The notes under the pieces: model-generated
The model's database searches: none
What the model saw: only the letters and a program-made list of their open reading frames with translations
Told to the model about the DNA's origin: nothing
In this document: positions 1-35,301 of the stretch, one piece after another
How the letters are laid out: each line of letters opens with the position of its first letter
How positions within the stretch are numbered: position 1 is the first letter of the stretch
Origin: a virus
Reading direction: 5' to 3' (one strand)
DNA length: 35,301 nt
IMG/VR virus record: IMGVR_UViG_3300032220_000304
Location: 1-35,301 of that record
Program-made: the position numbers and the translations under genes

Positions 1-123
1 CCCTCACCGGGGGCGGCGGGTGTCATAGGTTCTTTTCCCATCCTGGGAAGAAGGTTCCCACCAGAAAAGGTATCCTGCCGGGGATGGACATCCGGGGCGA
101 TGGTGGCTTCATTGTCGCGCCGC
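1..123. repeat. Left copy of 123-bp terminal direct repeat
   Basis: Bases 1-123 are identical to 35179-35301. Both copies lie in the same reading frame of one primase-helicase gene that is continuous through the join. A repeat in the middle of a gene fits an assembly overlap of a circular or circularly permuted molecule better than a functional terminal repeat. A real short terminal redundancy cannot be excluded from sequence alone. Confidence 0.95.
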
Positions 124-1754
124 CTTCGGTCCACGCCAGCGGGCGCCAATACTCATGGGACGTGGATGCCCATGTGGATGATCTGGGGCTACCCAGCCTG
201 ACCGAATCGATGGTGGAACTCATCTGCCAGGATGTGATCCACGGGACGGGTTCCGTAAGCCCTGTAACCCATGCATCAGGGCCGCTTGGATTGCCCGGCC
301 AGATCACCGACGGGCGCGAGCAGTACATGCGGAACACCATTCTGGCGGTGGTTTCTGATTTATACCGACAGTTAGGGCGCATCCCCACCGAAGAAGAGGT
401 GGTGGCGGAAGGCTGGCCACAGTACGCCAGCAAAGTGGATTTCTCGCGGCCAGGTCGCGGGGAAGCCGAGTTCAGGATGAAGGTGAGATATACCCTGGAC
501 CGGGCGCAGAGAGGCATTATCAAGCTGGAAGCACCGAAGCCCCAGGCGTTCGCCACACAGGCGCCCAGCGCCACCACAGAGGGCCAGAAAGCCCTTTGGC
601 ATGACCAGGGCGCCTTTGCCGGGGGCGAGATACCCAAGCGTCCCTGGCTGGTGCAAGGCTACCTACTGCGCGGCGCAGTCACGGTTCTCAGTGGACAAGG
701 CGCCGGGGGAAAATCGTCCATGGTGGTTGGGTGGACATTAGCCGGGGCGCAAGGCAAACCCTTTGGCGCCTTCAGGCCAGAAACACCACTCACCATCATT
801 AACTACAACGTCGAGGACGACAAAGACGAACAGCGCCGCCGGTACGCCGCCGCCATCAAAGCCCAGGCCACTGACGGGGGCGCAATGCAGCGAATCATCC
901 GGTGCGGTCCATACAATGTAGGGACACTGTTCGCCCGTGATCCACATACCGGGCAAATCAATCCCACCCAGGCGATGCAGGAACTTGAACGCATCTGTAT
1001 GGAAGAGCAGGCCGATCTGCTGGTGTGCGATCCGCTGGCGGAACTCCATGACAGCGAGGAAAACGACAATACCGCCATGCGCCAAGTGGTCGCGGCCTTC
1101 CGGTCACTGGCGCAGCGGCTGGATATGGCGGTGCTGATCCTGCACCATGACCGCAAAGGTACCAGTACGCCAGGCGACATGGACCGGGTTCGCGGGGCTT
1201 CCTCAATTAGCGGGGCAGTCCGGGTCATGCTGACACTAACCACCATGACGGCAGAAGAAGCAGGCACCTTCGGTATCCAGGCAGAAGAACGCCGGTCCTA
1301 CCTACGGATAGATAGCGCCAAATCTAACTACGCGCCCGCCCAAGAAGCCGAGTGGTACAAGCTGACCGCCATCGAGATCGAGAATGGCGAGGTTATAGCC
1401 GCCGCCCTTCCATGGACGCCGCCAGGCGTCTTCGGGGCACTCAGTATGGCAGACTGCGTGGGTATCCTGGAAACCCTTCAGCGGGGCTTCATGGAGGAAG
1501 GCAAGCGGTACGCCTTCGCAGCAGACCCAAAAGCCAAGAAAGGGGTGGCTTGGGAAGTGCTGACAAACACCGGCAAAGCCACCAAAGAGCAGGCCAAGAA
1601 CATCTTAAAGACCTGGGAAGACGAAGGAACCATAGTCAAAGAACTAGGCCCTTCACCATCAAGCAGGCATCCAAGGGACAACTATAGCGTGTGTCATGAG
1701 CGGCTGGCGCAGATGAAATTAGCTGCACCAAAACCCATTATTGAGGAGTTTTGA
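3..1754 (+). CDS. Primase-polymerase / RepA-like helicase (C-terminal part; gene begins at 34878)
   Basis: This is the distal part of a replication protein whose start lies at 34878, giving about 684 residues when circularised. The first residues here finish an archaeo-eukaryotic-type Prim-Pol domain, with a conserved GMDIRGDGGFIVAPPSVH stretch near position 84. After a linker comes a RecA-fold ATPase of the AAA_25/RepA class: Walker A GQGAGGKSS near 690-715, Walker B LLVCDPLAE near 1018-1040, and an ILHHDRKG motif near 1135-1160. A small winged-helix-like C-terminus follows. Family knowledge predicts primer synthesis and unwinding at the phage origin. The ATG at 84 is internal, because the frame is open upstream and motif residues precede it. 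The structured non-coding region just downstream may be its site of action. Confidence 0.93.
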   Translation, partial: LTGGGGCHRFFSHPGKKVPTRKGILPGMDIRGDGGFIVAPPSVHASGRQYSWDVDAHVDDLGLPSLTESMVELICQDVIHGTGSVSPVTHASGPLGLPGQITDGREQYMRNTILAVVSDLYRQLGRIPTEEEVVAEGWPQYASKVDFSRPGRGEAEFRMKVRYTLDRAQRGIIKLEAPKPQAFATQAPSATTEGQKALWHDQGAFAGGEIPKRPWLVQGYLLRGAVTVLSGQGAGGKSSMVVGWTLAGAQGKPFGAFRPETPLTIINYNVEDDKDEQRRRYAAAIKAQATDGGAMQRIIRCGPYNVGTLFARDPHTGQINPTQAMQELERICMEEQADLLVCDPLAELHDSEENDNTAMRQVVAAFRSLAQRLDMAVLILHHDRKGTSTPGDMDRVRGASSISGAVRVMLTLTTMTAEEAGTFGIQAEERRSYLRIDSAKSNYAPAQEAEWYKLTAIEIENGEVIAAALPWTPPGVFGALSMADCVGILETLQRGFMEEGKRYAFAADPKAKKGVAWEVLTNTGKATKEQAKNILKTWEDEGTIVKELGPSPSSRHPRDNYSVCHERLAQMKLAAPKPIIEEF

Positions 1755-1767
1755 GGGTGTGCAACTA

Positions 1768-1783
1768 GGTGTTGGAAAACACC
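1768..1783. repeat. Perfect 6-bp hairpin (GGTGTT/AACACC, GGAA loop)
   Basis: GGTGTT (1768-1773) pairs with AACACC (1778-1783) around a GGAA tetraloop, 14 bases after the helicase stop codon. ATTTTGTT follows, so it could act as a weak plus-strand terminator. It may equally be one element of the larger structured region that runs on to 1923. Confidence 0.5.
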
Positions 1784-1784
1784 A

Positions 1785-1829
1785 TTTTGTTGCACAAGTT
1801 GGACACATTTTTTGTGTGCAGCAACAAAA
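1785..1829. repeat. 9-bp inverted repeat with inner ACACA/TGTGT pairing
   Basis: TTTTGTTGC (1785-1793) and GCAACAAAA (1821-1829) are perfect reverse complements. Inside them ACACA (1803-1807) pairs with TGTGT (1813-1817). The GTTGC/GCAAC pentamer recurs five times in alternating orientation at 1761, 1789, 1821, 1862 and 1876, reminiscent of iterons or a repeated protein-binding site. Confidence 0.7.
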
Positions 1830-1923
1830 AGTCCCTAGGCAGGGGATTATCTGCACGCGCAGTTGCTTAAGCACAGCAACTGCACGCGCAGAGTAAGATA
1901 ATCCACTGCTGACCTAGGGACTT
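1829..1923. repeat. Nested 95-bp palindrome; candidate origin or control site
   Basis: Successive arms pair concentrically: AAGTCCCTAGG (1829-1839) with CCTAGGGACTT (1913-1923), GGATTATC (1844-1851) with GATAATCC (1897-1904), and AGTTGCT (1861-1867) with AGCAACT (1875-1881). CTGCACGCGCAG also occurs as a direct repeat at 1851-1862 and 1880-1891 and nearly pairs with itself. The whole could extrude a large cruciform. No gene covers 1755-1960 (206 bp). Its place directly after the replicative helicase suggests an origin or replication operator; that role is inference. Confidence 0.75.
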
Positions 1924-1960
1924 GGCGCTTGTAGCACCACAACTAGTAGGGGAAGAAGTA

Positions 1961-2506
1961 ATGGCGAATGAAGAGATATTAGCCCCGCTGAAAGAGGCGA
2001 ATGGCGAATGGGTTTGGCGATCTCGGATGGCGGGTGCGCTGGATACGCTGGTGGCGGGGCTGGAAAGAGAATGGGGGTTCGATAGGCTTCCGTTGCTGGT
2101 GTCCACGGCGACAAGGGAGCGGTTCCAGGCGGCAGAGGATATGCACCGGCAGGCGACAATGGCGGGTGAGGATATGGCGGAACTGGACGCCATGATGATG
2201 AGGGCCTGGAAAGCATTGGCCGCTGAAGCACTGGCGGCAGGCTATGAACCGCTTCCGGGGCCGCTGGTGACCGTACAGGCGGATGAGGCGGAACGGGGCA
2301 CCATCTGCATCTGTCAGGACGATACCCATGCCCAAGCGGTCCTGGCGCGGGCTAAGGCAGAAGGGTGGAACGCGGAAGCCTGGACGGTGGAAGAGGTGGG
2401 TAGGGTTCTGAAAGGGGCTTCGCCTATCGCAGAGATCAAGGCTGCATTTCCGAAGGCGAAGGTGGTAAGACGGGGGCAATTGATCGAAGATGAAATCCCG
2501 ATCTAA
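1961..2506 (+). CDS. Hypothetical protein, 181 aa
   Basis: I do not recognise this family. The start is the ATG at 1961, preceded by a good AGGGGAAG ribosome binding site. A longer version from TTG 1922 would begin inside the palindrome arm and is unlikely. The N-terminal half is helical and acidic. The C-terminal part (about residues 105-180) alternates a short hydrophobic strand (TICICQDD), a helix and a second strand (AKVVRRGQL), suggesting a small alpha/beta domain. It is the first gene after the structured region and overlaps the next gene by one base (TAATG). Its position between replication and terminase suggests an early or accessory role, without stronger evidence. Confidence 0.8.
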   Translation: MANEEILAPLKEANGEWVWRSRMAGALDTLVAGLEREWGFDRLPLLVSTATRERFQAAEDMHRQATMAGEDMAELDAMMMRAWKALAAEALAAGYEPLPGPLVTVQADEAERGTICICQDDTHAQAVLARAKAEGWNAEAWTVEEVGRVLKGASPIAEIKAAFPKAKVVRRGQLIEDEIPI

Positions 2507-2892
2507 TGTTAAGCATGAGCCGGGCATTCGAGGCAGCGCGCATAGACTTCGGGCCGGATATTCAGGAAGGCTGTACGCTTGTGAGCGATAGGTATTGGGC
2601 GCCAGATGTAATGCTGGCGAGGGGCATGATTAGCGAGGCGCTGTATGCCGCTGCAAAGCGGCTGCGGGATGATTATTATGCGGGGCAAGCTGGGAGGCTT
2701 GGGGCGCGTGAGGCGTTTGCACGGGCTTCTAGGGCGGTTGGGACTACCGCTATGCCTGCGCTGGCTTGGACGGTTCTTAGTCATGGTACGGTGACGGGCT
2801 GGGCTGAATGTAAGGGGATTGAGGTGGCAAAGGCGGCTGGCCAGGTGGTGCAGGCGTTAGAACGGTTAGGGGCGCACTATGAGCGCGTTTGA
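2506..2892 (+). CDS. Hypothetical helical protein, possibly DUF6456-like
   Basis: This 128-residue mainly helical protein starts at an ATG that overlaps the upstream stop (TAATG), indicating translational coupling. ATG 2515 is an alternative start. The central LYAAAKRLRDDYYAG and the ending AAGQVVQALERLGAHYERV resemble small HTH-like proteins seen before the terminase in alphaproteobacterial phages and in DUF6456-type proteins. That link is from memory of the pattern, not a search. The gene overlaps the terminase small subunit by 14 bases, so it is probably expressed with packaging. A regulatory role in late expression is possible but unproven. Confidence 0.75.
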   Translation: MLSMSRAFEAARIDFGPDIQEGCTLVSDRYWAPDVMLARGMISEALYAAAKRLRDDYYAGQAGRLGAREAFARASRAVGTTAMPALAWTVLSHGTVTGWAECKGIEVAKAAGQVVQALERLGAHYERV

Positions 2893-3433
2893 ATGGCGAG
2901 AGGGGTATGATGTGGGTAGGTTGACGCCAATCTGGATTGATGACGAGCATATGCCGAAAATATTGGATTTACTCGGCAAAGGTGTACTTATGGTTGATAT
3001 TTACCGCATTGAGGGAATGCCGAGTGCTAGTGTTATCAACCGCTGGTTGGCAGACCCGAAGTGGTGGCAGGAGTACGCGCGCGCCCGGGAACGGATGGCG
3101 CACGTCATCGCTGAAACGGCGATCAAAGAAGCAACCGAAAATAATACGGACGATCCGCAGCGCGCCCGGTTAAAATTCGACGCAAGACGCTGGTACGTCG
3201 GAAAGATTGCGCCCAGGGTTTATGGCGACAAGGTTCAGCATCAGGTGGAACTAGGCGAAAGCTATGTGGAAGCCCTGAAGCTGGCATCCCAGCGCATTAA
3301 TCAGCGGATCAAAGAAGAAAAGCAGCGAAATCAGATAGTTGACGTCGATCCAGAGACGGGCGACGCCATACAGAAAATAGGAAATGATGCCGAATTGCCA
3401 AAACCCAAGAAGCGAACGAAATCAAAGGGTTAG
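2879..3433 (+). CDS. terS: Terminase small subunit (Sf6-like)
   Basis: This 184-residue protein would recognise the phage DNA and deliver it to the large terminase. An N-terminal helix-turn-helix (about residues 20-60, around YRIEGMPSASVINRWL) is followed by the ARARERMAHVIAE region. Next comes the RLKFDARRWYVGKIAPRVYGDK stretch near residues 98-120, typical of Sf6 gp1-like small terminases. The C-terminus is charged. It overlaps the upstream gene by 14 bases. It is separated from the large subunit by a 204-bp non-coding region, unusual for otherwise overlapping genes; this gap is a candidate packaging or regulatory site. Confidence 0.88.
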   Translation: MSAFEWREGYDVGRLTPIWIDDEHMPKILDLLGKGVLMVDIYRIEGMPSASVINRWLADPKWWQEYARARERMAHVIAETAIKEATENNTDDPQRARLKFDARRWYVGKIAPRVYGDKVQHQVELGESYVEALKLASQRINQRIKEEKQRNQIVDVDPETGDAIQKIGNDAELPKPKKRTKSKG

Positions 3434-3637
3434 CGTGGATTTTTACATAATGGGCCTTATGCGGTTCCAGGCCGGGCGCCCCGAAACTGGCACCCCCGGC
3501 CCCACCCCCCCCCTTCAAAAAGCGGCGGGGGCGGGCTGGCGGTGGCATATATGTACTTACCCCCCCCGTGGGGTGGGGGCAAAAAGGCAAAACGTCCCTT
3601 TACCCCTCGTGAAAATTTAGGATAGAATCAGGCTCTC
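3434..3637. other. Non-coding gap with C/G tracts between terminase genes
   Basis: No convincing gene lies in these 204 bases. They hold a run of nine C (3505-3513), GGCGGGGGCGGGCTGGCGG near 3523-3541, and an eight-C run (3560-3567) facing GGGG-T-GGGGG (3570-3579), followed by AAAAA. Both strands have enough short G-runs to form G-quadruplexes, and the last pair can form a short C:G hairpin. In a genome where neighbouring genes usually overlap, the gap suggests a pac/cos-type or regulatory site. Confidence 0.6.
3599..3628 (+). promoter_or_regulatory. Weak candidate promoter before large terminase
   Basis: TTTACC (3599-3604) and TAGAAT (3623-3628) are separated by 18 bases. TAGAAT matches the sigma-70 -10 box at five of six positions and the -35 at four of six. 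The predicted start would fall almost on the terminase ATG, which has only a weak ribosome binding site. The call rests on consensus matching alone. Confidence 0.3.
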
Positions 3638-5200
3638 ATGGCAGGCAGACCCAAGCGGCGGGCTAGATTAGCAGCGGAGGCGGCGGCGCGAGCCGCTGCC
3701 GAAGCGGAAACCAATGGTGGCGCCCCACCAGCCGAAACCATTTCGCTGACATCAGCAAAATGGTCTGAAGCACCCCCACCCCCTGCTGCCCCCGCTGCTC
3801 CGACACCCGAGGAACAGGCGGCAATCATCGAGCAACTGGCGACAGACCCGGTGTTGTTCGTTGAATCGATGCTTGGCGCCACCCCGCAAAAGTGGCAGGC
3901 TGATGCGCTCAGGGCCATCGCCAGTAATGACCGTGTAGCGATTCGCTCCGGCCATGGCGTTGGCAAAACCGCGTTCTTGTCCTGGCTGGTGTTGTGGTGG
4001 TTGCTTACCAGATTGCCAACCAAGGTGGTTTGCACCGCCAACACGGCGCACCAGTTGTCTGACGTCTTGTGGTCTGAGATCGGGAAGTGGCACCGCAAGC
4101 TGCCCGAGGGAATGCGGCGCCTCCTCGAAATCAAATCCGACAAGATCGAATTGGCTGGCGTCCCCGACAGCTTCGCGGTGGCCAGAACCAGCCGCCGGGA
4201 GCAGCCCGAAGCCTTGCAGGGGTTCCACAGTGAGAACCTTCTCTTTGTGATTGACGAGGCATCTGGCGTCCCTGATATTGTATTCGAGGTTGGTCAGGGT
4301 GCCTTGTCCACTGAGGGCGCCAAGGTGGTAATGACCGGGAACCCCACGCGCACCACGGGTTATTTTTATGATGCGTTCAACAAGAACCGCAAGCGGTGGT
4401 GGGGCAAGAAGGTCAGTTGTCACGATGCGGATACGGTGGACAAGGCTTTCTTAGAGGACATGGTGGCGCAGTATGGTGATGGGTCAAATCAGTATCGTGT
4501 ACGCGTTCTTGGAGAGTTTCCTGCTGGAGATGATGATGCTCTTATTGCGCGACATCTTATAGAGAGTGCGACTACCAGGCCGGTGGAACCCAGCCAAACG
4601 GCGCCCGTGGTGTGGGGGTTGGATGTGGCGCGGTTTGGCGATGACAGTACGACGCTGGCCAAGCGCCGGGGCAATGCGATTACTGAGCCGATTAAGATGT
4701 GGCGCGGCAAAGACCTGATGGAAACGTGTGGTTTGATCAAGGTTGAGTGGGATGCGACGCCCGGCAGTATGCGGCCCCAGGAAATCTTGGTCGATGTGAT
4801 TGGCTTGGGCGCGGGTGTGGTGGATCGGCTGCGTGAATTAAAACTCCCCGTCCGTGGGATCAACGTCGCGGAGTTACCAGCATTGGATGGGCACCGCTTT
4901 AGCCGCCTAAGAGATGAACTCTGGTGGAAGGCTAGGGAGTGGTTTGAGCAGCGGGATTGCACCATTCCGAATGATGAGGCTTTGGTGGATGAGTTGTGTG
5001 GTCCGCTGTACACGGTGACGAGTGCGGGCAAGATACAGATTGAGCCGAAGTCTCAAATGAAGCGGCGGTTAGGGCGCAGCCCCGACAAGGCGGATGCTTT
5101 TTGTCTTACCTTTGCCAGCACGGCGGCGGTGGTCAGTGGTGGTGGGTATTCGTTGAAGTGGGGCCAGCCATTGCGGCGCAATGTGAAGGGGGTTGTGTGA
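3638..5200 (+). CDS. terL: Terminase large subunit (packaging ATPase/nuclease)
   Basis: This 520-residue motor and nuclease packages DNA into the prohead. An Ala/Pro-rich N-terminal tail (1-58) precedes the ATPase domain. Walker A is RSGHGVGKT (103-111), Walker B is LLFVIDEA (201-208), and TGNPT (233-237) fits the coupling motif. The RNase H-fold nuclease shows the expected acidic residues: D329 in GLDVARFGDDS, D386 in ILVDVIG, and D483/D486 in RSPDKADAF. All key residues are present, so the enzyme should be active. Its stop overlaps the GTG of the glycosyltransferase gene. The ATG at 3638 has only a weak AGG-type ribosome binding site. Confidence 0.96.
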   Translation: MAGRPKRRARLAAEAAARAAAEAETNGGAPPAETISLTSAKWSEAPPPPAAPAAPTPEEQAAIIEQLATDPVLFVESMLGATPQKWQADALRAIASNDRVAIRSGHGVGKTAFLSWLVLWWLLTRLPTKVVCTANTAHQLSDVLWSEIGKWHRKLPEGMRRLLEIKSDKIELAGVPDSFAVARTSRREQPEALQGFHSENLLFVIDEASGVPDIVFEVGQGALSTEGAKVVMTGNPTRTTGYFYDAFNKNRKRWWGKKVSCHDADTVDKAFLEDMVAQYGDGSNQYRVRVLGEFPAGDDDALIARHLIESATTRPVEPSQTAPVVWGLDVARFGDDSTTLAKRRGNAITEPIKMWRGKDLMETCGLIKVEWDATPGSMRPQEILVDVIGLGAGVVDRLRELKLPVRGINVAELPALDGHRFSRLRDELWWKAREWFEQRDCTIPNDEALVDELCGPLYTVTSAGKIQIEPKSQMKRRLGRSPDKADAFCLTFASTAAVVSGGGYSLKWGQPLRRNVKGVV

Positions 5201-5802
5201 GGTATTATTGTATTTCCCTGCGCGAGACGCCTGAACGCACGGCGCGTGTTCAGCAGGAATTTGAGCGCGAGGGGGTGCCGGTCACTTGGGTCTGGGGCAT
5301 CTATGGCAAGTCGATGCAGATCAAGTCTGAGATACCGATGCACTCGGATTACTTTGTGACGCGGGGTGCTACGGCGCTGGTTCTTAGCCATCACATGGCG
5401 TGGAACCTGGCGGAGCATGACCAAGCGGACGAGTTTATGGTGTTCGAGGATGATGTAGTATTACCGGAAAACTTTCTGGAAAGATGGGCTGCTATCCGCG
5501 CCAAGGTGGATGATGATGTGGATGGGGTCTATTTGCAGAGTTGTTGTGTGGATGACCAGAAGTGGAAGCGCAAGCACCGGGATGAATTGTGGGATGTGCG
5601 GTATCCGCTTTGCACGGCGGCTATTTGGTGGCGCCAGCGGGCCATTCCGACGTTGATTGAGCATACCAAGCCAGCGAATACGCCGGTTGATATTCTGCTG
5701 GAGCAGAAGGTGTTGCCTAAGTTGAAGGTGCTGACGGTGTTGCCCGAACTGGTCAGCCAGTTGACGTTGCAGGGTAAAATGTCGAGCGAGGTTCACGCAT
5801 GA
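5197..5802 (+). CDS. GT25-like glycosyltransferase
   Basis: The GTG at 5197 overlaps the terminase stop (GTGA) and sits behind an AAGGGGG site. An earlier in-frame start at 5101 would lie deep in the terminase gene and is rejected. The 201-residue product starts with the family signature YYCISLRETPER and carries EDD at 84-86 (FMVFEDDVVLPENF), the expected acidic metal/sugar-nucleotide site of glycosyltransferase family 25 (LPS-type). It is the first of three overlapping genes with likely glycan functions (5197-7249). The substrate cannot be predicted. Host surface modification and virion glycosylation are both possible. Confidence 0.85.
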   Translation: MRYYCISLRETPERTARVQQEFEREGVPVTWVWGIYGKSMQIKSEIPMHSDYFVTRGATALVLSHHMAWNLAEHDQADEFMVFEDDVVLPENFLERWAAIRAKVDDDVDGVYLQSCCVDDQKWKRKHRDELWDVRYPLCTAAIWWRQRAIPTLIEHTKPANTPVDILLEQKVLPKLKVLTVLPELVSQLTLQGKMSSEVHA

Positions 5803-6359
5803 ACGAGATGGCGCATTTGGGCGGTTATTATGAGGAAGGCGACGGGCACACGTTCACGCCGGATGTCTGGGGCTGGTTGTTGCTGGAGTATGGCGTTGAG
5901 TCTGTGATTGATGTCGGGTGTGGCACGGCGGTCAATCTGAAGTGGTTTCAGGATATGGGGTGCCGGGTGCTGGGGGTAGAGGGGCACCCAGACGCTATTT
6001 TGAAGGCGAAGTGTGGCCCGATTATCTTGCATGATTACACCAAGGGACCGCTGGACATTGGGCAGCGGTTTGACTTGTGTATTTCCACGGAGTTCGTGGA
6101 GCATGTTGACGCGAAGTATGAGGATAACTGGTTTGCTACCATGCGGTGTGCGGATCGGGTGTTGATGTGTCATGCGGTGCCGGGCCAGGGCGGGCACCAT
6201 CATGTGAATGAGCAAACGGCGGAATACTGGATAGAGAAGTTTGGCCAGCACGGGTTTCGTAATCTGGTGGTGGAAAGCGCCATGTTTCAGGAGACAACGC
6301 GGCGCAAGCCAGCCCCTTGGGGGCGGAATACGCTGATGTTGTTCGAGAAGGTAGCATGA
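5799..6359 (+). CDS. SAM-dependent methyltransferase
   Basis: This 186-residue class I methyltransferase begins at an ATGA overlap with the glycosyltransferase. Motif I is VIDVGCGTA (36-44), followed by the acidic strand end GVEGHP (59-64). FDLCISTEFVEHV is the typical post-motif region of Methyltransf_11/23-type enzymes that act on small molecules and sugars. No DNA-methyltransferase catalytic motif (DPPY or PCQ) is visible, so base methylation is unlikely. The context, between a glycosyltransferase and a beta-propeller glycosidase-like protein, argues for methylation of a sugar or glycan; this is inference. Confidence 0.88.
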   Translation: MNEMAHLGGYYEEGDGHTFTPDVWGWLLLEYGVESVIDVGCGTAVNLKWFQDMGCRVLGVEGHPDAILKAKCGPIILHDYTKGPLDIGQRFDLCISTEFVEHVDAKYEDNWFATMRCADRVLMCHAVPGQGGHHHVNEQTAEYWIEKFGQHGFRNLVVESAMFQETTRRKPAPWGRNTLMLFEKVA

Positions 6360-7249
6360 TTTTAAGCCAGTTTCCTGGCGCGGAGCGTGTGGAGATCAAG
6401 CTGCCAAGTGAAATGGCGGCTTGTAATCCTTCCATTGCGTGGGATGGGGACAAGATCAGGGCGGTAGTGCGGACGGTGAATTACCGTTTGTTGCCCAGTT
6501 GCTCTATTTGGATCAAGGGCAGCGCACCGGATACGGTAAATTGGCTGGTGGAGATGGATACCGCCAGCCTGGCGCAATTATCGGCGGTCCAGATCGACGA
6601 TACGGAGATCAGGCAATCCCCCGTCTGTAAAGATGGCTTGGAGGATATGCGGTTATTTGCCTGGAAGGGGGGCTGGTGGGGTTTGGCCAGCGGGCATTCC
6701 AGCCGAAATGATGCAAACACGATGGTTTTGGCGCCAGTTTCCCCGGTTATGACGGAAAAACAGGTGCTTTTGTCGCCAAATGGCGAGAAAAAGGAAAAGA
6801 ACTGGGGCATTTATGTGGATGGGCAAGATTTGAAGCTAGTGCATTGGTTTTGCCCGGTTTCTGTGTACAAGTTTGGCGGTAGCCCGGTGTTAGAACCCAT
6901 GTTTTACGGGGATGGTCGGGCAGATTTGGTGGGGTGGAGTGGGTCCAGCCAGATTGTACCGCATAAGGGCCGTTTGGTGACTTGTTTACATCGCCGTTTT
7001 GGCGAGAAGAATGGCAAGAAGCCGATTTATTACGCGCACCGGCTGGTGGAGTATGATGTGGATACTTGGGATGTGACCAGGGTATCTCCCATTTTCTTGT
7101 TTGAGGCGGAGCAGATAGAGTTCAATTCGGGGTTGGTAATTACCCCGGAAAATGTGTTATTTAGCTACGGGGTCATGGATGCGGCGGCGGTGGTGTTGCG
7201 GTTGCCGATTGGGGCCTTGGACATGATTTTTGAGGGGCGGATTGGATGA
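6356..7249 (+). CDS. GH130-like five-bladed beta-propeller protein
   Basis: The start is the ATG at 6356, in an ATGA overlap with the methyltransferase stop. The 297-residue protein has a repeated blade-like pattern: NPSIAWDGD (24-32), EDMRLFAW (96-103), EKNWGIYV (147-154) and GSSQIVPHKGRLVTCLHRR (196-214). It ends with a strand pair around VLFSYGVMDAAAVVLRLP. This spacing resembles GH130/GH43-type glycoside phosphorylases and hydrolases, where the Asp of the ED-R motif is the acid. The family match is by eye. It could cleave, bind or remodel a glycan built with the two upstream enzymes. It overlaps the next gene by ATGA. Confidence 0.65.
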   Translation: MILSQFPGAERVEIKLPSEMAACNPSIAWDGDKIRAVVRTVNYRLLPSCSIWIKGSAPDTVNWLVEMDTASLAQLSAVQIDDTEIRQSPVCKDGLEDMRLFAWKGGWWGLASGHSSRNDANTMVLAPVSPVMTEKQVLLSPNGEKKEKNWGIYVDGQDLKLVHWFCPVSVYKFGGSPVLEPMFYGDGRADLVGWSGSSQIVPHKGRLVTCLHRRFGEKNGKKPIYYAHRLVEYDVDTWDVTRVSPIFLFEAEQIEFNSGLVITPENVLFSYGVMDAAAVVLRLPIGALDMIFEGRIG

Positions 7250-7554
7250 AATCCCCAGCCTGGACGCGGAAAGCCGGAAAAAACCCCTCGGGTGGTTTGA
7301 ATGAGGCTGGCCGTCGTTCTTATGAGGCGGCTAATCCGGGTTCTAATTTGAAGGCGCCGGTGAAGGCGGGGGACAATCCTCGCCGGGCTAATTTCTTGGC
7401 GCGGATGGGCAATATGCCTGGCCCGGAGCGTGATGCGAAGGGTGAGCCGACGCGGCTGTTGAAATCGCTTCAGGCATGGGGCGCTTCCAGTAAGGCGGAC
7501 GCTAAGGCGAAGGCCAAGGCTATTTCGTCCCGTAACAAGGAGAAATCCAAATGA
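7246..7554 (+). CDS. DUF6321-like basic protein
   Basis: This 102-residue strongly basic protein has the pattern SPAWTRKAGKNPSGGLNEAGRRSY at its N-terminus, then ARMGNMPGPERDAKGEPTR. It resembles DUF6321-type proteins found in many phages, whose function is unknown. The high Lys/Arg content and Gly/Pro-rich motifs suggest nucleic acid contact or an extended structural peptide. It is coupled on both sides by ATGA overlaps, and it joins the glycan cassette to the head genes. Confidence 0.75.
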   Translation: MKSPAWTRKAGKNPSGGLNEAGRRSYEAANPGSNLKAPVKAGDNPRRANFLARMGNMPGPERDAKGEPTRLLKSLQAWGASSKADAKAKAKAISSRNKEKSK

Positions 7555-7871
7555 GTTTCCAACTTCGTGACGATAATGGCCATGTGATCCCACAGATTTT
7601 CGATGTCGGGGCCACGCAGACTTTCACTGTTACCACCTCAAGCGTTCAAAGCACAGCTTTTGGCGCCGAGACGCGGTTTGTCCATGTGGCGGTAAGCAGC
7701 GGGCACTGTCATGTGCAAATTGGGGCTAATCCGACGGCTTCAATCACAACCAGTGTGATGGTGCCTAATAATTGGGTTGAAGTATTCCCTTGCAATCCTG
7801 GCGACAAAATTGCCGTTATTAAGGATTCTGGCGTCACCGCTTCTGTTATGAGTGTGACGGAGTTAGTTTGA
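7551..7871 (+). CDS. Small beta-rich protein, possible head decoration
   Basis: This is a 106-residue protein rich in Ser, Thr and Val with alternating hydrophobic residues, typical of a small beta-sandwich. It has no signal peptide or cysteine cluster. The pattern TQTFTVTTSSVQSTAF followed by RFVHVAVSSGHCHVQIG recalls small structural proteins found near portal genes in marine and alphaproteobacterial phages. A decoration or head-completion role is inferred only from location and fold impression. It starts at an ATGA overlap and its stop overlaps the next ATG by one base. Confidence 0.75.
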   Translation: MSFQLRDDNGHVIPQIFDVGATQTFTVTTSSVQSTAFGAETRFVHVAVSSGHCHVQIGANPTASITTSVMVPNNWVEVFPCNPGDKIAVIKDSGVTASVMSVTELV

Positions 7872-8329
7872 TGCAATGCCCGAAGGCAACCTATGATCTT
7901 GAAGAAAATGTGGAGTACCGTGATCGGGCGTTCAAGGATTTCGGTTATGGTCCTGCTAACCCGAATAGCGAGGATGACTTCTTCTGGAAACTCCGGGCGC
8001 AGGAATGGAATACGTCTGCTGATGAGGCTAAGACGATGCGGTGTGGTAATTGCGCCGCGTTCATCCAGACCCCGGAAATGATGGCTTGTATTGTTAAGGG
8101 CATCCAGGGGGAAGAGAGCAACGATGAGACGTATGCGCCCGAAGTATCTAAGGCGGCGAACTTGGGCTATTGTGAATTGTTGGAGTTCAAATGTGCGGCA
8201 TCGCGCACTTGTAGCGCGTGGTTAGTTGGTGGTCCGATTACCAAGCCGATGACCAAGCGCCAGCGCGAGACGGTTTTGATGGCGAAGGTGATGTTGCCCC
8301 AGGGCGACGATGAAGAGGAAGATAGCTGA
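7871..8329 (+). CDS. Cysteine-cluster protein, HiPIP-like
   Basis: The start is the ATG at 7871 (TGATG overlap). The 152-residue product has seven Cys: C3, C58, C61, C73, C101, C108 and C114. The central order CGNC, then C, then GYCELLEFKC, then CSAW resembles the cluster-binding arrangement of high-potential iron-sulfur-like small proteins seen in phages. A zinc site would also fit. The N-terminus is acidic and aromatic, and the C-terminus ends in an Asp/Glu tail. It sits between small head genes and a low-complexity protein, so it may be a virion or assembly protein. A second, shorter cysteine protein lies at 34579-34764. Confidence 0.75.
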   Translation: MQCPKATYDLEENVEYRDRAFKDFGYGPANPNSEDDFFWKLRAQEWNTSADEAKTMRCGNCAAFIQTPEMMACIVKGIQGEESNDETYAPEVSKAANLGYCELLEFKCAASRTCSAWLVGGPITKPMTKRQRETVLMAKVMLPQGDDEEEDS

Positions 8330-9957
8330 TGTCTGATACTTGGTCCTGGCAGTTTAATCCGCTTCTTCGCCCTGTTGCAACGTATGATGCGCCTGGCGAG
8401 CATCGCTTCTTTCAGCCGATGCGGACGCGCCCTGAAGCGCCTCCTGTTGTTAATCAGGACCAAAGGTTTTGGGAAGGTGATGGCGATTGGACGCCGACAT
8501 CTGTTGGGCGTGGTGCGCTGACCAGCACGGGTGATCCTGTTCGTGACTTTGAAATGATAACGAACGACTCCGGCACCATGAATGCGCTTATGGCGCTGGC
8601 TACGGGTCCGGTTGGTGCGGTCAGTATTGCGCTTGGAACTCTTCTTAATCAGGCGGCGGGTGTTCCGGGTGTGAACTCTCTTGGCGGGTTCTTGTTGGAT
8701 CGTGCCCGCGAATTGGATTTGACGCCAGAACAGGTCACTGCGTTGCGTGAGTCCCAGCAGGGGCAATACAACACGCAGCGGCGCCTTAGCGATGATCGCC
8801 AGACGACGCGGGAAGATTTGGCGCCCATCAGTAGTACGCTGAACCCCAATGTTACCTCTTTGTTGGATACGACGGGGCAGACGGCGACTAATGTTGCTTC
8901 TACGGCGGATACGGGGAACATCACCAAGACTGCTTCTGACGTTACCTCTTTGTTGGATACGGGCGCTACCGATCTGACTACTTCTAAGGGGCCAGGCACC
9001 ACAGCAGCCACCACAGACACGGGCGCCATCACCAAGACACTGACTGATTTGGGTAATGTGGTGAACCCGAACATTACTTCTCTGTTGGATGTTTATCCGG
9101 CTGATGGTGAAGACGCTACTGGCGTTACAGGCGACTTCGGCATGGGTGAGCAGGCTGCTGGTTTTGCGACTGATGTTGCTGAAGGTCGCATGACCCAGCA
9201 AGAAGCGTTGAATGCCATGGCTGCAACGGTGTCTGATTTGACGGGGGTTCCGGCTGCTGATTTGGCCGCGATGGCGGACCAGCTTGGCCGCGATGTTGCT
9301 GAAGGCAAGGTTGGCTTGAATGAGGCGATTGCTTCAATGATGGCTGACGTTACGGCTGCTGCGCCATCTGATGAAGAAGCAGCAACAGCGGCACAAACCT
9401 CATTAGATAAGGCCGCGTCTGATTTGGAAGCGGCATTAGATAATGTCGCTGGGATGTTTGGCGCCCCTGCTGCCCCATCTGACGAAGACACAGACGACGA
9501 AGCCGCCGCCCAATCAGTGGCGGACGCTATGGCGGAAGCCCAGGCAGCGGCAGACGCGGAAGCGGCGGCTGAAGCAGCGGCGGCAGAAGCAGCAGCGGCG
9601 GAAGCAGCGGCAGCAGCAGCGGACGCGGCGGCTTCTGATGCCGGTGAAGGCGAAGGGGATGGCGACGGAGACGGCGACGGAGATGGGGACGGTGGCGATG
9701 GCAGCGGTGACGGCGGCGGAGATGGCGACGGTGGTGGCGGCGGCGATGGCGGCGGAGACGGCGGCGGCGACGGTGGCTACCGGAAGGGTGGTTTGGTAAA
9801 GGGCAAGAAGAAGAATGCCCCGGTCAAAACCACGGTCCATGTCGGTGAATATGTCATGCGCCCGGAAGCCGTTAATATGTATGGCTTGGGCTTGTTGAAT
9901 GCTATTAACGAGCAGCGTATTCCGAAACGCCGGTTCACCGGCTTGCTGGGTGATTAA
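8329..9957 (+). CDS. Ala- and Asp/Gly-rich putative virion protein
   Basis: This 542-residue protein begins in a TGATG overlap. It has an ordinary N-terminus (1-150) and Thr/Asp-rich repeats around residues 175-260 with recurring NPNVTSLLD-like units. An Ala/Glu-rich helical segment (about 390-440) is followed by a near-pure Asp/Gly tract (about 441-482). It ends with YRKGGLV and VHVGEYVMRPEAVNMYGLGLLNAIN, a C-terminal motif I associate with phage structural proteins next to the portal. The function is unknown. The flexible acidic tract looks like a linker and may bind cations. It is followed immediately by the portal gene. Confidence 0.8.
   Translation: MSDTWSWQFNPLLRPVATYDAPGEHRFFQPMRTRPEAPPVVNQDQRFWEGDGDWTPTSVGRGALTSTGDPVRDFEMITNDSGTMNALMALATGPVGAVSIALGTLLNQAAGVPGVNSLGGFLLDRARELDLTPEQVTALRESQQGQYNTQRRLSDDRQTTREDLAPISSTLNPNVTSLLDTTGQTATNVASTADTGNITKTASDVTSLLDTGATDLTTSKGPGTTAATTDTGAITKTLTDLGNVVNPNITSLLDVYPADGEDATGVTGDFGMGEQAAGFATDVAEGRMTQQEALNAMAATVSDLTGVPAADLAAMADQLGRDVAEGKVGLNEAIASMMADVTAAAPSDEEAATAAQTSLDKAASDLEAALDNVAGMFGAPAAPSDEDTDDEAAAQSVADAMAEAQAAADAEAAAEAAAAEAAAAEAAAAAADAAASDAGEGEGDGDGDGDGDGDGGDGSGDGGGDGDGGGGGDGGGDGGGDGGYRKGGLVKGKKKNAPVKTTVHVGEYVMRPEAVNMYGLGLLNAINEQRIPKRRFTGLLGD
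8851..8961 (+). repeat. 21-bp direct repeat encoding TSLLD units
   Basis: The bases 8851-8871 are repeated exactly at 8941-8961, 90 bp apart and in frame, encoding the same VTSLLDT unit. A third diverged unit follows near 9073-9090. This is a recent in-frame duplication inside the Thr/Asp-rich region. Confidence 0.85.
9499..9780 (+). repeat. Low-complexity Ala then Asp/Gly coding tract
   Basis: About 280 bases of simple repeat encode an Ala/Glu helix and then about 40 residues that are almost only Asp and Gly. The second half is purine-rich GGCGAC/GGAGAT units, a likely site of replication slippage and of assembly length errors. Confidence 0.85.
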
Positions 9958-9959
9958 GC

Positions 9960-12152
9960 ATGGACCCGAAGATTTCTGACTTGGTTTCCGACATCACGCA
10001 GCAGATGCAGGACTCGGAAGTTGACGCTGGCATGGATGCTGATCTTCCTGATGAGATCGACATTCAGGCTATTGTTACTGGCGAGATCGAAGATGCGGTT
10101 GATTATATCGACAGCACCATTTCGCCATTGCGCGCCGTTGCTACTGAGTACTACCGTGGGATGCCATTCGGGAACGAGGAAGATGGTCGTTCTCAGGTGG
10201 TTAGCCGCGATGTGCGTGACACGGTGCAAGCTATCTTGCCGAGCCTGATGCGTGTGTTTTTCGGTAGTCAGAAAATTGTCGAGTTCGCTCCGAATGGCCC
10301 TGAAGATGTGGCTATGGCGGAGCAGGCTACGGACTACATTAATTATGTGCTGACCCGTGATAATCCGGGCTTTGAGATTTTCTATTCCGCCTTCAAGGAT
10401 GCCTTGGTTTGCAAGACCGGGATTATCAAGTTCTATTGGGACAATCAGACCGAAATCCAGACTGTGGATATGAGTGGTTTGGATGACACGGGTTTGGCGG
10501 TTTTGAACTCTGACCCGAACTGCGAAGTTCAGGTGACGGTGGCTTATCCTGGGGAGGTTGATCCGACTACGGGGATGCCTGGCCCCAATATGTATGATGT
10601 GCGTGTTGTTCGTCGCTGGGACAAAGGCCGCTTGAAGATTGCGGCGGTTCCGCCTGAAGAGTTGCTGGTGGCGCGGGCTGCTATTAGCTTGGATGATTCG
10701 TCCATTGTCGCACATCGCCGCATTTTGACGGTAAGCGAACTGGTGGCGATGGGGTATGATAAAGACGAGATTGAGCCTTACGCCAATGAGGTGGACGAAC
10801 TAGAGGACAACGAAGAGCGGTTTATTCGTAACCCGCAAGCCACCATTGATATGGCTAATCGGTCTGATGTTGCGGCGAAAAAGGTTCTGTATGTCGAGTC
10901 TTATGTGAAGATCGACATGGATGGCGACGGCATTGCGGAACTCCGCCGCGTTTGCACGATTGGCCAGGGTTATGAAGTGGTGCGGAACGAACCGGCGGAC
11001 ATGATCCCGTTTGCGGTGTTCTGCCCGGACCCGGAGCCTCATACGTTCTTCGGTTTGTCTGTTGCCGATCAGGTGATGGACATTCAGCTTATCAAATCCA
11101 ACATCCAGCGTAATATGCTAGATAGTCTGGCACTAGCCATCCACCCGCGCGTGGGTGTGGTTGAAGGCCAGGTAAATGTTGACGATGTGCTGAATACGGA
11201 AGTTGGTGGTGTAATCCGTATGCGGGCGCCGGGGATGGTTCAGCCGTTCTCTATGCCATTTGTGGGCCAGCAGGCTTTCCCGATGCTGGATTACATGGAC
11301 GGCATGAAGGAAAGCCGCACGGGCATTACCAAGGCGGCGGCTGGCTTGGCGGCGGATAGCCTGCAATCATCTACCCGCGCAGCGGTGGCGGCTACGGTAT
11401 CAGCGGCCCAGCAGCGAATTGAGTTGATTGCCCGCATCTTTGCCGAAGGTGGTATGAAGCGGCTGTTTACGGGCTTGTTGAAGTTGGCGGTCCAGAACCA
11501 GCAGGCCGAGCGCATGATTCGCTTGCGTGGTCAGTTTGTGCCGGTTGATCCCCGTAGTTGGGATGCGAATATGGATGTTGTGGTGAATATCGCCTTGGGC
11601 GGTGGCACCGAGCAGGACAAGATACAGGTTCTAACCAACATCTTGCAGAAGCAAGAACAGATATTGCAACTGGCGGGGATGAATAATCCGCTGGTTACGC
11701 TGGCGCAGTATCGCAATACTCTGGCGCAGATTGTGTCGCTGGCGGGCTATAAGGACGCCAGCCAGTTCTTCAATGATCCGGCGCAGATGCCACCGATGCC
11801 TCCGCAACCTCCGAAGCCTTCGCCGGAAGAAATGCTGGCCCAGGCGCAGATGGCGGCGATCCAGGCTGACATCCAGAAGAAGGCGGCTGAACTGGAGTTG
11901 CGCCGCGAAGAAATGGTCCGTAAGGACGACTTAGAGCGTGACCAGATGGAAGCAGATTTGGTGTTGAAGATTGCCGAGATGCGCGCGAAGTATGGCGCCC
12001 AGGTTGATGTAGCGGCGATCCGGGCTGACATGGAGCGGGATCGTGAGATGATGCGCCAGGTTCAGCAGGCGCAGCGCCAGCAGATGATGAATCCGCCCCA
12101 GGTGATGGGCGCTAATATGGCGCCGGGTGGAATGGGAGGCCCGTTTGGTTGA
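9960..12152 (+). CDS. Portal protein, P22-like
   Basis: This 730-residue protein would form the dodecameric DNA entry and exit ring. The N-terminal helices, the EYYRGMPFGNEEDGRSQVVSRDV region (about 63-85) and the VKIDMDGDGIAELRR stretch (about 316-330) are typical of P22/Sf6-type portals. The C-terminal 120 residues are Gln/Met/Glu-rich and strongly helical (barrel or coiled coil), followed by a Met/Gly-rich tail. The length fits the family. It begins two bases after the preceding stop. Together with the SU10-type capsid protein, it places the virus among podovirus-like phages. Confidence 0.92.
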   Translation: MDPKISDLVSDITQQMQDSEVDAGMDADLPDEIDIQAIVTGEIEDAVDYIDSTISPLRAVATEYYRGMPFGNEEDGRSQVVSRDVRDTVQAILPSLMRVFFGSQKIVEFAPNGPEDVAMAEQATDYINYVLTRDNPGFEIFYSAFKDALVCKTGIIKFYWDNQTEIQTVDMSGLDDTGLAVLNSDPNCEVQVTVAYPGEVDPTTGMPGPNMYDVRVVRRWDKGRLKIAAVPPEELLVARAAISLDDSSIVAHRRILTVSELVAMGYDKDEIEPYANEVDELEDNEERFIRNPQATIDMANRSDVAAKKVLYVESYVKIDMDGDGIAELRRVCTIGQGYEVVRNEPADMIPFAVFCPDPEPHTFFGLSVADQVMDIQLIKSNIQRNMLDSLALAIHPRVGVVEGQVNVDDVLNTEVGGVIRMRAPGMVQPFSMPFVGQQAFPMLDYMDGMKESRTGITKAAAGLAADSLQSSTRAAVAATVSAAQQRIELIARIFAEGGMKRLFTGLLKLAVQNQQAERMIRLRGQFVPVDPRSWDANMDVVVNIALGGGTEQDKIQVLTNILQKQEQILQLAGMNNPLVTLAQYRNTLAQIVSLAGYKDASQFFNDPAQMPPMPPQPPKPSPEEMLAQAQMAAIQADIQKKAAELELRREEMVRKDDLERDQMEADLVLKIAEMRAKYGAQVDVAAIRADMERDREMMRQVQQAQRQQMMNPPQVMGANMAPGGMGGPFG

Positions 12153-12402
12153 TTTCGCAACTCAGATAGCGGCGGGGAACGACGCTCTTAGGCTGATGAA
12201 TGATCCGACGCTGAAGGCGGCGGTGGCATTGGTTGAAGAGCAGTTGTTTGATGAGTGGAAAACCGCCAAGTTTGAGGCTGACCAGAAATACATCCACGCA
12301 ACAATGCGTGGAATGCACGAGTTCTTGCGGGCACTTCAAGCCGTTATTGATAATGGCAAAGTGGCTGCTTCCATCGCCGAGAGGCGTTTTGAGAGAGGAT
12401 AA
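12145..12402 (+). CDS. Small helical protein after portal
   Basis: The likely start is TTG 12145, six bases after a GGGAGG site. GTG 12127 is the alternative and would lack a good site. The product is about 85 residues, almost wholly helical and charged, with no Cys and no membrane segment. It overlaps the portal stop. Position suggests a portal- or scaffold-associated assembly factor, but I do not recognise the family. Confidence 0.75.
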   Translation: MVDFATQIAAGNDALRLMNDPTLKAAVALVEEQLFDEWKTAKFEADQKYIHATMRGMHEFLRALQAVIDNGKVAASIAERRFERG

Positions 12403-12408
12403 TTTTTG

Positions 12409-13425
12409 ATGTCTGAATCATCCGGCACCCCCGCCCAAGGCGGGATCGGAATCCACCAGGCACAAGATGCCATAGCCGATATTCTGGCCGCTGATGACAG
12501 CGATACCCAGGGCGGTGAGGCGCAGCAGCCCGAAGCGCAAGCCCAGGGCGCCGAGACGGAGGCATCAGTAGCGCAAGCTGCTGCTGAAGCCGTTGAGGAA
12601 ACCGCTGAAGATGATGACCAGACACAGGTCGAAGAGCAACCTCGTGAAAGGCTTCCGCAAGCCGTCAAAGTAAAGGTGGCGGGCGAAGAAGTTGAGGTGA
12701 CGCTGGACGAACTGGCGCGCGGATATTCAAGGACGGCGGACTATAGCCGAAAGACCCAGCAACTCGCGGAAGAGCGCAAGGCGTTCCAAGCGGAAGCTGA
12801 AGCCATTCGGCAAGAGCGGGCGCAGTACGCCACTCTTCTAGGGGCGCTACAGCAGCAGTTGCAGAATGTCGCTCAAGTTGAAGCGGAGCCGGATTGGGAT
12901 CGTCTTTATGAAGAAGACCCCCAGAACGCCATTCGCTTGGAGCGGCAGTGGAAGAAGGTGCAGGAAGATCGTGTGGCGAAGTTTCAGGCTATTGAAGCCG
13001 AGAAGCAGCGTTTAACGCAGGCTTTCCAGCAGCAGCAAACCGAGCAACTGAAGGCGACGCTAACATCTGAGGCGCAGAAGCTACAAGAGATCATTCCAGC
13101 TTGGAAGGATGCGAAGGTAGCGCAGGGCGAAAAGAAGATGTTGCGCGATTGGTTGATGGAGAATGGTGCGTCTGAGCAAGACATTAATGGTCTTACGAAG
13201 GCACAACACGTTGCCATCCTCCGTAAAGCCATGCTGTATGATCGTGGTCAGCAGAAAGCGCAGGCTGCGGTCAAACCACAGGTTTCCGCGACAAGGCCGG
13301 TGAAGCCCGGCCCCGTGCAATCTGTACCCCAGAGGAATGTGACGGACCTAACCCGTGCAAAGCAGCGTCTCGCTAAAACCGGGACTGTCAACGATGCCGC
13401 TAGTGTTCTAGCGGCGCTTCTCTGA
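12409..13425 (+). CDS. Scaffolding protein
   Basis: This 338-residue protein starts at ATG 12409 behind GAGAGGAT. An acidic Gln/Ala/Glu-rich N-terminus (1-80) is followed by VKVAGEEVEVTLDELARGYSR and a YSRKTQQLAEERKAFQ helix (about 90-128). This arrangement is common in scaffolding proteins of P22- and SU10-like phages. A long Gln/Glu-rich coiled coil spans about 130-230. The C-terminus is basic (VTDLTRAKQRLAKTG), as expected for coat binding. It lies directly between portal and major capsid genes, which is the classic order. It would guide prohead assembly and then be released. Confidence 0.9.
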   Translation: MSESSGTPAQGGIGIHQAQDAIADILAADDSDTQGGEAQQPEAQAQGAETEASVAQAAAEAVEETAEDDDQTQVEEQPRERLPQAVKVKVAGEEVEVTLDELARGYSRTADYSRKTQQLAEERKAFQAEAEAIRQERAQYATLLGALQQQLQNVAQVEAEPDWDRLYEEDPQNAIRLERQWKKVQEDRVAKFQAIEAEKQRLTQAFQQQQTEQLKATLTSEAQKLQEIIPAWKDAKVAQGEKKMLRDWLMENGASEQDINGLTKAQHVAILRKAMLYDRGQQKAQAAVKPQVSATRPVKPGPVQSVPQRNVTDLTRAKQRLAKTGTVNDAASVLAALL

Positions 13426-13438
13426 AAGGATATAGGCT

Positions 13439-14404
13439 ATGACTATCGTTGCTAATACCTTCACGCGCTATGATGCCAAGGGCATCCGTGAAGACCTGGC
13501 GAATGTGATCTACAACATCTCGCCGGAAGAAACCCCGTTCCAGTCTAACACTGCCCGCGTGAACGTGAAGAACACGTTCTTCGAGTGGCAGACGGACGCG
13601 CTGGCGGCGGCTTCCACCACCAATGCGGCGCTGGAAGGTGATGACATCACCTCCTTTACCGCTGTCACGCCAACGTCTCGCCTGGGTAACTACACGCAGA
13701 TCAGCCGTAAGACGGTTGTGATCTCCGGCACCCTGGAAAGCGTGGACAAGGCTGGCCGTCGTTCTGAACTTGCCTATCAGATGGCGAAGAACGGCGCCGA
13801 ACTGAAGCGCGACATGGAAGCCACTCTGTTGGCGTCCAAGGCCGCGAATGCTGGTGACAACACCACGGCGCGTCAGACGGCTGGCTTGCCTGCCTTCCTT
13901 CGCACCAACACCAACAAGGGCGCTGGCGGTTCTGATCCGACGATTTCCAATGGTGTGGTGAACGCCACTCGCGTTGACGGTACGCAGCGTACCTTCACGG
14001 AAACCATCCTGAAGGATGTTATCGCCCAGGTGTGGACCGAAGGTGGTACGCCGAAGATTCTGATGGTCGGCCCGTTCAACAAGCAGACCGTCAGCGGCTT
14101 CGCTGGCATTGCCGAAATCCGCTACAACCAAGCCACTCCGAAGCCGACTGTGATCATTGGCGCTGCCGATGTTTATGTGTCTGACTTCGGTGCGGTGTCT
14201 GTGGTGCCGAACCGCTTCCAGCGTGAGCGCGATGCTTTCGTGCTTGACCCGGAATACGCGGCTACGGCGATCCTCCGCCCGATCCAGACGGTGGACCTGG
14301 CGAAGACCGGCGATGCGGAAAAGCGCATGATGCTTTGTGAATACGGCTTGATGGTTCGCCAGGAAGCCGCGCATGGTATCGCTGCTGACTTGACGACTTC
14401 GTAA
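13439..14404 (+). CDS. Major capsid protein, SU10 type (DUF5309)
   Basis: This 321-residue protein has hallmarks of the SU10-type (DUF5309) capsid family. It begins with TFTRYDAKGIREDLANVIYNISPEETPFQS, continues with an FFEWQTDAL strand and a YTQISRKTVVISGT region, and later has PNRFQRERDAFVLDPEYAA. An HK97-type fold is expected. The start has an AAAGGA site with good spacing. The coding sequence uses strongly biased C-ending codons, as expected of a highly expressed gene. No protease gene was recognised nearby, so maturation without cleavage is possible. A double hairpin follows. Confidence 0.95.
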   Translation: MTIVANTFTRYDAKGIREDLANVIYNISPEETPFQSNTARVNVKNTFFEWQTDALAAASTTNAALEGDDITSFTAVTPTSRLGNYTQISRKTVVISGTLESVDKAGRRSELAYQMAKNGAELKRDMEATLLASKAANAGDNTTARQTAGLPAFLRTNTNKGAGGSDPTISNGVVNATRVDGTQRTFTETILKDVIAQVWTEGGTPKILMVGPFNKQTVSGFAGIAEIRYNQATPKPTVIIGAADVYVSDFGAVSVVPNRFQRERDAFVLDPEYAATAILRPIQTVDLAKTGDAEKRMMLCEYGLMVRQEAAHGIAADLTTS

Positions 14405-14411
14405 TGGCAAC

Positions 14412-14450
14412 GGGGCTGGCGGGCGACTGCCAGCCCCACCTTAAAGGTGG
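14412..14450 (+). promoter_or_regulatory. Overlapping hairpins after capsid gene; second hides next RBS
   Basis: GGGGCTGGC (14412-14420) pairs with GCCAGCCCC (14429-14437), a 9-bp stem. CCACCTT (14436-14442) pairs with AAGGTGG (14444-14450). The two share two bases, so they compete. AAGGTGG is also the ribosome binding site of the gene at 14454. There is no U-tract, so it is more likely an mRNA stability or translational attenuation element than a terminator. Confidence 0.65.
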
Positions 14451-14453
14451 CTT

Positions 14454-14759
14454 ATGGCTGACAAGGTTTTCAACATTGATCCGGTAAGTGGGATTACTTC
14501 TTACTGGCATTATGATGAGGGCACGGATACGGCGCTGATTGAGAAGCGCCAGGATGTGTCTGGTATTATTGAAGCCAATAAGGCGCAGTTTAATGAAGAT
14601 CACGGGCGTTATGGCGAATGGAACAAGGTGGCTTCCATCCCCATGGCGGTCTTTTATGATTTGAAGATAAAGGGCATCGTGGATGACCCGGTAGCCATGA
14701 AGAAGTGGCTGAATGATCCAGATAATCGGTTCTTCCGTACCAGACCGGGGCGCGTTTGA
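14454..14759 (+). CDS. Small protein after capsid, 101 aa
   Basis: I recognise the pattern but not a function: similar 90-110 residue proteins with WNKVASIPMAVFYDLK, then a short acidic DDPVAMKKWLNDPDNRFFRTRPGR ending, commonly follow capsid genes in podovirus-like phages. It has no Cys cluster, signal peptide or membrane segment. Its ribosome binding site lies within the hairpin arm at 14444-14450, so translation may be lower than that of the capsid gene. Its stop overlaps the next start (TGATG). A head-tail joining role is possible. Confidence 0.8.
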   Translation: MADKVFNIDPVSGITSYWHYDEGTDTALIEKRQDVSGIIEANKAQFNEDHGRYGEWNKVASIPMAVFYDLKIKGIVDDPVAMKKWLNDPDNRFFRTRPGRV

Positions 14760-15385
14760 TGCCCGCCATTGTTTCTGTCTGTGTCCCTTGCCGCGATGTG
14801 GTGGATAGCGGGTTTGCCTTCGATCTAGCCCGGTGCGTTGCGGCCCATACGGCAGCGACAAAGGACAGGGTGCTGCTGTTCCAGAACCAAGGGACGCTGA
14901 TTGTAAACCAGCGGCAGGAATTGGCCCAGGCTTCCTTGGACGCTGGCGCTACCCATGTCCTGTTTGTGGATGCCGACATGAGGTTCCCGAAGGACAGCAT
15001 CCGGCAGCTATTGGCGCGGGATGAAGATATTGTGGCGGCTAATTACAGTACGCGCAAATTACCTCTCCAGCCGGTGGCTTTCCGTGACGATCTGACCAGC
15101 GAGCGGGTTTATACGGAAGAGTGGTGTACTGGGCTGGAAGAGGTGTCCGCCATTGGGATGGGGCTGATGCTGATTAAGGCTGAAGTTTTCCGCAAGATGG
15201 CGAAGCCTTGGTTTCACATACACTACCAAAATGGTGTATATAGCGGCGAGGACATCTGGTTCTGCCGGTCAGCCAGGGAAACAGGGTTTAAGGTGATGTT
15301 GGACCACGATATTAGCCATCATGTGCGCCATATCGGGGCTTTCGAGTTTTCCTGCGCCCATGCGGCTGCTTCTAGGGGTGAATGA
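14759..15385 (+). CDS. GT2-like glycosyltransferase
   Basis: The start is ATG 14759, overlapping the preceding stop. The 208-residue product fits a GT-A fold, family 2-like: VSVCVPCRDVV strand at the N-terminus, HVLFVDADMRFPKDSI with the DAD metal-binding motif near residues 64-72, and YSGEDIWFCRSARETGFKV near the C-terminus, where ED is the usual acceptor-side acidic pair. It lacks membrane segments, so it would be cytosolic. It lies between capsid and adaptor genes, remote from the GT25/methyltransferase cassette, yet could act in the same modification. Glycosylation of a virion protein is an attractive hypothesis given this position. Confidence 0.85.
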   Translation: MPAIVSVCVPCRDVVDSGFAFDLARCVAAHTAATKDRVLLFQNQGTLIVNQRQELAQASLDAGATHVLFVDADMRFPKDSIRQLLARDEDIVAANYSTRKLPLQPVAFRDDLTSERVYTEEWCTGLEEVSAIGMGLMLIKAEVFRKMAKPWFHIHYQNGVYSGEDIWFCRSARETGFKVMLDHDISHHVRHIGAFEFSCAHAAASRGE

Positions 15386-16014
15386 ATATGGCGATTACCA
15401 GCTATTCCACCCTACAAACTTCCATAGGCGATTGGCTTATCAGGACTGACCTTACGGCGGTTATCCCTGATTTCATCACCTTGGCGGAGGCCCAGTTCAA
15501 CCGGAACATCCGCCACAGGAAGATGGTGGAGCGGGCTACGGCTACGCTGGACAGCGAGTATAGCGTGGTTCCGGGCGATTGGTTGGAAAGCATCCGCTTC
15601 CAGATCAACACCAATCCCATCACGGTGATGGAGTTCGTTTCCCCAGATCAGGCGGCGATGCTGAAGGGGGCGAATAGCGCAAGCGGCAAGCCGATCTATT
15701 ACACACAGATCGGCCAGCAGTTTCAGGTGATCCCGGCGCCGGATAGCGGGTCTGCTTATACGGGCGAGTTGACCTATTACGCCAAGATTCCGGCTTTGAC
15801 GGTATCCAATACCAGTAATTGGCTTCTGGTGGAGGCGCCGGATTTGTACCTTTATGGCTCGCTTTTGCAGGCGGCGCCCTATTTGCAGGATGATCAGCGC
15901 ATCACGGTATGGGGCGCTTTGTATGATCGTGCCATGAGTGACCTAAAGGTTTCGGATGAGCGAAGCCGTATGGCCACATCAGCCCTTCGGATGCGAGCAA
16001 GGAGTTTCGGCTAA
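15382..16014 (+). CDS. Head-tail adaptor protein
   Basis: This 210-residue protein opens with ITSYSTLQTSIGDWLIRTDLTAVIPDFITLAEAQFNR and a basic helix. Then comes a beta-rich middle (SVVPGDWLESIRFQI, IYYTQIGQQFQVIPAP, GELTYYAKIPAL) and a C-terminal helical pair with WLLVEAPDLYLYGSLLQAAPYL. This matches the adaptor family of SU10-like and P22-like phages that binds below the portal. The start ATG overlaps the stop of the glycosyltransferase (ATGA); ATG 15388 is an alternative. Confidence 0.85.
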   Translation: MNMAITSYSTLQTSIGDWLIRTDLTAVIPDFITLAEAQFNRNIRHRKMVERATATLDSEYSVVPGDWLESIRFQINTNPITVMEFVSPDQAAMLKGANSASGKPIYYTQIGQQFQVIPAPDSGSAYTGELTYYAKIPALTVSNTSNWLLVEAPDLYLYGSLLQAAPYLQDDQRITVWGALYDRAMSDLKVSDERSRMATSALRMRARSFG

Positions 16015-16406
16015 TGACCACTAACGCCTTCACCAATTATCTTGAAAACAAGATAATGGCTTATGTGTTCTCTGGGACGGCTTATTCTTCGCCGTCTGCC
16101 AGCCTTTATGTGGGGCTGTTCACCGCCGCCCCTGGCGAGGGTGGTGGCGGCACGGAAGTTTCCGGTAATGGTTACACCCGCAAGCAGGCGACAATGACCA
16201 CCAGCGGTAACGCCAGCACCAATAGCGGGGCTATTGAGTTCGATACGGCGACGGGTTCCTGGGGCACGATTACCTATGTTGGTATTTTTGATGCTTCCAC
16301 ATCTGGGAACCTGTTAGCTTACGGAGAACTGACCACCAGTAAGACCATTGGTACGGGCGACGTTTTCCGCATTCCGGCTGGCGATCTCGACATTACCCTG
16401 GAGTAA
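16014..16406 (+). CDS. Tail fibre-associated protein
   Basis: This 130-residue beta-rich protein starts in a TAATG overlap. The sequence ASLYVGLFTAAPGEGGGGTEVSG, then WGTITYVGIFDA, GNLLAYGEL and a closing GDVFRIPAGDLDITL, is a widespread phage pattern annotated as tail fibre or tail fibre adaptor. It probably attaches a fibre to the tail. The exact role is inferred from that family resemblance and from the fibre genes that follow. Confidence 0.8.
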   Translation: MTTNAFTNYLENKIMAYVFSGTAYSSPSASLYVGLFTAAPGEGGGGTEVSGNGYTRKQATMTTSGNASTNSGAIEFDTATGSWGTITYVGIFDASTSGNLLAYGELTTSKTIGTGDVFRIPAGDLDITLE

Positions 16407-16411
16407 TCTAA

Positions 16412-16900
16412 GTGGCTGGTTATGGCAGCGGCTTATATGGGCGAGGTAATTACGGCATAGACCCCAAAGAGGGGGCTGCTGTAATTGACGCCATTGCTGC
16501 CTTAACGGCTGCTGGAACCGGCACTTTTAACGGCGCCACCAGCATAGAGGGTGTTGCGTCTGTAACCCCTTCTGGCACCATTATTTATTTGGGCGCGGTC
16601 CAAATAGATGCGGTTGGCGAGGTTACGGGTGATGGCGTTATCTACCGCCAATCCGGGGTGAATATAGAGGCTTTCAGCGATCTGACGGCTTCAGGGGAAG
16701 CGGTCTATGTATCTGGGGTGGCGATGACTGCCACCTCTAACTTGGACGCTACCGCCCTGGCTATTCGTAATTTTTCAGTCCAAATTGGGGCGTCTAGCGA
16801 GTTTGTGGCTTCGGCCATTCTGAAGTGGGAGCAAATCCCAGATGGTACGAAAACATGGACGCCGTTGGTTGATTCCTCTACAATATGGACGCAAATCTAA
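16412..16900 (+). CDS. Repetitive tail protein
   Basis: This 162-residue protein starts at GTG 16412, the only early start. It opens with AGYGSGLYGRGNYGI, an opening seen in small phage tail proteins. It then holds about four degenerate repeats of roughly 22 residues with Gly/Val/Ala-rich strands (for example VTPSGTIIYLGAVQIDAVG, then VTGDGVIYRQSGVNIEAFS). It ends with Trp-rich WEQIPDGTKTWTPL and TIWTQI. A beta-prism or beta-solenoid fibre segment is likely. Confidence 0.75.
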   Translation: MAGYGSGLYGRGNYGIDPKEGAAVIDAIAALTAAGTGTFNGATSIEGVASVTPSGTIIYLGAVQIDAVGEVTGDGVIYRQSGVNIEAFSDLTASGEAVYVSGVAMTATSNLDATALAIRNFSVQIGASSEFVASAILKWEQIPDGTKTWTPLVDSSTIWTQI

Positions 16901-16928
16901 GTGTCCCAGCACAGGCGAGGGTTTCTAA

Positions 16929-17792
16929 ATGGCTGATACGACAACCACCAATTTAGGGCTTACAAAGCCAGAGGTTGGCGCGTCTGCTGATACCTGGGGC
17001 ACCAAGTTAAACAACGACTTGGATTCTATTGATGCGCTGTTTGCCGGGGCTAGTGGCGGCGCCTTGGTGGTGGCTAGTGGGGGCACTGGCGCCAAGACGC
17101 TATCGGGTATTGTTAAGGGGAATGGCACTTCGGCTTTTACGGCTGCTACTGCTGGGACGGACTATCTGGCGCCCCCGAGTGGCACGGCGATCCTGAAGGC
17201 CAATTCCGGTGGGGCTTTGGCTAACGCTACGGCAGGGACGGATTACCTGGCGCCGCCAAGCGGCACGGCTATTCTGAAGGCTAACTCCGGTGGCGCCTTG
17301 GCTAACGCCACTGCTGGTACGGATTATGTCGCGCCGGGTACTGCTACCACGTTTACGGCGGCGCAGACGTTCAATGGTTCTTCTAGCGTGTTGGCGGCGG
17401 TGCTGGCTAACGCGGCGGAGACAGCGACGGTATCTGCTACGGCTGCTACTGGCACCATTAACTATGATGTCACCACGCAAAGCGTGATTTACTATACGTC
17501 CAATGCTTCGGCTAACTGGACGGTGAACTTCCGCGCTTCCTCTGGCACTTCGCTGAATACGGCGATGTCAACCGGCCAGGCGATCACGGTGGCGTTTCTT
17601 GTGACCCAAGGTAGCACCGCGTACTATAACAGCGCGGTACAGGTGGATGGGTCTTCAGTAACGCCGAAGTACCAAGGTGGCACGGCATGGGCTGCTGGCA
17701 ATGCCTCTGGTATTGATGTCTATACTTATACCATCATCAAGACTGGCAGCGCCGCGTTCACGGTGTTTGCTTCTCAGACGCAGTTTAAGTGA
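16929..17792 (+). CDS. Tail fibre protein with tandem repeats
   Basis: This 287-residue protein begins with [20 protein letters not shown], a common opening of phage tail-fibre and baseplate-linked proteins. It contains two complete 27-residue repeats ([14 protein letters not shown] type) plus a partial third, then a beta-rich C-terminal domain with a Thr/Ser-rich surface. A GAGGG ribosome binding site precedes it. It probably forms the shaft of a trimeric fibre, with the C-terminal domain acting as connector or binding head. Confidence 0.82.
17154..17315 (+). repeat. Two 81-bp tandem repeats in fibre gene
   Basis: Unit 1 (17154-17234) and unit 2 (17235-17315) encode the same 27 residues. 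The DNA differs at many third positions, and a partial third unit starts at 17316. The synonymous divergence shows an older duplication kept for its protein sequence. Confidence 0.85.
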
Positions 17793-17801
17793 GGTAGTTT
17801 A

Positions 17802-19808
17802 ATGCCAACCGTAATAACCCAAGGCGCCGCATCTGCAAAGGGCTACGGTTTTGGTGCGCGAGCAACCGCCGCCAACTACATCGAAGATGTGTTCTCGACT
17901 TGGCTTTATACGGGCAATTCAGGTTCAGGTGGAACCCAAACCATTACAAACGGTGTTGACCTTTCTACAAAGGGAGGGATGGTTTGGATTAAGAGCCGTA
18001 CCCAGACTACCAACAATGTTCTTTTTGATACGGCGCGTGGAGCAGGTACTACGGCGGCAAATAATCAGGCGCTGTCAAGTAACTCAATTAATGCTGAAGA
18101 CCTTGCAGGTTCTTACGATTTCTTGTCTTCTTTTAATGCAAATGGCTTTACTGTTAAGCAAGGCGGGGAAACAACCGCAACGCGAGGCACAAATTATATT
18201 AATTATGATTACGCCTCTTGGACCTTCCGCAAGCAGGCGAAGTTTTTTGATATTGTGACTTATACAGGGAATGGTGCTAACCGGACCATCGCGCACAATC
18301 TTGGCGCTGTGCCGGGTTCCATTATGATTAAGCGCACTGATACAACTGCCGCTTGGGCTGTGTATCATCGCAGCTTGGCCAACACGCAGTACATGGTTCT
18401 TAACACCACGGCAGCAGCGGCTACAGGCGCAACGTACTGGAACAGCACAACGCCGACATCATCTGTGTTTAGCCTTGGCACCTCTACTGACGTAAACGCT
18501 GCTGGCGGCACCTACGTTGCATATATCTTTGCCCATAATGCAGGCGGTTTTGGCGCTACCGGCTCGGACAATGTGATTAGCTGCGGGTCGTTCACTTCTG
18601 GTGGTGTTAATGGAGTAAATGTTGAATTGGGTTATGAGCCACAGTGGGTAATGTTAGTAAATTCTGAATTTGGAGGTAGCTGGATTATTTTGGATAGTAT
18701 GCGCGGCTGGACGAATGGCGGAACACCAGACACGTCAGACGATAGTTTAATTTTTGCGAATACTTCGGCAGCAGCAAGCGTAGCAGTTAGGGGTTTTCCA
18801 TATGCTACTGGTTTTAATGCAATCAATATAGGAACAGCGAATTACATCTACATCGCCATCCGCCGTGGCCCGATGAAGACGCCGACTACGGGGACGAGTG
18901 TGTTTGGTCTTAGTGCGCGCACTGGTACTGGTGCTGATGTTACGGTAACTGGAGGGCAGACGGATGACGCAGTTCTGATAAAGAACCGTGGTTCTGCTGT
19001 AGCTAATCTGTTTTCTTCGCGCCTTACCGGCACGGGCTATCTAGTCACATCCAGCACCGCCGCAGAAGTTGCCGCTGGCACAACTATCTTGCAGGCTAAT
19101 CCTTGGGATGTGATGGATGGCGTCAAAGTTGGCACAACTTCCACCATCACCAATGCTTCCGCCAATACCTTCATCAATTACCTATTCCGCCGCGCCCCAG
19201 GCTTCTTTGATGTGGTGTGCTATACGGGGACGGGTGTCAATAGCACAGTAAGCCATAACTTGGGTGTGGCGCCTGAGTTGATGATTGTTAAGGGTCGTTC
19301 TGACGCAACTGGTTGGCAAGTATATTCAAGCGCGTTAGCAAACACTGAATACTTAGTACTGAATACAACAGCAGCAAAGGCAACTGGTGCTACTAGGTGG
19401 AACAGTACAACGCCTACAAGTTCAGTGTTCTCGCTTGGTACTTCTACTGATGTTAATACCGGGGGCGCGACATATGCTGCTTATCTCTTCGCCACAGTCG
19501 CAGGCGTATCCAAGGTCGGCTCCTACACCGGCACCGGCACCACCAATCAGATCAATTGCGGCTTTACTGGCGGCGCACGGTTTGTAATGATCAAGCGCAC
19601 CGACAGCACAGGCGATTGGTATGTGTGGGATAGCGCGCGTGGGATTGTAGCGGGTAACGATCCATATTTGTTACTCAATTCCACCGCCGCCGAAGTGACC
19701 GGAACAGATTACGTTGATACATACAGCGCGGGATTCGAACTCAGCAGCACAGCGCCAGCGGCTATCAATGCCAATGGCGGTACATTCATCTTTTTGGCAA
19801 TTGCATAG
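17802..19808 (+). CDS. Large tail fibre / receptor-binding protein (DUF7483-like repeats)
   Basis: This 668-residue protein is rich in Thr, Ser, Gly and Asn. It contains several copies of an approximately 80-residue module: a HNLG strand, then MIK-type strands, an aromatic VYH or VYS, LNTTAA, and TPTSSVFSLGTSTDVN. The clearest copies start at 18294 and 19254, with diverged copies near 18630 and 19570. I relate this to DUF7483-type modules found in aquatic phage fibres; the family name is from memory. The region near 18600-18850 is more AT-rich than its surroundings, suggesting exchange. The chaperone gene follows, which supports a receptor-binding role. Confidence 0.82.
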   Translation: MPTVITQGAASAKGYGFGARATAANYIEDVFSTWLYTGNSGSGGTQTITNGVDLSTKGGMVWIKSRTQTTNNVLFDTARGAGTTAANNQALSSNSINAEDLAGSYDFLSSFNANGFTVKQGGETTATRGTNYINYDYASWTFRKQAKFFDIVTYTGNGANRTIAHNLGAVPGSIMIKRTDTTAAWAVYHRSLANTQYMVLNTTAAAATGATYWNSTTPTSSVFSLGTSTDVNAAGGTYVAYIFAHNAGGFGATGSDNVISCGSFTSGGVNGVNVELGYEPQWVMLVNSEFGGSWIILDSMRGWTNGGTPDTSDDSLIFANTSAAASVAVRGFPYATGFNAINIGTANYIYIAIRRGPMKTPTTGTSVFGLSARTGTGADVTVTGGQTDDAVLIKNRGSAVANLFSSRLTGTGYLVTSSTAAEVAAGTTILQANPWDVMDGVKVGTTSTITNASANTFINYLFRRAPGFFDVVCYTGTGVNSTVSHNLGVAPELMIVKGRSDATGWQVYSSALANTEYLVLNTTAAKATGATRWNSTTPTSSVFSLGTSTDVNTGGATYAAYLFATVAGVSKVGSYTGTGTTNQINCGFTGGARFVMIKRTDSTGDWYVWDSARGIVAGNDPYLLLNSTAAEVTGTDYVDTYSAGFELSSTAPAAINANGGTFIFLAIA

Positions 19809-19816
19809 AGGGCATC

Positions 19817-20305
19817 ATGGAACTCCGCATTCGATCCACTGGCGCCGTGATGTTCGAGAGCGAACTGCGCGCCTATCTGCTGGCCAATGGTGGGCCATCC
19901 TATGACACACTCACGCCAGAGGTGATGGAAGCCATTGGCGTTGATCCCGTGTTTGAGGGGCCACAGGCTACCGGCGGCACGGTGTATCAGTACTCAATGC
20001 GCGATGGTGTTGAGCAGCAGGCTGATGGCAAGTGGTACACCAAGTACATCTTGGGGCCAATCTTCACCGACACGCCAGACGCCACCGCTGCCCAGCAGGA
20101 AGCAGCCTATAAGGCGGCGAAGGATGCGGAACAGGCTAAGTTGGTGCGGGCTGACCGGGCTGCGCGTTTGGCGGAGAGCGATTGGACCCAGCTTGCGGAT
20201 GCCCCGGTGGATGATTTGGTCTGGGCAGTTTATCGCCAAGCGTTGCGCGATATTCCTACCCAAACCGGGTTCCCATGGAATATAACCTGGCCAGCAAAGC
20301 CCTAA
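19817..20305 (+). CDS. Tail fibre assembly chaperone (Phage_tail_APC-like)
   Basis: This 162-residue protein has a C-terminal signature typical of the Phage_tail_APC family: RADRAARLAESDWTQLADAP, then WAVYRQALRDIPTQTGFPW and a closing WPAKP (about residues 112-162). A central Ala/Lys-rich helix precedes it. The N-terminal 90 residues are beta-rich. It would help fold or attach the fibre encoded just upstream, and would not be part of the mature virion. Confidence 0.85.
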   Translation: MELRIRSTGAVMFESELRAYLLANGGPSYDTLTPEVMEAIGVDPVFEGPQATGGTVYQYSMRDGVEQQADGKWYTKYILGPIFTDTPDATAAQQEAAYKAAKDAEQAKLVRADRAARLAESDWTQLADAPVDDLVWAVYRQALRDIPTQTGFPWNITWPAKP

Positions 20306-20320
20306 TCTTACAGGTGCGAC

Positions 20321-20500
20321 ATGGTTGATAACCACGAAACCGCAAAGACCATAGGGGATGTGTTATCAATCACGACGGTTGTGGGGACATTGGCCCAGGT
20401 TCTTCCTTCGATTGCGGCGATCTTCACCATCGTTTGGACGATGATTCGCATCTATGAAACTAAGACCGTTCAGTCATGGCTTCGACGTTTGAGGGGCTAG
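20321..20500 (+). CDS. 59-residue membrane protein, putative holin
   Basis: This short gene has an ATG at 20321 behind CAGGTG and ends one base before the next start. The product has a polar N-terminus (VDNHETAKTIGD), a hydrophobic stretch at about 14-43 that can form one or two membrane helices, and a basic end (WLRRLRG). Small proteins with this layout occur beside tail genes in podovirus-like phages and are often called holins. A second holin candidate lies at 28822, so this one could be an antiholin or a membrane channel used at entry. Role unproven. Confidence 0.78.
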   Translation: MVDNHETAKTIGDVLSITTVVGTLAQVLPSIAAIFTIVWTMIRIYETKTVQSWLRRLRG

Positions 20501-22249
20501 ATGTATATTCCGCTAAAGCTGCCGCCGGGAATTTATCGTAACGGTACACAGTATCAGTCTGCTGGCCGGTGGTACGATGCTAACTTGGTGCGGTGGTATG
20601 ATGGCACCTTGCGCCCGATTGGTGGTTGGCGGAAGCGTACACACAACGGCAGTAACATTCAGCTTACTGGCATTATGCGTGGTTCCCATGCTTGGCGGTC
20701 TAATAATGCGAATGCTTGGTTAGGCACTGGCGGCGCTAAGAAGTTGTACGCCATTAAGGCGGATGCTTCGCCGTACAATATCACGCCAATCCGTGAAACT
20801 GGTACGCTCACTAACGCCTTCAGCACGGTAAATGCGTCTGCTGTTGTGACGGTGGCGGATACATCGCATGGATGCAAAACGGGTGATACGGTTAAATTCA
20901 CCAATGGTACAGCCATTGGTTCTAGTGGGATTACGCTATCTGGCGAATATATAATTACTGTAACCACATTAAATGCTTACACCGTCACACATGGTTCCGC
21001 CGCCACTTCTACTCAGACGAATGCTGGCTCTGCTGATTATGCGTACGAATTGTCCATTGGTGATGTGGCTGCAACGCAGAACCTTGGATATGGCGGGTTT
21101 ACTTACGGCACTAGCACCTACGGCACCGCGCGCCCTGATGTATCGCCAACAGGTATCGCAGCGGCAGCGACATGGGCGCTTGATAATTGGGGCGAGTATC
21201 TGGTGGCTTGCCGGTCTGATGATGGCAAGATTTATGAGTGGGATTTGGATACCGCTGGCCGGGCTGATCTGATTTCCGCTGCCCCTACGGGTAATTCTTC
21301 AATCCTGGTAACGCCAGAGCGGTTTCTGTTCGCGCTTGGAGCGGGCGGTAATCCACGCAAGGTCCAATGGTGTGACCAGGAAGATAATACCGATTGGACG
21401 CCATCAGCGACAAACCAGGCGGGGGATTTCGAGTTATCTACATCCGGCAAGGTAATCTGTGGCGAGCGCACTCGCTATGGGTCTTTGTTGCTGACCACGG
21501 TTGATGCTCACTTAGCGACGTACCAAGGCCCGCCATTCGTTTATGGGTTTGAGCGTGTTGGTTATGGTTGCGGGGTGATCAGCGCCCAGGCTTCTGTCAG
21601 CATGGATACTGGCGTCGCTTGGATGTCTGACGGTTCGTTCTATTTGTTTGACGGCGCCGTAAAGCCTTTGCGGTCTGATGTGTCGGACTATGTGTTCTCC
21701 GACTTCAACTATAACCAGGCTTCCAAGGTGAATGCGGTTCTTAATATCGAGTTCTTTGAGGTGATCTGGTCTTACCCGTCTGCCGCGTCCAATGAATGTG
21801 ACCGCTATGTAATCTGGAACTACCGCGAGAATACTTGGTCCATTGGTTCTTGGGCGCGGACAACTGGTGTTGCGGCTGGCGTGTTTGATTATCCCATTCT
21901 GATTGATCCCTCTGGTTATGTGTATGATCATGAGGTGGGGTGGAACTACGATGGCGCTTCGCCGTATGCGGAGACGGGGCCGCTGGAAATGGGGAATGGG
22001 GACCGGATTATGGTAGCCCGCCAAGTGGTGCCAGATGAGAAAACGCAGGGCCAGGTAAACGTCAGCTTCAAGACCCGTTTCGCGCCAGAGGGTACGGAGA
22101 GTACCTTTGGCCCTTACACCATTTCTTCCAAATACACCGATGTCCGGTTCTCAGGGCGCCAGGTTTCCTTCAAGGTGACGGGCGTTCAGTTGGCTGATTG
22201 GCGAGTCGGTAATTTCCGCCTGGAAGCGGTGCCTGGGGGTCTTAGGTGA
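20501..22249 (+). CDS. Tail nozzle-like structural protein
   Basis: This 582-residue protein begins with YIPLKLPPGIYRNGTQYQSAGRWYDANLVRWYDG and a Gly/Trp-rich strand pattern, then many repeated beta strands typical of a propeller-like tail tube end. Related proteins are common in SU10-like and alphaproteobacterial podovirus-like phages. A tail nozzle or stump function is inferred. It starts directly after the stop of the 59-residue membrane protein and ends in a GTGA overlap with the next gene. No enzymatic motif was seen. Confidence 0.78.
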   Translation: MYIPLKLPPGIYRNGTQYQSAGRWYDANLVRWYDGTLRPIGGWRKRTHNGSNIQLTGIMRGSHAWRSNNANAWLGTGGAKKLYAIKADASPYNITPIRETGTLTNAFSTVNASAVVTVADTSHGCKTGDTVKFTNGTAIGSSGITLSGEYIITVTTLNAYTVTHGSAATSTQTNAGSADYAYELSIGDVAATQNLGYGGFTYGTSTYGTARPDVSPTGIAAAATWALDNWGEYLVACRSDDGKIYEWDLDTAGRADLISAAPTGNSSILVTPERFLFALGAGGNPRKVQWCDQEDNTDWTPSATNQAGDFELSTSGKVICGERTRYGSLLLTTVDAHLATYQGPPFVYGFERVGYGCGVISAQASVSMDTGVAWMSDGSFYLFDGAVKPLRSDVSDYVFSDFNYNQASKVNAVLNIEFFEVIWSYPSAASNECDRYVIWNYRENTWSIGSWARTTGVAAGVFDYPILIDPSGYVYDHEVGWNYDGASPYAETGPLEMGNGDRIMVARQVVPDEKTQGQVNVSFKTRFAPEGTESTFGPYTISSKYTDVRFSGRQVSFKVTGVQLADWRVGNFRLEAVPGGLR

Positions 22250-22452
22250 GATTGCCCCCAGCCACCAACTCTTATGATAGTTCTAACGAGCAGACGGCCC
22301 GCGCCTTGTTGGAGCGGGCTGATGATGAGAACCACAAGAAGAACCGCGATCTGGAAGTAAGCCCAGGCCGGTTGATCTTGAAATCCCCTGATGGAACACG
22401 GTGGAGCATCACCGTTAGTAATTCTGGGGTGGTGGCTGCTACGTCGTTATGA
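22246..22452 (+). CDS. Small hypothetical protein, 68 aa
   Basis: GTG 22246 overlaps the previous stop (GTGA), and a G-rich stretch at 22234-22239 serves as ribosome binding site. The N-terminal half is a polar helix (EQTARALLERADDENHKKNRD). The C-terminal half is a beta pair (GRLILKSPDGTRWSITVSNSG). I do not recognise it, although similar small proteins sit between tail and internal-protein genes in related phages. It couples to the next gene by ATGA. Confidence 0.75.
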   Translation: MRLPPATNSYDSSNEQTARALLERADDENHKKNRDLEVSPGRLILKSPDGTRWSITVSNSGVVAATSL

Positions 22453-22820
22453 CCCTATTTGAAGCCGAGTTCGAGAGGTGTTCAAAGTGGCTTCAGGATG
22501 CGCTTGATTATGCGGGAAATACGCATGATTTGGCGGATGTGAAGAAAAGCATTCAAAATAAAGAGGTTGAGTTCTGGCCAGCCCCTAATGGGGCGATTGT
22601 TACAATGTTTATAGATTACCCTAAAACCAGGGTTCTTCATGCTTGGTTGGTTGCTGGCGAACTCCCTCAGATTGAGGCTATGATACCTTCTTTGGTTACT
22701 TTTGGGCGCCATTTTGGTTGTTCACGGATAACCGGAATTGGGCGGGCTGGTTGGGTTCGTGCTTTGAAAAAGCATGGTTTCACAGGTATAATGACTACCG
22801 TATCTAAGGAGATTGCGTAA
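22449..22820 (+). CDS. GNAT-like phage protein
   Basis: This 123-residue protein has the layout of a short GNAT-type fold: an N-terminal helix pair, AIVTMFIDYP strand, RVLHAWLVAGELPQIEAM, then HFGCSRITGIGRAGWVRALKKHGF. The last stretch resembles the substrate-side region of small phage acetyltransferase-like proteins. A clear acetyl-CoA loop (R/QxxGxG/A) is not obvious, so it may be non-catalytic. The gene is more AT-rich than its neighbours, with many T-ending codons, suggesting separate acquisition. It is coupled on both sides (ATGA and TAATG). Confidence 0.7.
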   Translation: MTLFEAEFERCSKWLQDALDYAGNTHDLADVKKSIQNKEVEFWPAPNGAIVTMFIDYPKTRVLHAWLVAGELPQIEAMIPSLVTFGRHFGCSRITGIGRAGWVRALKKHGFTGIMTTVSKEIA

Positions 22821-23701
22821 TGGGCGACTTGTTTGGCGGTTCTTCAACGCAGACGCAATCCAGCCAGCTTGACCCCGATGTCAAGGAACGGATGCTGGCG
22901 AATTATGACTTCGCCCTGGACGTTGCTAATCGTGAGTATCAGCCCTACCCCTATCAGCGGATAGCGGGCTTCACACCATTGCAAGAAGCGTCCTTCCAGC
23001 GGGTGGGTGAAGTGGCGGGTTCTGCCCAGCAGCCGATTACCCAGGCCCAGGCTTTAGCCCGCCAGGCTGGCGCCTATACGCCGGGCACCATTGCTTCAGG
23101 GATGGCGGCTTACCAGAACCCGTACACGCAACAGGTGATCGACACCACGCTGGCGGATATTGATCGTTCACGCCAGATGGCGAACCAGCAAACCGCCGCG
23201 CAGGCAGTGAGGGCGCGGGCGTTTGGCGGTTCACGCCAGGGTGTGGCGGAAGCCGAGACTAACCGGGCGGCGATGGAGCAAGCGGCCCGCACTGCCGCGC
23301 AATTGCGTTCCCAGGGCTTCCAGCAGGCGGGCGAAATGGCTGGCCGTGACATTGGTTACGGGTTGCAGGGCAATCAGCAGGCTCTCGCCGCTGCCCAGCA
23401 GCTTGGTGCCCTTGGCGCCCTTGGTCAGACGGCTGGGCTTACCGGCGCGCAGGCTATGTTCCAATCTGGCGAACAGCAGCGCGGGTTGACCCAAGCGAAT
23501 ATGAGCCAGGCTTATGAAGACTTTCTGCGCCAGTTCCAGTATCCGGTGGAGCAGTTGCGGATTCGGCAGAGTGCGCTTGGGATGGCTCCGATGGGGCAGA
23601 CCACCACGACGGAAACCACGCCTTCCTTCTTGCAGCAAGTTGGCACCATTGGTCAGGCTGCGGGCGGCTTGGCCAATGCCTTTAATCTCCTGTTCCGGTA
23701 A
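22820..23701 (+). CDS. Internal virion / ejection protein, Gln/Ala-rich
   Basis: This 293-residue protein is mostly Gln, Ala and Gly with long amphipathic helices. It has repeated GF/GG turns: FGGSRQGVAEAETNRAAMEQAARTAA, then QQAGEMAGRDIGYGLQGNQQ. It belongs by composition to a class of phage proteins that precede the large ejection proteins and are thought to leave the head with the DNA. There is no signal peptide. The next gene starts 12 bases after the stop behind an AAGGAG site that overlaps the stop. Confidence 0.75.
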   Translation: MGDLFGGSSTQTQSSQLDPDVKERMLANYDFALDVANREYQPYPYQRIAGFTPLQEASFQRVGEVAGSAQQPITQAQALARQAGAYTPGTIASGMAAYQNPYTQQVIDTTLADIDRSRQMANQQTAAQAVRARAFGGSRQGVAEAETNRAAMEQAARTAAQLRSQGFQQAGEMAGRDIGYGLQGNQQALAAAQQLGALGALGQTAGLTGAQAMFQSGEQQRGLTQANMSQAYEDFLRQFQYPVEQLRIRQSALGMAPMGQTTTTETTPSFLQQVGTIGQAAGGLANAFNLLFR

Positions 23702-23712
23702 GGAGCCGCGCA

Positions 23713-25548
23713 ATGTCTGAATTTCTATCGCGTCTTTTTGGTGGCGGGGAACCGACAAGCGGTGGTGATCCGGTGCCGGATCAGAGTCCTTACGCGGATA
23801 TGTCGCCAGCCCAGCGTCGCTTACTTGGTGTCGCGGCGCTTCAGGATGCTTTTGCGTCCCTGGCTGGTCAGCAAGGTACAGCGTTGCAGCGTATCTCGCC
23901 GGTGGCGGAGCAAATCGGTTGGTCTGAATATGTGAATAGGCTGGCTGCTGGTGGCGCCCCTACGGCACCACGCCAGCAAGTTGCCCAGGCTATGCAGGCC
24001 CAGGGAACGCAACAGCCTGCCGCACCGCAACAACCGGCACAACAGGCGCCTGATTTCCAGCCGTTTGGCCCGCAAGCCATTCGCACGGCTTTGGACCGGC
24101 TGGCTCGCGCTGAATCGCCAAACCCCACGGCGGTTAATCGTTTTGGGTATGCTGGGCAGTACCAATTAGGTGCGCCATTGGCGGCAAGTGCTGGTGTCTA
24201 TCGGCCCGCGCAAGGTGAGATTAATGAGCGCGGGCAATGGTCTGGCCAATGGGGTGGCACCTTCAATATCCCTGGCTTTGAGAATGTCCGCACTTTGCAG
24301 GATTTCTTGGGTAGCCCGGATGCCCAACGCCGCGCCGCTGAATTGTCTATGGGTTATCAAGCTGGGCAATTACAGCAAATGGGCTTGCAGCGGAATATTG
24401 GCCAAGAGGTTAATGGGGTCCGCATCACGCCAGAAGCGATGCTCCAAGGCGCATGGCTTGGTGGTCCTGGGGGTGTTGATAGGTTTGTGCGTGGTGGCGG
24501 GCAAGACCGCACAGACGCATTTGGAACGCCGGTCAGCCGGTGGATGCGGCTGGGCCAAGGGGAAGGTGGGGCGGCTGCGCCCCAGGCGCCTGGGATGCCT
24601 GGTCAACCGGCGGCTGGTGGTCAAGCGCCACAAGCGGCGCCGTTGACCCCGCCGCAACAAGCCTTGGCTCGCCCTGCTGTTGGTGCGGTCCCGATGACGC
24701 CAGAACTAGCGGCGCTGTTGCGGCAGATGGGGCCACAAGCTGGACGCCAGTTCTTGGCGCAAATGCAGACCCGCGCCATGCAGCAAGAAACCCGCGTCTT
24801 GCAGCCAGGTGAAGCGCAAGCCCTTCTGGGTGAAGCCTATGACCCTGACCGCCGCTACCAGATTACGGCGCAGGGTGGCGTTCAGCCGATCCAGGGAACC
24901 CGCGAGCCTGAAGGGGGTAGTTCGCAACAGCGGCGCGAGTTGGAAGGTAGTCTGCGCCGTGAGTTTATCGGTTACCAGCCGGTGCGTGATTACTTCGCCA
25001 TGATCCCGCAAATCCGCGAGGTGCGTGACGCAGCAAACCGCGAAAACCCGTCACGACTGAATGACATTAACTTGGTGTTTGCTTTCGCCAAAATGCTGGA
25101 CCCGGCTTCCGTGGTGCGTGAAGGCGAACAAATCCAAGTTCTCCGCGCGCAGGGGTTGAGTGAAACTGTACTTGGCACAATTAGTCGCTTGAATGGTGGT
25201 AGCGGTCTAACGCCTGAAACCCGCCAGCAAATCATCCGCGAAGCTAACAGCCGGTTTGCCAATAGCCAAAGCATATACCAAGAGTTCGCGGATCAATATC
25301 GCGGGCTTGCCAGGGATTATGGTGTAAGCCCAGAACGAGTGGTCCGCCCGGTTGGTGGTGAAGCCCCGCCAGAAGTTGCGCGCCCTGGCGCAATACCTCA
25401 AGCCCGCCAGGCTGAATTGGTCGCTGGTATTCGGGAACGCCTGAACCTTCCGCCCAATAACCCGCAACGCCTGACGATGGAACAAGCTATCGCAGCAGCA
25501 ACCGCCGCCGGTATCCCTAATGCCGCCGCCTTGTTTGGAGCGCGTTAA
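23713..25548 (+). CDS. Internal virion protein with transglycosylase-like domain
   Basis: This 611-residue protein has a lytic transglycosylase-like segment at about 130-290. ALDRLARAESPNPTAVNRFGYAGQYQLG parallels the ESGG.P.A.N..GA.G.YQ pattern of SLT/lysozyme-like domains, with the Glu of RAES the likely catalytic acid. A later LQGAWLGGPGGVDRFVRGG continues that fold. Pro/Gln/Ala-rich linkers flank it. The C-terminal half is helical (YFAMIPQIREVRDAANRENPSRLNDINLVFAFAKML). By analogy to T7 gp16 and similar proteins, it would open the cell wall during DNA ejection. The catalytic call is by motif eye-match only. Confidence 0.75.
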   Translation: MSEFLSRLFGGGEPTSGGDPVPDQSPYADMSPAQRRLLGVAALQDAFASLAGQQGTALQRISPVAEQIGWSEYVNRLAAGGAPTAPRQQVAQAMQAQGTQQPAAPQQPAQQAPDFQPFGPQAIRTALDRLARAESPNPTAVNRFGYAGQYQLGAPLAASAGVYRPAQGEINERGQWSGQWGGTFNIPGFENVRTLQDFLGSPDAQRRAAELSMGYQAGQLQQMGLQRNIGQEVNGVRITPEAMLQGAWLGGPGGVDRFVRGGGQDRTDAFGTPVSRWMRLGQGEGGAAAPQAPGMPGQPAAGGQAPQAAPLTPPQQALARPAVGAVPMTPELAALLRQMGPQAGRQFLAQMQTRAMQQETRVLQPGEAQALLGEAYDPDRRYQITAQGGVQPIQGTREPEGGSSQQRRELEGSLRREFIGYQPVRDYFAMIPQIREVRDAANRENPSRLNDINLVFAFAKMLDPASVVREGEQIQVLRAQGLSETVLGTISRLNGGSGLTPETRQQIIREANSRFANSQSIYQEFADQYRGLARDYGVSPERVVRPVGGEAPPEVARPGAIPQARQAELVAGIRERLNLPPNNPQRLTMEQAIAAATAAGIPNAAALFGAR

Positions 25549-27543
25549 ATGGCCGAAGACATCAATAAACTGATTGATCAGCTAGTAGCGCGCGGCACAC
25601 AGGCTTCCCAAGCAAGGGGCGCGGTTCTTCCGGGTGGCTTGTCTGCTGGTTTGCAGGGGCTAACTCTTGGAACCGCCGATGAGATTACCGCTTTCTTGCG
25701 GTCCCGTCTTGGCAGCACTCCGTATGAAGAAGCCTTGTCGCAGGAACGCGCCAACTTGGCGCAATACCGCGAACAGAACCCAATCAGGGCTGGCGCTTAT
25801 GAGGTTGGTGGCGCGATTGTCCCCACTATTGGTGCGGCTATTGCGGCGCCGTTTACTGGCGGCGCAAGTGCCGCCGGGACTGCTGCTGGCGCGGCTAATA
25901 TCGTTAGGGCTGCGACTACTGCTGGCCGGGCACTACAGGCGGCTAAAGCCGGGGCTACTACTGGCGCCGTAACGGGGGCCGCGCAGGCCTTTGGTGAAGG
26001 AGAGGGCGGGCTTGCCCCTCGCCTGTCTAACGCGGTTGGAGGTGGGGCGCTTGGTGGTGTAGCAGGCGGCGTGGTTGGCGCCGCTGTTCCTGCTATTACG
26101 CGCGGGGTTAGTAATCTTCTGCCCAATGCAGAGCGCCCGCTAATTCAAGGCGCCGATCTAGGCCGCGCCAGCCAGGAGTTGTCTGACGCCATGGCGGCGC
26201 GGGCTGGTGGGATGCCGCGTCAGCCTGTTACTATGGCGGAGCGCCTTGGCGAAACTGGTATGAGCACTGCCGAAGCCTTGGCGAATATGCCAGGGAGTAC
26301 GCGCGATCTTGCGGCTAGTGTCCTGCGCCCGCGTGGTGAACAACAAATCACGCGCACAGATGCGGCTTTGCGGGCGGTGTTTGGTGATGTTGAGGATGCT
26401 TACAAGCAAAGCCTGGCCATTCGTGATCGAATGAAGACCAATGCCAGCCCGCTTTATGAACAAGCATTTTCAACAGGCCGGGCGCCAAACGCTAACGAAT
26501 TAAGCCTTCTAACCCGCGTCCCTGGCGAGGCTTTGTCTGATGCTAGGCAAATCGCCAGGATGGAAGGACGAAACATTGGTGTAAGTTTAGATGAAGCTGG
26601 GAACGTCGTTCTTCCCAAAACCCCGATTTCAGCCCGTGATTTGCATTATGTGAAGACCGGCTTGGATTCGTTCATTGAGCGGAACACCGACATTGCTGGG
26701 CGTCAGAACCCATTAGCTACTCGCGCTATCCGCTTGCGGGATGAATTGCGCGATACTTTGGATGACATCACCAAGGTAGATGGGCGGAGCCTTTACCAAG
26801 AAGCCCGTACCATGTGGGCTGGTGAAGCGGCGCTACTGGATGCCCAGAAGGTTGGTTTGGGTATCTTTAAGCCAGGCACCGATCCGCGCCAACTTCGGGC
26901 ATCCATTGAGAAGATGGGGCCAGGAGAAAAACAAGAATTTATTGTGGGGGTAATGGACGCCATTCGCCAGCGCATGGCGGCGCTGCCCGAAGGCCGGGAC
27001 GCTACTCGCGCTATCTTTGGTAGCGAAAAACAAAAGGATGTTTTGCGGGCTGCGATGGAAGCGGCCTATCCCAATGCGCGCGATGCTGAAGCGAGGTTTA
27101 ATGCCCTAAACCGCTTCTTGACCCGCGAAACGGAAATGAAGGGGTTTCAGGGGCAGATGCTTGGTGGTTCCCCAACCGCCCGGCGCCAGGCTTTCCAAGA
27201 ACTCATCACAGGCACCACCATAGGGGCCGGTGGTGGCGCAGGCTTGGGGGCTTTGACTGACGAAAATACCCAGGGCGCTGCTGCCCTTGGTGCCTTGGCT
27301 GGTGCTGGCCGGGCTGGAATGCGCGCCTTATCTGGGCGAAGCCAGGATGTTGTTGGCCAGCGCCTTATGTCAACGGACGTTTACCAGCAGATCGAGATGC
27401 TGCGCCGTATGATGCAAGAGCGAGCCGCGCAACAGGCCGCTGGTCGTCGCCAAGTGGGTGCTTACCCGGCAGGGGCTGGCGCCATGGTGGGGCAGCAAAT
27501 CGGCGGCGCTGTTCAGCCCCCTGACATGGGTTTATTGCAATAG
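25549..27543 (+). CDS. Large internal virion / DNA-ejection protein
   Basis: This 664-residue protein has an N-terminal helical region, a long Gly/Ala-rich segment (about 80-200) with several near-hydrophobic stretches that could insert in membranes, then long charged helices. A second Gly/Ala patch lies near 555-600, and the C-terminus is Gln-rich. This organisation is typical of podovirus ejection proteins that form a conduit through the periplasm and inner membrane. It starts directly after the previous stop. No catalytic motif was seen. It ends the late structural block. Confidence 0.75.
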   Translation: MAEDINKLIDQLVARGTQASQARGAVLPGGLSAGLQGLTLGTADEITAFLRSRLGSTPYEEALSQERANLAQYREQNPIRAGAYEVGGAIVPTIGAAIAAPFTGGASAAGTAAGAANIVRAATTAGRALQAAKAGATTGAVTGAAQAFGEGEGGLAPRLSNAVGGGALGGVAGGVVGAAVPAITRGVSNLLPNAERPLIQGADLGRASQELSDAMAARAGGMPRQPVTMAERLGETGMSTAEALANMPGSTRDLAASVLRPRGEQQITRTDAALRAVFGDVEDAYKQSLAIRDRMKTNASPLYEQAFSTGRAPNANELSLLTRVPGEALSDARQIARMEGRNIGVSLDEAGNVVLPKTPISARDLHYVKTGLDSFIERNTDIAGRQNPLATRAIRLRDELRDTLDDITKVDGRSLYQEARTMWAGEAALLDAQKVGLGIFKPGTDPRQLRASIEKMGPGEKQEFIVGVMDAIRQRMAALPEGRDATRAIFGSEKQKDVLRAAMEAAYPNARDAEARFNALNRFLTRETEMKGFQGQMLGGSPTARRQAFQELITGTTIGAGGGAGLGALTDENTQGAAALGALAGAGRAGMRALSGRSQDVVGQRLMSTDVYQQIEMLRRMMQERAAQQAAGRRQVGAYPAGAGAMVGQQIGGAVQPPDMGLLQ

Positions 27544-27550
27544 GACCATC

Positions 27551-28570
27551 ATGGTAGCCAAGACTGACCGAGACGCCATCAAGGCGGCTTATGAAGCGGT
27601 AGCGGAGCATGGTTCCGTTATGGTAGCCGCGAAAGCAAAGGGGTTACCGTATGAGACAATGCGTAACCGATACCAGCGCGCCATGCAGTTGTACAATAAA
27701 CCAGACATCCGCAGTTCAGCCCGCAGCCTAGCGCGCGAGCCGATCAGCAAGCCGTGGTCTGAGACTGAGGAACACAATAGCGCCCTGGTGATGGAGGTTC
27801 CCGCCATCAAGGACGGTGTGGGAATAGTTTTCTCAGACTGCCACTGGCGGTCATTATCTCAACCGCGCAGCTTGTCACATGAAGCCCTTTTGATTCTAGC
27901 CCGGCACATAAAGCCGGGCTTTTTGTTTTGTAATGGCGATGCGCTGGATATGGGGTCTGTTTCCCGCCATCCGCCGCTGATGTGGTCCGACAACCAGAAG
28001 CCCAATGTGGCGGAGGAACTCGCCGCCGGGCAAACCCACTTACGGGAGTTAAGGGAAGCCGCTGGCGATCCCACCTGTTACTGGATCAGGGGCAACCATG
28101 ATGACCGTTACGATAAATATCTTGCTGCCCATGCTGCCGCTTTTGAAGGTATGGGTGCCTTTAGTCTTCAGGACCAGTTTATAGATTGGCCTATGACCTA
28201 TCGCCTAGATGTGGGGGATGTGTCTTTCGTCCACCGCTACCATGGCGGAATACACGCGGGCTACAACAATGCCAGCCGCAGCGGCAGAACCATTATATCG
28301 GGCGACACCCATGCCCTGGATGTGCGCCCCCTGAACCATTGGTCTAAGCGCCTGTATGGCGTTCAAACGGGGATGCTGGGCGATCCTAACTGGCCACAGT
28401 TCAACTATCGCCTGGGCATCCCAGGGCACCAGCAACAGGGCTTCGTTGTCCTGACTTGGCGCGATGGCGCCCTGGCACCGCCAGAGACTTGCGAGGTTGT
28501 GGATGGCGCCGCATGGTTCCGGGGCCAGGTGATTTGCGGGCGTGTACGGATCAAAGCCGGGAGGGGGTAA
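27551..28570 (+). CDS. HTH-fused calcineurin-like metallophosphoesterase
   Basis: The start is ATG 27551; a longer frame from 27458 overlaps the preceding gene and is rejected. The 339-residue product has an N-terminal HTH-like helix pair (about 18-45, VMVAAKAKGLPYETMRNRY). It is followed by a metallophosphoesterase with D96/H98 (SDCH), GDALD (129-133), GNHD (181-184), H228 and GDTH (251-254), which supply the two-metal site. GDTH replaces the more common GHTH. DNA is a plausible substrate given the HTH. It stands between ejection proteins and lysis genes and contains an apparent terminator (27898-27929). Confidence 0.85.
   Translation: MVAKTDRDAIKAAYEAVAEHGSVMVAAKAKGLPYETMRNRYQRAMQLYNKPDIRSSARSLAREPISKPWSETEEHNSALVMEVPAIKDGVGIVFSDCHWRSLSQPRSLSHEALLILARHIKPGFLFCNGDALDMGSVSRHPPLMWSDNQKPNVAEELAAGQTHLRELREAAGDPTCYWIRGNHDDRYDKYLAAHAAAFEGMGAFSLQDQFIDWPMTYRLDVGDVSFVHRYHGGIHAGYNNASRSGRTIISGDTHALDVRPLNHWSKRLYGVQTGMLGDPNWPQFNYRLGIPGHQQQGFVVLTWRDGALAPPETCEVVDGAAWFRGQVICGRVRIKAGRG
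27898..27929 (+). terminator. Canonical intrinsic terminator inside the phosphoesterase gene
   Basis: AGCCCGGC (27898-27905) pairs perfectly with GCCGGGCT (27913-27920) around loop ACATAAA. TTTTGTTTT follows immediately (27921-27929). Stem, loop and U-tract meet the standard description, yet the element lies within codons for LARHIKPGFLFC. It could thin transcription before the lysis genes or depend on ribosome coverage or antitermination. Confidence 0.75.
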
Positions 28571-28573
28571 ACC

Positions 28574-28822
28574 ATGCGCCGTATCAAGATCGTCGATTCG
28601 GATGCGCCAGGGGAACACCACGAGGTGTCCTTTGCCGAAGCGGCCCAGCAGATGATCGCAACCGCCCTGGCGGATGGGGCGGTGGCGATCATGGTTACTT
28701 GGGAAACCCCGAGCGGCTACAAATACGCGGCGGTTCCGTACAGCCATGCGGTTCTGAGGGGGCTTTCGGATCAAGCCTATTCAGAACTCTGGATTAAGCC
28801 TGAAGAATCGGAGGATGATTGA
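28574..28822 (+). CDS. Small hypothetical protein before holin
   Basis: This 82-residue protein starts three bases after the phosphoesterase stop, behind a G-rich GGGAGGGGG site. The N-terminus is basic (RRIKIVDSD), the middle helical (FAEAAQQMIATALADGAVAIMV), and the C-terminus acidic (KPEESEDD). No membrane helix long enough for a holin is evident. It overlaps the holin start (TGATG), so it may be a lysis-module accessory. The family is not recognised. Confidence 0.78.
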   Translation: MRRIKIVDSDAPGEHHEVSFAEAAQQMIATALADGAVAIMVTWETPSGYKYAAVPYSHAVLRGLSDQAYSELWIKPEESEDD

Positions 28823-29214
28823 TGTTTGCGGCCCTGCTGCCTGTACTGGCGCCGATTCTTGGGGATGTGATCCGCCGCCTTGTCCCTGATCAGGGCGAGC
28901 AGGGGCGAATTGAGGCTGAACTGTCCATCGCCCTGATGCAACGCGCCCAGGAGATCGAGACTGCCGCTGCTGATATTGTGAAGACTGAGGCAGCTTCGGA
29001 ACACTGGCTAACCGCCACCTGGCGCCCGGTGGTTATGCTGGTGCTTACTTCATTGATTGTAGCCCGGTGGCTTGGGTATAGCGCCCCAGGTATCTCAGAA
29101 GCGGAGGCGCTGAAGCTATGGTCTATCGTGGAGATTGGCTTGGGCGGTTACGTCATTGGGCGTTCAGCCGAAAAGATAGCCCCAGTGATGGCGGAAGCGA
29201 TGCGGCGCCGGTAG
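28822..29214 (+). CDS. 3TM-type holin (GTA holin-like)
   Basis: The start is ATG 28822, overlapping the previous stop. The 130-residue product resembles the 3TM holin family of gene transfer agents and alphaproteobacterial phages. It has an N-terminal hydrophobic segment (1-20), a charged helical middle, then HWLTATWRPVVMLVLTSLIVARWLGY (about 61-86) and LWSIVEIGLGGYVIGRSAEK (99-118), and a basic tail (EAMRRR). It would permeabilise the inner membrane so the endolysin can reach the wall. The endolysin gene overlaps its 3' end by 97 bases in another frame. Confidence 0.88.
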   Translation: MFAALLPVLAPILGDVIRRLVPDQGEQGRIEAELSIALMQRAQEIETAAADIVKTEAASEHWLTATWRPVVMLVLTSLIVARWLGYSAPGISEAEALKLWSIVEIGLGGYVIGRSAEKIAPVMAEAMRRR

Positions 29215-29723
29215 ATCGTTTTCTACCATGCCTGAAGATTGTTCTACACCATGAGGGCGGCTGGGCAGACCATCCAAAAGACCCTGGCGGCGCCACTATG
29301 CGAGGTGTTACTCTAGCAACTTACCAGAAGTTCCTTGGCCGGAAAGCCACCAAAGACGAACTCAGGAGAATCAGCGATGGCGAGTTGGAAGCGATTTATC
29401 GAAGTTATTACTGGGAGCCTGCTGCTTGTGGCCGGATGCCTAGTGGCGTTGATCTGGTTGTCTTTGATATGGCCGTTAACGCAGGCGTTAAACGCGCTAT
29501 CCGCATATTGCAAGAAAGTGTGGCTAGTCCAGCGGATGGAATCGTGGGGCCGCAAACTGTGGCGGCGGTGGCGAAACAAGACCCACTATTTCTAATTCGT
29601 CAGTATTCAGATGGGCGCCGGGCTTTCTACCAGGGGCTTGGCGCTTACGTCACATTCGGCAGGGGCTGGCTTCTCCGTGTCGATGAGGTGGAAGCCGAAG
29701 CCATTAAAGGGGCGAAGAAATGA
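29118..29723 (+). CDS. GH108 endolysin
   Basis: This 201-residue muramidase-like endolysin is of glycoside hydrolase family 108. FLPCLKIVLHHEGGWADHPKDPGGATMRGVTLATYQ (about 35-70) contains the catalytic Glu at 46. The C-terminal part (PADGIVGPQTVAAVA onward) matches the family's peptidoglycan-binding region. The only early in-frame starts are ATG 29118 (GGAGG ten bases upstream) and TTG 29139, both inside the holin gene. The protein therefore carries an unusual N-terminal extension of about 30 residues. There is no signal peptide, so release would depend on the holin. Confidence 0.9.
   Translation: MVYRGDWLGRLRHWAFSRKDSPSDGGSDAAPVDRFLPCLKIVLHHEGGWADHPKDPGGATMRGVTLATYQKFLGRKATKDELRRISDGELEAIYRSYYWEPAACGRMPSGVDLVVFDMAVNAGVKRAIRILQESVASPADGIVGPQTVAAVAKQDPLFLIRQYSDGRRAFYQGLGAYVTFGRGWLLRVDEVEAEAIKGAKK
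29377..29595 (+). CDS. Possible nested membrane-protein gene inside endolysin
   Basis: Out of frame within the endolysin lies a 72-codon ORF whose ATG (29377) follows AGGAG (29364-29368) by eight bases, one of the best ribosome binding sites in the window. In the endolysin frame that site is the uncommon Arg pair AGG-AGA. The predicted protein has a single membrane helix (about 13-34, SLLLVAGCLVALIWLSLIWPL) and a very basic C-terminus (WGRKLWRRWRNK). It could be a second holin, antiholin or other lysis factor. An out-of-frame artefact remains possible, since GC-rich alternate frames often look hydrophobic. Confidence 0.45.
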   Translation: MASWKRFIEVITGSLLLVAGCLVALIWLSLIWPLTQALNALSAYCKKVWLVQRMESWGRKLWRRWRNKTHYF

Positions 29724-29878
29724 AACCGACTAAGGCTGACAAGAAGATGTCTAAAGTTTTAGGAGAATACAAGGCTGGCAAACTGCATTCCGGCTCAAAG
29801 AAAGGCCCGGTGGTGAAATCCGAAAAGCAAGCTATGGCTATTGCGCTTTCTGAGGCTGGTAAATCGCGCAAGAAGTAA
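29720..29878 (+). CDS. DUF6496-like basic peptide, 52 aa
   Basis: The ATG at 29720 overlaps the endolysin stop (ATGA). The 52-residue product KVLGEYKAGKLHSGSKKGPVV, then KSEKQAMAIALSEAGKSRKK, matches the DUF6496 pattern seen in phages and bacteria, function unknown. About a third of the residues are Lys or Arg, suggesting nucleic acid binding. It is the last plus-strand late gene and is followed by two hairpins. Confidence 0.82.
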   Translation: MKPTKADKKMSKVLGEYKAGKLHSGSKKGPVVKSEKQAMAIALSEAGKSRKK

Positions 29879-29890
29879 TTATATTGTGCT

Positions 29891-29912
29891 TGCCGGGTAT
29901 CTCCCCCCGGCA
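29891..29912 (+). terminator. Hairpin after last late gene
   Basis: TGCCGGG (29891-29897) pairs with CCCGGCA (29906-29912), 12 bases after the stop at 29878. The tail GGGTAGTTTCC is only weakly U-rich. It may be a first, weaker stop before the bidirectional terminator. Confidence 0.5.
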
Positions 29913-29939
29913 GGGTAGTTTCCTCTTGCGATAAACTCA

Positions 29940-29967
29940 AACCCCGGCCTAGCGCCGGGGTTCTTTT
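29940..29967. terminator. Bidirectional terminator between convergent operons
   Basis: AACCCCGGC (29940-29948) pairs with GCCGGGGTT (29954-29962) around CTAGC. CTTTTCT follows on plus, and TTTGAGTTT follows on minus. It sits exactly where the plus late operon and the minus early operon meet. Its loop contains the stop of the minus-strand gene (29949-29951). Confidence 0.8.
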
Positions 29968-30314
29968 CTGTGACCACTGTTGCCATATCCGCCAGGTTCA
30001 TATGGTGTGTCTGCTGGCCGGTGGCTTTTGCACCTCATGCAGCGTCTATTGTGCGGGCCTTCTGACCAGAACATTTCTCCGCATGACAGGCATTTTCGCT
30101 GTTTATCGAAGACGTTCTCATACTTGGTGGAAAAGTTTGTCTTATTCCACCATCGTTTCACTGTCTCGGTATCCACCTCAAAATGCGCGGCGATCTGGTG
30201 GAAGGTTTCGCCGCGTTGTAAGGCTTCGCCAATATACTTTTCCCGCGCCCTTCTCACTTCTGGATGAATGGCGCGGCCAGGTCCGTAGCGTAAAGGGGCG
30301 CGGGGTTTGGTCAT
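29949..30314 (-). CDS. HTH and zinc-ribbon regulator, last gene of minus operon
   Basis: This 121-residue basic protein has a helix-turn-helix at about residues 33-56 (GETFHQIAAHFEVDTETVKRWW) and a zinc ribbon-like CLSCGEMFWSEGPHNRRCMRC at about 74-94, with four Cys. The C-terminus is flexible and basic. It fits small DNA-binding proteins of alphaproteobacterial phages. It overlaps the upstream gene by ATGA and its stop lies in the terminator loop. As the last gene of a string of tiny genes it may autoregulate the operon, as Aca proteins do in anti-CRISPR loci; that is inference. Confidence 0.82.
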   Translation of the reverse strand: MTKPRAPLRYGPGRAIHPEVRRAREKYIGEALQRGETFHQIAAHFEVDTETVKRWWNKTNFSTKYENVFDKQRKCLSCGEMFWSEGPHNRRCMRCKSHRPADTPYEPGGYGNSGHRKEPRR

Positions 30315-30556
30315 TCCTTTTCTCCCCCTTCAACGCGATCTCTTTCCGCGTCGAGAATTGAGTTAATAAACTTTTCGTGCTTAAGCCCTTCCAGGAATAA
30401 GACACCTTCATATCCGTAGATGGAAGCGGCCCACTCGCAAATCGCCTCCCGCAGCTTTTCGTTCTCGGCTTGGATCATCTTTTCAATCGCAGCCGCCGCC
30501 TCTGCGCCGAGCGTCAGTCCGGTGGCGGCGTAGATTTTATCTGCGATGTCGCTCAT
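30311..30556 (-). CDS. Small hypothetical acidic protein
   Basis: The start is the ATG at 30556 (reading SDIADKIYAATG), six bases after GGAGG. A longer frame to 30577 is less likely. The 81-residue product is mainly helical: AEAAAAIEKMIQAENEKLREAICEWAASIYGYEGVLFLEGLKHEKFINSIL. It ends acidic. No family is recognised. It overlaps genes on both sides by ATGA, so it is translated as part of the operon. Confidence 0.75.
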   Translation of the reverse strand: MSDIADKIYAATGLTLGAEAAAAIEKMIQAENEKLREAICEWAASIYGYEGVLFLEGLKHEKFINSILDAERDRVEGGEKE

Positions 30557-30795
30557 TCCACCCTCCAAACAGTACACCCTCGCGGGGTGCTGCGAACTGT
30601 GAACTTCTTTGGCGCCAGGGCGCGGTTAAAGCGCGACACCATTGAGAACACAGAAGCCGGTTTCACCGCGTCTGCTGAAATGCGGAAGCTTTGTCCCACC
30701 GACAGCTTGGCCGCTGGATACTTGCTAGACCCCTTCGGTCTGCCCCGCTTTGCCGGTGGCGGGATCGGCTTATCGTCACTAATCTGAATCTTCAT
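30553..30795 (-). CDS. Small basic protein with AT-hook-like motif
   Basis: This 80-residue protein has PAKRGRPKGSSKYP near residues 14-27, a core like the AT-hook motif (RGRPK). It is followed by a compact domain (SVGQSFRISADAV, SMVSRFNRALAPKKFTVRS). It ends with STPRGCTVWRVE, a strand pattern common in small phage early proteins. A nucleic acid-binding role is plausible. It overlaps the upstream gene by 17 bases and the downstream one by ATGA. Confidence 0.75.
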   Translation of the reverse strand: MKIQISDDKPIPPPAKRGRPKGSSKYPAAKLSVGQSFRISADAVKPASVFSMVSRFNRALAPKKFTVRSTPRGCTVWRVE

Positions 30796-31033
30796 CTGTC
30801 CATGTCCCCTTAATTTGGTTTTTCACTGCGCTGATTGCTTGCCACAGAACCCGGTCCTGGTCGGAGAGTCGAACCCATACGTCCCAGTTTGACCGCAAGG
30901 CGTCGAACTCCAGCGGCTTGTTGTTGGCTTTGATCAAAGCCCGCTTCATTAATCCTTCTTCCGCCAATATCATCGCGGTATTCAGCAGGCGCATTCTTTC
31001 CCTTTGTTGAGGCGTCACGACTATAAACTCCAT
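30779..31033 (-). CDS. Small hypothetical protein, 84 aa
   Basis: The chosen start is the ATG at 31033, giving EFIVVTPQQRERMRLLNTAM onward. Earlier in-frame residues are Pro/Ser/Arg-rich and look like the shadow of the upstream gene. The product has one or two helices and ends acidic (TWTDEDSD). Most of it overlaps the 3' extension of the gene at 30810-31211 in another frame, which is unusual. Of the two overlapping frames this one looks more protein-like. Function unknown. Confidence 0.7.
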   Translation of the reverse strand: MEFIVVTPQQRERMRLLNTAMILAEEGLMKRALIKANNKPLEFDALRSNWDVWVRLSDQDRVLWQAISAVKNQIKGTWTDEDSD

Positions 31034-31211
31034 TGGTTCCGACGACGTAGGTAAAGCCTTCTTCCCGTAACCACTTCGCCGCCGCTTTGATGCTGGCGAA
31101 GGCGGCGAGAGGGCGCCAGGCCGGTTGGCTGATGTCATCCACCTCAACAAACAGATCAGTTTGCGAAGGGATGTTGCTGGTCATTTTGATGGACACGCGG
31201 ACGGTGTTCAT
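30810..31211 (-). CDS. Hypothetical protein, 133 aa; C-terminal half probably an extension
   Basis: The ATG at 31211 overlaps the upstream stop (ATGA). Residues 1-68 (SIKMTSNIPSQTDLFVEVDD to FTYVVGTNGVYSRD) look like a small alpha/beta domain. From about residue 70 the sequence turns polar and irregular, and runs 223 bases over the next gene. A likely explanation is loss of an ancestral stop just after VYSR, or a sequencing/assembly indel. Function unknown. Confidence 0.6.
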   Translation of the reverse strand: MNTVRVSIKMTSNIPSQTDLFVEVDDISQPAWRPLAAFASIKAAAKWLREEGFTYVVGTNGVYSRDASTKGKNAPAEYRDDIGGRRINEAGFDQSQQQAAGVRRLAVKLGRMGSTLRPGPGSVASNQRSEKPN

Positions 31212-31423
31212 GGGCCAGGTTCCCCGCTAGCCGTCGCAATCCCCGCCGCCTTCTGGCGAGCAGCAGCTTCCGCTTCCATGAGTTCCCACTTCAACTCATC
31301 CCGCACCTTGGCGAGACTGTCATAGGAACCATTCGAGAAACAGAAATCATCCGCATATTGAATGCGAACCAGTTCGTTCTCCGCTATCGCCAGCTTGGCG
31401 CGCAGGGTTTCTAGGTCGATCAA
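31208..31423 (-). CDS. Small coiled-coil-like protein, 71 aa
   Basis: The start is TTG 31423, because AAGGAGGA stands just upstream and no ATG fits; TTG and the previous stop overlap (TTGA). The product is helical (LETLRAKLAIAENELVRIQYAD and KVRDELKWELMEAEAAARQK) with heptad-like Leu/Ile spacing and a Gly/Pro tail. It could dimerise as a coiled coil. Family not recognised. Its stop overlaps the next gene by ATGA. Confidence 0.75.
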   Translation of the reverse strand: MIDLETLRAKLAIAENELVRIQYADDFCFSNGSYDSLAKVRDELKWELMEAEAAARQKAAGIATASGEPGP

Positions 31424-31542
31424 TTCAAATCCTCCTTTTTCATTTCGGCAACGGCTTCCACCAGCAATTCAGCAGACGCCTTTGCAATGTTGTTTTCCGA
31501 GCCGTGGTTTGTGAGGTCATAAATGAAGATGGCTAGCGCCAT
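31420..31542 (-). CDS. 40-residue microprotein
   Basis: The ATG at 31542 lies inside the 3' end of the upstream gene (10-base overlap). The stop overlaps the TTG of the next gene. The product begins ALAIFIYDLTNHGSENNIAK and ends in a charged helix with EMKKEDLN. The ribosome binding site is weak, so it depends on coupling. Its last codons encode the AAGGAGG site of the following gene, which favours a real arrangement. Function unknown. Confidence 0.6.
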   Translation of the reverse strand: MALAIFIYDLTNHGSENNIAKASAELLVEAVAEMKKEDLN

Positions 31543-31655
31543 GGTTGCGGCAAAACCCCCTCGCCGGGAGGTTCGCCATCTGCAATCTCATAGAACGCCT
31601 CAGTCATTCTTGAGGTTATCGCGGCGATGTGTTCCGCGTGATCGTCCGTACTCAT
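31533..31655 (-). CDS. 40-residue acidic microprotein
   Basis: The start is the ATG at 31655, overlapping the stop of the membrane peptide gene (ATGA). The product STDDHAEHIAAITSRMTEAF, then YEIADGEPPGEG and LPQPWR, is a short helix followed by a Gly/Pro tail. An upstream extension in the same frame reads through the membrane-peptide gene and is rejected. Function unknown; size and acidity would suit a protein inhibitor. Confidence 0.55.
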   Translation of the reverse strand: MSTDDHAEHIAAITSRMTEAFYEIADGEPPGEGVLPQPWR

Positions 31656-31768
31656 GCGCCAGCCATCGCGAACAAGATGATCAGCAGCAGAAGGCAAGCG
31701 GCAAAGCCCAAGCCTTGCAGGACGGCTAAAATCCACCAAGCGGCGGAGCGATGTTTTAAGTAATCCAT
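31652..31768 (-). CDS. 38-residue single-pass membrane microprotein
   Basis: The ATG at 31768 has an excellent AGGAGG site seven bases upstream. The product has a short basic N-terminus (DYLKHRSAAWW) and a hydrophobic helix of about 25 residues running to the C-terminus (ILAVLQGLGFAACLLLLIIL). It is first in the overlapping minus-strand gene string and follows a strong hairpin. Superinfection exclusion, membrane stress or regulation of a host membrane protein are possible roles; none is shown by sequence. Confidence 0.65.
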   Translation of the reverse strand: MDYLKHRSAAWWILAVLQGLGFAACLLLLIILFAMAGA

Positions 31769-31788
31769 GATGGTTCCTCCTGATTGAG

Positions 31789-31842
31789 CCTGATTGCTCA
31801 GAAAAGCGCAGGGGGAAGCCTGCGCTTGCCTGAGAAATCAGG
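31789..31842 (-). terminator. Long near-perfect hairpin at end of first minus gene
   Basis: CCTGATTGCTCAG (31789-31801) pairs with CTGAGAAATCAGG (31830-31842) with one mismatch. Inside, AAGCGCAGG (31804-31812) pairs with CCTGCGCTT (31819-31827). It overlaps the stop of the 101-aa gene (31838-31840). On the minus strand the inner stem is followed by TTTTC. It may terminate or attenuate minus-strand transcription before the microproteins. Confidence 0.7.
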
Positions 31843-32143
31843 CTTTGCCCGTGACATATTCGACGGCTTTGGCCCGGCTAACTCGCTTGGCACCGATGTA
31901 ATACTGGGCGCGGAGATGGGGGCGCATCCATGTATTGCGGCCCTGGGCTTCCATATAAAGCACAACTAAATCACCATAGCGCCCCTGGTCATGCAGCGAA
32001 TCGCGCTTCTCATCCAGTGCCTTTTCCCAAGCAGCGCGATCAGTATCATAAAGCGCCGCAATGCTTTCGCTGTTTCCGAACTGCTTAAACTCTGCCCGGC
32101 GCTGAAATGCCTGCTGTTCCAAATCTGTGATCTTAATGGCCAT
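31838..32143 (-). CDS. Hypothetical early protein, 101 aa
   Basis: The first minus-strand gene after the divergent control region has an AGGAGA site six bases before the ATG. The product has an N-terminal helix (AIKITDLEQQAFQRRAEFKQFG), a middle charged helical region (DRAAWEKALDEKRDSLHDQ) and an aromatic C-terminus (LVVLYMEAQGRNTWMRPHLRAQYYIGAKRVS). No family is recognised. It would be transcribed from the promoter at 32186-32214 and is separated from the other minus genes by a long hairpin, so it may be the most strongly expressed early gene. Confidence 0.8.
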   Translation of the reverse strand: MAIKITDLEQQAFQRRAEFKQFGNSESIAALYDTDRAAWEKALDEKRDSLHDQGRYGDLVVLYMEAQGRNTWMRPHLRAQYYIGAKRVSRAKAVEYVTGKA

Positions 32144-32185
32144 TTGGTATCTCCTGCTGGGTAGTCTTGTTGTCTGTATTTCTTG

Positions 32186-32214
32186 ATCCTAATTATCTCG
32201 CAAAATAACGTCAA
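32186..32214 (-). promoter_or_regulatory. Minus-strand early promoter
   Basis: On the minus strand TTGACG (32214-32209) and TAGGAT (32191-32186) are 17 bases apart. The -35 matches sigma-70 consensus at five of six positions and the -10 at four. Transcription would begin near 32179, giving a short leader before the ATG at 32143. Confidence 0.6.
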
Positions 32215-32217
32215 CTG

Positions 32218-32244
32218 AAAAAATACGCTTGACCCGTATTTTTT
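32218..32244. promoter_or_regulatory. Operator: 10+10 bp perfect inverted repeat
   Basis: AAAAAATACG (32218-32227) and CGTATTTTTT (32235-32244) are perfect reverse complements with a 7-bp spacer. The spacer holds the -35 box of the plus promoter. The left arm ends four bases from the -35 of the minus promoter, so a bound dimer could control both. The regulator gene starting at 32265 is the obvious candidate protein. Confidence 0.75.
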
Positions 32245-32257
32245 TCATCACTATCCT
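32229..32257 (+). promoter_or_regulatory. Plus-strand promoter of regulator, likely leaderless
   Basis: TTGACC (32229-32234) and TATCCT (32252-32257) have a 17-bp spacer. A start about seven bases on would be near 32264, at or one base before the ATG at 32265, which has no clear ribosome binding site. The -35 lies between the operator arms. Confidence 0.6.
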
Positions 32258-32264
32258 TTCGGCC

Positions 32265-32546
32265 ATGGATCACCTCCCTTACCGAAAGCTGCTTCAGCAG
32301 AACGGCTACACGCTACGCGATCTAGCCGAAGAGGCTGGCGTATCAACCGCCACTGCTAGTCGGTGGCTGATCTGGCTGACGTATCGCGGTGAATACGGGG
32401 GTATTGCGCCGCCTATCGTGCGGCTGATACCAGTGATTAGAATGTGTAGCACCCCAGAGGTGCCAATGAACGAGATTTGGGCGCATATCTGTACCGGACG
32501 CCGGGATGGACATTTGCCCGAAAAGGCTGCGCGCGATGGTAACTAG
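32265..32546 (+). CDS. Cro/CI-like HTH transcriptional regulator
   Basis: This 93-residue protein starts at ATG 32265; an ORF start at 32229 would lie in the promoter. Residues 1-40 form a helix-turn-helix of the XRE/Cro type (YRKLLQQNGYTLRDLAEEAGVSTATASRWL). The remaining 50 residues are not a typical CI oligomerisation domain and lack the Ser/Lys peptidase site, so it is closer to Cro or a short repressor. It should bind the palindromic operator immediately upstream. Its stop codon lies within the loop of the first of four stem-loops. Confidence 0.85.
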   Translation: MDHLPYRKLLQQNGYTLRDLAEEAGVSTATASRWLIWLTYRGEYGGIAPPIVRLIPVIRMCSTPEVPMNEIWAHICTGRRDGHLPEKAARDGN

Positions 32547-32680
32547 CCTCCCAACCATTGCGCGCCCGGCAGACCGGCGCGACCACTACGAACCCGCGAC
32601 AGTCTGCCGGTTAAACCGTCACGGTGACGGTACCTCCGCCAGCACTTTCAATATCCCCTCCCGAACTGTGCTGGCGGGGG
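32529..32680 (+). ncRNA. Four consecutive stem-loops between regulator and RusA
   Basis: Stem A: GCGCGC-g-ATGGT (32529-32540) pairs with ACCAT-t-GCGCGC (32554-32565). Stem B: CCGGCAGAC (32566-32574) with GTCTGCCGG (32602-32610). Stem C: ACCGTCAC (32615-32622) with GTGACGGT (32624-32631). Stem D: CCGCCAGCAC (32636-32645) with GTGCTGGCGG (32668-32677), extended by three further pairs. They tile the 141-bp gap after the regulator, none followed by a U-tract. An RNA regulator, antitermination element or origin is possible; the ncRNA label is provisional. Confidence 0.55.
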
Positions 32681-32687
32681 TCTAACC

Positions 32688-33086
32688 GTGAGAACCTGTA
32701 TCACCATCCCCATCGAACCTGTCGCCAAGGGGCGCCCCCGATTCGGCAAGCACGGCGCCTATACGCCAGCCAAGACCCGAAAGGCAGAGGAAACAATTCG
32801 GGCATTCATTTCCCCGTTCGATTCCTTTGGCGCTGTGCCGGTCTGTGTCGATGTCATGGTCCTGATGCCGATTCCCAAATCCTGGCCAAAGAAAAAGCAG
32901 GAAGCGGCGCTGGCGGGCGACATAGAACACACCGGAAAGCCCGATCTCGACAACCTGGCGAAGCTAGTCCTTGATGCCGCCAACGGCATCCTGTGGAACG
33001 ACGATAGCCAGATCATCAAACTACACCTTTCCAAGATGTACAGCGGGAAACCGGGCTACATCCTAATCATCGAGGCAAACCCGTGA
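32688..33086 (+). CDS. rusA: RusA-like Holliday junction resolvase
   Basis: This 132-residue protein starts at GTG 32688, shortly after stem-loop D. It has the RusA hallmarks: PVAKGRPRF near residues 11-19, and KPDLDNLAKLVLDAANGILWNDDSQI (84-109), with D86, D88, K92 and D105 in the positions of the catalytic and metal-binding residues. The family resolves four-way junctions and recombination intermediates of phage DNA. It is the first gene of the replication/recombination module and overlaps the nuclease gene by GTGA. Confidence 0.93.
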   Translation: MRTCITIPIEPVAKGRPRFGKHGAYTPAKTRKAEETIRAFISPFDSFGAVPVCVDVMVLMPIPKSWPKKKQEAALAGDIEHTGKPDLDNLAKLVLDAANGILWNDDSQIIKLHLSKMYSGKPGYILIIEANP

Positions 33087-33850
33087 CCCAAGACCCATTC
33101 GCCACCCATGGCATTGGCCATTTGTCGGCTTCCAGCCTGAACACATACGCCAGCCAGCCCGCCGCCTGGGCCATGTCCTACTTGTTGAAGCGGCGCCTGC
33201 CGGTGGGGGCTTCGGCCCATCGCGGTTCCGCCATTGAAGCAGGCGTGTCGGCTGGCTTGTTCAATCCTGAAAAGCCGGTGGATGATTGCATTGCTATCGC
33301 CTTGGCTGAATATGACCGGTTAACAGCACTCTCAAGTGATCCCCGGCGGGAAGCCCAGCGTAAAGTGGTGCAAGACACCGTGCCGGTGGCATTAGCAGAA
33401 CTCCGCCAGTATGGCGTCCCCACTGCGCCGGAAGAAGGCCAGCACCAGCACAAGATCAGCAAGCCGCTGGGCGAGGGCCTGCCCGATCTGGTGGGCTATC
33501 TGGATTTCTATTGGGAAAATCACGGGCTGGTGCTGGACCTAAAGACCACGGAGCGGGTGCCGGGGCAGATCAGCAGCAGCCATGCCCGCCAAGGAAGTGG
33601 GTACGTTGTCCATACAAACCAAATCTGCCGATTCGCGTATTGCAGCCCGAAGAAGGTGGCGGTGTATCAGCTTGAAGGGGTCCAAGATCATTGGGCGCAT
33701 TTGCAGGCGATCGCTAACCGGCTGAAGCGGTTCCTCGCCATATCAGCAGATAAACATGAGTTGATAGGTTTGCTGGTCCCCGATGTGGACAGTTTCTATT
33801 GGAGCGATCCAGCAGCAGAAGCAGCCCGTAAGGAAATCTACGGGATGTAA
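33083..33850 (+). CDS. PD-(D/E)XK exonuclease-like protein
   Basis: GTG 33083 overlaps the previous stop (GTGA). The 255-residue product belongs by motif to the RecB/Cas4-like nuclease superfamily: HRGSAIEAG (47-55) as the N-terminal active-site His region, then LPDLVGYLDFYW (133-144) and LVLDLKTTE (149-157), with D141, D152 and K154 as the catalytic set. No four-Cys iron-sulfur cluster of Cas4/AddB type is obvious. Next to the SSB-like gene it probably acts in recombination or end processing. Confidence 0.85.
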   Translation: MTQDPFATHGIGHLSASSLNTYASQPAAWAMSYLLKRRLPVGASAHRGSAIEAGVSAGLFNPEKPVDDCIAIALAEYDRLTALSSDPRREAQRKVVQDTVPVALAELRQYGVPTAPEEGQHQHKISKPLGEGLPDLVGYLDFYWENHGLVLDLKTTERVPGQISSSHARQGSGYVVHTNQICRFAYCSPKKVAVYQLEGVQDHWAHLQAIANRLKRFLAISADKHELIGLLVPDVDSFYWSDPAAEAARKEIYGM

Positions 33851-33857
33851 GCAGCAA

Positions 33858-33882
33858 GCGCCACGCTGCCGAAATGTGGCGC
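33858..33882 (+). terminator. Hairpin between exonuclease and SSB-like genes
   Basis: GCGCCAC (33858-33864) pairs with GTGGCGC (33876-33882), followed by ATTTC. The stem is strong but the U-tract poor, so it may be a partial terminator or an RNA processing site that sets SSB levels apart from the nuclease. Confidence 0.45.
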
Positions 33883-33907
33883 ATTTCTAGACATATGGAG
33901 CATTCAA

Positions 33908-34579
33908 ATGGGTTTAGGTCTTTCTATCGGTGGGAGCGAAACCGCAAGCGGTGATTTCCTGCCTTTGGTCAACTACAACGCCAAAGCCGGGCGCCTGAAG
34001 TATAGCCAGCGCGTGGAGGTCAACGGGCGCTGGGAAAAGCAGGAAGAAGATGTTTCCTTCCAACAGCCAGCCTTCGTCGCAGACCTGGAAAATATCCAGG
34101 TTGGCTGGCTGTTCTTTAAAGCAGGCATGGCGCCGGTAAGGTCGCTGGTGAAGATTGGCCATCCGCTTCCTCCATGCCCGGTTGGTGATTACGGGGTCGA
34201 TGAACGCGGCAACGCCGCCAAGCCTAAGCAGGGCTTCGCCTTACGAGTGCTGGATGGCAACCGGACGGTGCGGGAGTTCTCTTCCAATGCTGCCGCTGTT
34301 CTGGGCGCGATTGACACCCTGCATAGCCAATACGAAGCTGCCCCCGAGAAAGCCCAAGGGCTGCTGCCGGTGGTCCAGTTCCAGGGCGCAACGGAGGTAA
34401 AGGGAAAGCATGGCTCCAACTACACCCCGAACTTCGCGATCATTAAATGGGTTGCGCGTCCGGCAGAACTGCCTGCGCCTGGACCGGTTAGCGCGCAAAG
34501 TGTGGCAACACCTGTCGCCCAGAGCGCGGCTCCGCTACCTCCGCCAACGCCGCAAGCTGCTAAACCCCTACCGTTCTAA
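33908..34579 (+). CDS. ssb: Putative single-stranded DNA-binding protein
   Basis: This 223-residue protein starts at ATG 33908 behind GGAG. The N-terminal 175 residues are beta-rich with aromatic strands (FLPLVNYNAKAGRLKYSQRV, NIQVGWLFFKAGMAPVR), fitting an OB-like DNA-binding fold. The tail is disordered, Pro/Ala/Gln-rich and ends in KPLPF, like the PF tip of SSB proteins, although less acidic. Similar proteins stand in the SSB position next to PD-(D/E)XK exonucleases in podovirus-like phages. Assignment by context and tail rather than by a direct SSB motif. Confidence 0.7.
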   Translation: MGLGLSIGGSETASGDFLPLVNYNAKAGRLKYSQRVEVNGRWEKQEEDVSFQQPAFVADLENIQVGWLFFKAGMAPVRSLVKIGHPLPPCPVGDYGVDERGNAAKPKQGFALRVLDGNRTVREFSSNAAAVLGAIDTLHSQYEAAPEKAQGLLPVVQFQGATEVKGKHGSNYTPNFAIIKWVARPAELPAPGPVSAQSVATPVAQSAAPLPPPTPQAAKPLPF

Positions 34580-34764
34580 TGAGGGTTAAGCACCCGCGCG
34601 ACATCACTTGCGCCAACTGTCAGTGGTACGTCCCCGCTGACAGCCGATCCGGTGAATGTCGCCTGACACCATCACACTCCGGCTACCGCTGGGTCATGAT
34701 GAAGCCGCACGATTGGTGCAGCCAGGCCAAAGAAGCCAAGGCAAAGCCAGAGGCGGAAGAATAA
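34579..34764 (+). CDS. Four-cysteine small protein
   Basis: This 61-residue protein starts in a TAATG overlap. Cys at 11, 14, 27 and 47 (CANC, GECRLTP, DWCSQ) fit one metal or iron-sulfur site of the HiPIP-like small-protein type. The C-terminus is Lys/Glu-rich. Many phages have such a gene beside replication genes, but the function is unknown. It shares the C-x2-C-(n)-C-(n)-C order with the larger protein at 7871-8329. Confidence 0.78.
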   Translation: MRVKHPRDITCANCQWYVPADSRSGECRLTPSHSGYRWVMMKPHDWCSQAKEAKAKPEAEE

Positions 34765-34772
34765 CAAACAGG

Positions 34773-34797
34773 GCGGCGGGTTACACCGCCGCTTTTT
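34773..34797 (+). terminator. Intrinsic terminator before primase gene
   Basis: GCGGCGG (34773-34779) pairs with CCGCCGC (34786-34792) around GTTACA, followed by TTTTT (34793-34797). This is a canonical rho-independent terminator ending the RusA-nuclease-SSB transcript. The primase genes downstream then need read-through, antitermination or their own promoter. Confidence 0.85.
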
Positions 34798-34815
34798 CGC
34801 AAGAACGAGGAAACA

Positions 34816-34881
34816 ATGTGCATCCCACTCAAAGACCCAGAGTACCCGCCACACAGCGAATATCCGGGGAAGCAGCCATGA
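34816..34881 (+). CDS. 21-residue leader ORF coupled to primase
   Basis: The ATG at 34816 follows GAGG, and the short product is CIPLKDPEYPPHSEYPGKQP. Its stop overlaps the primase ATG (ATGA at 34878-34881). It is Pro-rich (6 of 21), and its translation would deliver ribosomes to the primase start. It may be a translational coupling leader rather than a functional peptide. Confidence 0.55.
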   Translation: MCIPLKDPEYPPHSEYPGKQP

Positions 34882-35301
34882 GCCTGACCGCACCAAGCCT
34901 ATCAGCGCCCGCCAAAGAATGGGCGCTCTATTACCTACGGCGCGGGTGGTCCGTGGTGCCGGTCAGACGGGGCGAAAAAATCCCCGCCATTCCCTGGCAC
35001 CAATTCCAAAACCGACGCGCTACCGAAGCCGAGATTCAGGACTGGTTTGCCGATCCCACCATGGGGGTCGGGATCGTGACCGGCGCCATCAGTAACCTCA
35101 CTGTGGCGGATTTCGATGGCGACATTGGCGCCGCTACCGAACAAGACATCCTGCCCCGACTCGGGGCTGGCCCCGTTGCCCTCACCGGGGGCGGCGGGTG
35201 TCATAGGTTCTTTTCCCATCCTGGGAAGAAGGTTCCCACCAGAAAAGGTATCCTGCCGGGGATGGACATCCGGGGCGATGGTGGCTTCATTGTCGCGCCG
35301 C
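34878..35301 (+). CDS. Primase-polymerase / helicase, N-terminal part (continues at base 3/124)
   Basis: The 141 complete codons here are the N-terminus of the replication protein that continues to 1754 through the 123-bp overlap. Prim-Pol-type features are visible: an N-terminal helix ending GWSVVPVRRGEKIPAIPW (about residues 23-40), a DWFADPTMGVGIVTG stretch (about 54-68), VADFDGD (74-80) as the metal-binding acidic motif, and VALTGGGGCHRFF (about 99-111). The ATG overlaps the leader ORF stop. The frame is open to the window end, in phase with the left end. Confidence 0.93.
   Translation, partial: MSLTAPSLSAPAKEWALYYLRRGWSVVPVRRGEKIPAIPWHQFQNRRATEAEIQDWFADPTMGVGIVTGAISNLTVADFDGDIGAATEQDILPRLGAGPVALTGGGGCHRFFSHPGKKVPTRKGILPGMDIRGDGGFIVAP
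35179..35301. repeat. Right copy of 123-bp terminal direct repeat
   Basis: Exact duplicate of bases 1-123. Joining the copies gives one continuous primase-helicase frame of 684 residues without a gap or frameshift. Confidence 0.95.

Follow-up and report, generated by a model that had tools for sequence, protein, structure and literature searches.

The intergenic gap directly downstream of the primase-helicase gene of a 35.3-kb phage genome, a nested palindrome, is very probably the replication origin of that phage, read by a winged-helix domain predicted at the C-terminus of the primase-helicase itself. The window, meaning the whole stretch of 35,301 nt that was analysed, carries portal, scaffold, head, holin and endolysin genes. 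It has a 123-bp terminal direct repeat (1–123 and 35179–35301) and probably represents a complete genome, with the cut lying within the primase gene; given this repeat and the place of the cut, joining the ends duplicates 41 codons. A second intergenic gap, between TerS and TerL (3434–3637), contains long C and G runs.

Anatomy of the gap and the adjacent gene

The gap (1755–1960) extends from the stop codon of the primase-helicase gene at 1754 to the ATG of the next gene at 1961, and relatives have gaps at the same position. It combines iteron words with hairpins. A sequence-only reading had described concentric inverted repeats, an outer 9-bp repeat and five copies of GTTGC/GCAAC in alternating orientation, and all of these elements were recovered. 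The main nested hairpin (1829–1923; 95 nt) starts 74 nt past the primase-helicase stop codon, and its three arm pairs are matched at 11/11 (1829–1839/1913–1923), 13/14 (1839–1852/1896–1909) and 16/18 positions (1850–1867/1875–1892). The outer inverted repeat, TTTTGTTGC/GCAACAAAA, spans 1785–1829, with arms 1785–1793/1821–1829 matched at 9/9. Hairpin 1 (1758–1796) consists of a word-bearing stem, TGTGCAAC/GTTGCACA (1758–1765/1789–1796; 8/8 matched), and an inner stem, GGTGTT/AACACC. The word is found as GCAAC on the + strand at 1761–1765, 1821–1825 and 1876–1880, and as GTTGC, on the − strand, at 1789–1793 and 1862–1866, so that its orientation alternates strictly. The arms of the main hairpin additionally carry a core-like element, as CCCTAGG on the left (1833–1839) and CCTAGGG on the right (1913–1919), and a near-palindromic 12-mer, CTGCACGCGCAG, in two identical copies (1851–1862 and 1880–1891). 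Both 12-mers have the same orientation, one per arm, resulting in A-C mismatches on the + strand. TGCACGCGCA is retained in the relatives L014, L024 and L058.

This arrangement goes far beyond what chance composition would give. Shuffled versions of the 206-bp gap contain a mean of 1.33 copies of GCAAC/GTTGC against the five observed (P=0.007), and 0.3% of genome windows reach five. The gap has six exact inverted repeats of at least 9 bp, shuffled gaps 0.10 (500 shuffles, maximum 4). The fold z-scores are −7.1 for the + strand RNA, −9.5 for the − strand RNA and −8.4 for DNA, no shuffle folding as well, and in a structure scan of the genome the two windows overlapping the gap ranked 1 and 2 of 354.

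The adjacent gene (+ strand) is split by the record ends into 34656–35301, which encodes the Prim-Pol domain, and 1–1754, of which 3–1754 encodes the end of Prim-Pol, a RepA-like AAA_25 helicase and the predicted winged helix. The Prim-Pol domain is of the archaeo-eukaryotic type (PF09250). The helicase core has the RSF1010 RepA fold, with 1g8y retrieved at E=1.7e-42 by sequence and Z 25 by fold, the fold search covering the helicase part (residues ~1–275). For the C-terminal domain (1446–1724), AlphaFold2 models of two divergent tails predicted a winged-helix topology (helix-strand-helix-helix-strand-strand) with pLDDT values of 85.4 and 83.7; a Pfam search with the C-terminal domains alone retrieved no credible family. 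In three relatives (L129, L131 and L125), a weak Toprim-like N-terminal match replaces Prim-Pol, while the layout of helicase, tail and hairpin gap stays the same. The primase module is, as far as such matches tell, exchangeable too.

Gap types and their inheritance

Phages similar to the window (type A) have the word GCAAC in the gap at the same position. In type A′ (L012 and others), GCTAGT/ACTAGC is found at the corresponding places, and both arms of hairpin 1 are changed, to GTGCTAGT/ACTAGCAC. The copies change in concert along the A-type gap. The same holds for types B1 and B2, where GTAACA is replaced by GCAACA at all nine copies with matching spacing. More distant phages have ATCACA, GGTCAC, CGTAGC and other words around a hairpin, mostly in both orientations. 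Word copies directly downstream of the helicase gene number 5 in the window and up to 10 in relatives, the A-type word being short and less densely repeated than those of other types. Several distant viral loci contain no clear word array, and a blastn search of the gap against phages returned only chance matches of 20–29 nt.

Comparison with the same gap in relatives, which the sequence-only reading had put forward as a check, revealed compensated arms. When eight gaps of types A and A′ were placed in a fixed alignment, 93.5% of the pair cells proved to be kept and 23/54 pairs to be changed on both sides; doubly changed cells amount to 50, compared with 16 in shuffles, and 0/500 shuffles reach 50. 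Helices 4–6, which form the main hairpin, keep 92–100% of their pairs, with 18 pairs doubly changed and 43 cells changed two-sidedly versus 3 one-sidedly. Considering that nearly all arm changes are two-sided, a symmetry of double-stranded DNA is favoured over an RNA helix.

Among the sequences compared, the gap changes only together with the last ~90–110 codons of the adjacent primase-helicase gene. Between L147 and L131, identity is ~92% up to a point 270 nt short of the helicase stop, falls to 38–53% across the final 90 codons and the gap (106 bp), and returns to ~93% in the next gene. The pairs L129/L131, L004/L012 and L026/L027 have the same exchange borders, the drop in the tail being milder in the latter two. 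L004 and L026 differ by a joint exchange of helicase, tail and gap that begins at the linker following Prim-Pol; Prim-Pol itself and the downstream gene remain at ~90% or more. Conversely, L024 shares its tail with the window and keeps the word next to a different downstream gene (similarity 0.61), and L212 and L194 have the same tail and word beside a different flanking gene. Linear partial Mantel tests associated the gap with the tail given the flank (r=0.58, p=0.0002) and not with the flank given the tail (r=0.007, p=0.44). This strong result is confined to the linear partial test, the rank tests being weak (r=0.14, p=0.013 and r=0.08, p=0.21), which we ascribe to most domain similarities being noise below ~0.35.

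The right-hand border of the exchanged block is a conserved gene (1961–2506, + strand) whose product has no match in Pfam and none that is convincing among PHROGs, and a genome scan with this gene found no relative among bacterial genomes. In the A3/A5 alignments, members of its family directly follow the gap in phages of great diversity. Further downstream, TerS (2879–3433 in the window; relatives L004–L059) and diverged alleles of ORF2506 assort freely with respect to the gap types, and mosaicism around the terminase is evidently strong. The two TerS alleles, with ~48% and 82–95% identity to that of the window, both occur with A, A′, B1 and B2 gaps, and the gap type is therefore independent of TerS. 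Since the C-terminal domain is inherited with the gap and the words change in concert, this domain is a candidate reader of the word, and the comparisons above point to it as such.

Origin function and alternative readings

The proposal of a replication origin, made in the sequence-only reading, is supported by the compensated arms, the concerted change of the word, its joint inheritance with the C-terminal domain of the helicase and the position of the skew minimum in this genome. That reading had named the cumulative GC skew as a check, and the detrended circular minimum of the window falls at 1945, within the gap. The minimum lies ~100 bp or less from the gap in the window, in G001, G002 and G003 and in the unrelated genome G009, although the results for the window and G001–G003 are not independent because these genomes have flanking genes in common. 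It lies away from the gap in G008 (1.4 kb), G004 (5.2 kb) and G007 (8.2 kb).

From this anatomy, we infer how binding, melting, helicase loading and primer synthesis might proceed at the gap. By binding double-stranded DNA at the repeated word (GCAAC/GTTGC in the window), the C-terminal winged helix would bring the hexameric helicase, which is of the RepA type, to the nested palindrome. The palindrome would open or be extruded, the helicase would enter at the opened site and the Prim-Pol domain would lay primers on the exposed strands.

Co-inheritance of the gap with the C-terminal domain would look identical if this domain bound the gap solely to control its own operon or the downstream late genes, and the gap does lie upstream of the packaging and head genes. 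Such an autoregulatory operator or attenuator is nevertheless unlikely. The gap is located 3′ of the primase-helicase gene rather than at the start of that gene, a search for sigma-70-like promoters in 1600–2100 found none, hairpins together with iterons are more than a simple operator needs, and the GC-skew minimum is located at the gap. The gap may, however, have a regulatory role in addition to being an origin. We consider it quite improbable that the gap is a structured RNA or a transcription terminator in the leader of ORF1961, despite strong RNA folds on both strands, covarying arms and one short terminator-like stem (1768–1783). Rfam searches of the gap at gathering and lax thresholds returned nothing credible, and G-U pair counts by strand revealed no consistent strand preference across gap types. 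Whereas RNA helices drift via G-U pairs, helices 4–6 change on both sides; base pairing alone would not require all copies to switch to one new word, and the gap does not track the downstream gene. As a terminator candidate, the single stem is short and weak, with no conserved T-run seen, and was rejected.

The palindromic repeats would also suit a partition site or a master operator of the Cro-like HTH protein encoded at 32229–32546, both of which the sequence-only reading had entertained besides an origin. Both fared worse, and their probability is now very low. Given that the Cro-like protein stays 87–92% identical in genomes with changed gap words, a master operator with this protein as its cognate binder is unlikely. 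As for partition, the window proteins scanned, which are part of the ORFs, were not seen to include a partition gene. There is hardly any probability left for a packaging site (pac/cos) recognised by TerS. This reading draws on the proximity of the terminase genes, with the TerS gene ~0.9 kb downstream, and was rejected on the free assortment of the two TerS alleles with A, A′, B1 and B2 gaps alike.

Distribution and comparison with known systems

Arrays directly 3′ of the helicase gene are also found in other phages. The cultured roseophages CRP-821 and CRP-831 contain 10 copies of GTATAA and CRP-811 contains 11 copies of CTACAA, all three with the core CCCTTTAGG, while Rhizobium phages 16-3 and X2_25 contain 10 and 12 copies of GTGACA. 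The papers searched on the cultured relatives make no mention of a replication origin or of iterons. In bacterial genomes, 78 loci were collected with the helicase profile. Significant word repetition downstream of the helicase was detected in 36/78 of these and in 17/442 control segments (p=3e-21), about half of the loci having no clear array. A k-mer comparison for which no pattern was set in advance yielded CCCTTTAGG/CCCTATAGG-like cores. The CCCTWWAGGG-type pattern defined after this result occurs in 21/78 downstream stretches of the bacterial loci versus 6/441 controls (p=6e-14) and in 8/27 viral representatives versus 3/138 controls; these core p-values are only descriptive, since the genome loci and viral types seen earlier had gone into shaping the pattern. 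For arrays and cores alike, coding DNA made up most of the controls, and repeats are in any case more frequent in intergenic DNA. Three loci (L248, L250 and L258) have a common TCAAYAGCTTAT element within their word arrays downstream of the helicase gene, found in 3/77 loci and 0/437 controls. In L120 and L122, a CCCTATAGGG hairpin before the ORF1961 homologue follows an ORF other than the helicase; the origin may have moved, or the helicase may be encoded elsewhere.

On balance, we lean towards the view that these loci represent a class of origins that is widespread in phages and prophages and serves their RepA-type primase-helicases. A CCCTWWAGGG hairpin core would be the site of opening and loading, framed by a fast-changing word that the C-terminal winged helix reads. 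Tail and origin would recombine as a block smaller than a gene, so that every phage would have its private origin. If so, co-infecting relatives could not use each other's initiator, and the many natural pairs of tail and word would form a recognition code. What would be new is the exchange of tail plus origin as a block, along with the many different words that surround a recurrent core. The papers searched contain no description of either, which does not in itself prove absence.

Few phage origins are known outside model systems, and here a candidate reader comes along with the origin, together with a natural set of matched domains and words. Tail and origin are exchanged as one block, in a lock-and-key-like manner, with unchanged surroundings. 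Genomes that are nearly identical except for the final ~90 codons and the adjacent gap are nature's own domain swaps. They make a joint change in the specificity of initiator and origin directly testable, and they also allow private origins to be tested as separators of competing phages. For uncultured phages, a simple rule for finding origins would be to look 3′ of the RepA-type primase-helicase gene.

Several known systems resemble the gap in part. The lambdoid O protein is an initiator whose specificity varies together with the iterons, as proposed here; O is no helicase, however, and the ori is situated inside the O gene. Initiator helicases of the SaPI/SCCmec/P4 type belong to SF3/AAA+, and P4 alpha, an SF3 helicase, has a distant second site, crr. 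P4 alpha combines primase, helicase and a winged-helix repeat-binding domain in one protein (PMC4234260). The window protein has the same combination, its winged helix being predicted and its repeat binding proposed, but the primase of P4 alpha is of the Toprim type. The initiator helicases of SaPI and SCCmec (Cch2) bind iterons directly downstream of their own gene via the C-terminal domain (PMC7581432). A multi-copy short word is likewise found directly downstream of the helicase gene here. The helicase, however, belongs to another family (AAA_25, with the RSF1010 RepA fold), nested hairpins and the CCCTWWAGGG core are common, and primase and helicase are one protein.

The position and size of the stem-loop, ~100 nt directly 3′ of the replication gene, are like those of the origin of the archaeal plasmid pRN1 and of the proposed origin of phage BIP-1, and the window protein also has the archaeo-eukaryotic Prim-Pol domain. 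Replication of pRN1 requires a stem-loop (~100 bp) directly 3′ of ORF904, a gene for Prim-Pol, helicase and winged helix; stem-loops of this type are variable in sequence and conserved in structure, and ORF904 did not bind its own stem-loop specifically in vitro (PMC4234260). ORF904 differs in being an SF3 helicase with an origin devoid of iterons, whereas here the helicase is of the RepA-type AAA_25 family and repeated words are woven into the hairpins. The plasmid RSF1010 (IncQ) has the same RepA fold as the window helicase and also combines iterons with hairpins at its origin (oriV iterons, ssi priming hairpins). Its functions are distributed over three separate proteins, RepA, the primase RepB′ and the iteron-binding RepC, while a single chain here comprises Prim-Pol, AAA_25 helicase and the predicted DNA-binding domain. 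Because helicase family or protein organisation differs, the window locus falls outside the pRN1, SaPI/P4 and RSF1010 families as these are defined. By analogy, its origin most likely works as theirs do, and the gap is best read as an iteron-plus-hairpin origin, a RepA-type variant of pRN1/SaPI/P4/RSF1010-like origins.

Follow-up and report, generated by a model that had tools for sequence, protein, structure and literature searches.

Closest described systems

Glycan modification by phages is already known. Capsid proteins of phages bear covalent glycans, as cited in PMC11256854, and in mycobacteriophages Che8 and Rita virion proteins are modified by phage-encoded glycosyltransferases; no GH130-like propeller is known to be described there. 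Enzymes of the GH130 fold include mannoside phosphorylases and synthases such as Teth514_1788 (9fj8) and Uhgb_MS (9erg), and also GT108 enzymes, which are dual transferase-phosphorylases (PMC8950772) and are used for synthesis in Leishmania.

The window analyzed here, a whole stretch of 35,301 nucleotides from a small phage (IMG/VR record IMGVR_UViG_3300032220_000304), carries a GT25-family glycosyltransferase, a class-I SAM-dependent methyltransferase (MT) and a 297-aa beta-propeller in consecutive genes (5197-7249); their joint product is very likely a modified sugar. Unlike the virion glycosylation of Che8 and Rita, this cassette is known from genomes alone. Its propeller resembles the GH130 mannoside phosphorylases and synthases in being five-bladed (whole-length TM 0.65-0.66 to Teth514_1788 and Uhgb_MS), in the catalytic Asp of its GLED motif, in the NPS motif and the final Asp motif, and in its predicted cytoplasmic location, but it is viral, is only 11-14% identical to them, lies below the Pfam and NCBIfam cut-offs and belongs to biosynthetic cassettes rather than catabolic loci. 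The Leishmania GT108 enzymes MPT-2 (6q4x) and MPT-4 (6q50) share the fold (TM 0.58-0.61, with 0.61 for 6q4x) and are likewise sequence-divergent from GH130; however, they are eukaryotic and serve storage mannan, and the structural score of the phage propeller to them is lower than to GH130. Homologous propellers (24-26% identity), labeled 'beta-mannosyltransferase' or 'MGP', occur in cyanophages S-SCSM2R and DSL-LC02 and in Actinomycetia phage DSL-LC01, where they adjoin FkbM or other methyltransferase genes and, in DSL-LC02, also tail-fibre genes. These phages are much larger, and the propeller partner is a TPR/FkbM protein rather than a GT25 with a Methyltransf_11-type MT. No paper describing phage GH130-like enzymes was found among the open-licence papers searched.

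Organization of the locus

The cassette and its borders, together with one unlinked candidate, are as follows.

3638..5200, + strand: large terminase subunit (TerL), bordering the cargo site on the left; PHROG phrog_2 (terminase large subunit), E=5e-51
5197..5802, + strand: GT25-family glycosyltransferase, 201 aa; GTG start, GTGA overlap with TerL; FEDDVV (EDD motif)
5799..6359, + strand: class-I SAM-dependent MT, 186 aa; ATGA overlap with GT25; motif DVGCGTAVNL and conserved GGHHHVN
6356..7249, + strand: GH130/GT108-like beta-propeller, putative enzyme, 297 aa; ATG at 6356; predicted catalytic Asp D97 in a GLED motif
7246..7554, + strand: DUF6321 protein; Pfam PF19846, E=1.6e-23; ATGA overlap with the propeller; right border of the cargo site
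14756..15385, + strand: a further GT-A-like glycosyltransferase candidate, not linked to the cassette, lying between the capsid and tail genes and carrying VDAD and GEDI motifs

The first-pass annotation had described three genes chained by GTGA/ATGA overlaps directly after the large terminase, and the coordinates confirm this, each overlap being of four bases; the propeller starts at the ATG at 6356, so that the TTG at 6317 of the ORF list is unnecessary. GC and GC3 of the cassette resemble those of the rest of the genome, giving no compositional sign of recent import. The window TerL is 62% identical to that of phage C72C1, which, with Sinorhizobium phage phiM5 (about 49%), is the nearest isolate; the host of C72C1 is absent from its record, and these two are insufficient to name a host.

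The GT25 protein scores above the Pfam cut-off (PF01755, E=3.3e-14, 53.7 bits against 24), carries the acidic metal-binding motif FEDDVV, and matches the PHROG glucosyltransferase family phrog_2835 (E=1e-8); among the annotated phages it has no counterpart. The MT likewise exceeds its cut-off (PF08241, Methyltransf_11, E=1.2e-7, 32.7 bits against 21.2) and possesses both a Rossmann MT fold (AF2 model, pLDDT 78) and SAM motif I. Its Foldseek matches are class-I MTs, including the sugar N-methyltransferases DesVI, TylM1 and KedS8, along with halide, UbiG and HEN1 MTs among many others. In the annotated phage collection the sole match of the MT is in Caulobacter phage Cr30, where it is without glycan neighbours.

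Fold and family of the propeller

The propeller has no match in Pfam, PHROG or NCBIfam. Even its best relative remains below the Pfam GH130 (PF04041) cut-off, with 21.4 bits against 26, and for this reason the protein is named GH130/GT108-like rather than filed as a GH130 member. A direct sequence search of the PDB returned only chance matches to lysozyme, and profile searches gave weak GH130 matches (E 0.04-0.6), so that a comparison of folds was needed. In the AF2 model (pLDDT 87.2, pTM 0.89) the protein is a five-bladed propeller whose whole domain matches GH130 enzymes (TM 0.6-0.67 at the top of the Foldseek list against the PDB). Every entry from rank 1 to rank 32 of that list is a GH130 or GT108 enzyme (E=1e-9 to 3e-7), with the GH130 mannoside phosphorylases and synthases first and a Leishmania GT108 mannosyltransferase within the same list; the GH130 resemblance proposed from the sequence at first pass was thus borne out by structure. 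Profile-profile comparison with GH130 extends over 262-265 columns (prob. 94-96%). D97, in a G-[IL]-E-D motif aligned with that of GH130, is invariant in 62 relatives of about 25-30% identity, as are 23 other positions. The basic residues R39, R99, K148 and H212 are also invariant and are at most candidates for the phosphate site. A mapping by hhalign of the phosphate site, and of BT3780 Lys199 (beta-1,2-specificity), onto K148 was left unclaimed, since the aligned positions shift by 2-3 residues in the central part. As the phosphate-binding residues do not align reliably, transferase, phosphorylase and hydrolase are inseparable by sequence.

The propeller had been regarded as unusual for a phage, a view that its distribution does not support: relatives are encoded on at least 501 viral contigs, against 10 matches among 84,980 genomes of prokaryotes, and three of these 10 look like phage contigs from their context. 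The enzyme family to which the propeller belongs is large and almost purely viral, and had no family model in the libraries searched (Pfam, PHROG and NCBIfam).

Conservation and genomic context

All three genes are under purifying selection (pairwise omega 0.015-0.16; 0.06-0.10 for GT25), and thus they are not chance ORFs. The complete set is present in 16 loci that differ in MT sequence; all 16 keep gene order and near-zero spacing, and 14 have exactly the overlaps of the window. No relative's locus with one cassette gene and room for its neighbour was found without that neighbour. The first-pass proposal would have been refuted had the three genes never co-occurred in relatives; they do co-occur. 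Divergence is faster in the propeller than in the adjoining genes (in locus L114 it is 66% identical, against 91% for GT25). The flanking DUF6321 protein is 89-99% identical in relatives both with and without the cassette, the TerL-DUF6321 interval is a general cargo site, and the cassette is best read as an exchangeable cargo module between these two genes.

Propellers of distant phages have FkbM methyltransferase, radical SAM/SPASM, GT25 and GT17 domains as fusion partners or neighbours. A TPR(-FkbM) protein is fused or adjacent to propeller relatives in most of 58 loci, and 56 of the 58 carry one within the stretch examined. Fusions comprise propeller-FkbM-radical SAM/SPASM (L033, L050, L063), propeller-GT17-MT (L086) and propeller-GT25 (L038), the last of which strengthens the link between the cassette functions; GT25 also adjoins propeller relatives in L071, L043, L086, L034 and L062. 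In 79 control phage loci, drawn from only two phage groups, there was no GT25, TPR-FkbM or propeller. A tail-fibre gene often precedes the propeller in distant phages: a tail-fibre or collagen-like gene lies upstream of it in L036, L039, L055, L060 and L080, as well as in cyanophage DSL-LC02. Among distant phage relatives of the MT, a GT25-MT pair without propeller occurs in L324 and L325.

Proposed function and alternatives

Families, fold, co-occurrence and fusions together support the earlier proposal that the GT25, MT and propeller form one glycan-modification cassette. With about even confidence, we propose that it makes a methylated glycan in the infected cell, that the propeller handles a mannose-like sugar, and that the acceptor is more likely a virion protein than host LPS. 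In this scheme, for which we infer the acceptor, the sugar, the succession of steps and the direction of the enzymatic reactions, synthesis would take place in the cytoplasm late in infection: GT25 would use a nucleotide donor to add a sugar, methylation by the SAM MT would fall on a sugar either of the growing glycan or of its precursor, and the propeller would add or exchange a mannose-like residue in an inverting transferase/phosphorylase reaction, with a tail fibre or capsid protein as the favoured acceptor.

The choice of a virion protein over LPS is a slight one. The late position of the genes had been taken to suggest action during assembly, perhaps on the virion as much as on host LPS; this argument is weak alone, since the TerL-DUF6321 interval is a general cargo site and position therefore does not prove the target, and in the window the cassette adjoins packaging genes, not a tail fibre. 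It is the tail-fibre adjacency in distant relatives that makes the virion target somewhat likelier. A possible, though less favoured, alternative is that the cassette alters host LPS or another surface glycan, GT25 adding a core sugar, the MT capping it and the propeller adjusting it, thereby blocking superinfection or the re-adsorption of progeny to debris. GT25 is classically an LPS-biosynthesis family, LPS modification by phages is well established, and the MT relative in L325 adjoins a GT9 heptosyltransferase-like gene. None of the three cassette proteins has a signal peptide or membrane helix, which speaks for the scheme proposed above yet is no bar to an LPS target, as LPS core glycosyltransferases are cytoplasmic. 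However, neither the membrane flippase GtrA nor a multi-pass GtrC-like protein of a Gtr-type O-antigen conversion cluster was found in the window, in which no plausible reading frame encodes a multi-pass membrane protein (only antisense frames of 8329-9957 were flagged), and the absence of an integrase among the right-arm genes tested gives no indication of classical lysogenic-conversion use.

For the propeller, transfer or phosphorolysis of a mannose-like sugar inside the cell is probable. Hydrolysis, by which a GH130 beta-mannosidase-like enzyme would trim or recycle a glycan, is unlikely, even though some GH130 enzymes are beta-1,2-mannosidases (PMC4599007) and the Foldseek list includes the beta-mannosidases 3qc2 and 5a7v. 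GH130 hydrolases are secreted and phosphorylases cytoplasmic (PMC4599007), and the phage propeller is without a hydrophobic N-terminal segment; in addition, its partners and fusions are biosynthetic, its top structural matches are synthases and phosphorylases with a mannosyltransferase among its neighbours, and the invariant basic residues noted above may also speak against hydrolysis. The suggested trimming is therefore demoted from a main role, and synthesis or phosphorolysis is favoured. It is very improbable that the propeller is a non-catalytic carbohydrate-binding or structural protein (e.g. a virion decoration) travelling with two enzymes. In favour of this, propellers are common binding scaffolds, and this one is remote from characterized GH130 enzymes and evolves faster than the two genes beside it; against it stand the invariance of the catalytic Asp and of 23 further positions across so divergent a family, and the fusions to enzyme domains.

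More broadly, and tentatively, the viral propellers could constitute a new, almost exclusively viral glycosyltransferase family of the GH130/GT108 fold, occurring in tailed phages and, judging by structure, also in giant viruses. On this reading virion proteins would carry the beta-linked, methylated glycans that the family makes, and the exchangeable GT25, GT17, FkbM and radical SAM partners would set the glycan structure. If so, hundreds of aquatic phages would be predicted to make mannose-like and methylated sugar glycans. A large virus-borne family of this fold, rare in cells and without a family model among the Pfam, PHROG and NCBIfam hits of the window protein, would be a new entry point and a route to testing virion glycosylation in environmental phages. 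The propeller itself is a small, soluble enzyme candidate with one catalytic Asp and is directly testable; such proteins may also serve as biocatalysts where beta-mannosidic linkages, a difficult synthetic target, are wanted.

The candidate glycosyltransferase at 14756..15385 may be a further partner of the cassette. It matches phrog_1574 (E=7e-22), the glycosyltransferase family phrog_12406 (E=2e-5) and, under the cut-off, Pfam Anp1 (E=8e-5), and its DAD and GED motifs are invariant across 20 aligned relatives.

Organization and conservation of the cassette

The window is a complete, circularly closed genome assembly: a 123-base exact direct repeat occupies its termini (1-123 and 35179-35301), and it codes for a small tailed phage whose portal and large terminase (TerL) are closest to those of C72C1, one of its nearest isolates, Sinorhizobium phage phiM5 and spring-water metagenome phages. 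The first-pass annotation had placed a GT25 gene, a methyltransferase gene (MT) and a propeller gene, in this order, behind TerL, and this observation was confirmed:

Ending at 5200: TerL, with the cassette directly behind
5197-5802: GT25, above the Pfam cut-off; 4-base GTGA/ATGA-type overlaps with its neighbours
5799-6359: methyltransferase, above the Pfam cut-off; 4-base overlaps
6356-7249: propeller, 4-base overlaps; no family match in Pfam, PHROG or NCBIfam
Starting at 7246: DUF6321, 4-base overlap with the propeller

Close relatives in IMG/VR comprise 27 loci for the propeller and 35 for GT25, with constant contiguity and order of the three genes. Spacing is identical in 14 of the 16 loci with a distinct MT sequence and off by 3-6 bases in the other two, and no compared locus with room for a partner gene was found without it. 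Pairwise omega values are low for GT25 (0.06-0.10), MT (0.015-0.075) and the propeller (0.06-0.16), so that the three-gene cassette is real and under purifying selection. The propeller evolves faster; in one relative (L114) its identity is 66%, versus 91% for GT25 and 88% for MT, with comparable dS. A change in specificity would be consistent with this difference.

A site for exchangeable cargo

The flanks of the cassette are variable, with other genes lying between TerL and GT25, or between the propeller and DUF6321, in relatives. Two relatives lack the entire cassette and carry other cargo instead (L138 and L142, with TerL 93% and 87% identical to that of the window), and a third (L136) lacks it upstream of DUF6321. 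The packaging module thus contains a cargo site, where the cassette is an accessory unit, acquired and lost in one piece. It is present in 27 of the 29 entries with both flanks, a frequency biased by the retrieval of loci partly through cassette genes, and several entries represent the same contig. Alternative cargo in the TerL-GT25 interval includes:

L010:4021-4674 and L014:3009-3800: DNA methyltransferase
L007:4378-4845: HNH-like nuclease

L007 also carries a protein of 556-562 aa. A cargo protein of this site has a constant N-terminus (MSETVDPRQRFLFSTLPGLL...) and differing C-terminal parts (L138:4177-5847, L136:315-1997, L007:6875-8563, L005:6875-7486 and L019:4020-4886), which gives it the look of a polymorphic phage protein, perhaps one that is injected or effector-like.

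Fold and distribution of the propeller

The AF2 model of the propeller, built with 62 natural homologues, reached a pLDDT of 87.2 and a pTM of 0.89. In Foldseek searches against the PDB, GH130 enzymes rank first (Uhgb_MS mannoside synthase, Listeria beta-1,2-mannobiose phosphorylase, RaMP1 and Teth514_1788), and the matches also include Leishmania MPT-2 (GT108), with its inactive D94N variant, and MPT-4. Profile-profile comparison with bacterial GH130 sequences aligned the whole domain with a probability of 94-96%. The propeller retains an N-terminal-side NPS, a GLED motif containing D97 and a final GxxD, and D97, R39, K148, H212 and D275 are invariant among 62 propeller sequences; the corresponding Asp of GH130 enzymes is invariant and their candidate acid (PMC4599007). 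As the protein falls below the Pfam GH130 cut-off, we describe it, on the basis of its fold and catalytic residue, as GH130/GT108-like rather than as a GH130 member.

The propeller had been regarded as unusual for a phage, which proved wrong: relatives occur in at least 501 viral contigs versus 10 matches among 84,980 prokaryote genomes, a contrast that is only qualitative as the search patterns of the two scans were not quite the same. Three of the five prokaryote matches read in context (L195, L197 and L200) are, judging by neighbouring genes, phage contigs that had been binned with prokaryote genomes. The family is thus a viral one. Similarly shaped propellers from giant viruses are present in BFVD, some of them as fusions with nucleotidyltransferase or fucosyltransferase proteins. 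On a Sphingomonas contig, a relative (L192:7908-8963) lies near a polysaccharide-transporter-like gene and is probably a rare cellular member.

Partners in distant phages

At 25-30% identity, a C-terminal domain is fused to the propeller in 19 of 58 distant loci, the identified partners being GT25 (L038), FkbM methyltransferase plus radical SAM/SPASM (L033, L050, L063), radical SAM/SPASM (L037, L047) and GT17 plus methyltransferase (L086). Of the 58 loci, 56 encode a TPR or TPR-FkbM protein, nearly always in the gene that comes next and often overlaps the propeller gene, or as part of a shared ORF; TPR modules commonly serve in protein recognition. Where this protein follows the propeller, as in nearly all distant phages (L029:6875-8740, L036:6921-8156 and similar), its N-terminal 180 aa are constant and its C-terminal domain is variable. 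A profile search, the profile itself containing L038 and L062, placed a GT25 domain no more than about 1.2 kb away from the propeller in L062, L038, L086, L043, L034, L071, L076 and L095; Pfam supports it in L038 and L071, and more weakly in L043. The GT25, TPR-FkbM and propeller profiles had no match in 79 phage loci retrieved for other reasons, from two phage groups only. Distant phage relatives of the window MT (38-42%) occur in L324-L329, the neighbour of this relative in L324 and L325 being a GT25 over the Pfam cut-off. Thus GT25-MT, propeller-GT25 and propeller-MT pairs are each found independently more than once; the window cassette brings all three together.

Possible function and target

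The glycan-cassette interpretation of the first-pass annotation stands in part and is extended, the supposed rarity in phages apart: GT25, MT and the GH130-like propeller appear to form one cassette that belongs to a known kind of system, phage glycan modification. Hydropathy revealed no signal peptide-like or membrane segment in the three proteins, which would thus act in the cytoplasm. GH130 phosphorylases are cytoplasmic and GH130 hydrolases secreted (PMC4599007), and GT108 offers a precedent for a transferase/phosphorylase used in synthesis (PMC8950772). As its partners are biosynthetic throughout, we favour the propeller being a transferase, or a phosphorylase running in the synthetic direction; the family merits biochemistry. 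The structural matches of the MT model are class-I methyltransferases of many kinds, sugar N-methyltransferases included, and are not decisive.

Capsid glycans are known in mycobacteriophages (PMC11256854). Together with the TPR modules and a tail-fibre/collagen-like gene just upstream of the propeller in cyanophage DSL-LC02 and five or more distant loci, they lead us to infer that a virion protein may be the target. Two points weigh against a virion target: the window cassette does not adjoin the phage's own tail-fibre gene, and the GT25 family is one of LPS biosynthesis.

Other genes in the window

A 542-aa Ala/Asp/Gly-rich protein (8329-9957) without a family match varies strongly in length among relatives. 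The interval separating the major capsid gene from the tail genes holds a second glycosyltransferase-like gene (14756-15385, 209 aa) with VDADMRF and GEDI motifs; close relatives keep it, and a different phage group has it at about 38-41%.

Follow-up and report, generated by a model that had tools for sequence, protein, structure and literature searches.

The stretch of DNA analysed here, referred to as the window, is a viral sequence record of 35,301 bases whose portal and capsid genes are of the SU10 type (PF23899, PF17236). Its lysis cassette consists, in order and on the plus strand, of an 82-aa ORF, a PF11351 holin gene, a GH108 endolysin gene and a DUF6496 gene. The 82-aa ORF (28574..28822), located 5' of the holin gene, has neither a predicted membrane segment nor a family match. 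The holin gene (28819..29214), starting at TTG 28819 or ATG 28822, belongs to the GTA_holin_3TM family (PF11351, phrog_3427), with a PF11351 match of 43.3 bits against a cut-off of 24.8. It is followed by the GH108 endolysin gene (29118..29723; PF05838, E = 4.9e-28, plus PG_binding_3), in whose product no membrane segment was predicted, and the last gene of the cassette (29720..29878) encodes a 52-aa DUF6496 protein. At the usual start position the window endolysin (29118-29232) has no ATG, GTG or TTG. The sole such codon in frame 5' of the endolysin domain is ATG 29118, which lies within the holin gene, and its Shine-Dalgarno (SD) energy of -9.5 is the strongest among the 17 genes tested; with ATG 29118 as the start, the endolysin ORF therefore overlaps the holin gene by 97 nt. 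The related endolysins at loci L053 and L055 have both an ATG equivalent to 29118 and an ATG at the usual place.

A nested ORF in the endolysin gene

The endolysin gene is the host of a second ORF of 72 aa on the same strand (29377..29595), which lies in the +1 frame of the endolysin and runs from an ATG to a TAA. The initial annotation, made from the sequence of the window, had called attention to a well-spaced AGGAG site before this ORF, and we found the site as described, at 29364..29368, with an 8-nt spacer to ATG 29377 and a duplex energy of -7.4. It had also pointed out that the site imposes an AGG-AGA pair on the endolysin frame; the pair is present at 29364-29369, and both codons are rare, accounting for 22 and 1 of the 263 Arg codons in the 14 main genes. 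The nested frame is also open 5' of this start, back to TTG 29335 (86 aa), but sequence comparison identifies ATG 29377, rather than TTG 29335, as the conserved start.

The single membrane helix and basic tail attributed to the product in the same annotation were borne out. Hydropathy and alignment place one strong hydrophobic stretch (KD19 2.49) at about residues 11-34 (29407..29478), the C-terminal part (residues 46-72; 29512..29592) is basic, and residues 37-72 carry a charge of +8. Columns L22, A24-I26 and L30-L34 are invariant in an alignment of 12 rows. Across the variants described below, the net charge of the N-terminal 11 residues ranges from 0 to +2 and that of residues 37 to the end from +3 to +10. 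Because more positive charge follows the helix than precedes it, an N-out/C-in topology with a basic cytoplasmic tail appears the likelier one. AlphaFold predicted a single long helix, residues 2-71 (about 70 residues; mean pLDDT 81.2, pTM 0.33), a model that we consider uninformative as to function.

We estimated from the window how readily such an ORF arises by chance. When the endolysin's own synonymous codons were shuffled, a +1 ORF of 72 aa or more with an ATG start appeared in 14.5% of 4000 shuffles, and an ORF of that length with a helix, allowing any start and either frame, in only 0.85%. An SD sequence at least as strong as -7.4 precedes 3.9% of the 256 out-of-frame ATGs in 17 window genes. 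The sequence of the window by itself is thus suggestive of a nested gene.

Homology searches did not identify the product. The nested protein had no match at E 1 in 50,697 phage records (tblastn) and none in a PDB sequence search, and the profile libraries gave no named family at the thresholds used, the best PHROG matches being weak and unnamed. A megablast of window positions 12000-35301 against phages was likewise without a match. A releasin (DUF2730) was rejected, as there was no DUF2730 match and the endolysin, with no predicted membrane segment, is not of the SAR type.

Conservation among related endolysins

Six scans of viral contigs yielded 264 loci with a related endolysin. Exclusion of truncated endolysins and of those short of query residue 140, and merging of identical sequences, left 116 distinct full-length sequences, a count that excludes genome loci L109-L168, L001 and loci fetched later. 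The nested frame, encoding a strong helix (KD19 ≥ 2.1), was found in all 13 other distinct full-length endolysins that are 61.9-98.2% identical to that of the window, and these carriers sit on 19 viral contigs besides the window. The start codon is ATG in 12 of the 13 and CTG in L012. Conservation in related GH108 genes was the check that the initial annotation had put forward, with loss of the start from a conserved endolysin as the outcome that would speak against a gene; start, SD-like site and frame are kept in the close relatives, with the CTG of L012 as the exception. The SD sequence of L009 is weak (-2.6). AGG occupies the SD codon in 6/7 carrier representatives versus 1/20 outgroup representatives, and the Asp codon GAT followed by G, which creates the ATG, occurs in 7/7 carrier versus 1/20 non-carrier representatives. 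The 72-aa variants (the window, L009, L013, L053 and L055) stop at one shared column, and the 56-aa variants (L015, L016 and L027) lack the last 16 residues.

Of the remaining 103 of the 116 sequences, nearly all lack the helix-bearing ORF or have it in degenerate form. It is wholly missing from 92; in six there is a 40-aa ORF whose hydrophobic stretch is weak; two at 60.7% identity (L022 and L024) have a degenerate 50-aa form with an Arg in the hydrophobic stretch; and three more distant endolysins have unrelated short ORFs, one of which, in L298, is strongly hydrophobic. L022 and L024 retain the SD sequence and the ATG despite the 50-aa length of their ORF, and this form may represent either decay or an early stage; the L025-L033 group may likewise reflect decay or birth of the ORF. 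The L298 ORF (54 aa, GTG start, KD19 3.04) occupies about the same place in an endolysin that is 42% identical, and is possibly an independent case or a product of chance. Among 59 GH108 genes of bacterial genomes, only two contain a nested ORF that encodes any hydrophobic stretch, even a weak one. Scans of viral contigs with the nested protein itself revealed no copy outside an endolysin gene. A scan with the nested-protein alignment returned 23 loci, comprising the 19 known contigs and four others (L169-L172), at which distant GH108 genes match in the +1 frame but lack the helix. As to whether the nested clade had one origin or two, 50% of bootstrap trees require one change.

Evidence for selection on the second frame

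Divergence, codon usage and z scores were compared among sequences with less than 90% nucleotide identity, comprising 7 of the 14 carriers (the window and six lineages of 72 or 56 aa) and 20 of the 42 non-carriers. Mean divergence at 4-fold sites among the seven carriers was 0.28 inside the nested ORF and 0.58 in its flanks, and among the five 72-aa representatives 0.19 versus 0.60 (p 4e-6). In the 20 non-carriers the corresponding values were 0.63 and 0.62 (p 0.75). When pairs were matched for amino-acid divergence of 0.3-0.4, carriers gave 0.21 (8 pairs) versus 0.66 for the outgroup (55 pairs). Divergence at third positions was 1.12 times that at first positions in the nested ORF, compared with about 2.5 times in the flanks and about 2.0 times in non-carriers. 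The third bases of the endolysin frame are frozen across the nested hydrophobic segment. Endolysin codons 73 (Ser/Thr/Asp) and 78 (Val/Cys/Ser/Ala) vary among carriers and yet always end in T, so that the nested residue stays hydrophobic.

Similarity in the nested frame exceeded that in at least 99.8% of endolysin-only simulations for 13 of the 14 carrier pairs simulated, out of 21 carrier pairs; the L027-L015 pair showed no excess. In the z test, applied to all 21 carrier pairs and to 190 non-carrier pairs, the mean z was 4.08 versus -0.90 in the +1 frame and 2.50 versus -0.78 in the +2 frame. Since carriers have raised values in the +2 frame too, part of the signal reflects general nucleotide conservation or the shared ancestry of an exchanged tract.

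Two explanations of this pattern dispense with a nested protein. According to the first, there is no gene: the +1 frame would be a by-product of endolysin codon choice, and third-base divergence would be low because the tract was recently exchanged between lineages. Endolysin-only simulation leaves the frame open with a probability of 10-15% per lineage, the tract has been exchanged (see below), the distant endolysins L169-L172 match in the +1 frame without encoding a helix, and the rise of the +2 frame fits as well. Recent exchange, however, should not leave the carrier endolysin protein more divergent in the nested tract (0.37) than upstream (0.21) while third-base divergence is lowered in the same place, which is the reverse of what recency predicts and argues that it is not the explanation. 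With flat outgroup controls and a conserved start, SD codon and stop column, we regard the absence of a gene as very improbable. The second explanation, that an RNA or DNA element instead of a protein holds the third bases, found no direct support and is extremely unlikely, since the constraint extends over the entire ORF and T is favoured at the third positions of endolysin codons, which are the second bases of hydrophobic nested codons. There was no Rfam match, and the consensus fold was weak, with an unfavourable covariation term (+1.05) and a double change in 1 of 34 pairs; an RNA element was rejected on the absence of an Rfam match and of a covarying structure. We read the low third-base divergence in carriers as a mark of selection acting on the second reading frame. 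The nested ORF is very probably a real gene, and it is the comparative evidence that turns the case for it from suggestive to convincing.

Exchange of the endolysin interior

Carriers and non-carriers can differ by little more than the endolysin interior. In the alignment of L010 (carrier) with L021 (non-carrier) there are no mismatches from -95 to +86 around the aligned endolysin start, dense mismatches from +87 to +431 and then four mismatches up to +619; the nested ORF occupies +148 to +366. The exchanged tract is thus about 345 bp (L010:3088-3432) in cassettes that are otherwise nearly identical, and the upstream 172-aa protein, which is encoded in the holin position (phrog_1544, no annotated function), is 100% identical between the two. 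More broadly, L017-L021 and L023 have a nested-minus interior and L009 and L010 a nested-plus one, and all share the upstream 172-residue protein, the endolysin N-terminus and the downstream gene. The nested gene is thus gained or lost together with the interior of the endolysin gene. Identical cassette parts accompany a nested-minus interior, so at least one lysis cassette can do without the nested gene. The proposal in the initial annotation that the nested gene fills a missing lysis role is accordingly not supported, as a cassette with an identical 172-residue upstream protein lacks it. Nor was that annotation quite right in finding no separate candidate for such a role: a distinct, conserved 59-aa ORF at 20321-20500, with one helix and a basic tail, has relatives at 188 viral stretches. 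This ORF has no Pfam or PHROG match, and its product may be a second small membrane (holin-like) protein.

The gene in the holin position also differs among carriers, being the PF11351 holin in the window type, L053 and L055, the 172-aa type in L009-L016 and a Phage_holin_10 protein in L027. All PF11351-type loci tabulated are carriers. The presence of three different holin-position genes argues against a holin-specific partner. In many relatives a 154-aa protein (L010:1999-2463), weakly hydrophobic at its N-terminus, is encoded 5' of the 172-aa gene; it is missing from PF11351-type cassettes and has no family match.

Patchy presence, allele-like exchange in a nearly identical cassette and the lack of a fixed holin partner are the pattern of an accessory gene, and they lend some weight to a selected gene that does not serve lysis, such as a late membrane protein for superinfection exclusion or for interference with a membrane-based host defence that happens to be carried inside the endolysin gene. 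The ORF nevertheless lies entirely within the lysis cassette, so it is presumably expressed late only, and no defence or exclusion family was matched in the libraries searched (PADLOC not among these). We consider a function outside lysis rather unlikely. Somewhat more plausibly, though still tentatively, the gene might be a mobile lysis modifier in an exchangeable endolysin segment, which is swapped in pieces of about 345 bp, would work with at least three different holins and would act in a general way, on the membrane or on endolysin access, not on one partner.

Discussion

We propose, with moderate confidence, that the nested ORF is a real overprinted gene for an inner-membrane protein, most likely one with an accessory, holin- or antiholin-like role in lysis. 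On the lysis-cassette mRNA, the AGGAG site would direct ribosomes to start at ATG 29377, and the product, of 72 aa or of 56 aa in some relatives, would insert into the inner membrane through its one N-terminal helix and tune the timing or speed of membrane opening for the cytoplasmic GH108 endolysin. We infer translation, membrane topology and any lysis role from these sequence features. The product fits the description of a small protein with at least one predicted membrane helix encoded in a lysis cassette. A lysis-type role is favoured by its late lysis-cassette location beside a PF11351 holin, whose family includes the tested holin TeaA; either an antiholin or an extra-holin role is possible.

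A spanin-like disruptor of the outer membrane, whether an i-spanin, o-spanin, u-spanin or membrane-anchored cationic peptide, would account for the cationic helical tail of the long variants, for the lipobox-like GC at residue 21 in the window type, L015 and L016, and for a cassette in which no spanin is recognised. Residue 21 is, however, Tyr in L009, L013, L053 and L055 and Ser in L027, so a lipoprotein is not conserved; a second membrane signal is absent; L015, L016 and L027 stop about 20 residues past the helix, a length insufficient to bridge the periplasm; the C-in topology is favoured; and the nested-minus relatives have no recognised spanin either. A spanin-like function is very improbable on these grounds, and spanin roles were rejected on the lipobox Cys missing in most lineages and the short 56-aa variants; nor does the nested gene stand in as an essential replacement for a spanin.

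Gene callers pass over nested genes, and a spanin survey reports the frequency of unannotated embedded lysis genes (PMC6139136). For these uncultivated phages, it is comparative data, not one sequence, that indicate a selected membrane protein within the endolysin gene. The natural carriers and non-carriers, which have the rest of the cassette in common, offer a ready means of comparing lysis in the presence and in the absence of the nested gene. Editing or codon optimisation of a phage endolysin gene may delete a second product.

Several known systems resemble the arrangement in part. Mu gp25 is a releasin (DUF2730) that carries an anionic tail and serves to release SAR endolysins (PMC9239132); it shares with the nested protein a single N-terminal membrane helix, a predicted N-out/C-in orientation and an endolysin partner, whereas the tail of the nested protein is cationic and the endolysin here has no predicted membrane segment. 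In phage ICP1, TeaA is a tested holin of the PF11351 family that is accompanied by a separate membrane antiholin, ArrA (PMC7182436), and the lysis region of the window likewise encodes, beside its PF11351 holin, a further small protein with a predicted membrane helix. Unlike the nested ORF, ArrA is not described as nested in the endolysin (PMC7182436); the nested gene, moreover, is found in some cassettes that lack a PF11351 holin. The embedded spanin genes Rz/Rz1 of phage lambda provide an example of one lysis gene in the +1 frame of another (PMC6139136). Rz1 is described there as an outer-membrane lipoprotein encoded inside the i-spanin gene, whereas here the outer gene is an endolysin and the lipobox Cys is not conserved (PMC6139136).

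In the literature searched, in which subscription journals were mostly missing, we found no description of a gene nested within a GH108 endolysin gene. The closest precedent, compared by arrangement and not by sequence, appears to be the holin-like gene embedded in the endolysin gene of phage 187, where a gene for a small membrane protein reportedly also lies entirely within the endolysin gene and out of frame. The host of phage 187 is Gram-positive, and the phage 187 endolysin is an enzyme of another kind. The present case is unlike it in that the enclosing enzyme is a GH108 protein and a separate PF11351 holin is encoded upstream. A gene embedded in an endolysin gene is thus a known arrangement; what appears to be new here is the different enzyme family, the comparative evidence of selection and the natural presence/absence allele.

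Follow-up and report, generated by a model that had tools for sequence, protein, structure and literature searches.

The window analysed here is the whole of a 35,301-nt stretch of viral DNA (IMG/VR record IMGVR_UViG_3300032220_000304), whose first 123 bases are identical to positions 35179-35301, so that the genome, about 35,178 bp long, is circular or terminally redundant, with the primase gene running across the join. By portal protein the closest named phage is Sinorhizobium phage phiM5, at 49% identity. On the + strand an early promoter is followed by a gene for a Cro-like HTH protein, an array of four hairpins (SL1 to SL4), the Holliday junction resolvase gene rusA and, before the primase gene, an intrinsic terminator (Table 1).

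Table 1. Features of the early rightward operon on either side of the hairpin array
Feature	Coordinates	Strand	Details
Early rightward promoter	32229..32257	+	TTGACC-17-TATCCT; ends 7 nt before the HTH ATG
Cro-like HTH protein gene	32265..32546	+	93 aa; HTH_3, E 2.4e-5, above gathering score
SL1 hairpin	32529..32565	+	12-bp stem, 13-nt loop AACUAGCCUCCCA
Bridge open reading frame	32536..32685	+	49 aa; from SL1 stem across SL2-SL4 to the rusA start
SL2 hairpin	32566..32610	+	9-bp stem, conserved G.A mismatch, 4-bp apical stem, 13-nt loop
SL3 hairpin	32615..32631	+	7-bp stem, short variable loop
SL4 hairpin	32633..32680	+	13-bp stem; pyrimidine-rich loop with CUCCC
rusA, Holliday junction resolvase	32688..33086	+	PF05866, E 7e-30; phrog_140
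Intrinsic terminator before primase	34773..34797	+	GCGGCGG GTTACA CCGCCGC TTTTT

The hairpin array and its operon

An initial sequence-only reading had described four strong inverted repeats tiling about 150 bases with almost no gap, lying between the regulator and RusA genes and lacking U-tracts. The four repeats are confirmed as SL1-SL4 at 32529-32680. An inverted-repeat search returned arms at 32529-40/32554-65 for SL1 (92% complementary), 32566-81/32595-610 for SL2 (88%) and 32632-45/32668-81 for SL4 (93%), and SL3 as a palindrome at 32615-31. The spacing needs a small correction, in that SL1 and SL2 abut while 4 bases separate SL2 from SL3 and 1 base separates SL3 from SL4. The position is as described, although the array is not purely intergenic: the TAG stop of the HTH gene (32544-32546) falls within the SL1 loop. 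No T-run follows any of the four stems, as the earlier reading had held, which speaks against an array of intrinsic terminators.

The folding energy of the + strand array is -96.1 kcal/mol, compared with -67.2 +/- 4.7 in dinucleotide shuffles (z -6.1; none of 200 shuffles as good), and the - strand fold has a z of -3.7 against such shuffles. By folding energy the exact 152-nt stretch ranks first on the - strand and second on the + strand among 3518 windows of the whole sequence, and when G+C content is corrected for, its fold is still one of the strongest, exceeded only by that of a block at about 1741-1925.

Similar promoter-HTH arrangements are present in those relatives whose contigs cover the promoter region, including the distant relatives L078 and L114. 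Because the HTH gene starts 7 nt past the -10 box, its mRNA is probably leaderless. The start of this putatively leaderless mRNA (32265-32285, AUGGAUCACCUCCC) includes the 16S rRNA 3'-end sequence GGAUCACCUCC, which is absent in L002, L078 and L114. Immediately to the left, at 32186-32234, the -35 boxes of divergent early promoters lie in an inverted repeat, CGTCAA..TTGACNCG, which is kept in relatives and is likely to be an operator.

Counted from the inferred transcript start, SL1 begins at about 264 nt in the window and at 345 nt in L005. It is the length of the HTH gene that fixes this distance, and since the L005 gene carries an 81-nt duplication the distance itself is not kept. The duplication (within L005 1442-1804) is an in-frame tandem repeat of the HTH C-terminus that ends in the 5' arm of SL1.

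The terminator at 34773, which the earlier reading had called the next strong one downstream, is real, with hairpin and TTTTT tail legible in the sequence. A terminator-like hairpin with a T-rich tail precedes the primase gene in nearly all relatives whose sequence reaches that far, and it is kept in kind rather than in letters, at least three unrelated sequences serving among the relatives. A scan limited to the sigma-70 consensus found no + strand promoter between 32266 and 35301. Elsewhere in the window, the phosphoesterase gene contains a perfect terminator-like hairpin on the + strand, with a long T-tail, at 27898-27930.

A conserved RNA in three clades of phages

The four-hairpin array is real, and a family of phages conserves it as an RNA. 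Besides the window, the element is present in 19 phage contigs, of which one (L007/L032) begins inside it and so has only part. A RusA protein search of IMG/VR yielded 15 close contigs, pattern and protein searches added L029/L077 and L078/L099/L116, and an HTH protein profile search added L114/L115. The carriers fall into three clades, namely ten distinct close variants, L078 and L114, the HTH proteins of the latter two being 51% and 56% identical, respectively. In every carrier the element lies between the stop of the Cro-like HTH gene and the next gene. That next gene is not always rusA: in L077 the hairpins are unchanged and the element is kept exactly as far as the same GTG start codon, from which a 306-aa gene (4077-4997) with a borderline DUF1064 match takes the place of rusA.

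An Rfam scan of the whole window gave no match at the gathering threshold, and searches of a phage collection with the DNA and with the HTH protein were likewise without a match. A pattern search of a genome collection returned six stretches whose predicted structures all lacked the four-hairpin fold, and these were taken as chance hits; among 385 genomes from the class of one such hit there was no HTH or RNA-model match, an empty answer that proves little. Two further pattern hits, L121 and L123, did not match the RNA model. The RNA is thus new in the sense that no curated RNA family describes the four-hairpin element; the kind of RNA is not new.

Covariation was one of the checks that the earlier reading had proposed, naming its absence among the grounds for rejection, and over the relatives it is clear. 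Pairing holds in 99.8% of cells among the ten close variants, with compensatory double changes at 6 pairs, in 18 cells as against 6.0 in shuffles, and no such pairs in slid controls. When the three clades are taken together (12 variants), double changes are found at 16 of 46 pairs and in all four helices, with 42 double-change cells as compared to 11.6 +/- 2.5 in shuffles (0 of 500 as high) and 0-2 pairs in slid controls; the three-clade alignment, made with the model, is biased in favour of the structure to which it was fitted, whereas the ten-variant alignment was not so fitted. SL3 has double changes at five of its seven pairs. The earlier preference for a structured RNA over chance or a terminator array is therefore supported by covariation.

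The changes also bear on the strand. Seven pairs vary on one side only, all seven through G-U on the + strand, where the same changes on the - strand would be A.C mismatches, and the G.A mismatch of SL2 is kept in all variants. Together these point to an RNA read from the + strand and argue against palindromes kept by DNA repair. As judged from the aligned sequences, the array is a set of + strand RNA hairpins under selection.

Some of the loops are conserved in sequence. That of SL1, UAGCCUCCCA, does not vary among the three clades, and that of SL2 has the core ACUA(N)CGARCC, with 11 of 13 positions identical between the window and L078 and the core only loosely kept in L114; by contrast, identity between clades at fourfold-degenerate sites is only about 40-60% in the HTH and rusA genes. 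The SL4 loop is variable, yet it stays pyrimidine-rich and keeps CUCCC, a motif that each of the three clades has in both its SL1 and its SL4 loop. SL3 seems to serve structure alone. A putative factor, which may be a protein, an RNA or RNA polymerase, probably binds the conserved loops of SL1 and SL2.

A buried ribosome binding site and a bridging frame

Two features that the earlier reading missed point to translation. The Shine-Dalgarno (SD) sequence of rusA, GGGGG at 32676-32680, is the end of the 3' arm of SL4, and in computed folds of five representatives from the three clades its unpaired probability is below 0.01. The second feature is an open reading frame that links the HTH stop with the rusA start, beginning at an AUG or GUG in the SL1 stem. 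It is open in all 13 variants examined and stops at -5 or +1 of the rusA start; the distance from its start to rusA is 152 nt in the window, 149 in L005, 149 in L078 and 146 in L114, changing only in threes. An open frame is expected in 42% of random sequences with the same structure, so that openness alone is weak, and what carries the argument is chiefly the change in threes together with where the frame stops. The bridge frame has no strong SD, and in L078 the middle of the region is read in another frame. Its variable codons comprise 18 nonsynonymous and 3 synonymous cases, with radical changes; the codons vary freely, and the peptide is therefore not what is kept. An alternative pairing of SL3 with the rusA start codon, considered for the clade of the window, was dropped as impossible in L002, L078 and L114.

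The two marks of coupling by sequestration of a ribosome binding site are thus both found, the downstream SD being paired in the mRNA and the upstream frame reaching the downstream start, and unfolding of the RNA by the upstream ribosome is an established model for such coupling (PMC12548453). As in those gene pairs, SL4 hides the rusA SD and the bridge ends at -5 to +1; unlike them, this element has three extra conserved hairpins, two with conserved loops, and an unconstrained bridge peptide. In the iraD type of coupling, a short upstream frame is tied to the gene that follows it and CsrA acts as repressor (PMC5574718). The likeness lies in a short frame before a coupled gene and a possible RNA-binding regulator, and the difference in + strand loops that are C-rich rather than GGA.

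Possible roles of the element

Structured RNAs that control phage early operons are known from a handful of model phages. The present one, supported by covariation, absent from Rfam and carried by uncultured podovirus-like phages, offers a compact case in which the target of an early-operon RNA can be asked for directly: the ribosome, RNA polymerase or the two together. The explanation that we hold most plausible, at a likelihood not far short of even, is a cis-acting translational lock and relay from the HTH gene to the replication operon, which would govern the timing of DNA-replication gene expression, with the conserved loops probably bound by a putative factor. A ribosome finishing the leaderless HTH gene would melt SL1, restart on the bridge frame, pass through SL2 and SL3 and then melt SL4, and would thereby be handed over to rusA, or in one relative to the DUF1064-like gene that replaces it. 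If no such ribosome arrived, the rusA start would stay shut, and the SL1 and SL2 loops, by binding a putative protein, RNA or RNA polymerase, would set the lock. The intact element of L077, kept up to the start codon despite the replacement of rusA, would favour such a lock. Against it, simple coupling requires SL4 alone, and a constant passage of ribosomes across the element would leave SL2, SL3 and the invariant loops in need of a separate reason.

An RNA antiterminator of the put kind, suggested by the sequence-only reading, would have the nascent hairpins bind RNA polymerase and allow read-through of the pre-primase and later terminators; we regard this as possible but doubtful. In phage HK022, put RNA suppresses pausing and termination without any protein, through the zinc-binding domain of the beta' subunit. 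It measures about 70 nt and has two stems, each early promoter has its own copy, and its target is RNA polymerase. The putR copy is found about 270 nt downstream of PR (PMC9378689). The present element resembles it as a structured early-transcript RNA of tandem stem-loops without a U-tract, its loops conserved, at a similar distance from the promoter and after the Cro-like gene, a place that also recalls nutR after cro in the rightward early operon of lambda. A mid-operon terminator kept in kind while its sequence is replaced, together with the lack of an internal promoter in a scan confined to the sigma-70 consensus, suggests that there is room for antitermination, and the position and the terminator are compatible with the earlier suggestion. 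Unlike put, however, the element is 152 nt long, twice the size, with four stems and in single copy, no second copy being found in the window or relatives and no putL-like one on the leftward transcript; a covariance model search of HK022 22000-40751 gave no match, and the open frame and buried SD run through the array. Unlike nutR, it has 13-nt loops in place of the 5-nt boxB loop; no boxA with at most one mismatch was found between 30636 and 33539, and no N-like gene was recognised. A combination of the two roles is unlikely in our estimate, namely a new class of phage RNA, unrelated to put in sequence, whose four hairpins would tie processive antitermination to the translation of the first early gene, serving as a translation relay if ribosomes read them and as an antiterminator if not.

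The same loops could instead be the site of an RNA-binding protein of phage or host, a translational operator or a site of mRNA processing or stability, with no part for the bridge frame. The invariant SL1 loop, the SL2 core nearly invariant in two clades and the kept G.A mismatch, set beside synonymous sites only 40-60% identical, agree with such a site, as does the keeping of the array as one unit when rusA was swapped; with its partner only putative and the buried SD and its relation to the frame left unexplained, we consider this explanation unlikely. SD-targeting small RNAs with C-rich loops are known in RNAIII and the Cuckoo sRNAs, and a trans-acting small RNA made from the array could pair its CUCCC loops with SDs in the same manner. 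The likeness lies in these loops, shared by the three clades, and the difference in the want of a conserved target. A search for loop targets in the phage gave as best candidate a 9-nt match to the SD at 28558 of a gene at 28574, beside the lysis genes; chance alone would give that loop about four matches of 9 nt, and the complementarity is not conserved, being broken (GGACGGGGG) in about half of the relatives. The array also has no promoter or terminator of its own, and a small RNA is quite improbable. Perfect palindromes and nearby replication genes might speak for a DNA-level element (an origin, cruciform or recombination site) or for palindromes kept only by template-switch repair, but the G-U wobbles and the conserved G.A mismatch fit + strand RNA and the loops are conserved, which makes this very improbable. 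A small protein gene with chance hairpins, for which the frame open in all variants might argue, is refuted by the excess of nonsynonymous and radical codon changes with pairing kept, and is almost certainly wrong.

In the block at about 1741-1925, nested palindromes at 1755-1925, after the primase/helicase gene, give the strongest G+C-adjusted fold of the genome. This region is possibly an origin or a second structured RNA, and may be as interesting as the four-hairpin array. A similar nested architecture is present in L044, with a sequence that is almost entirely different.
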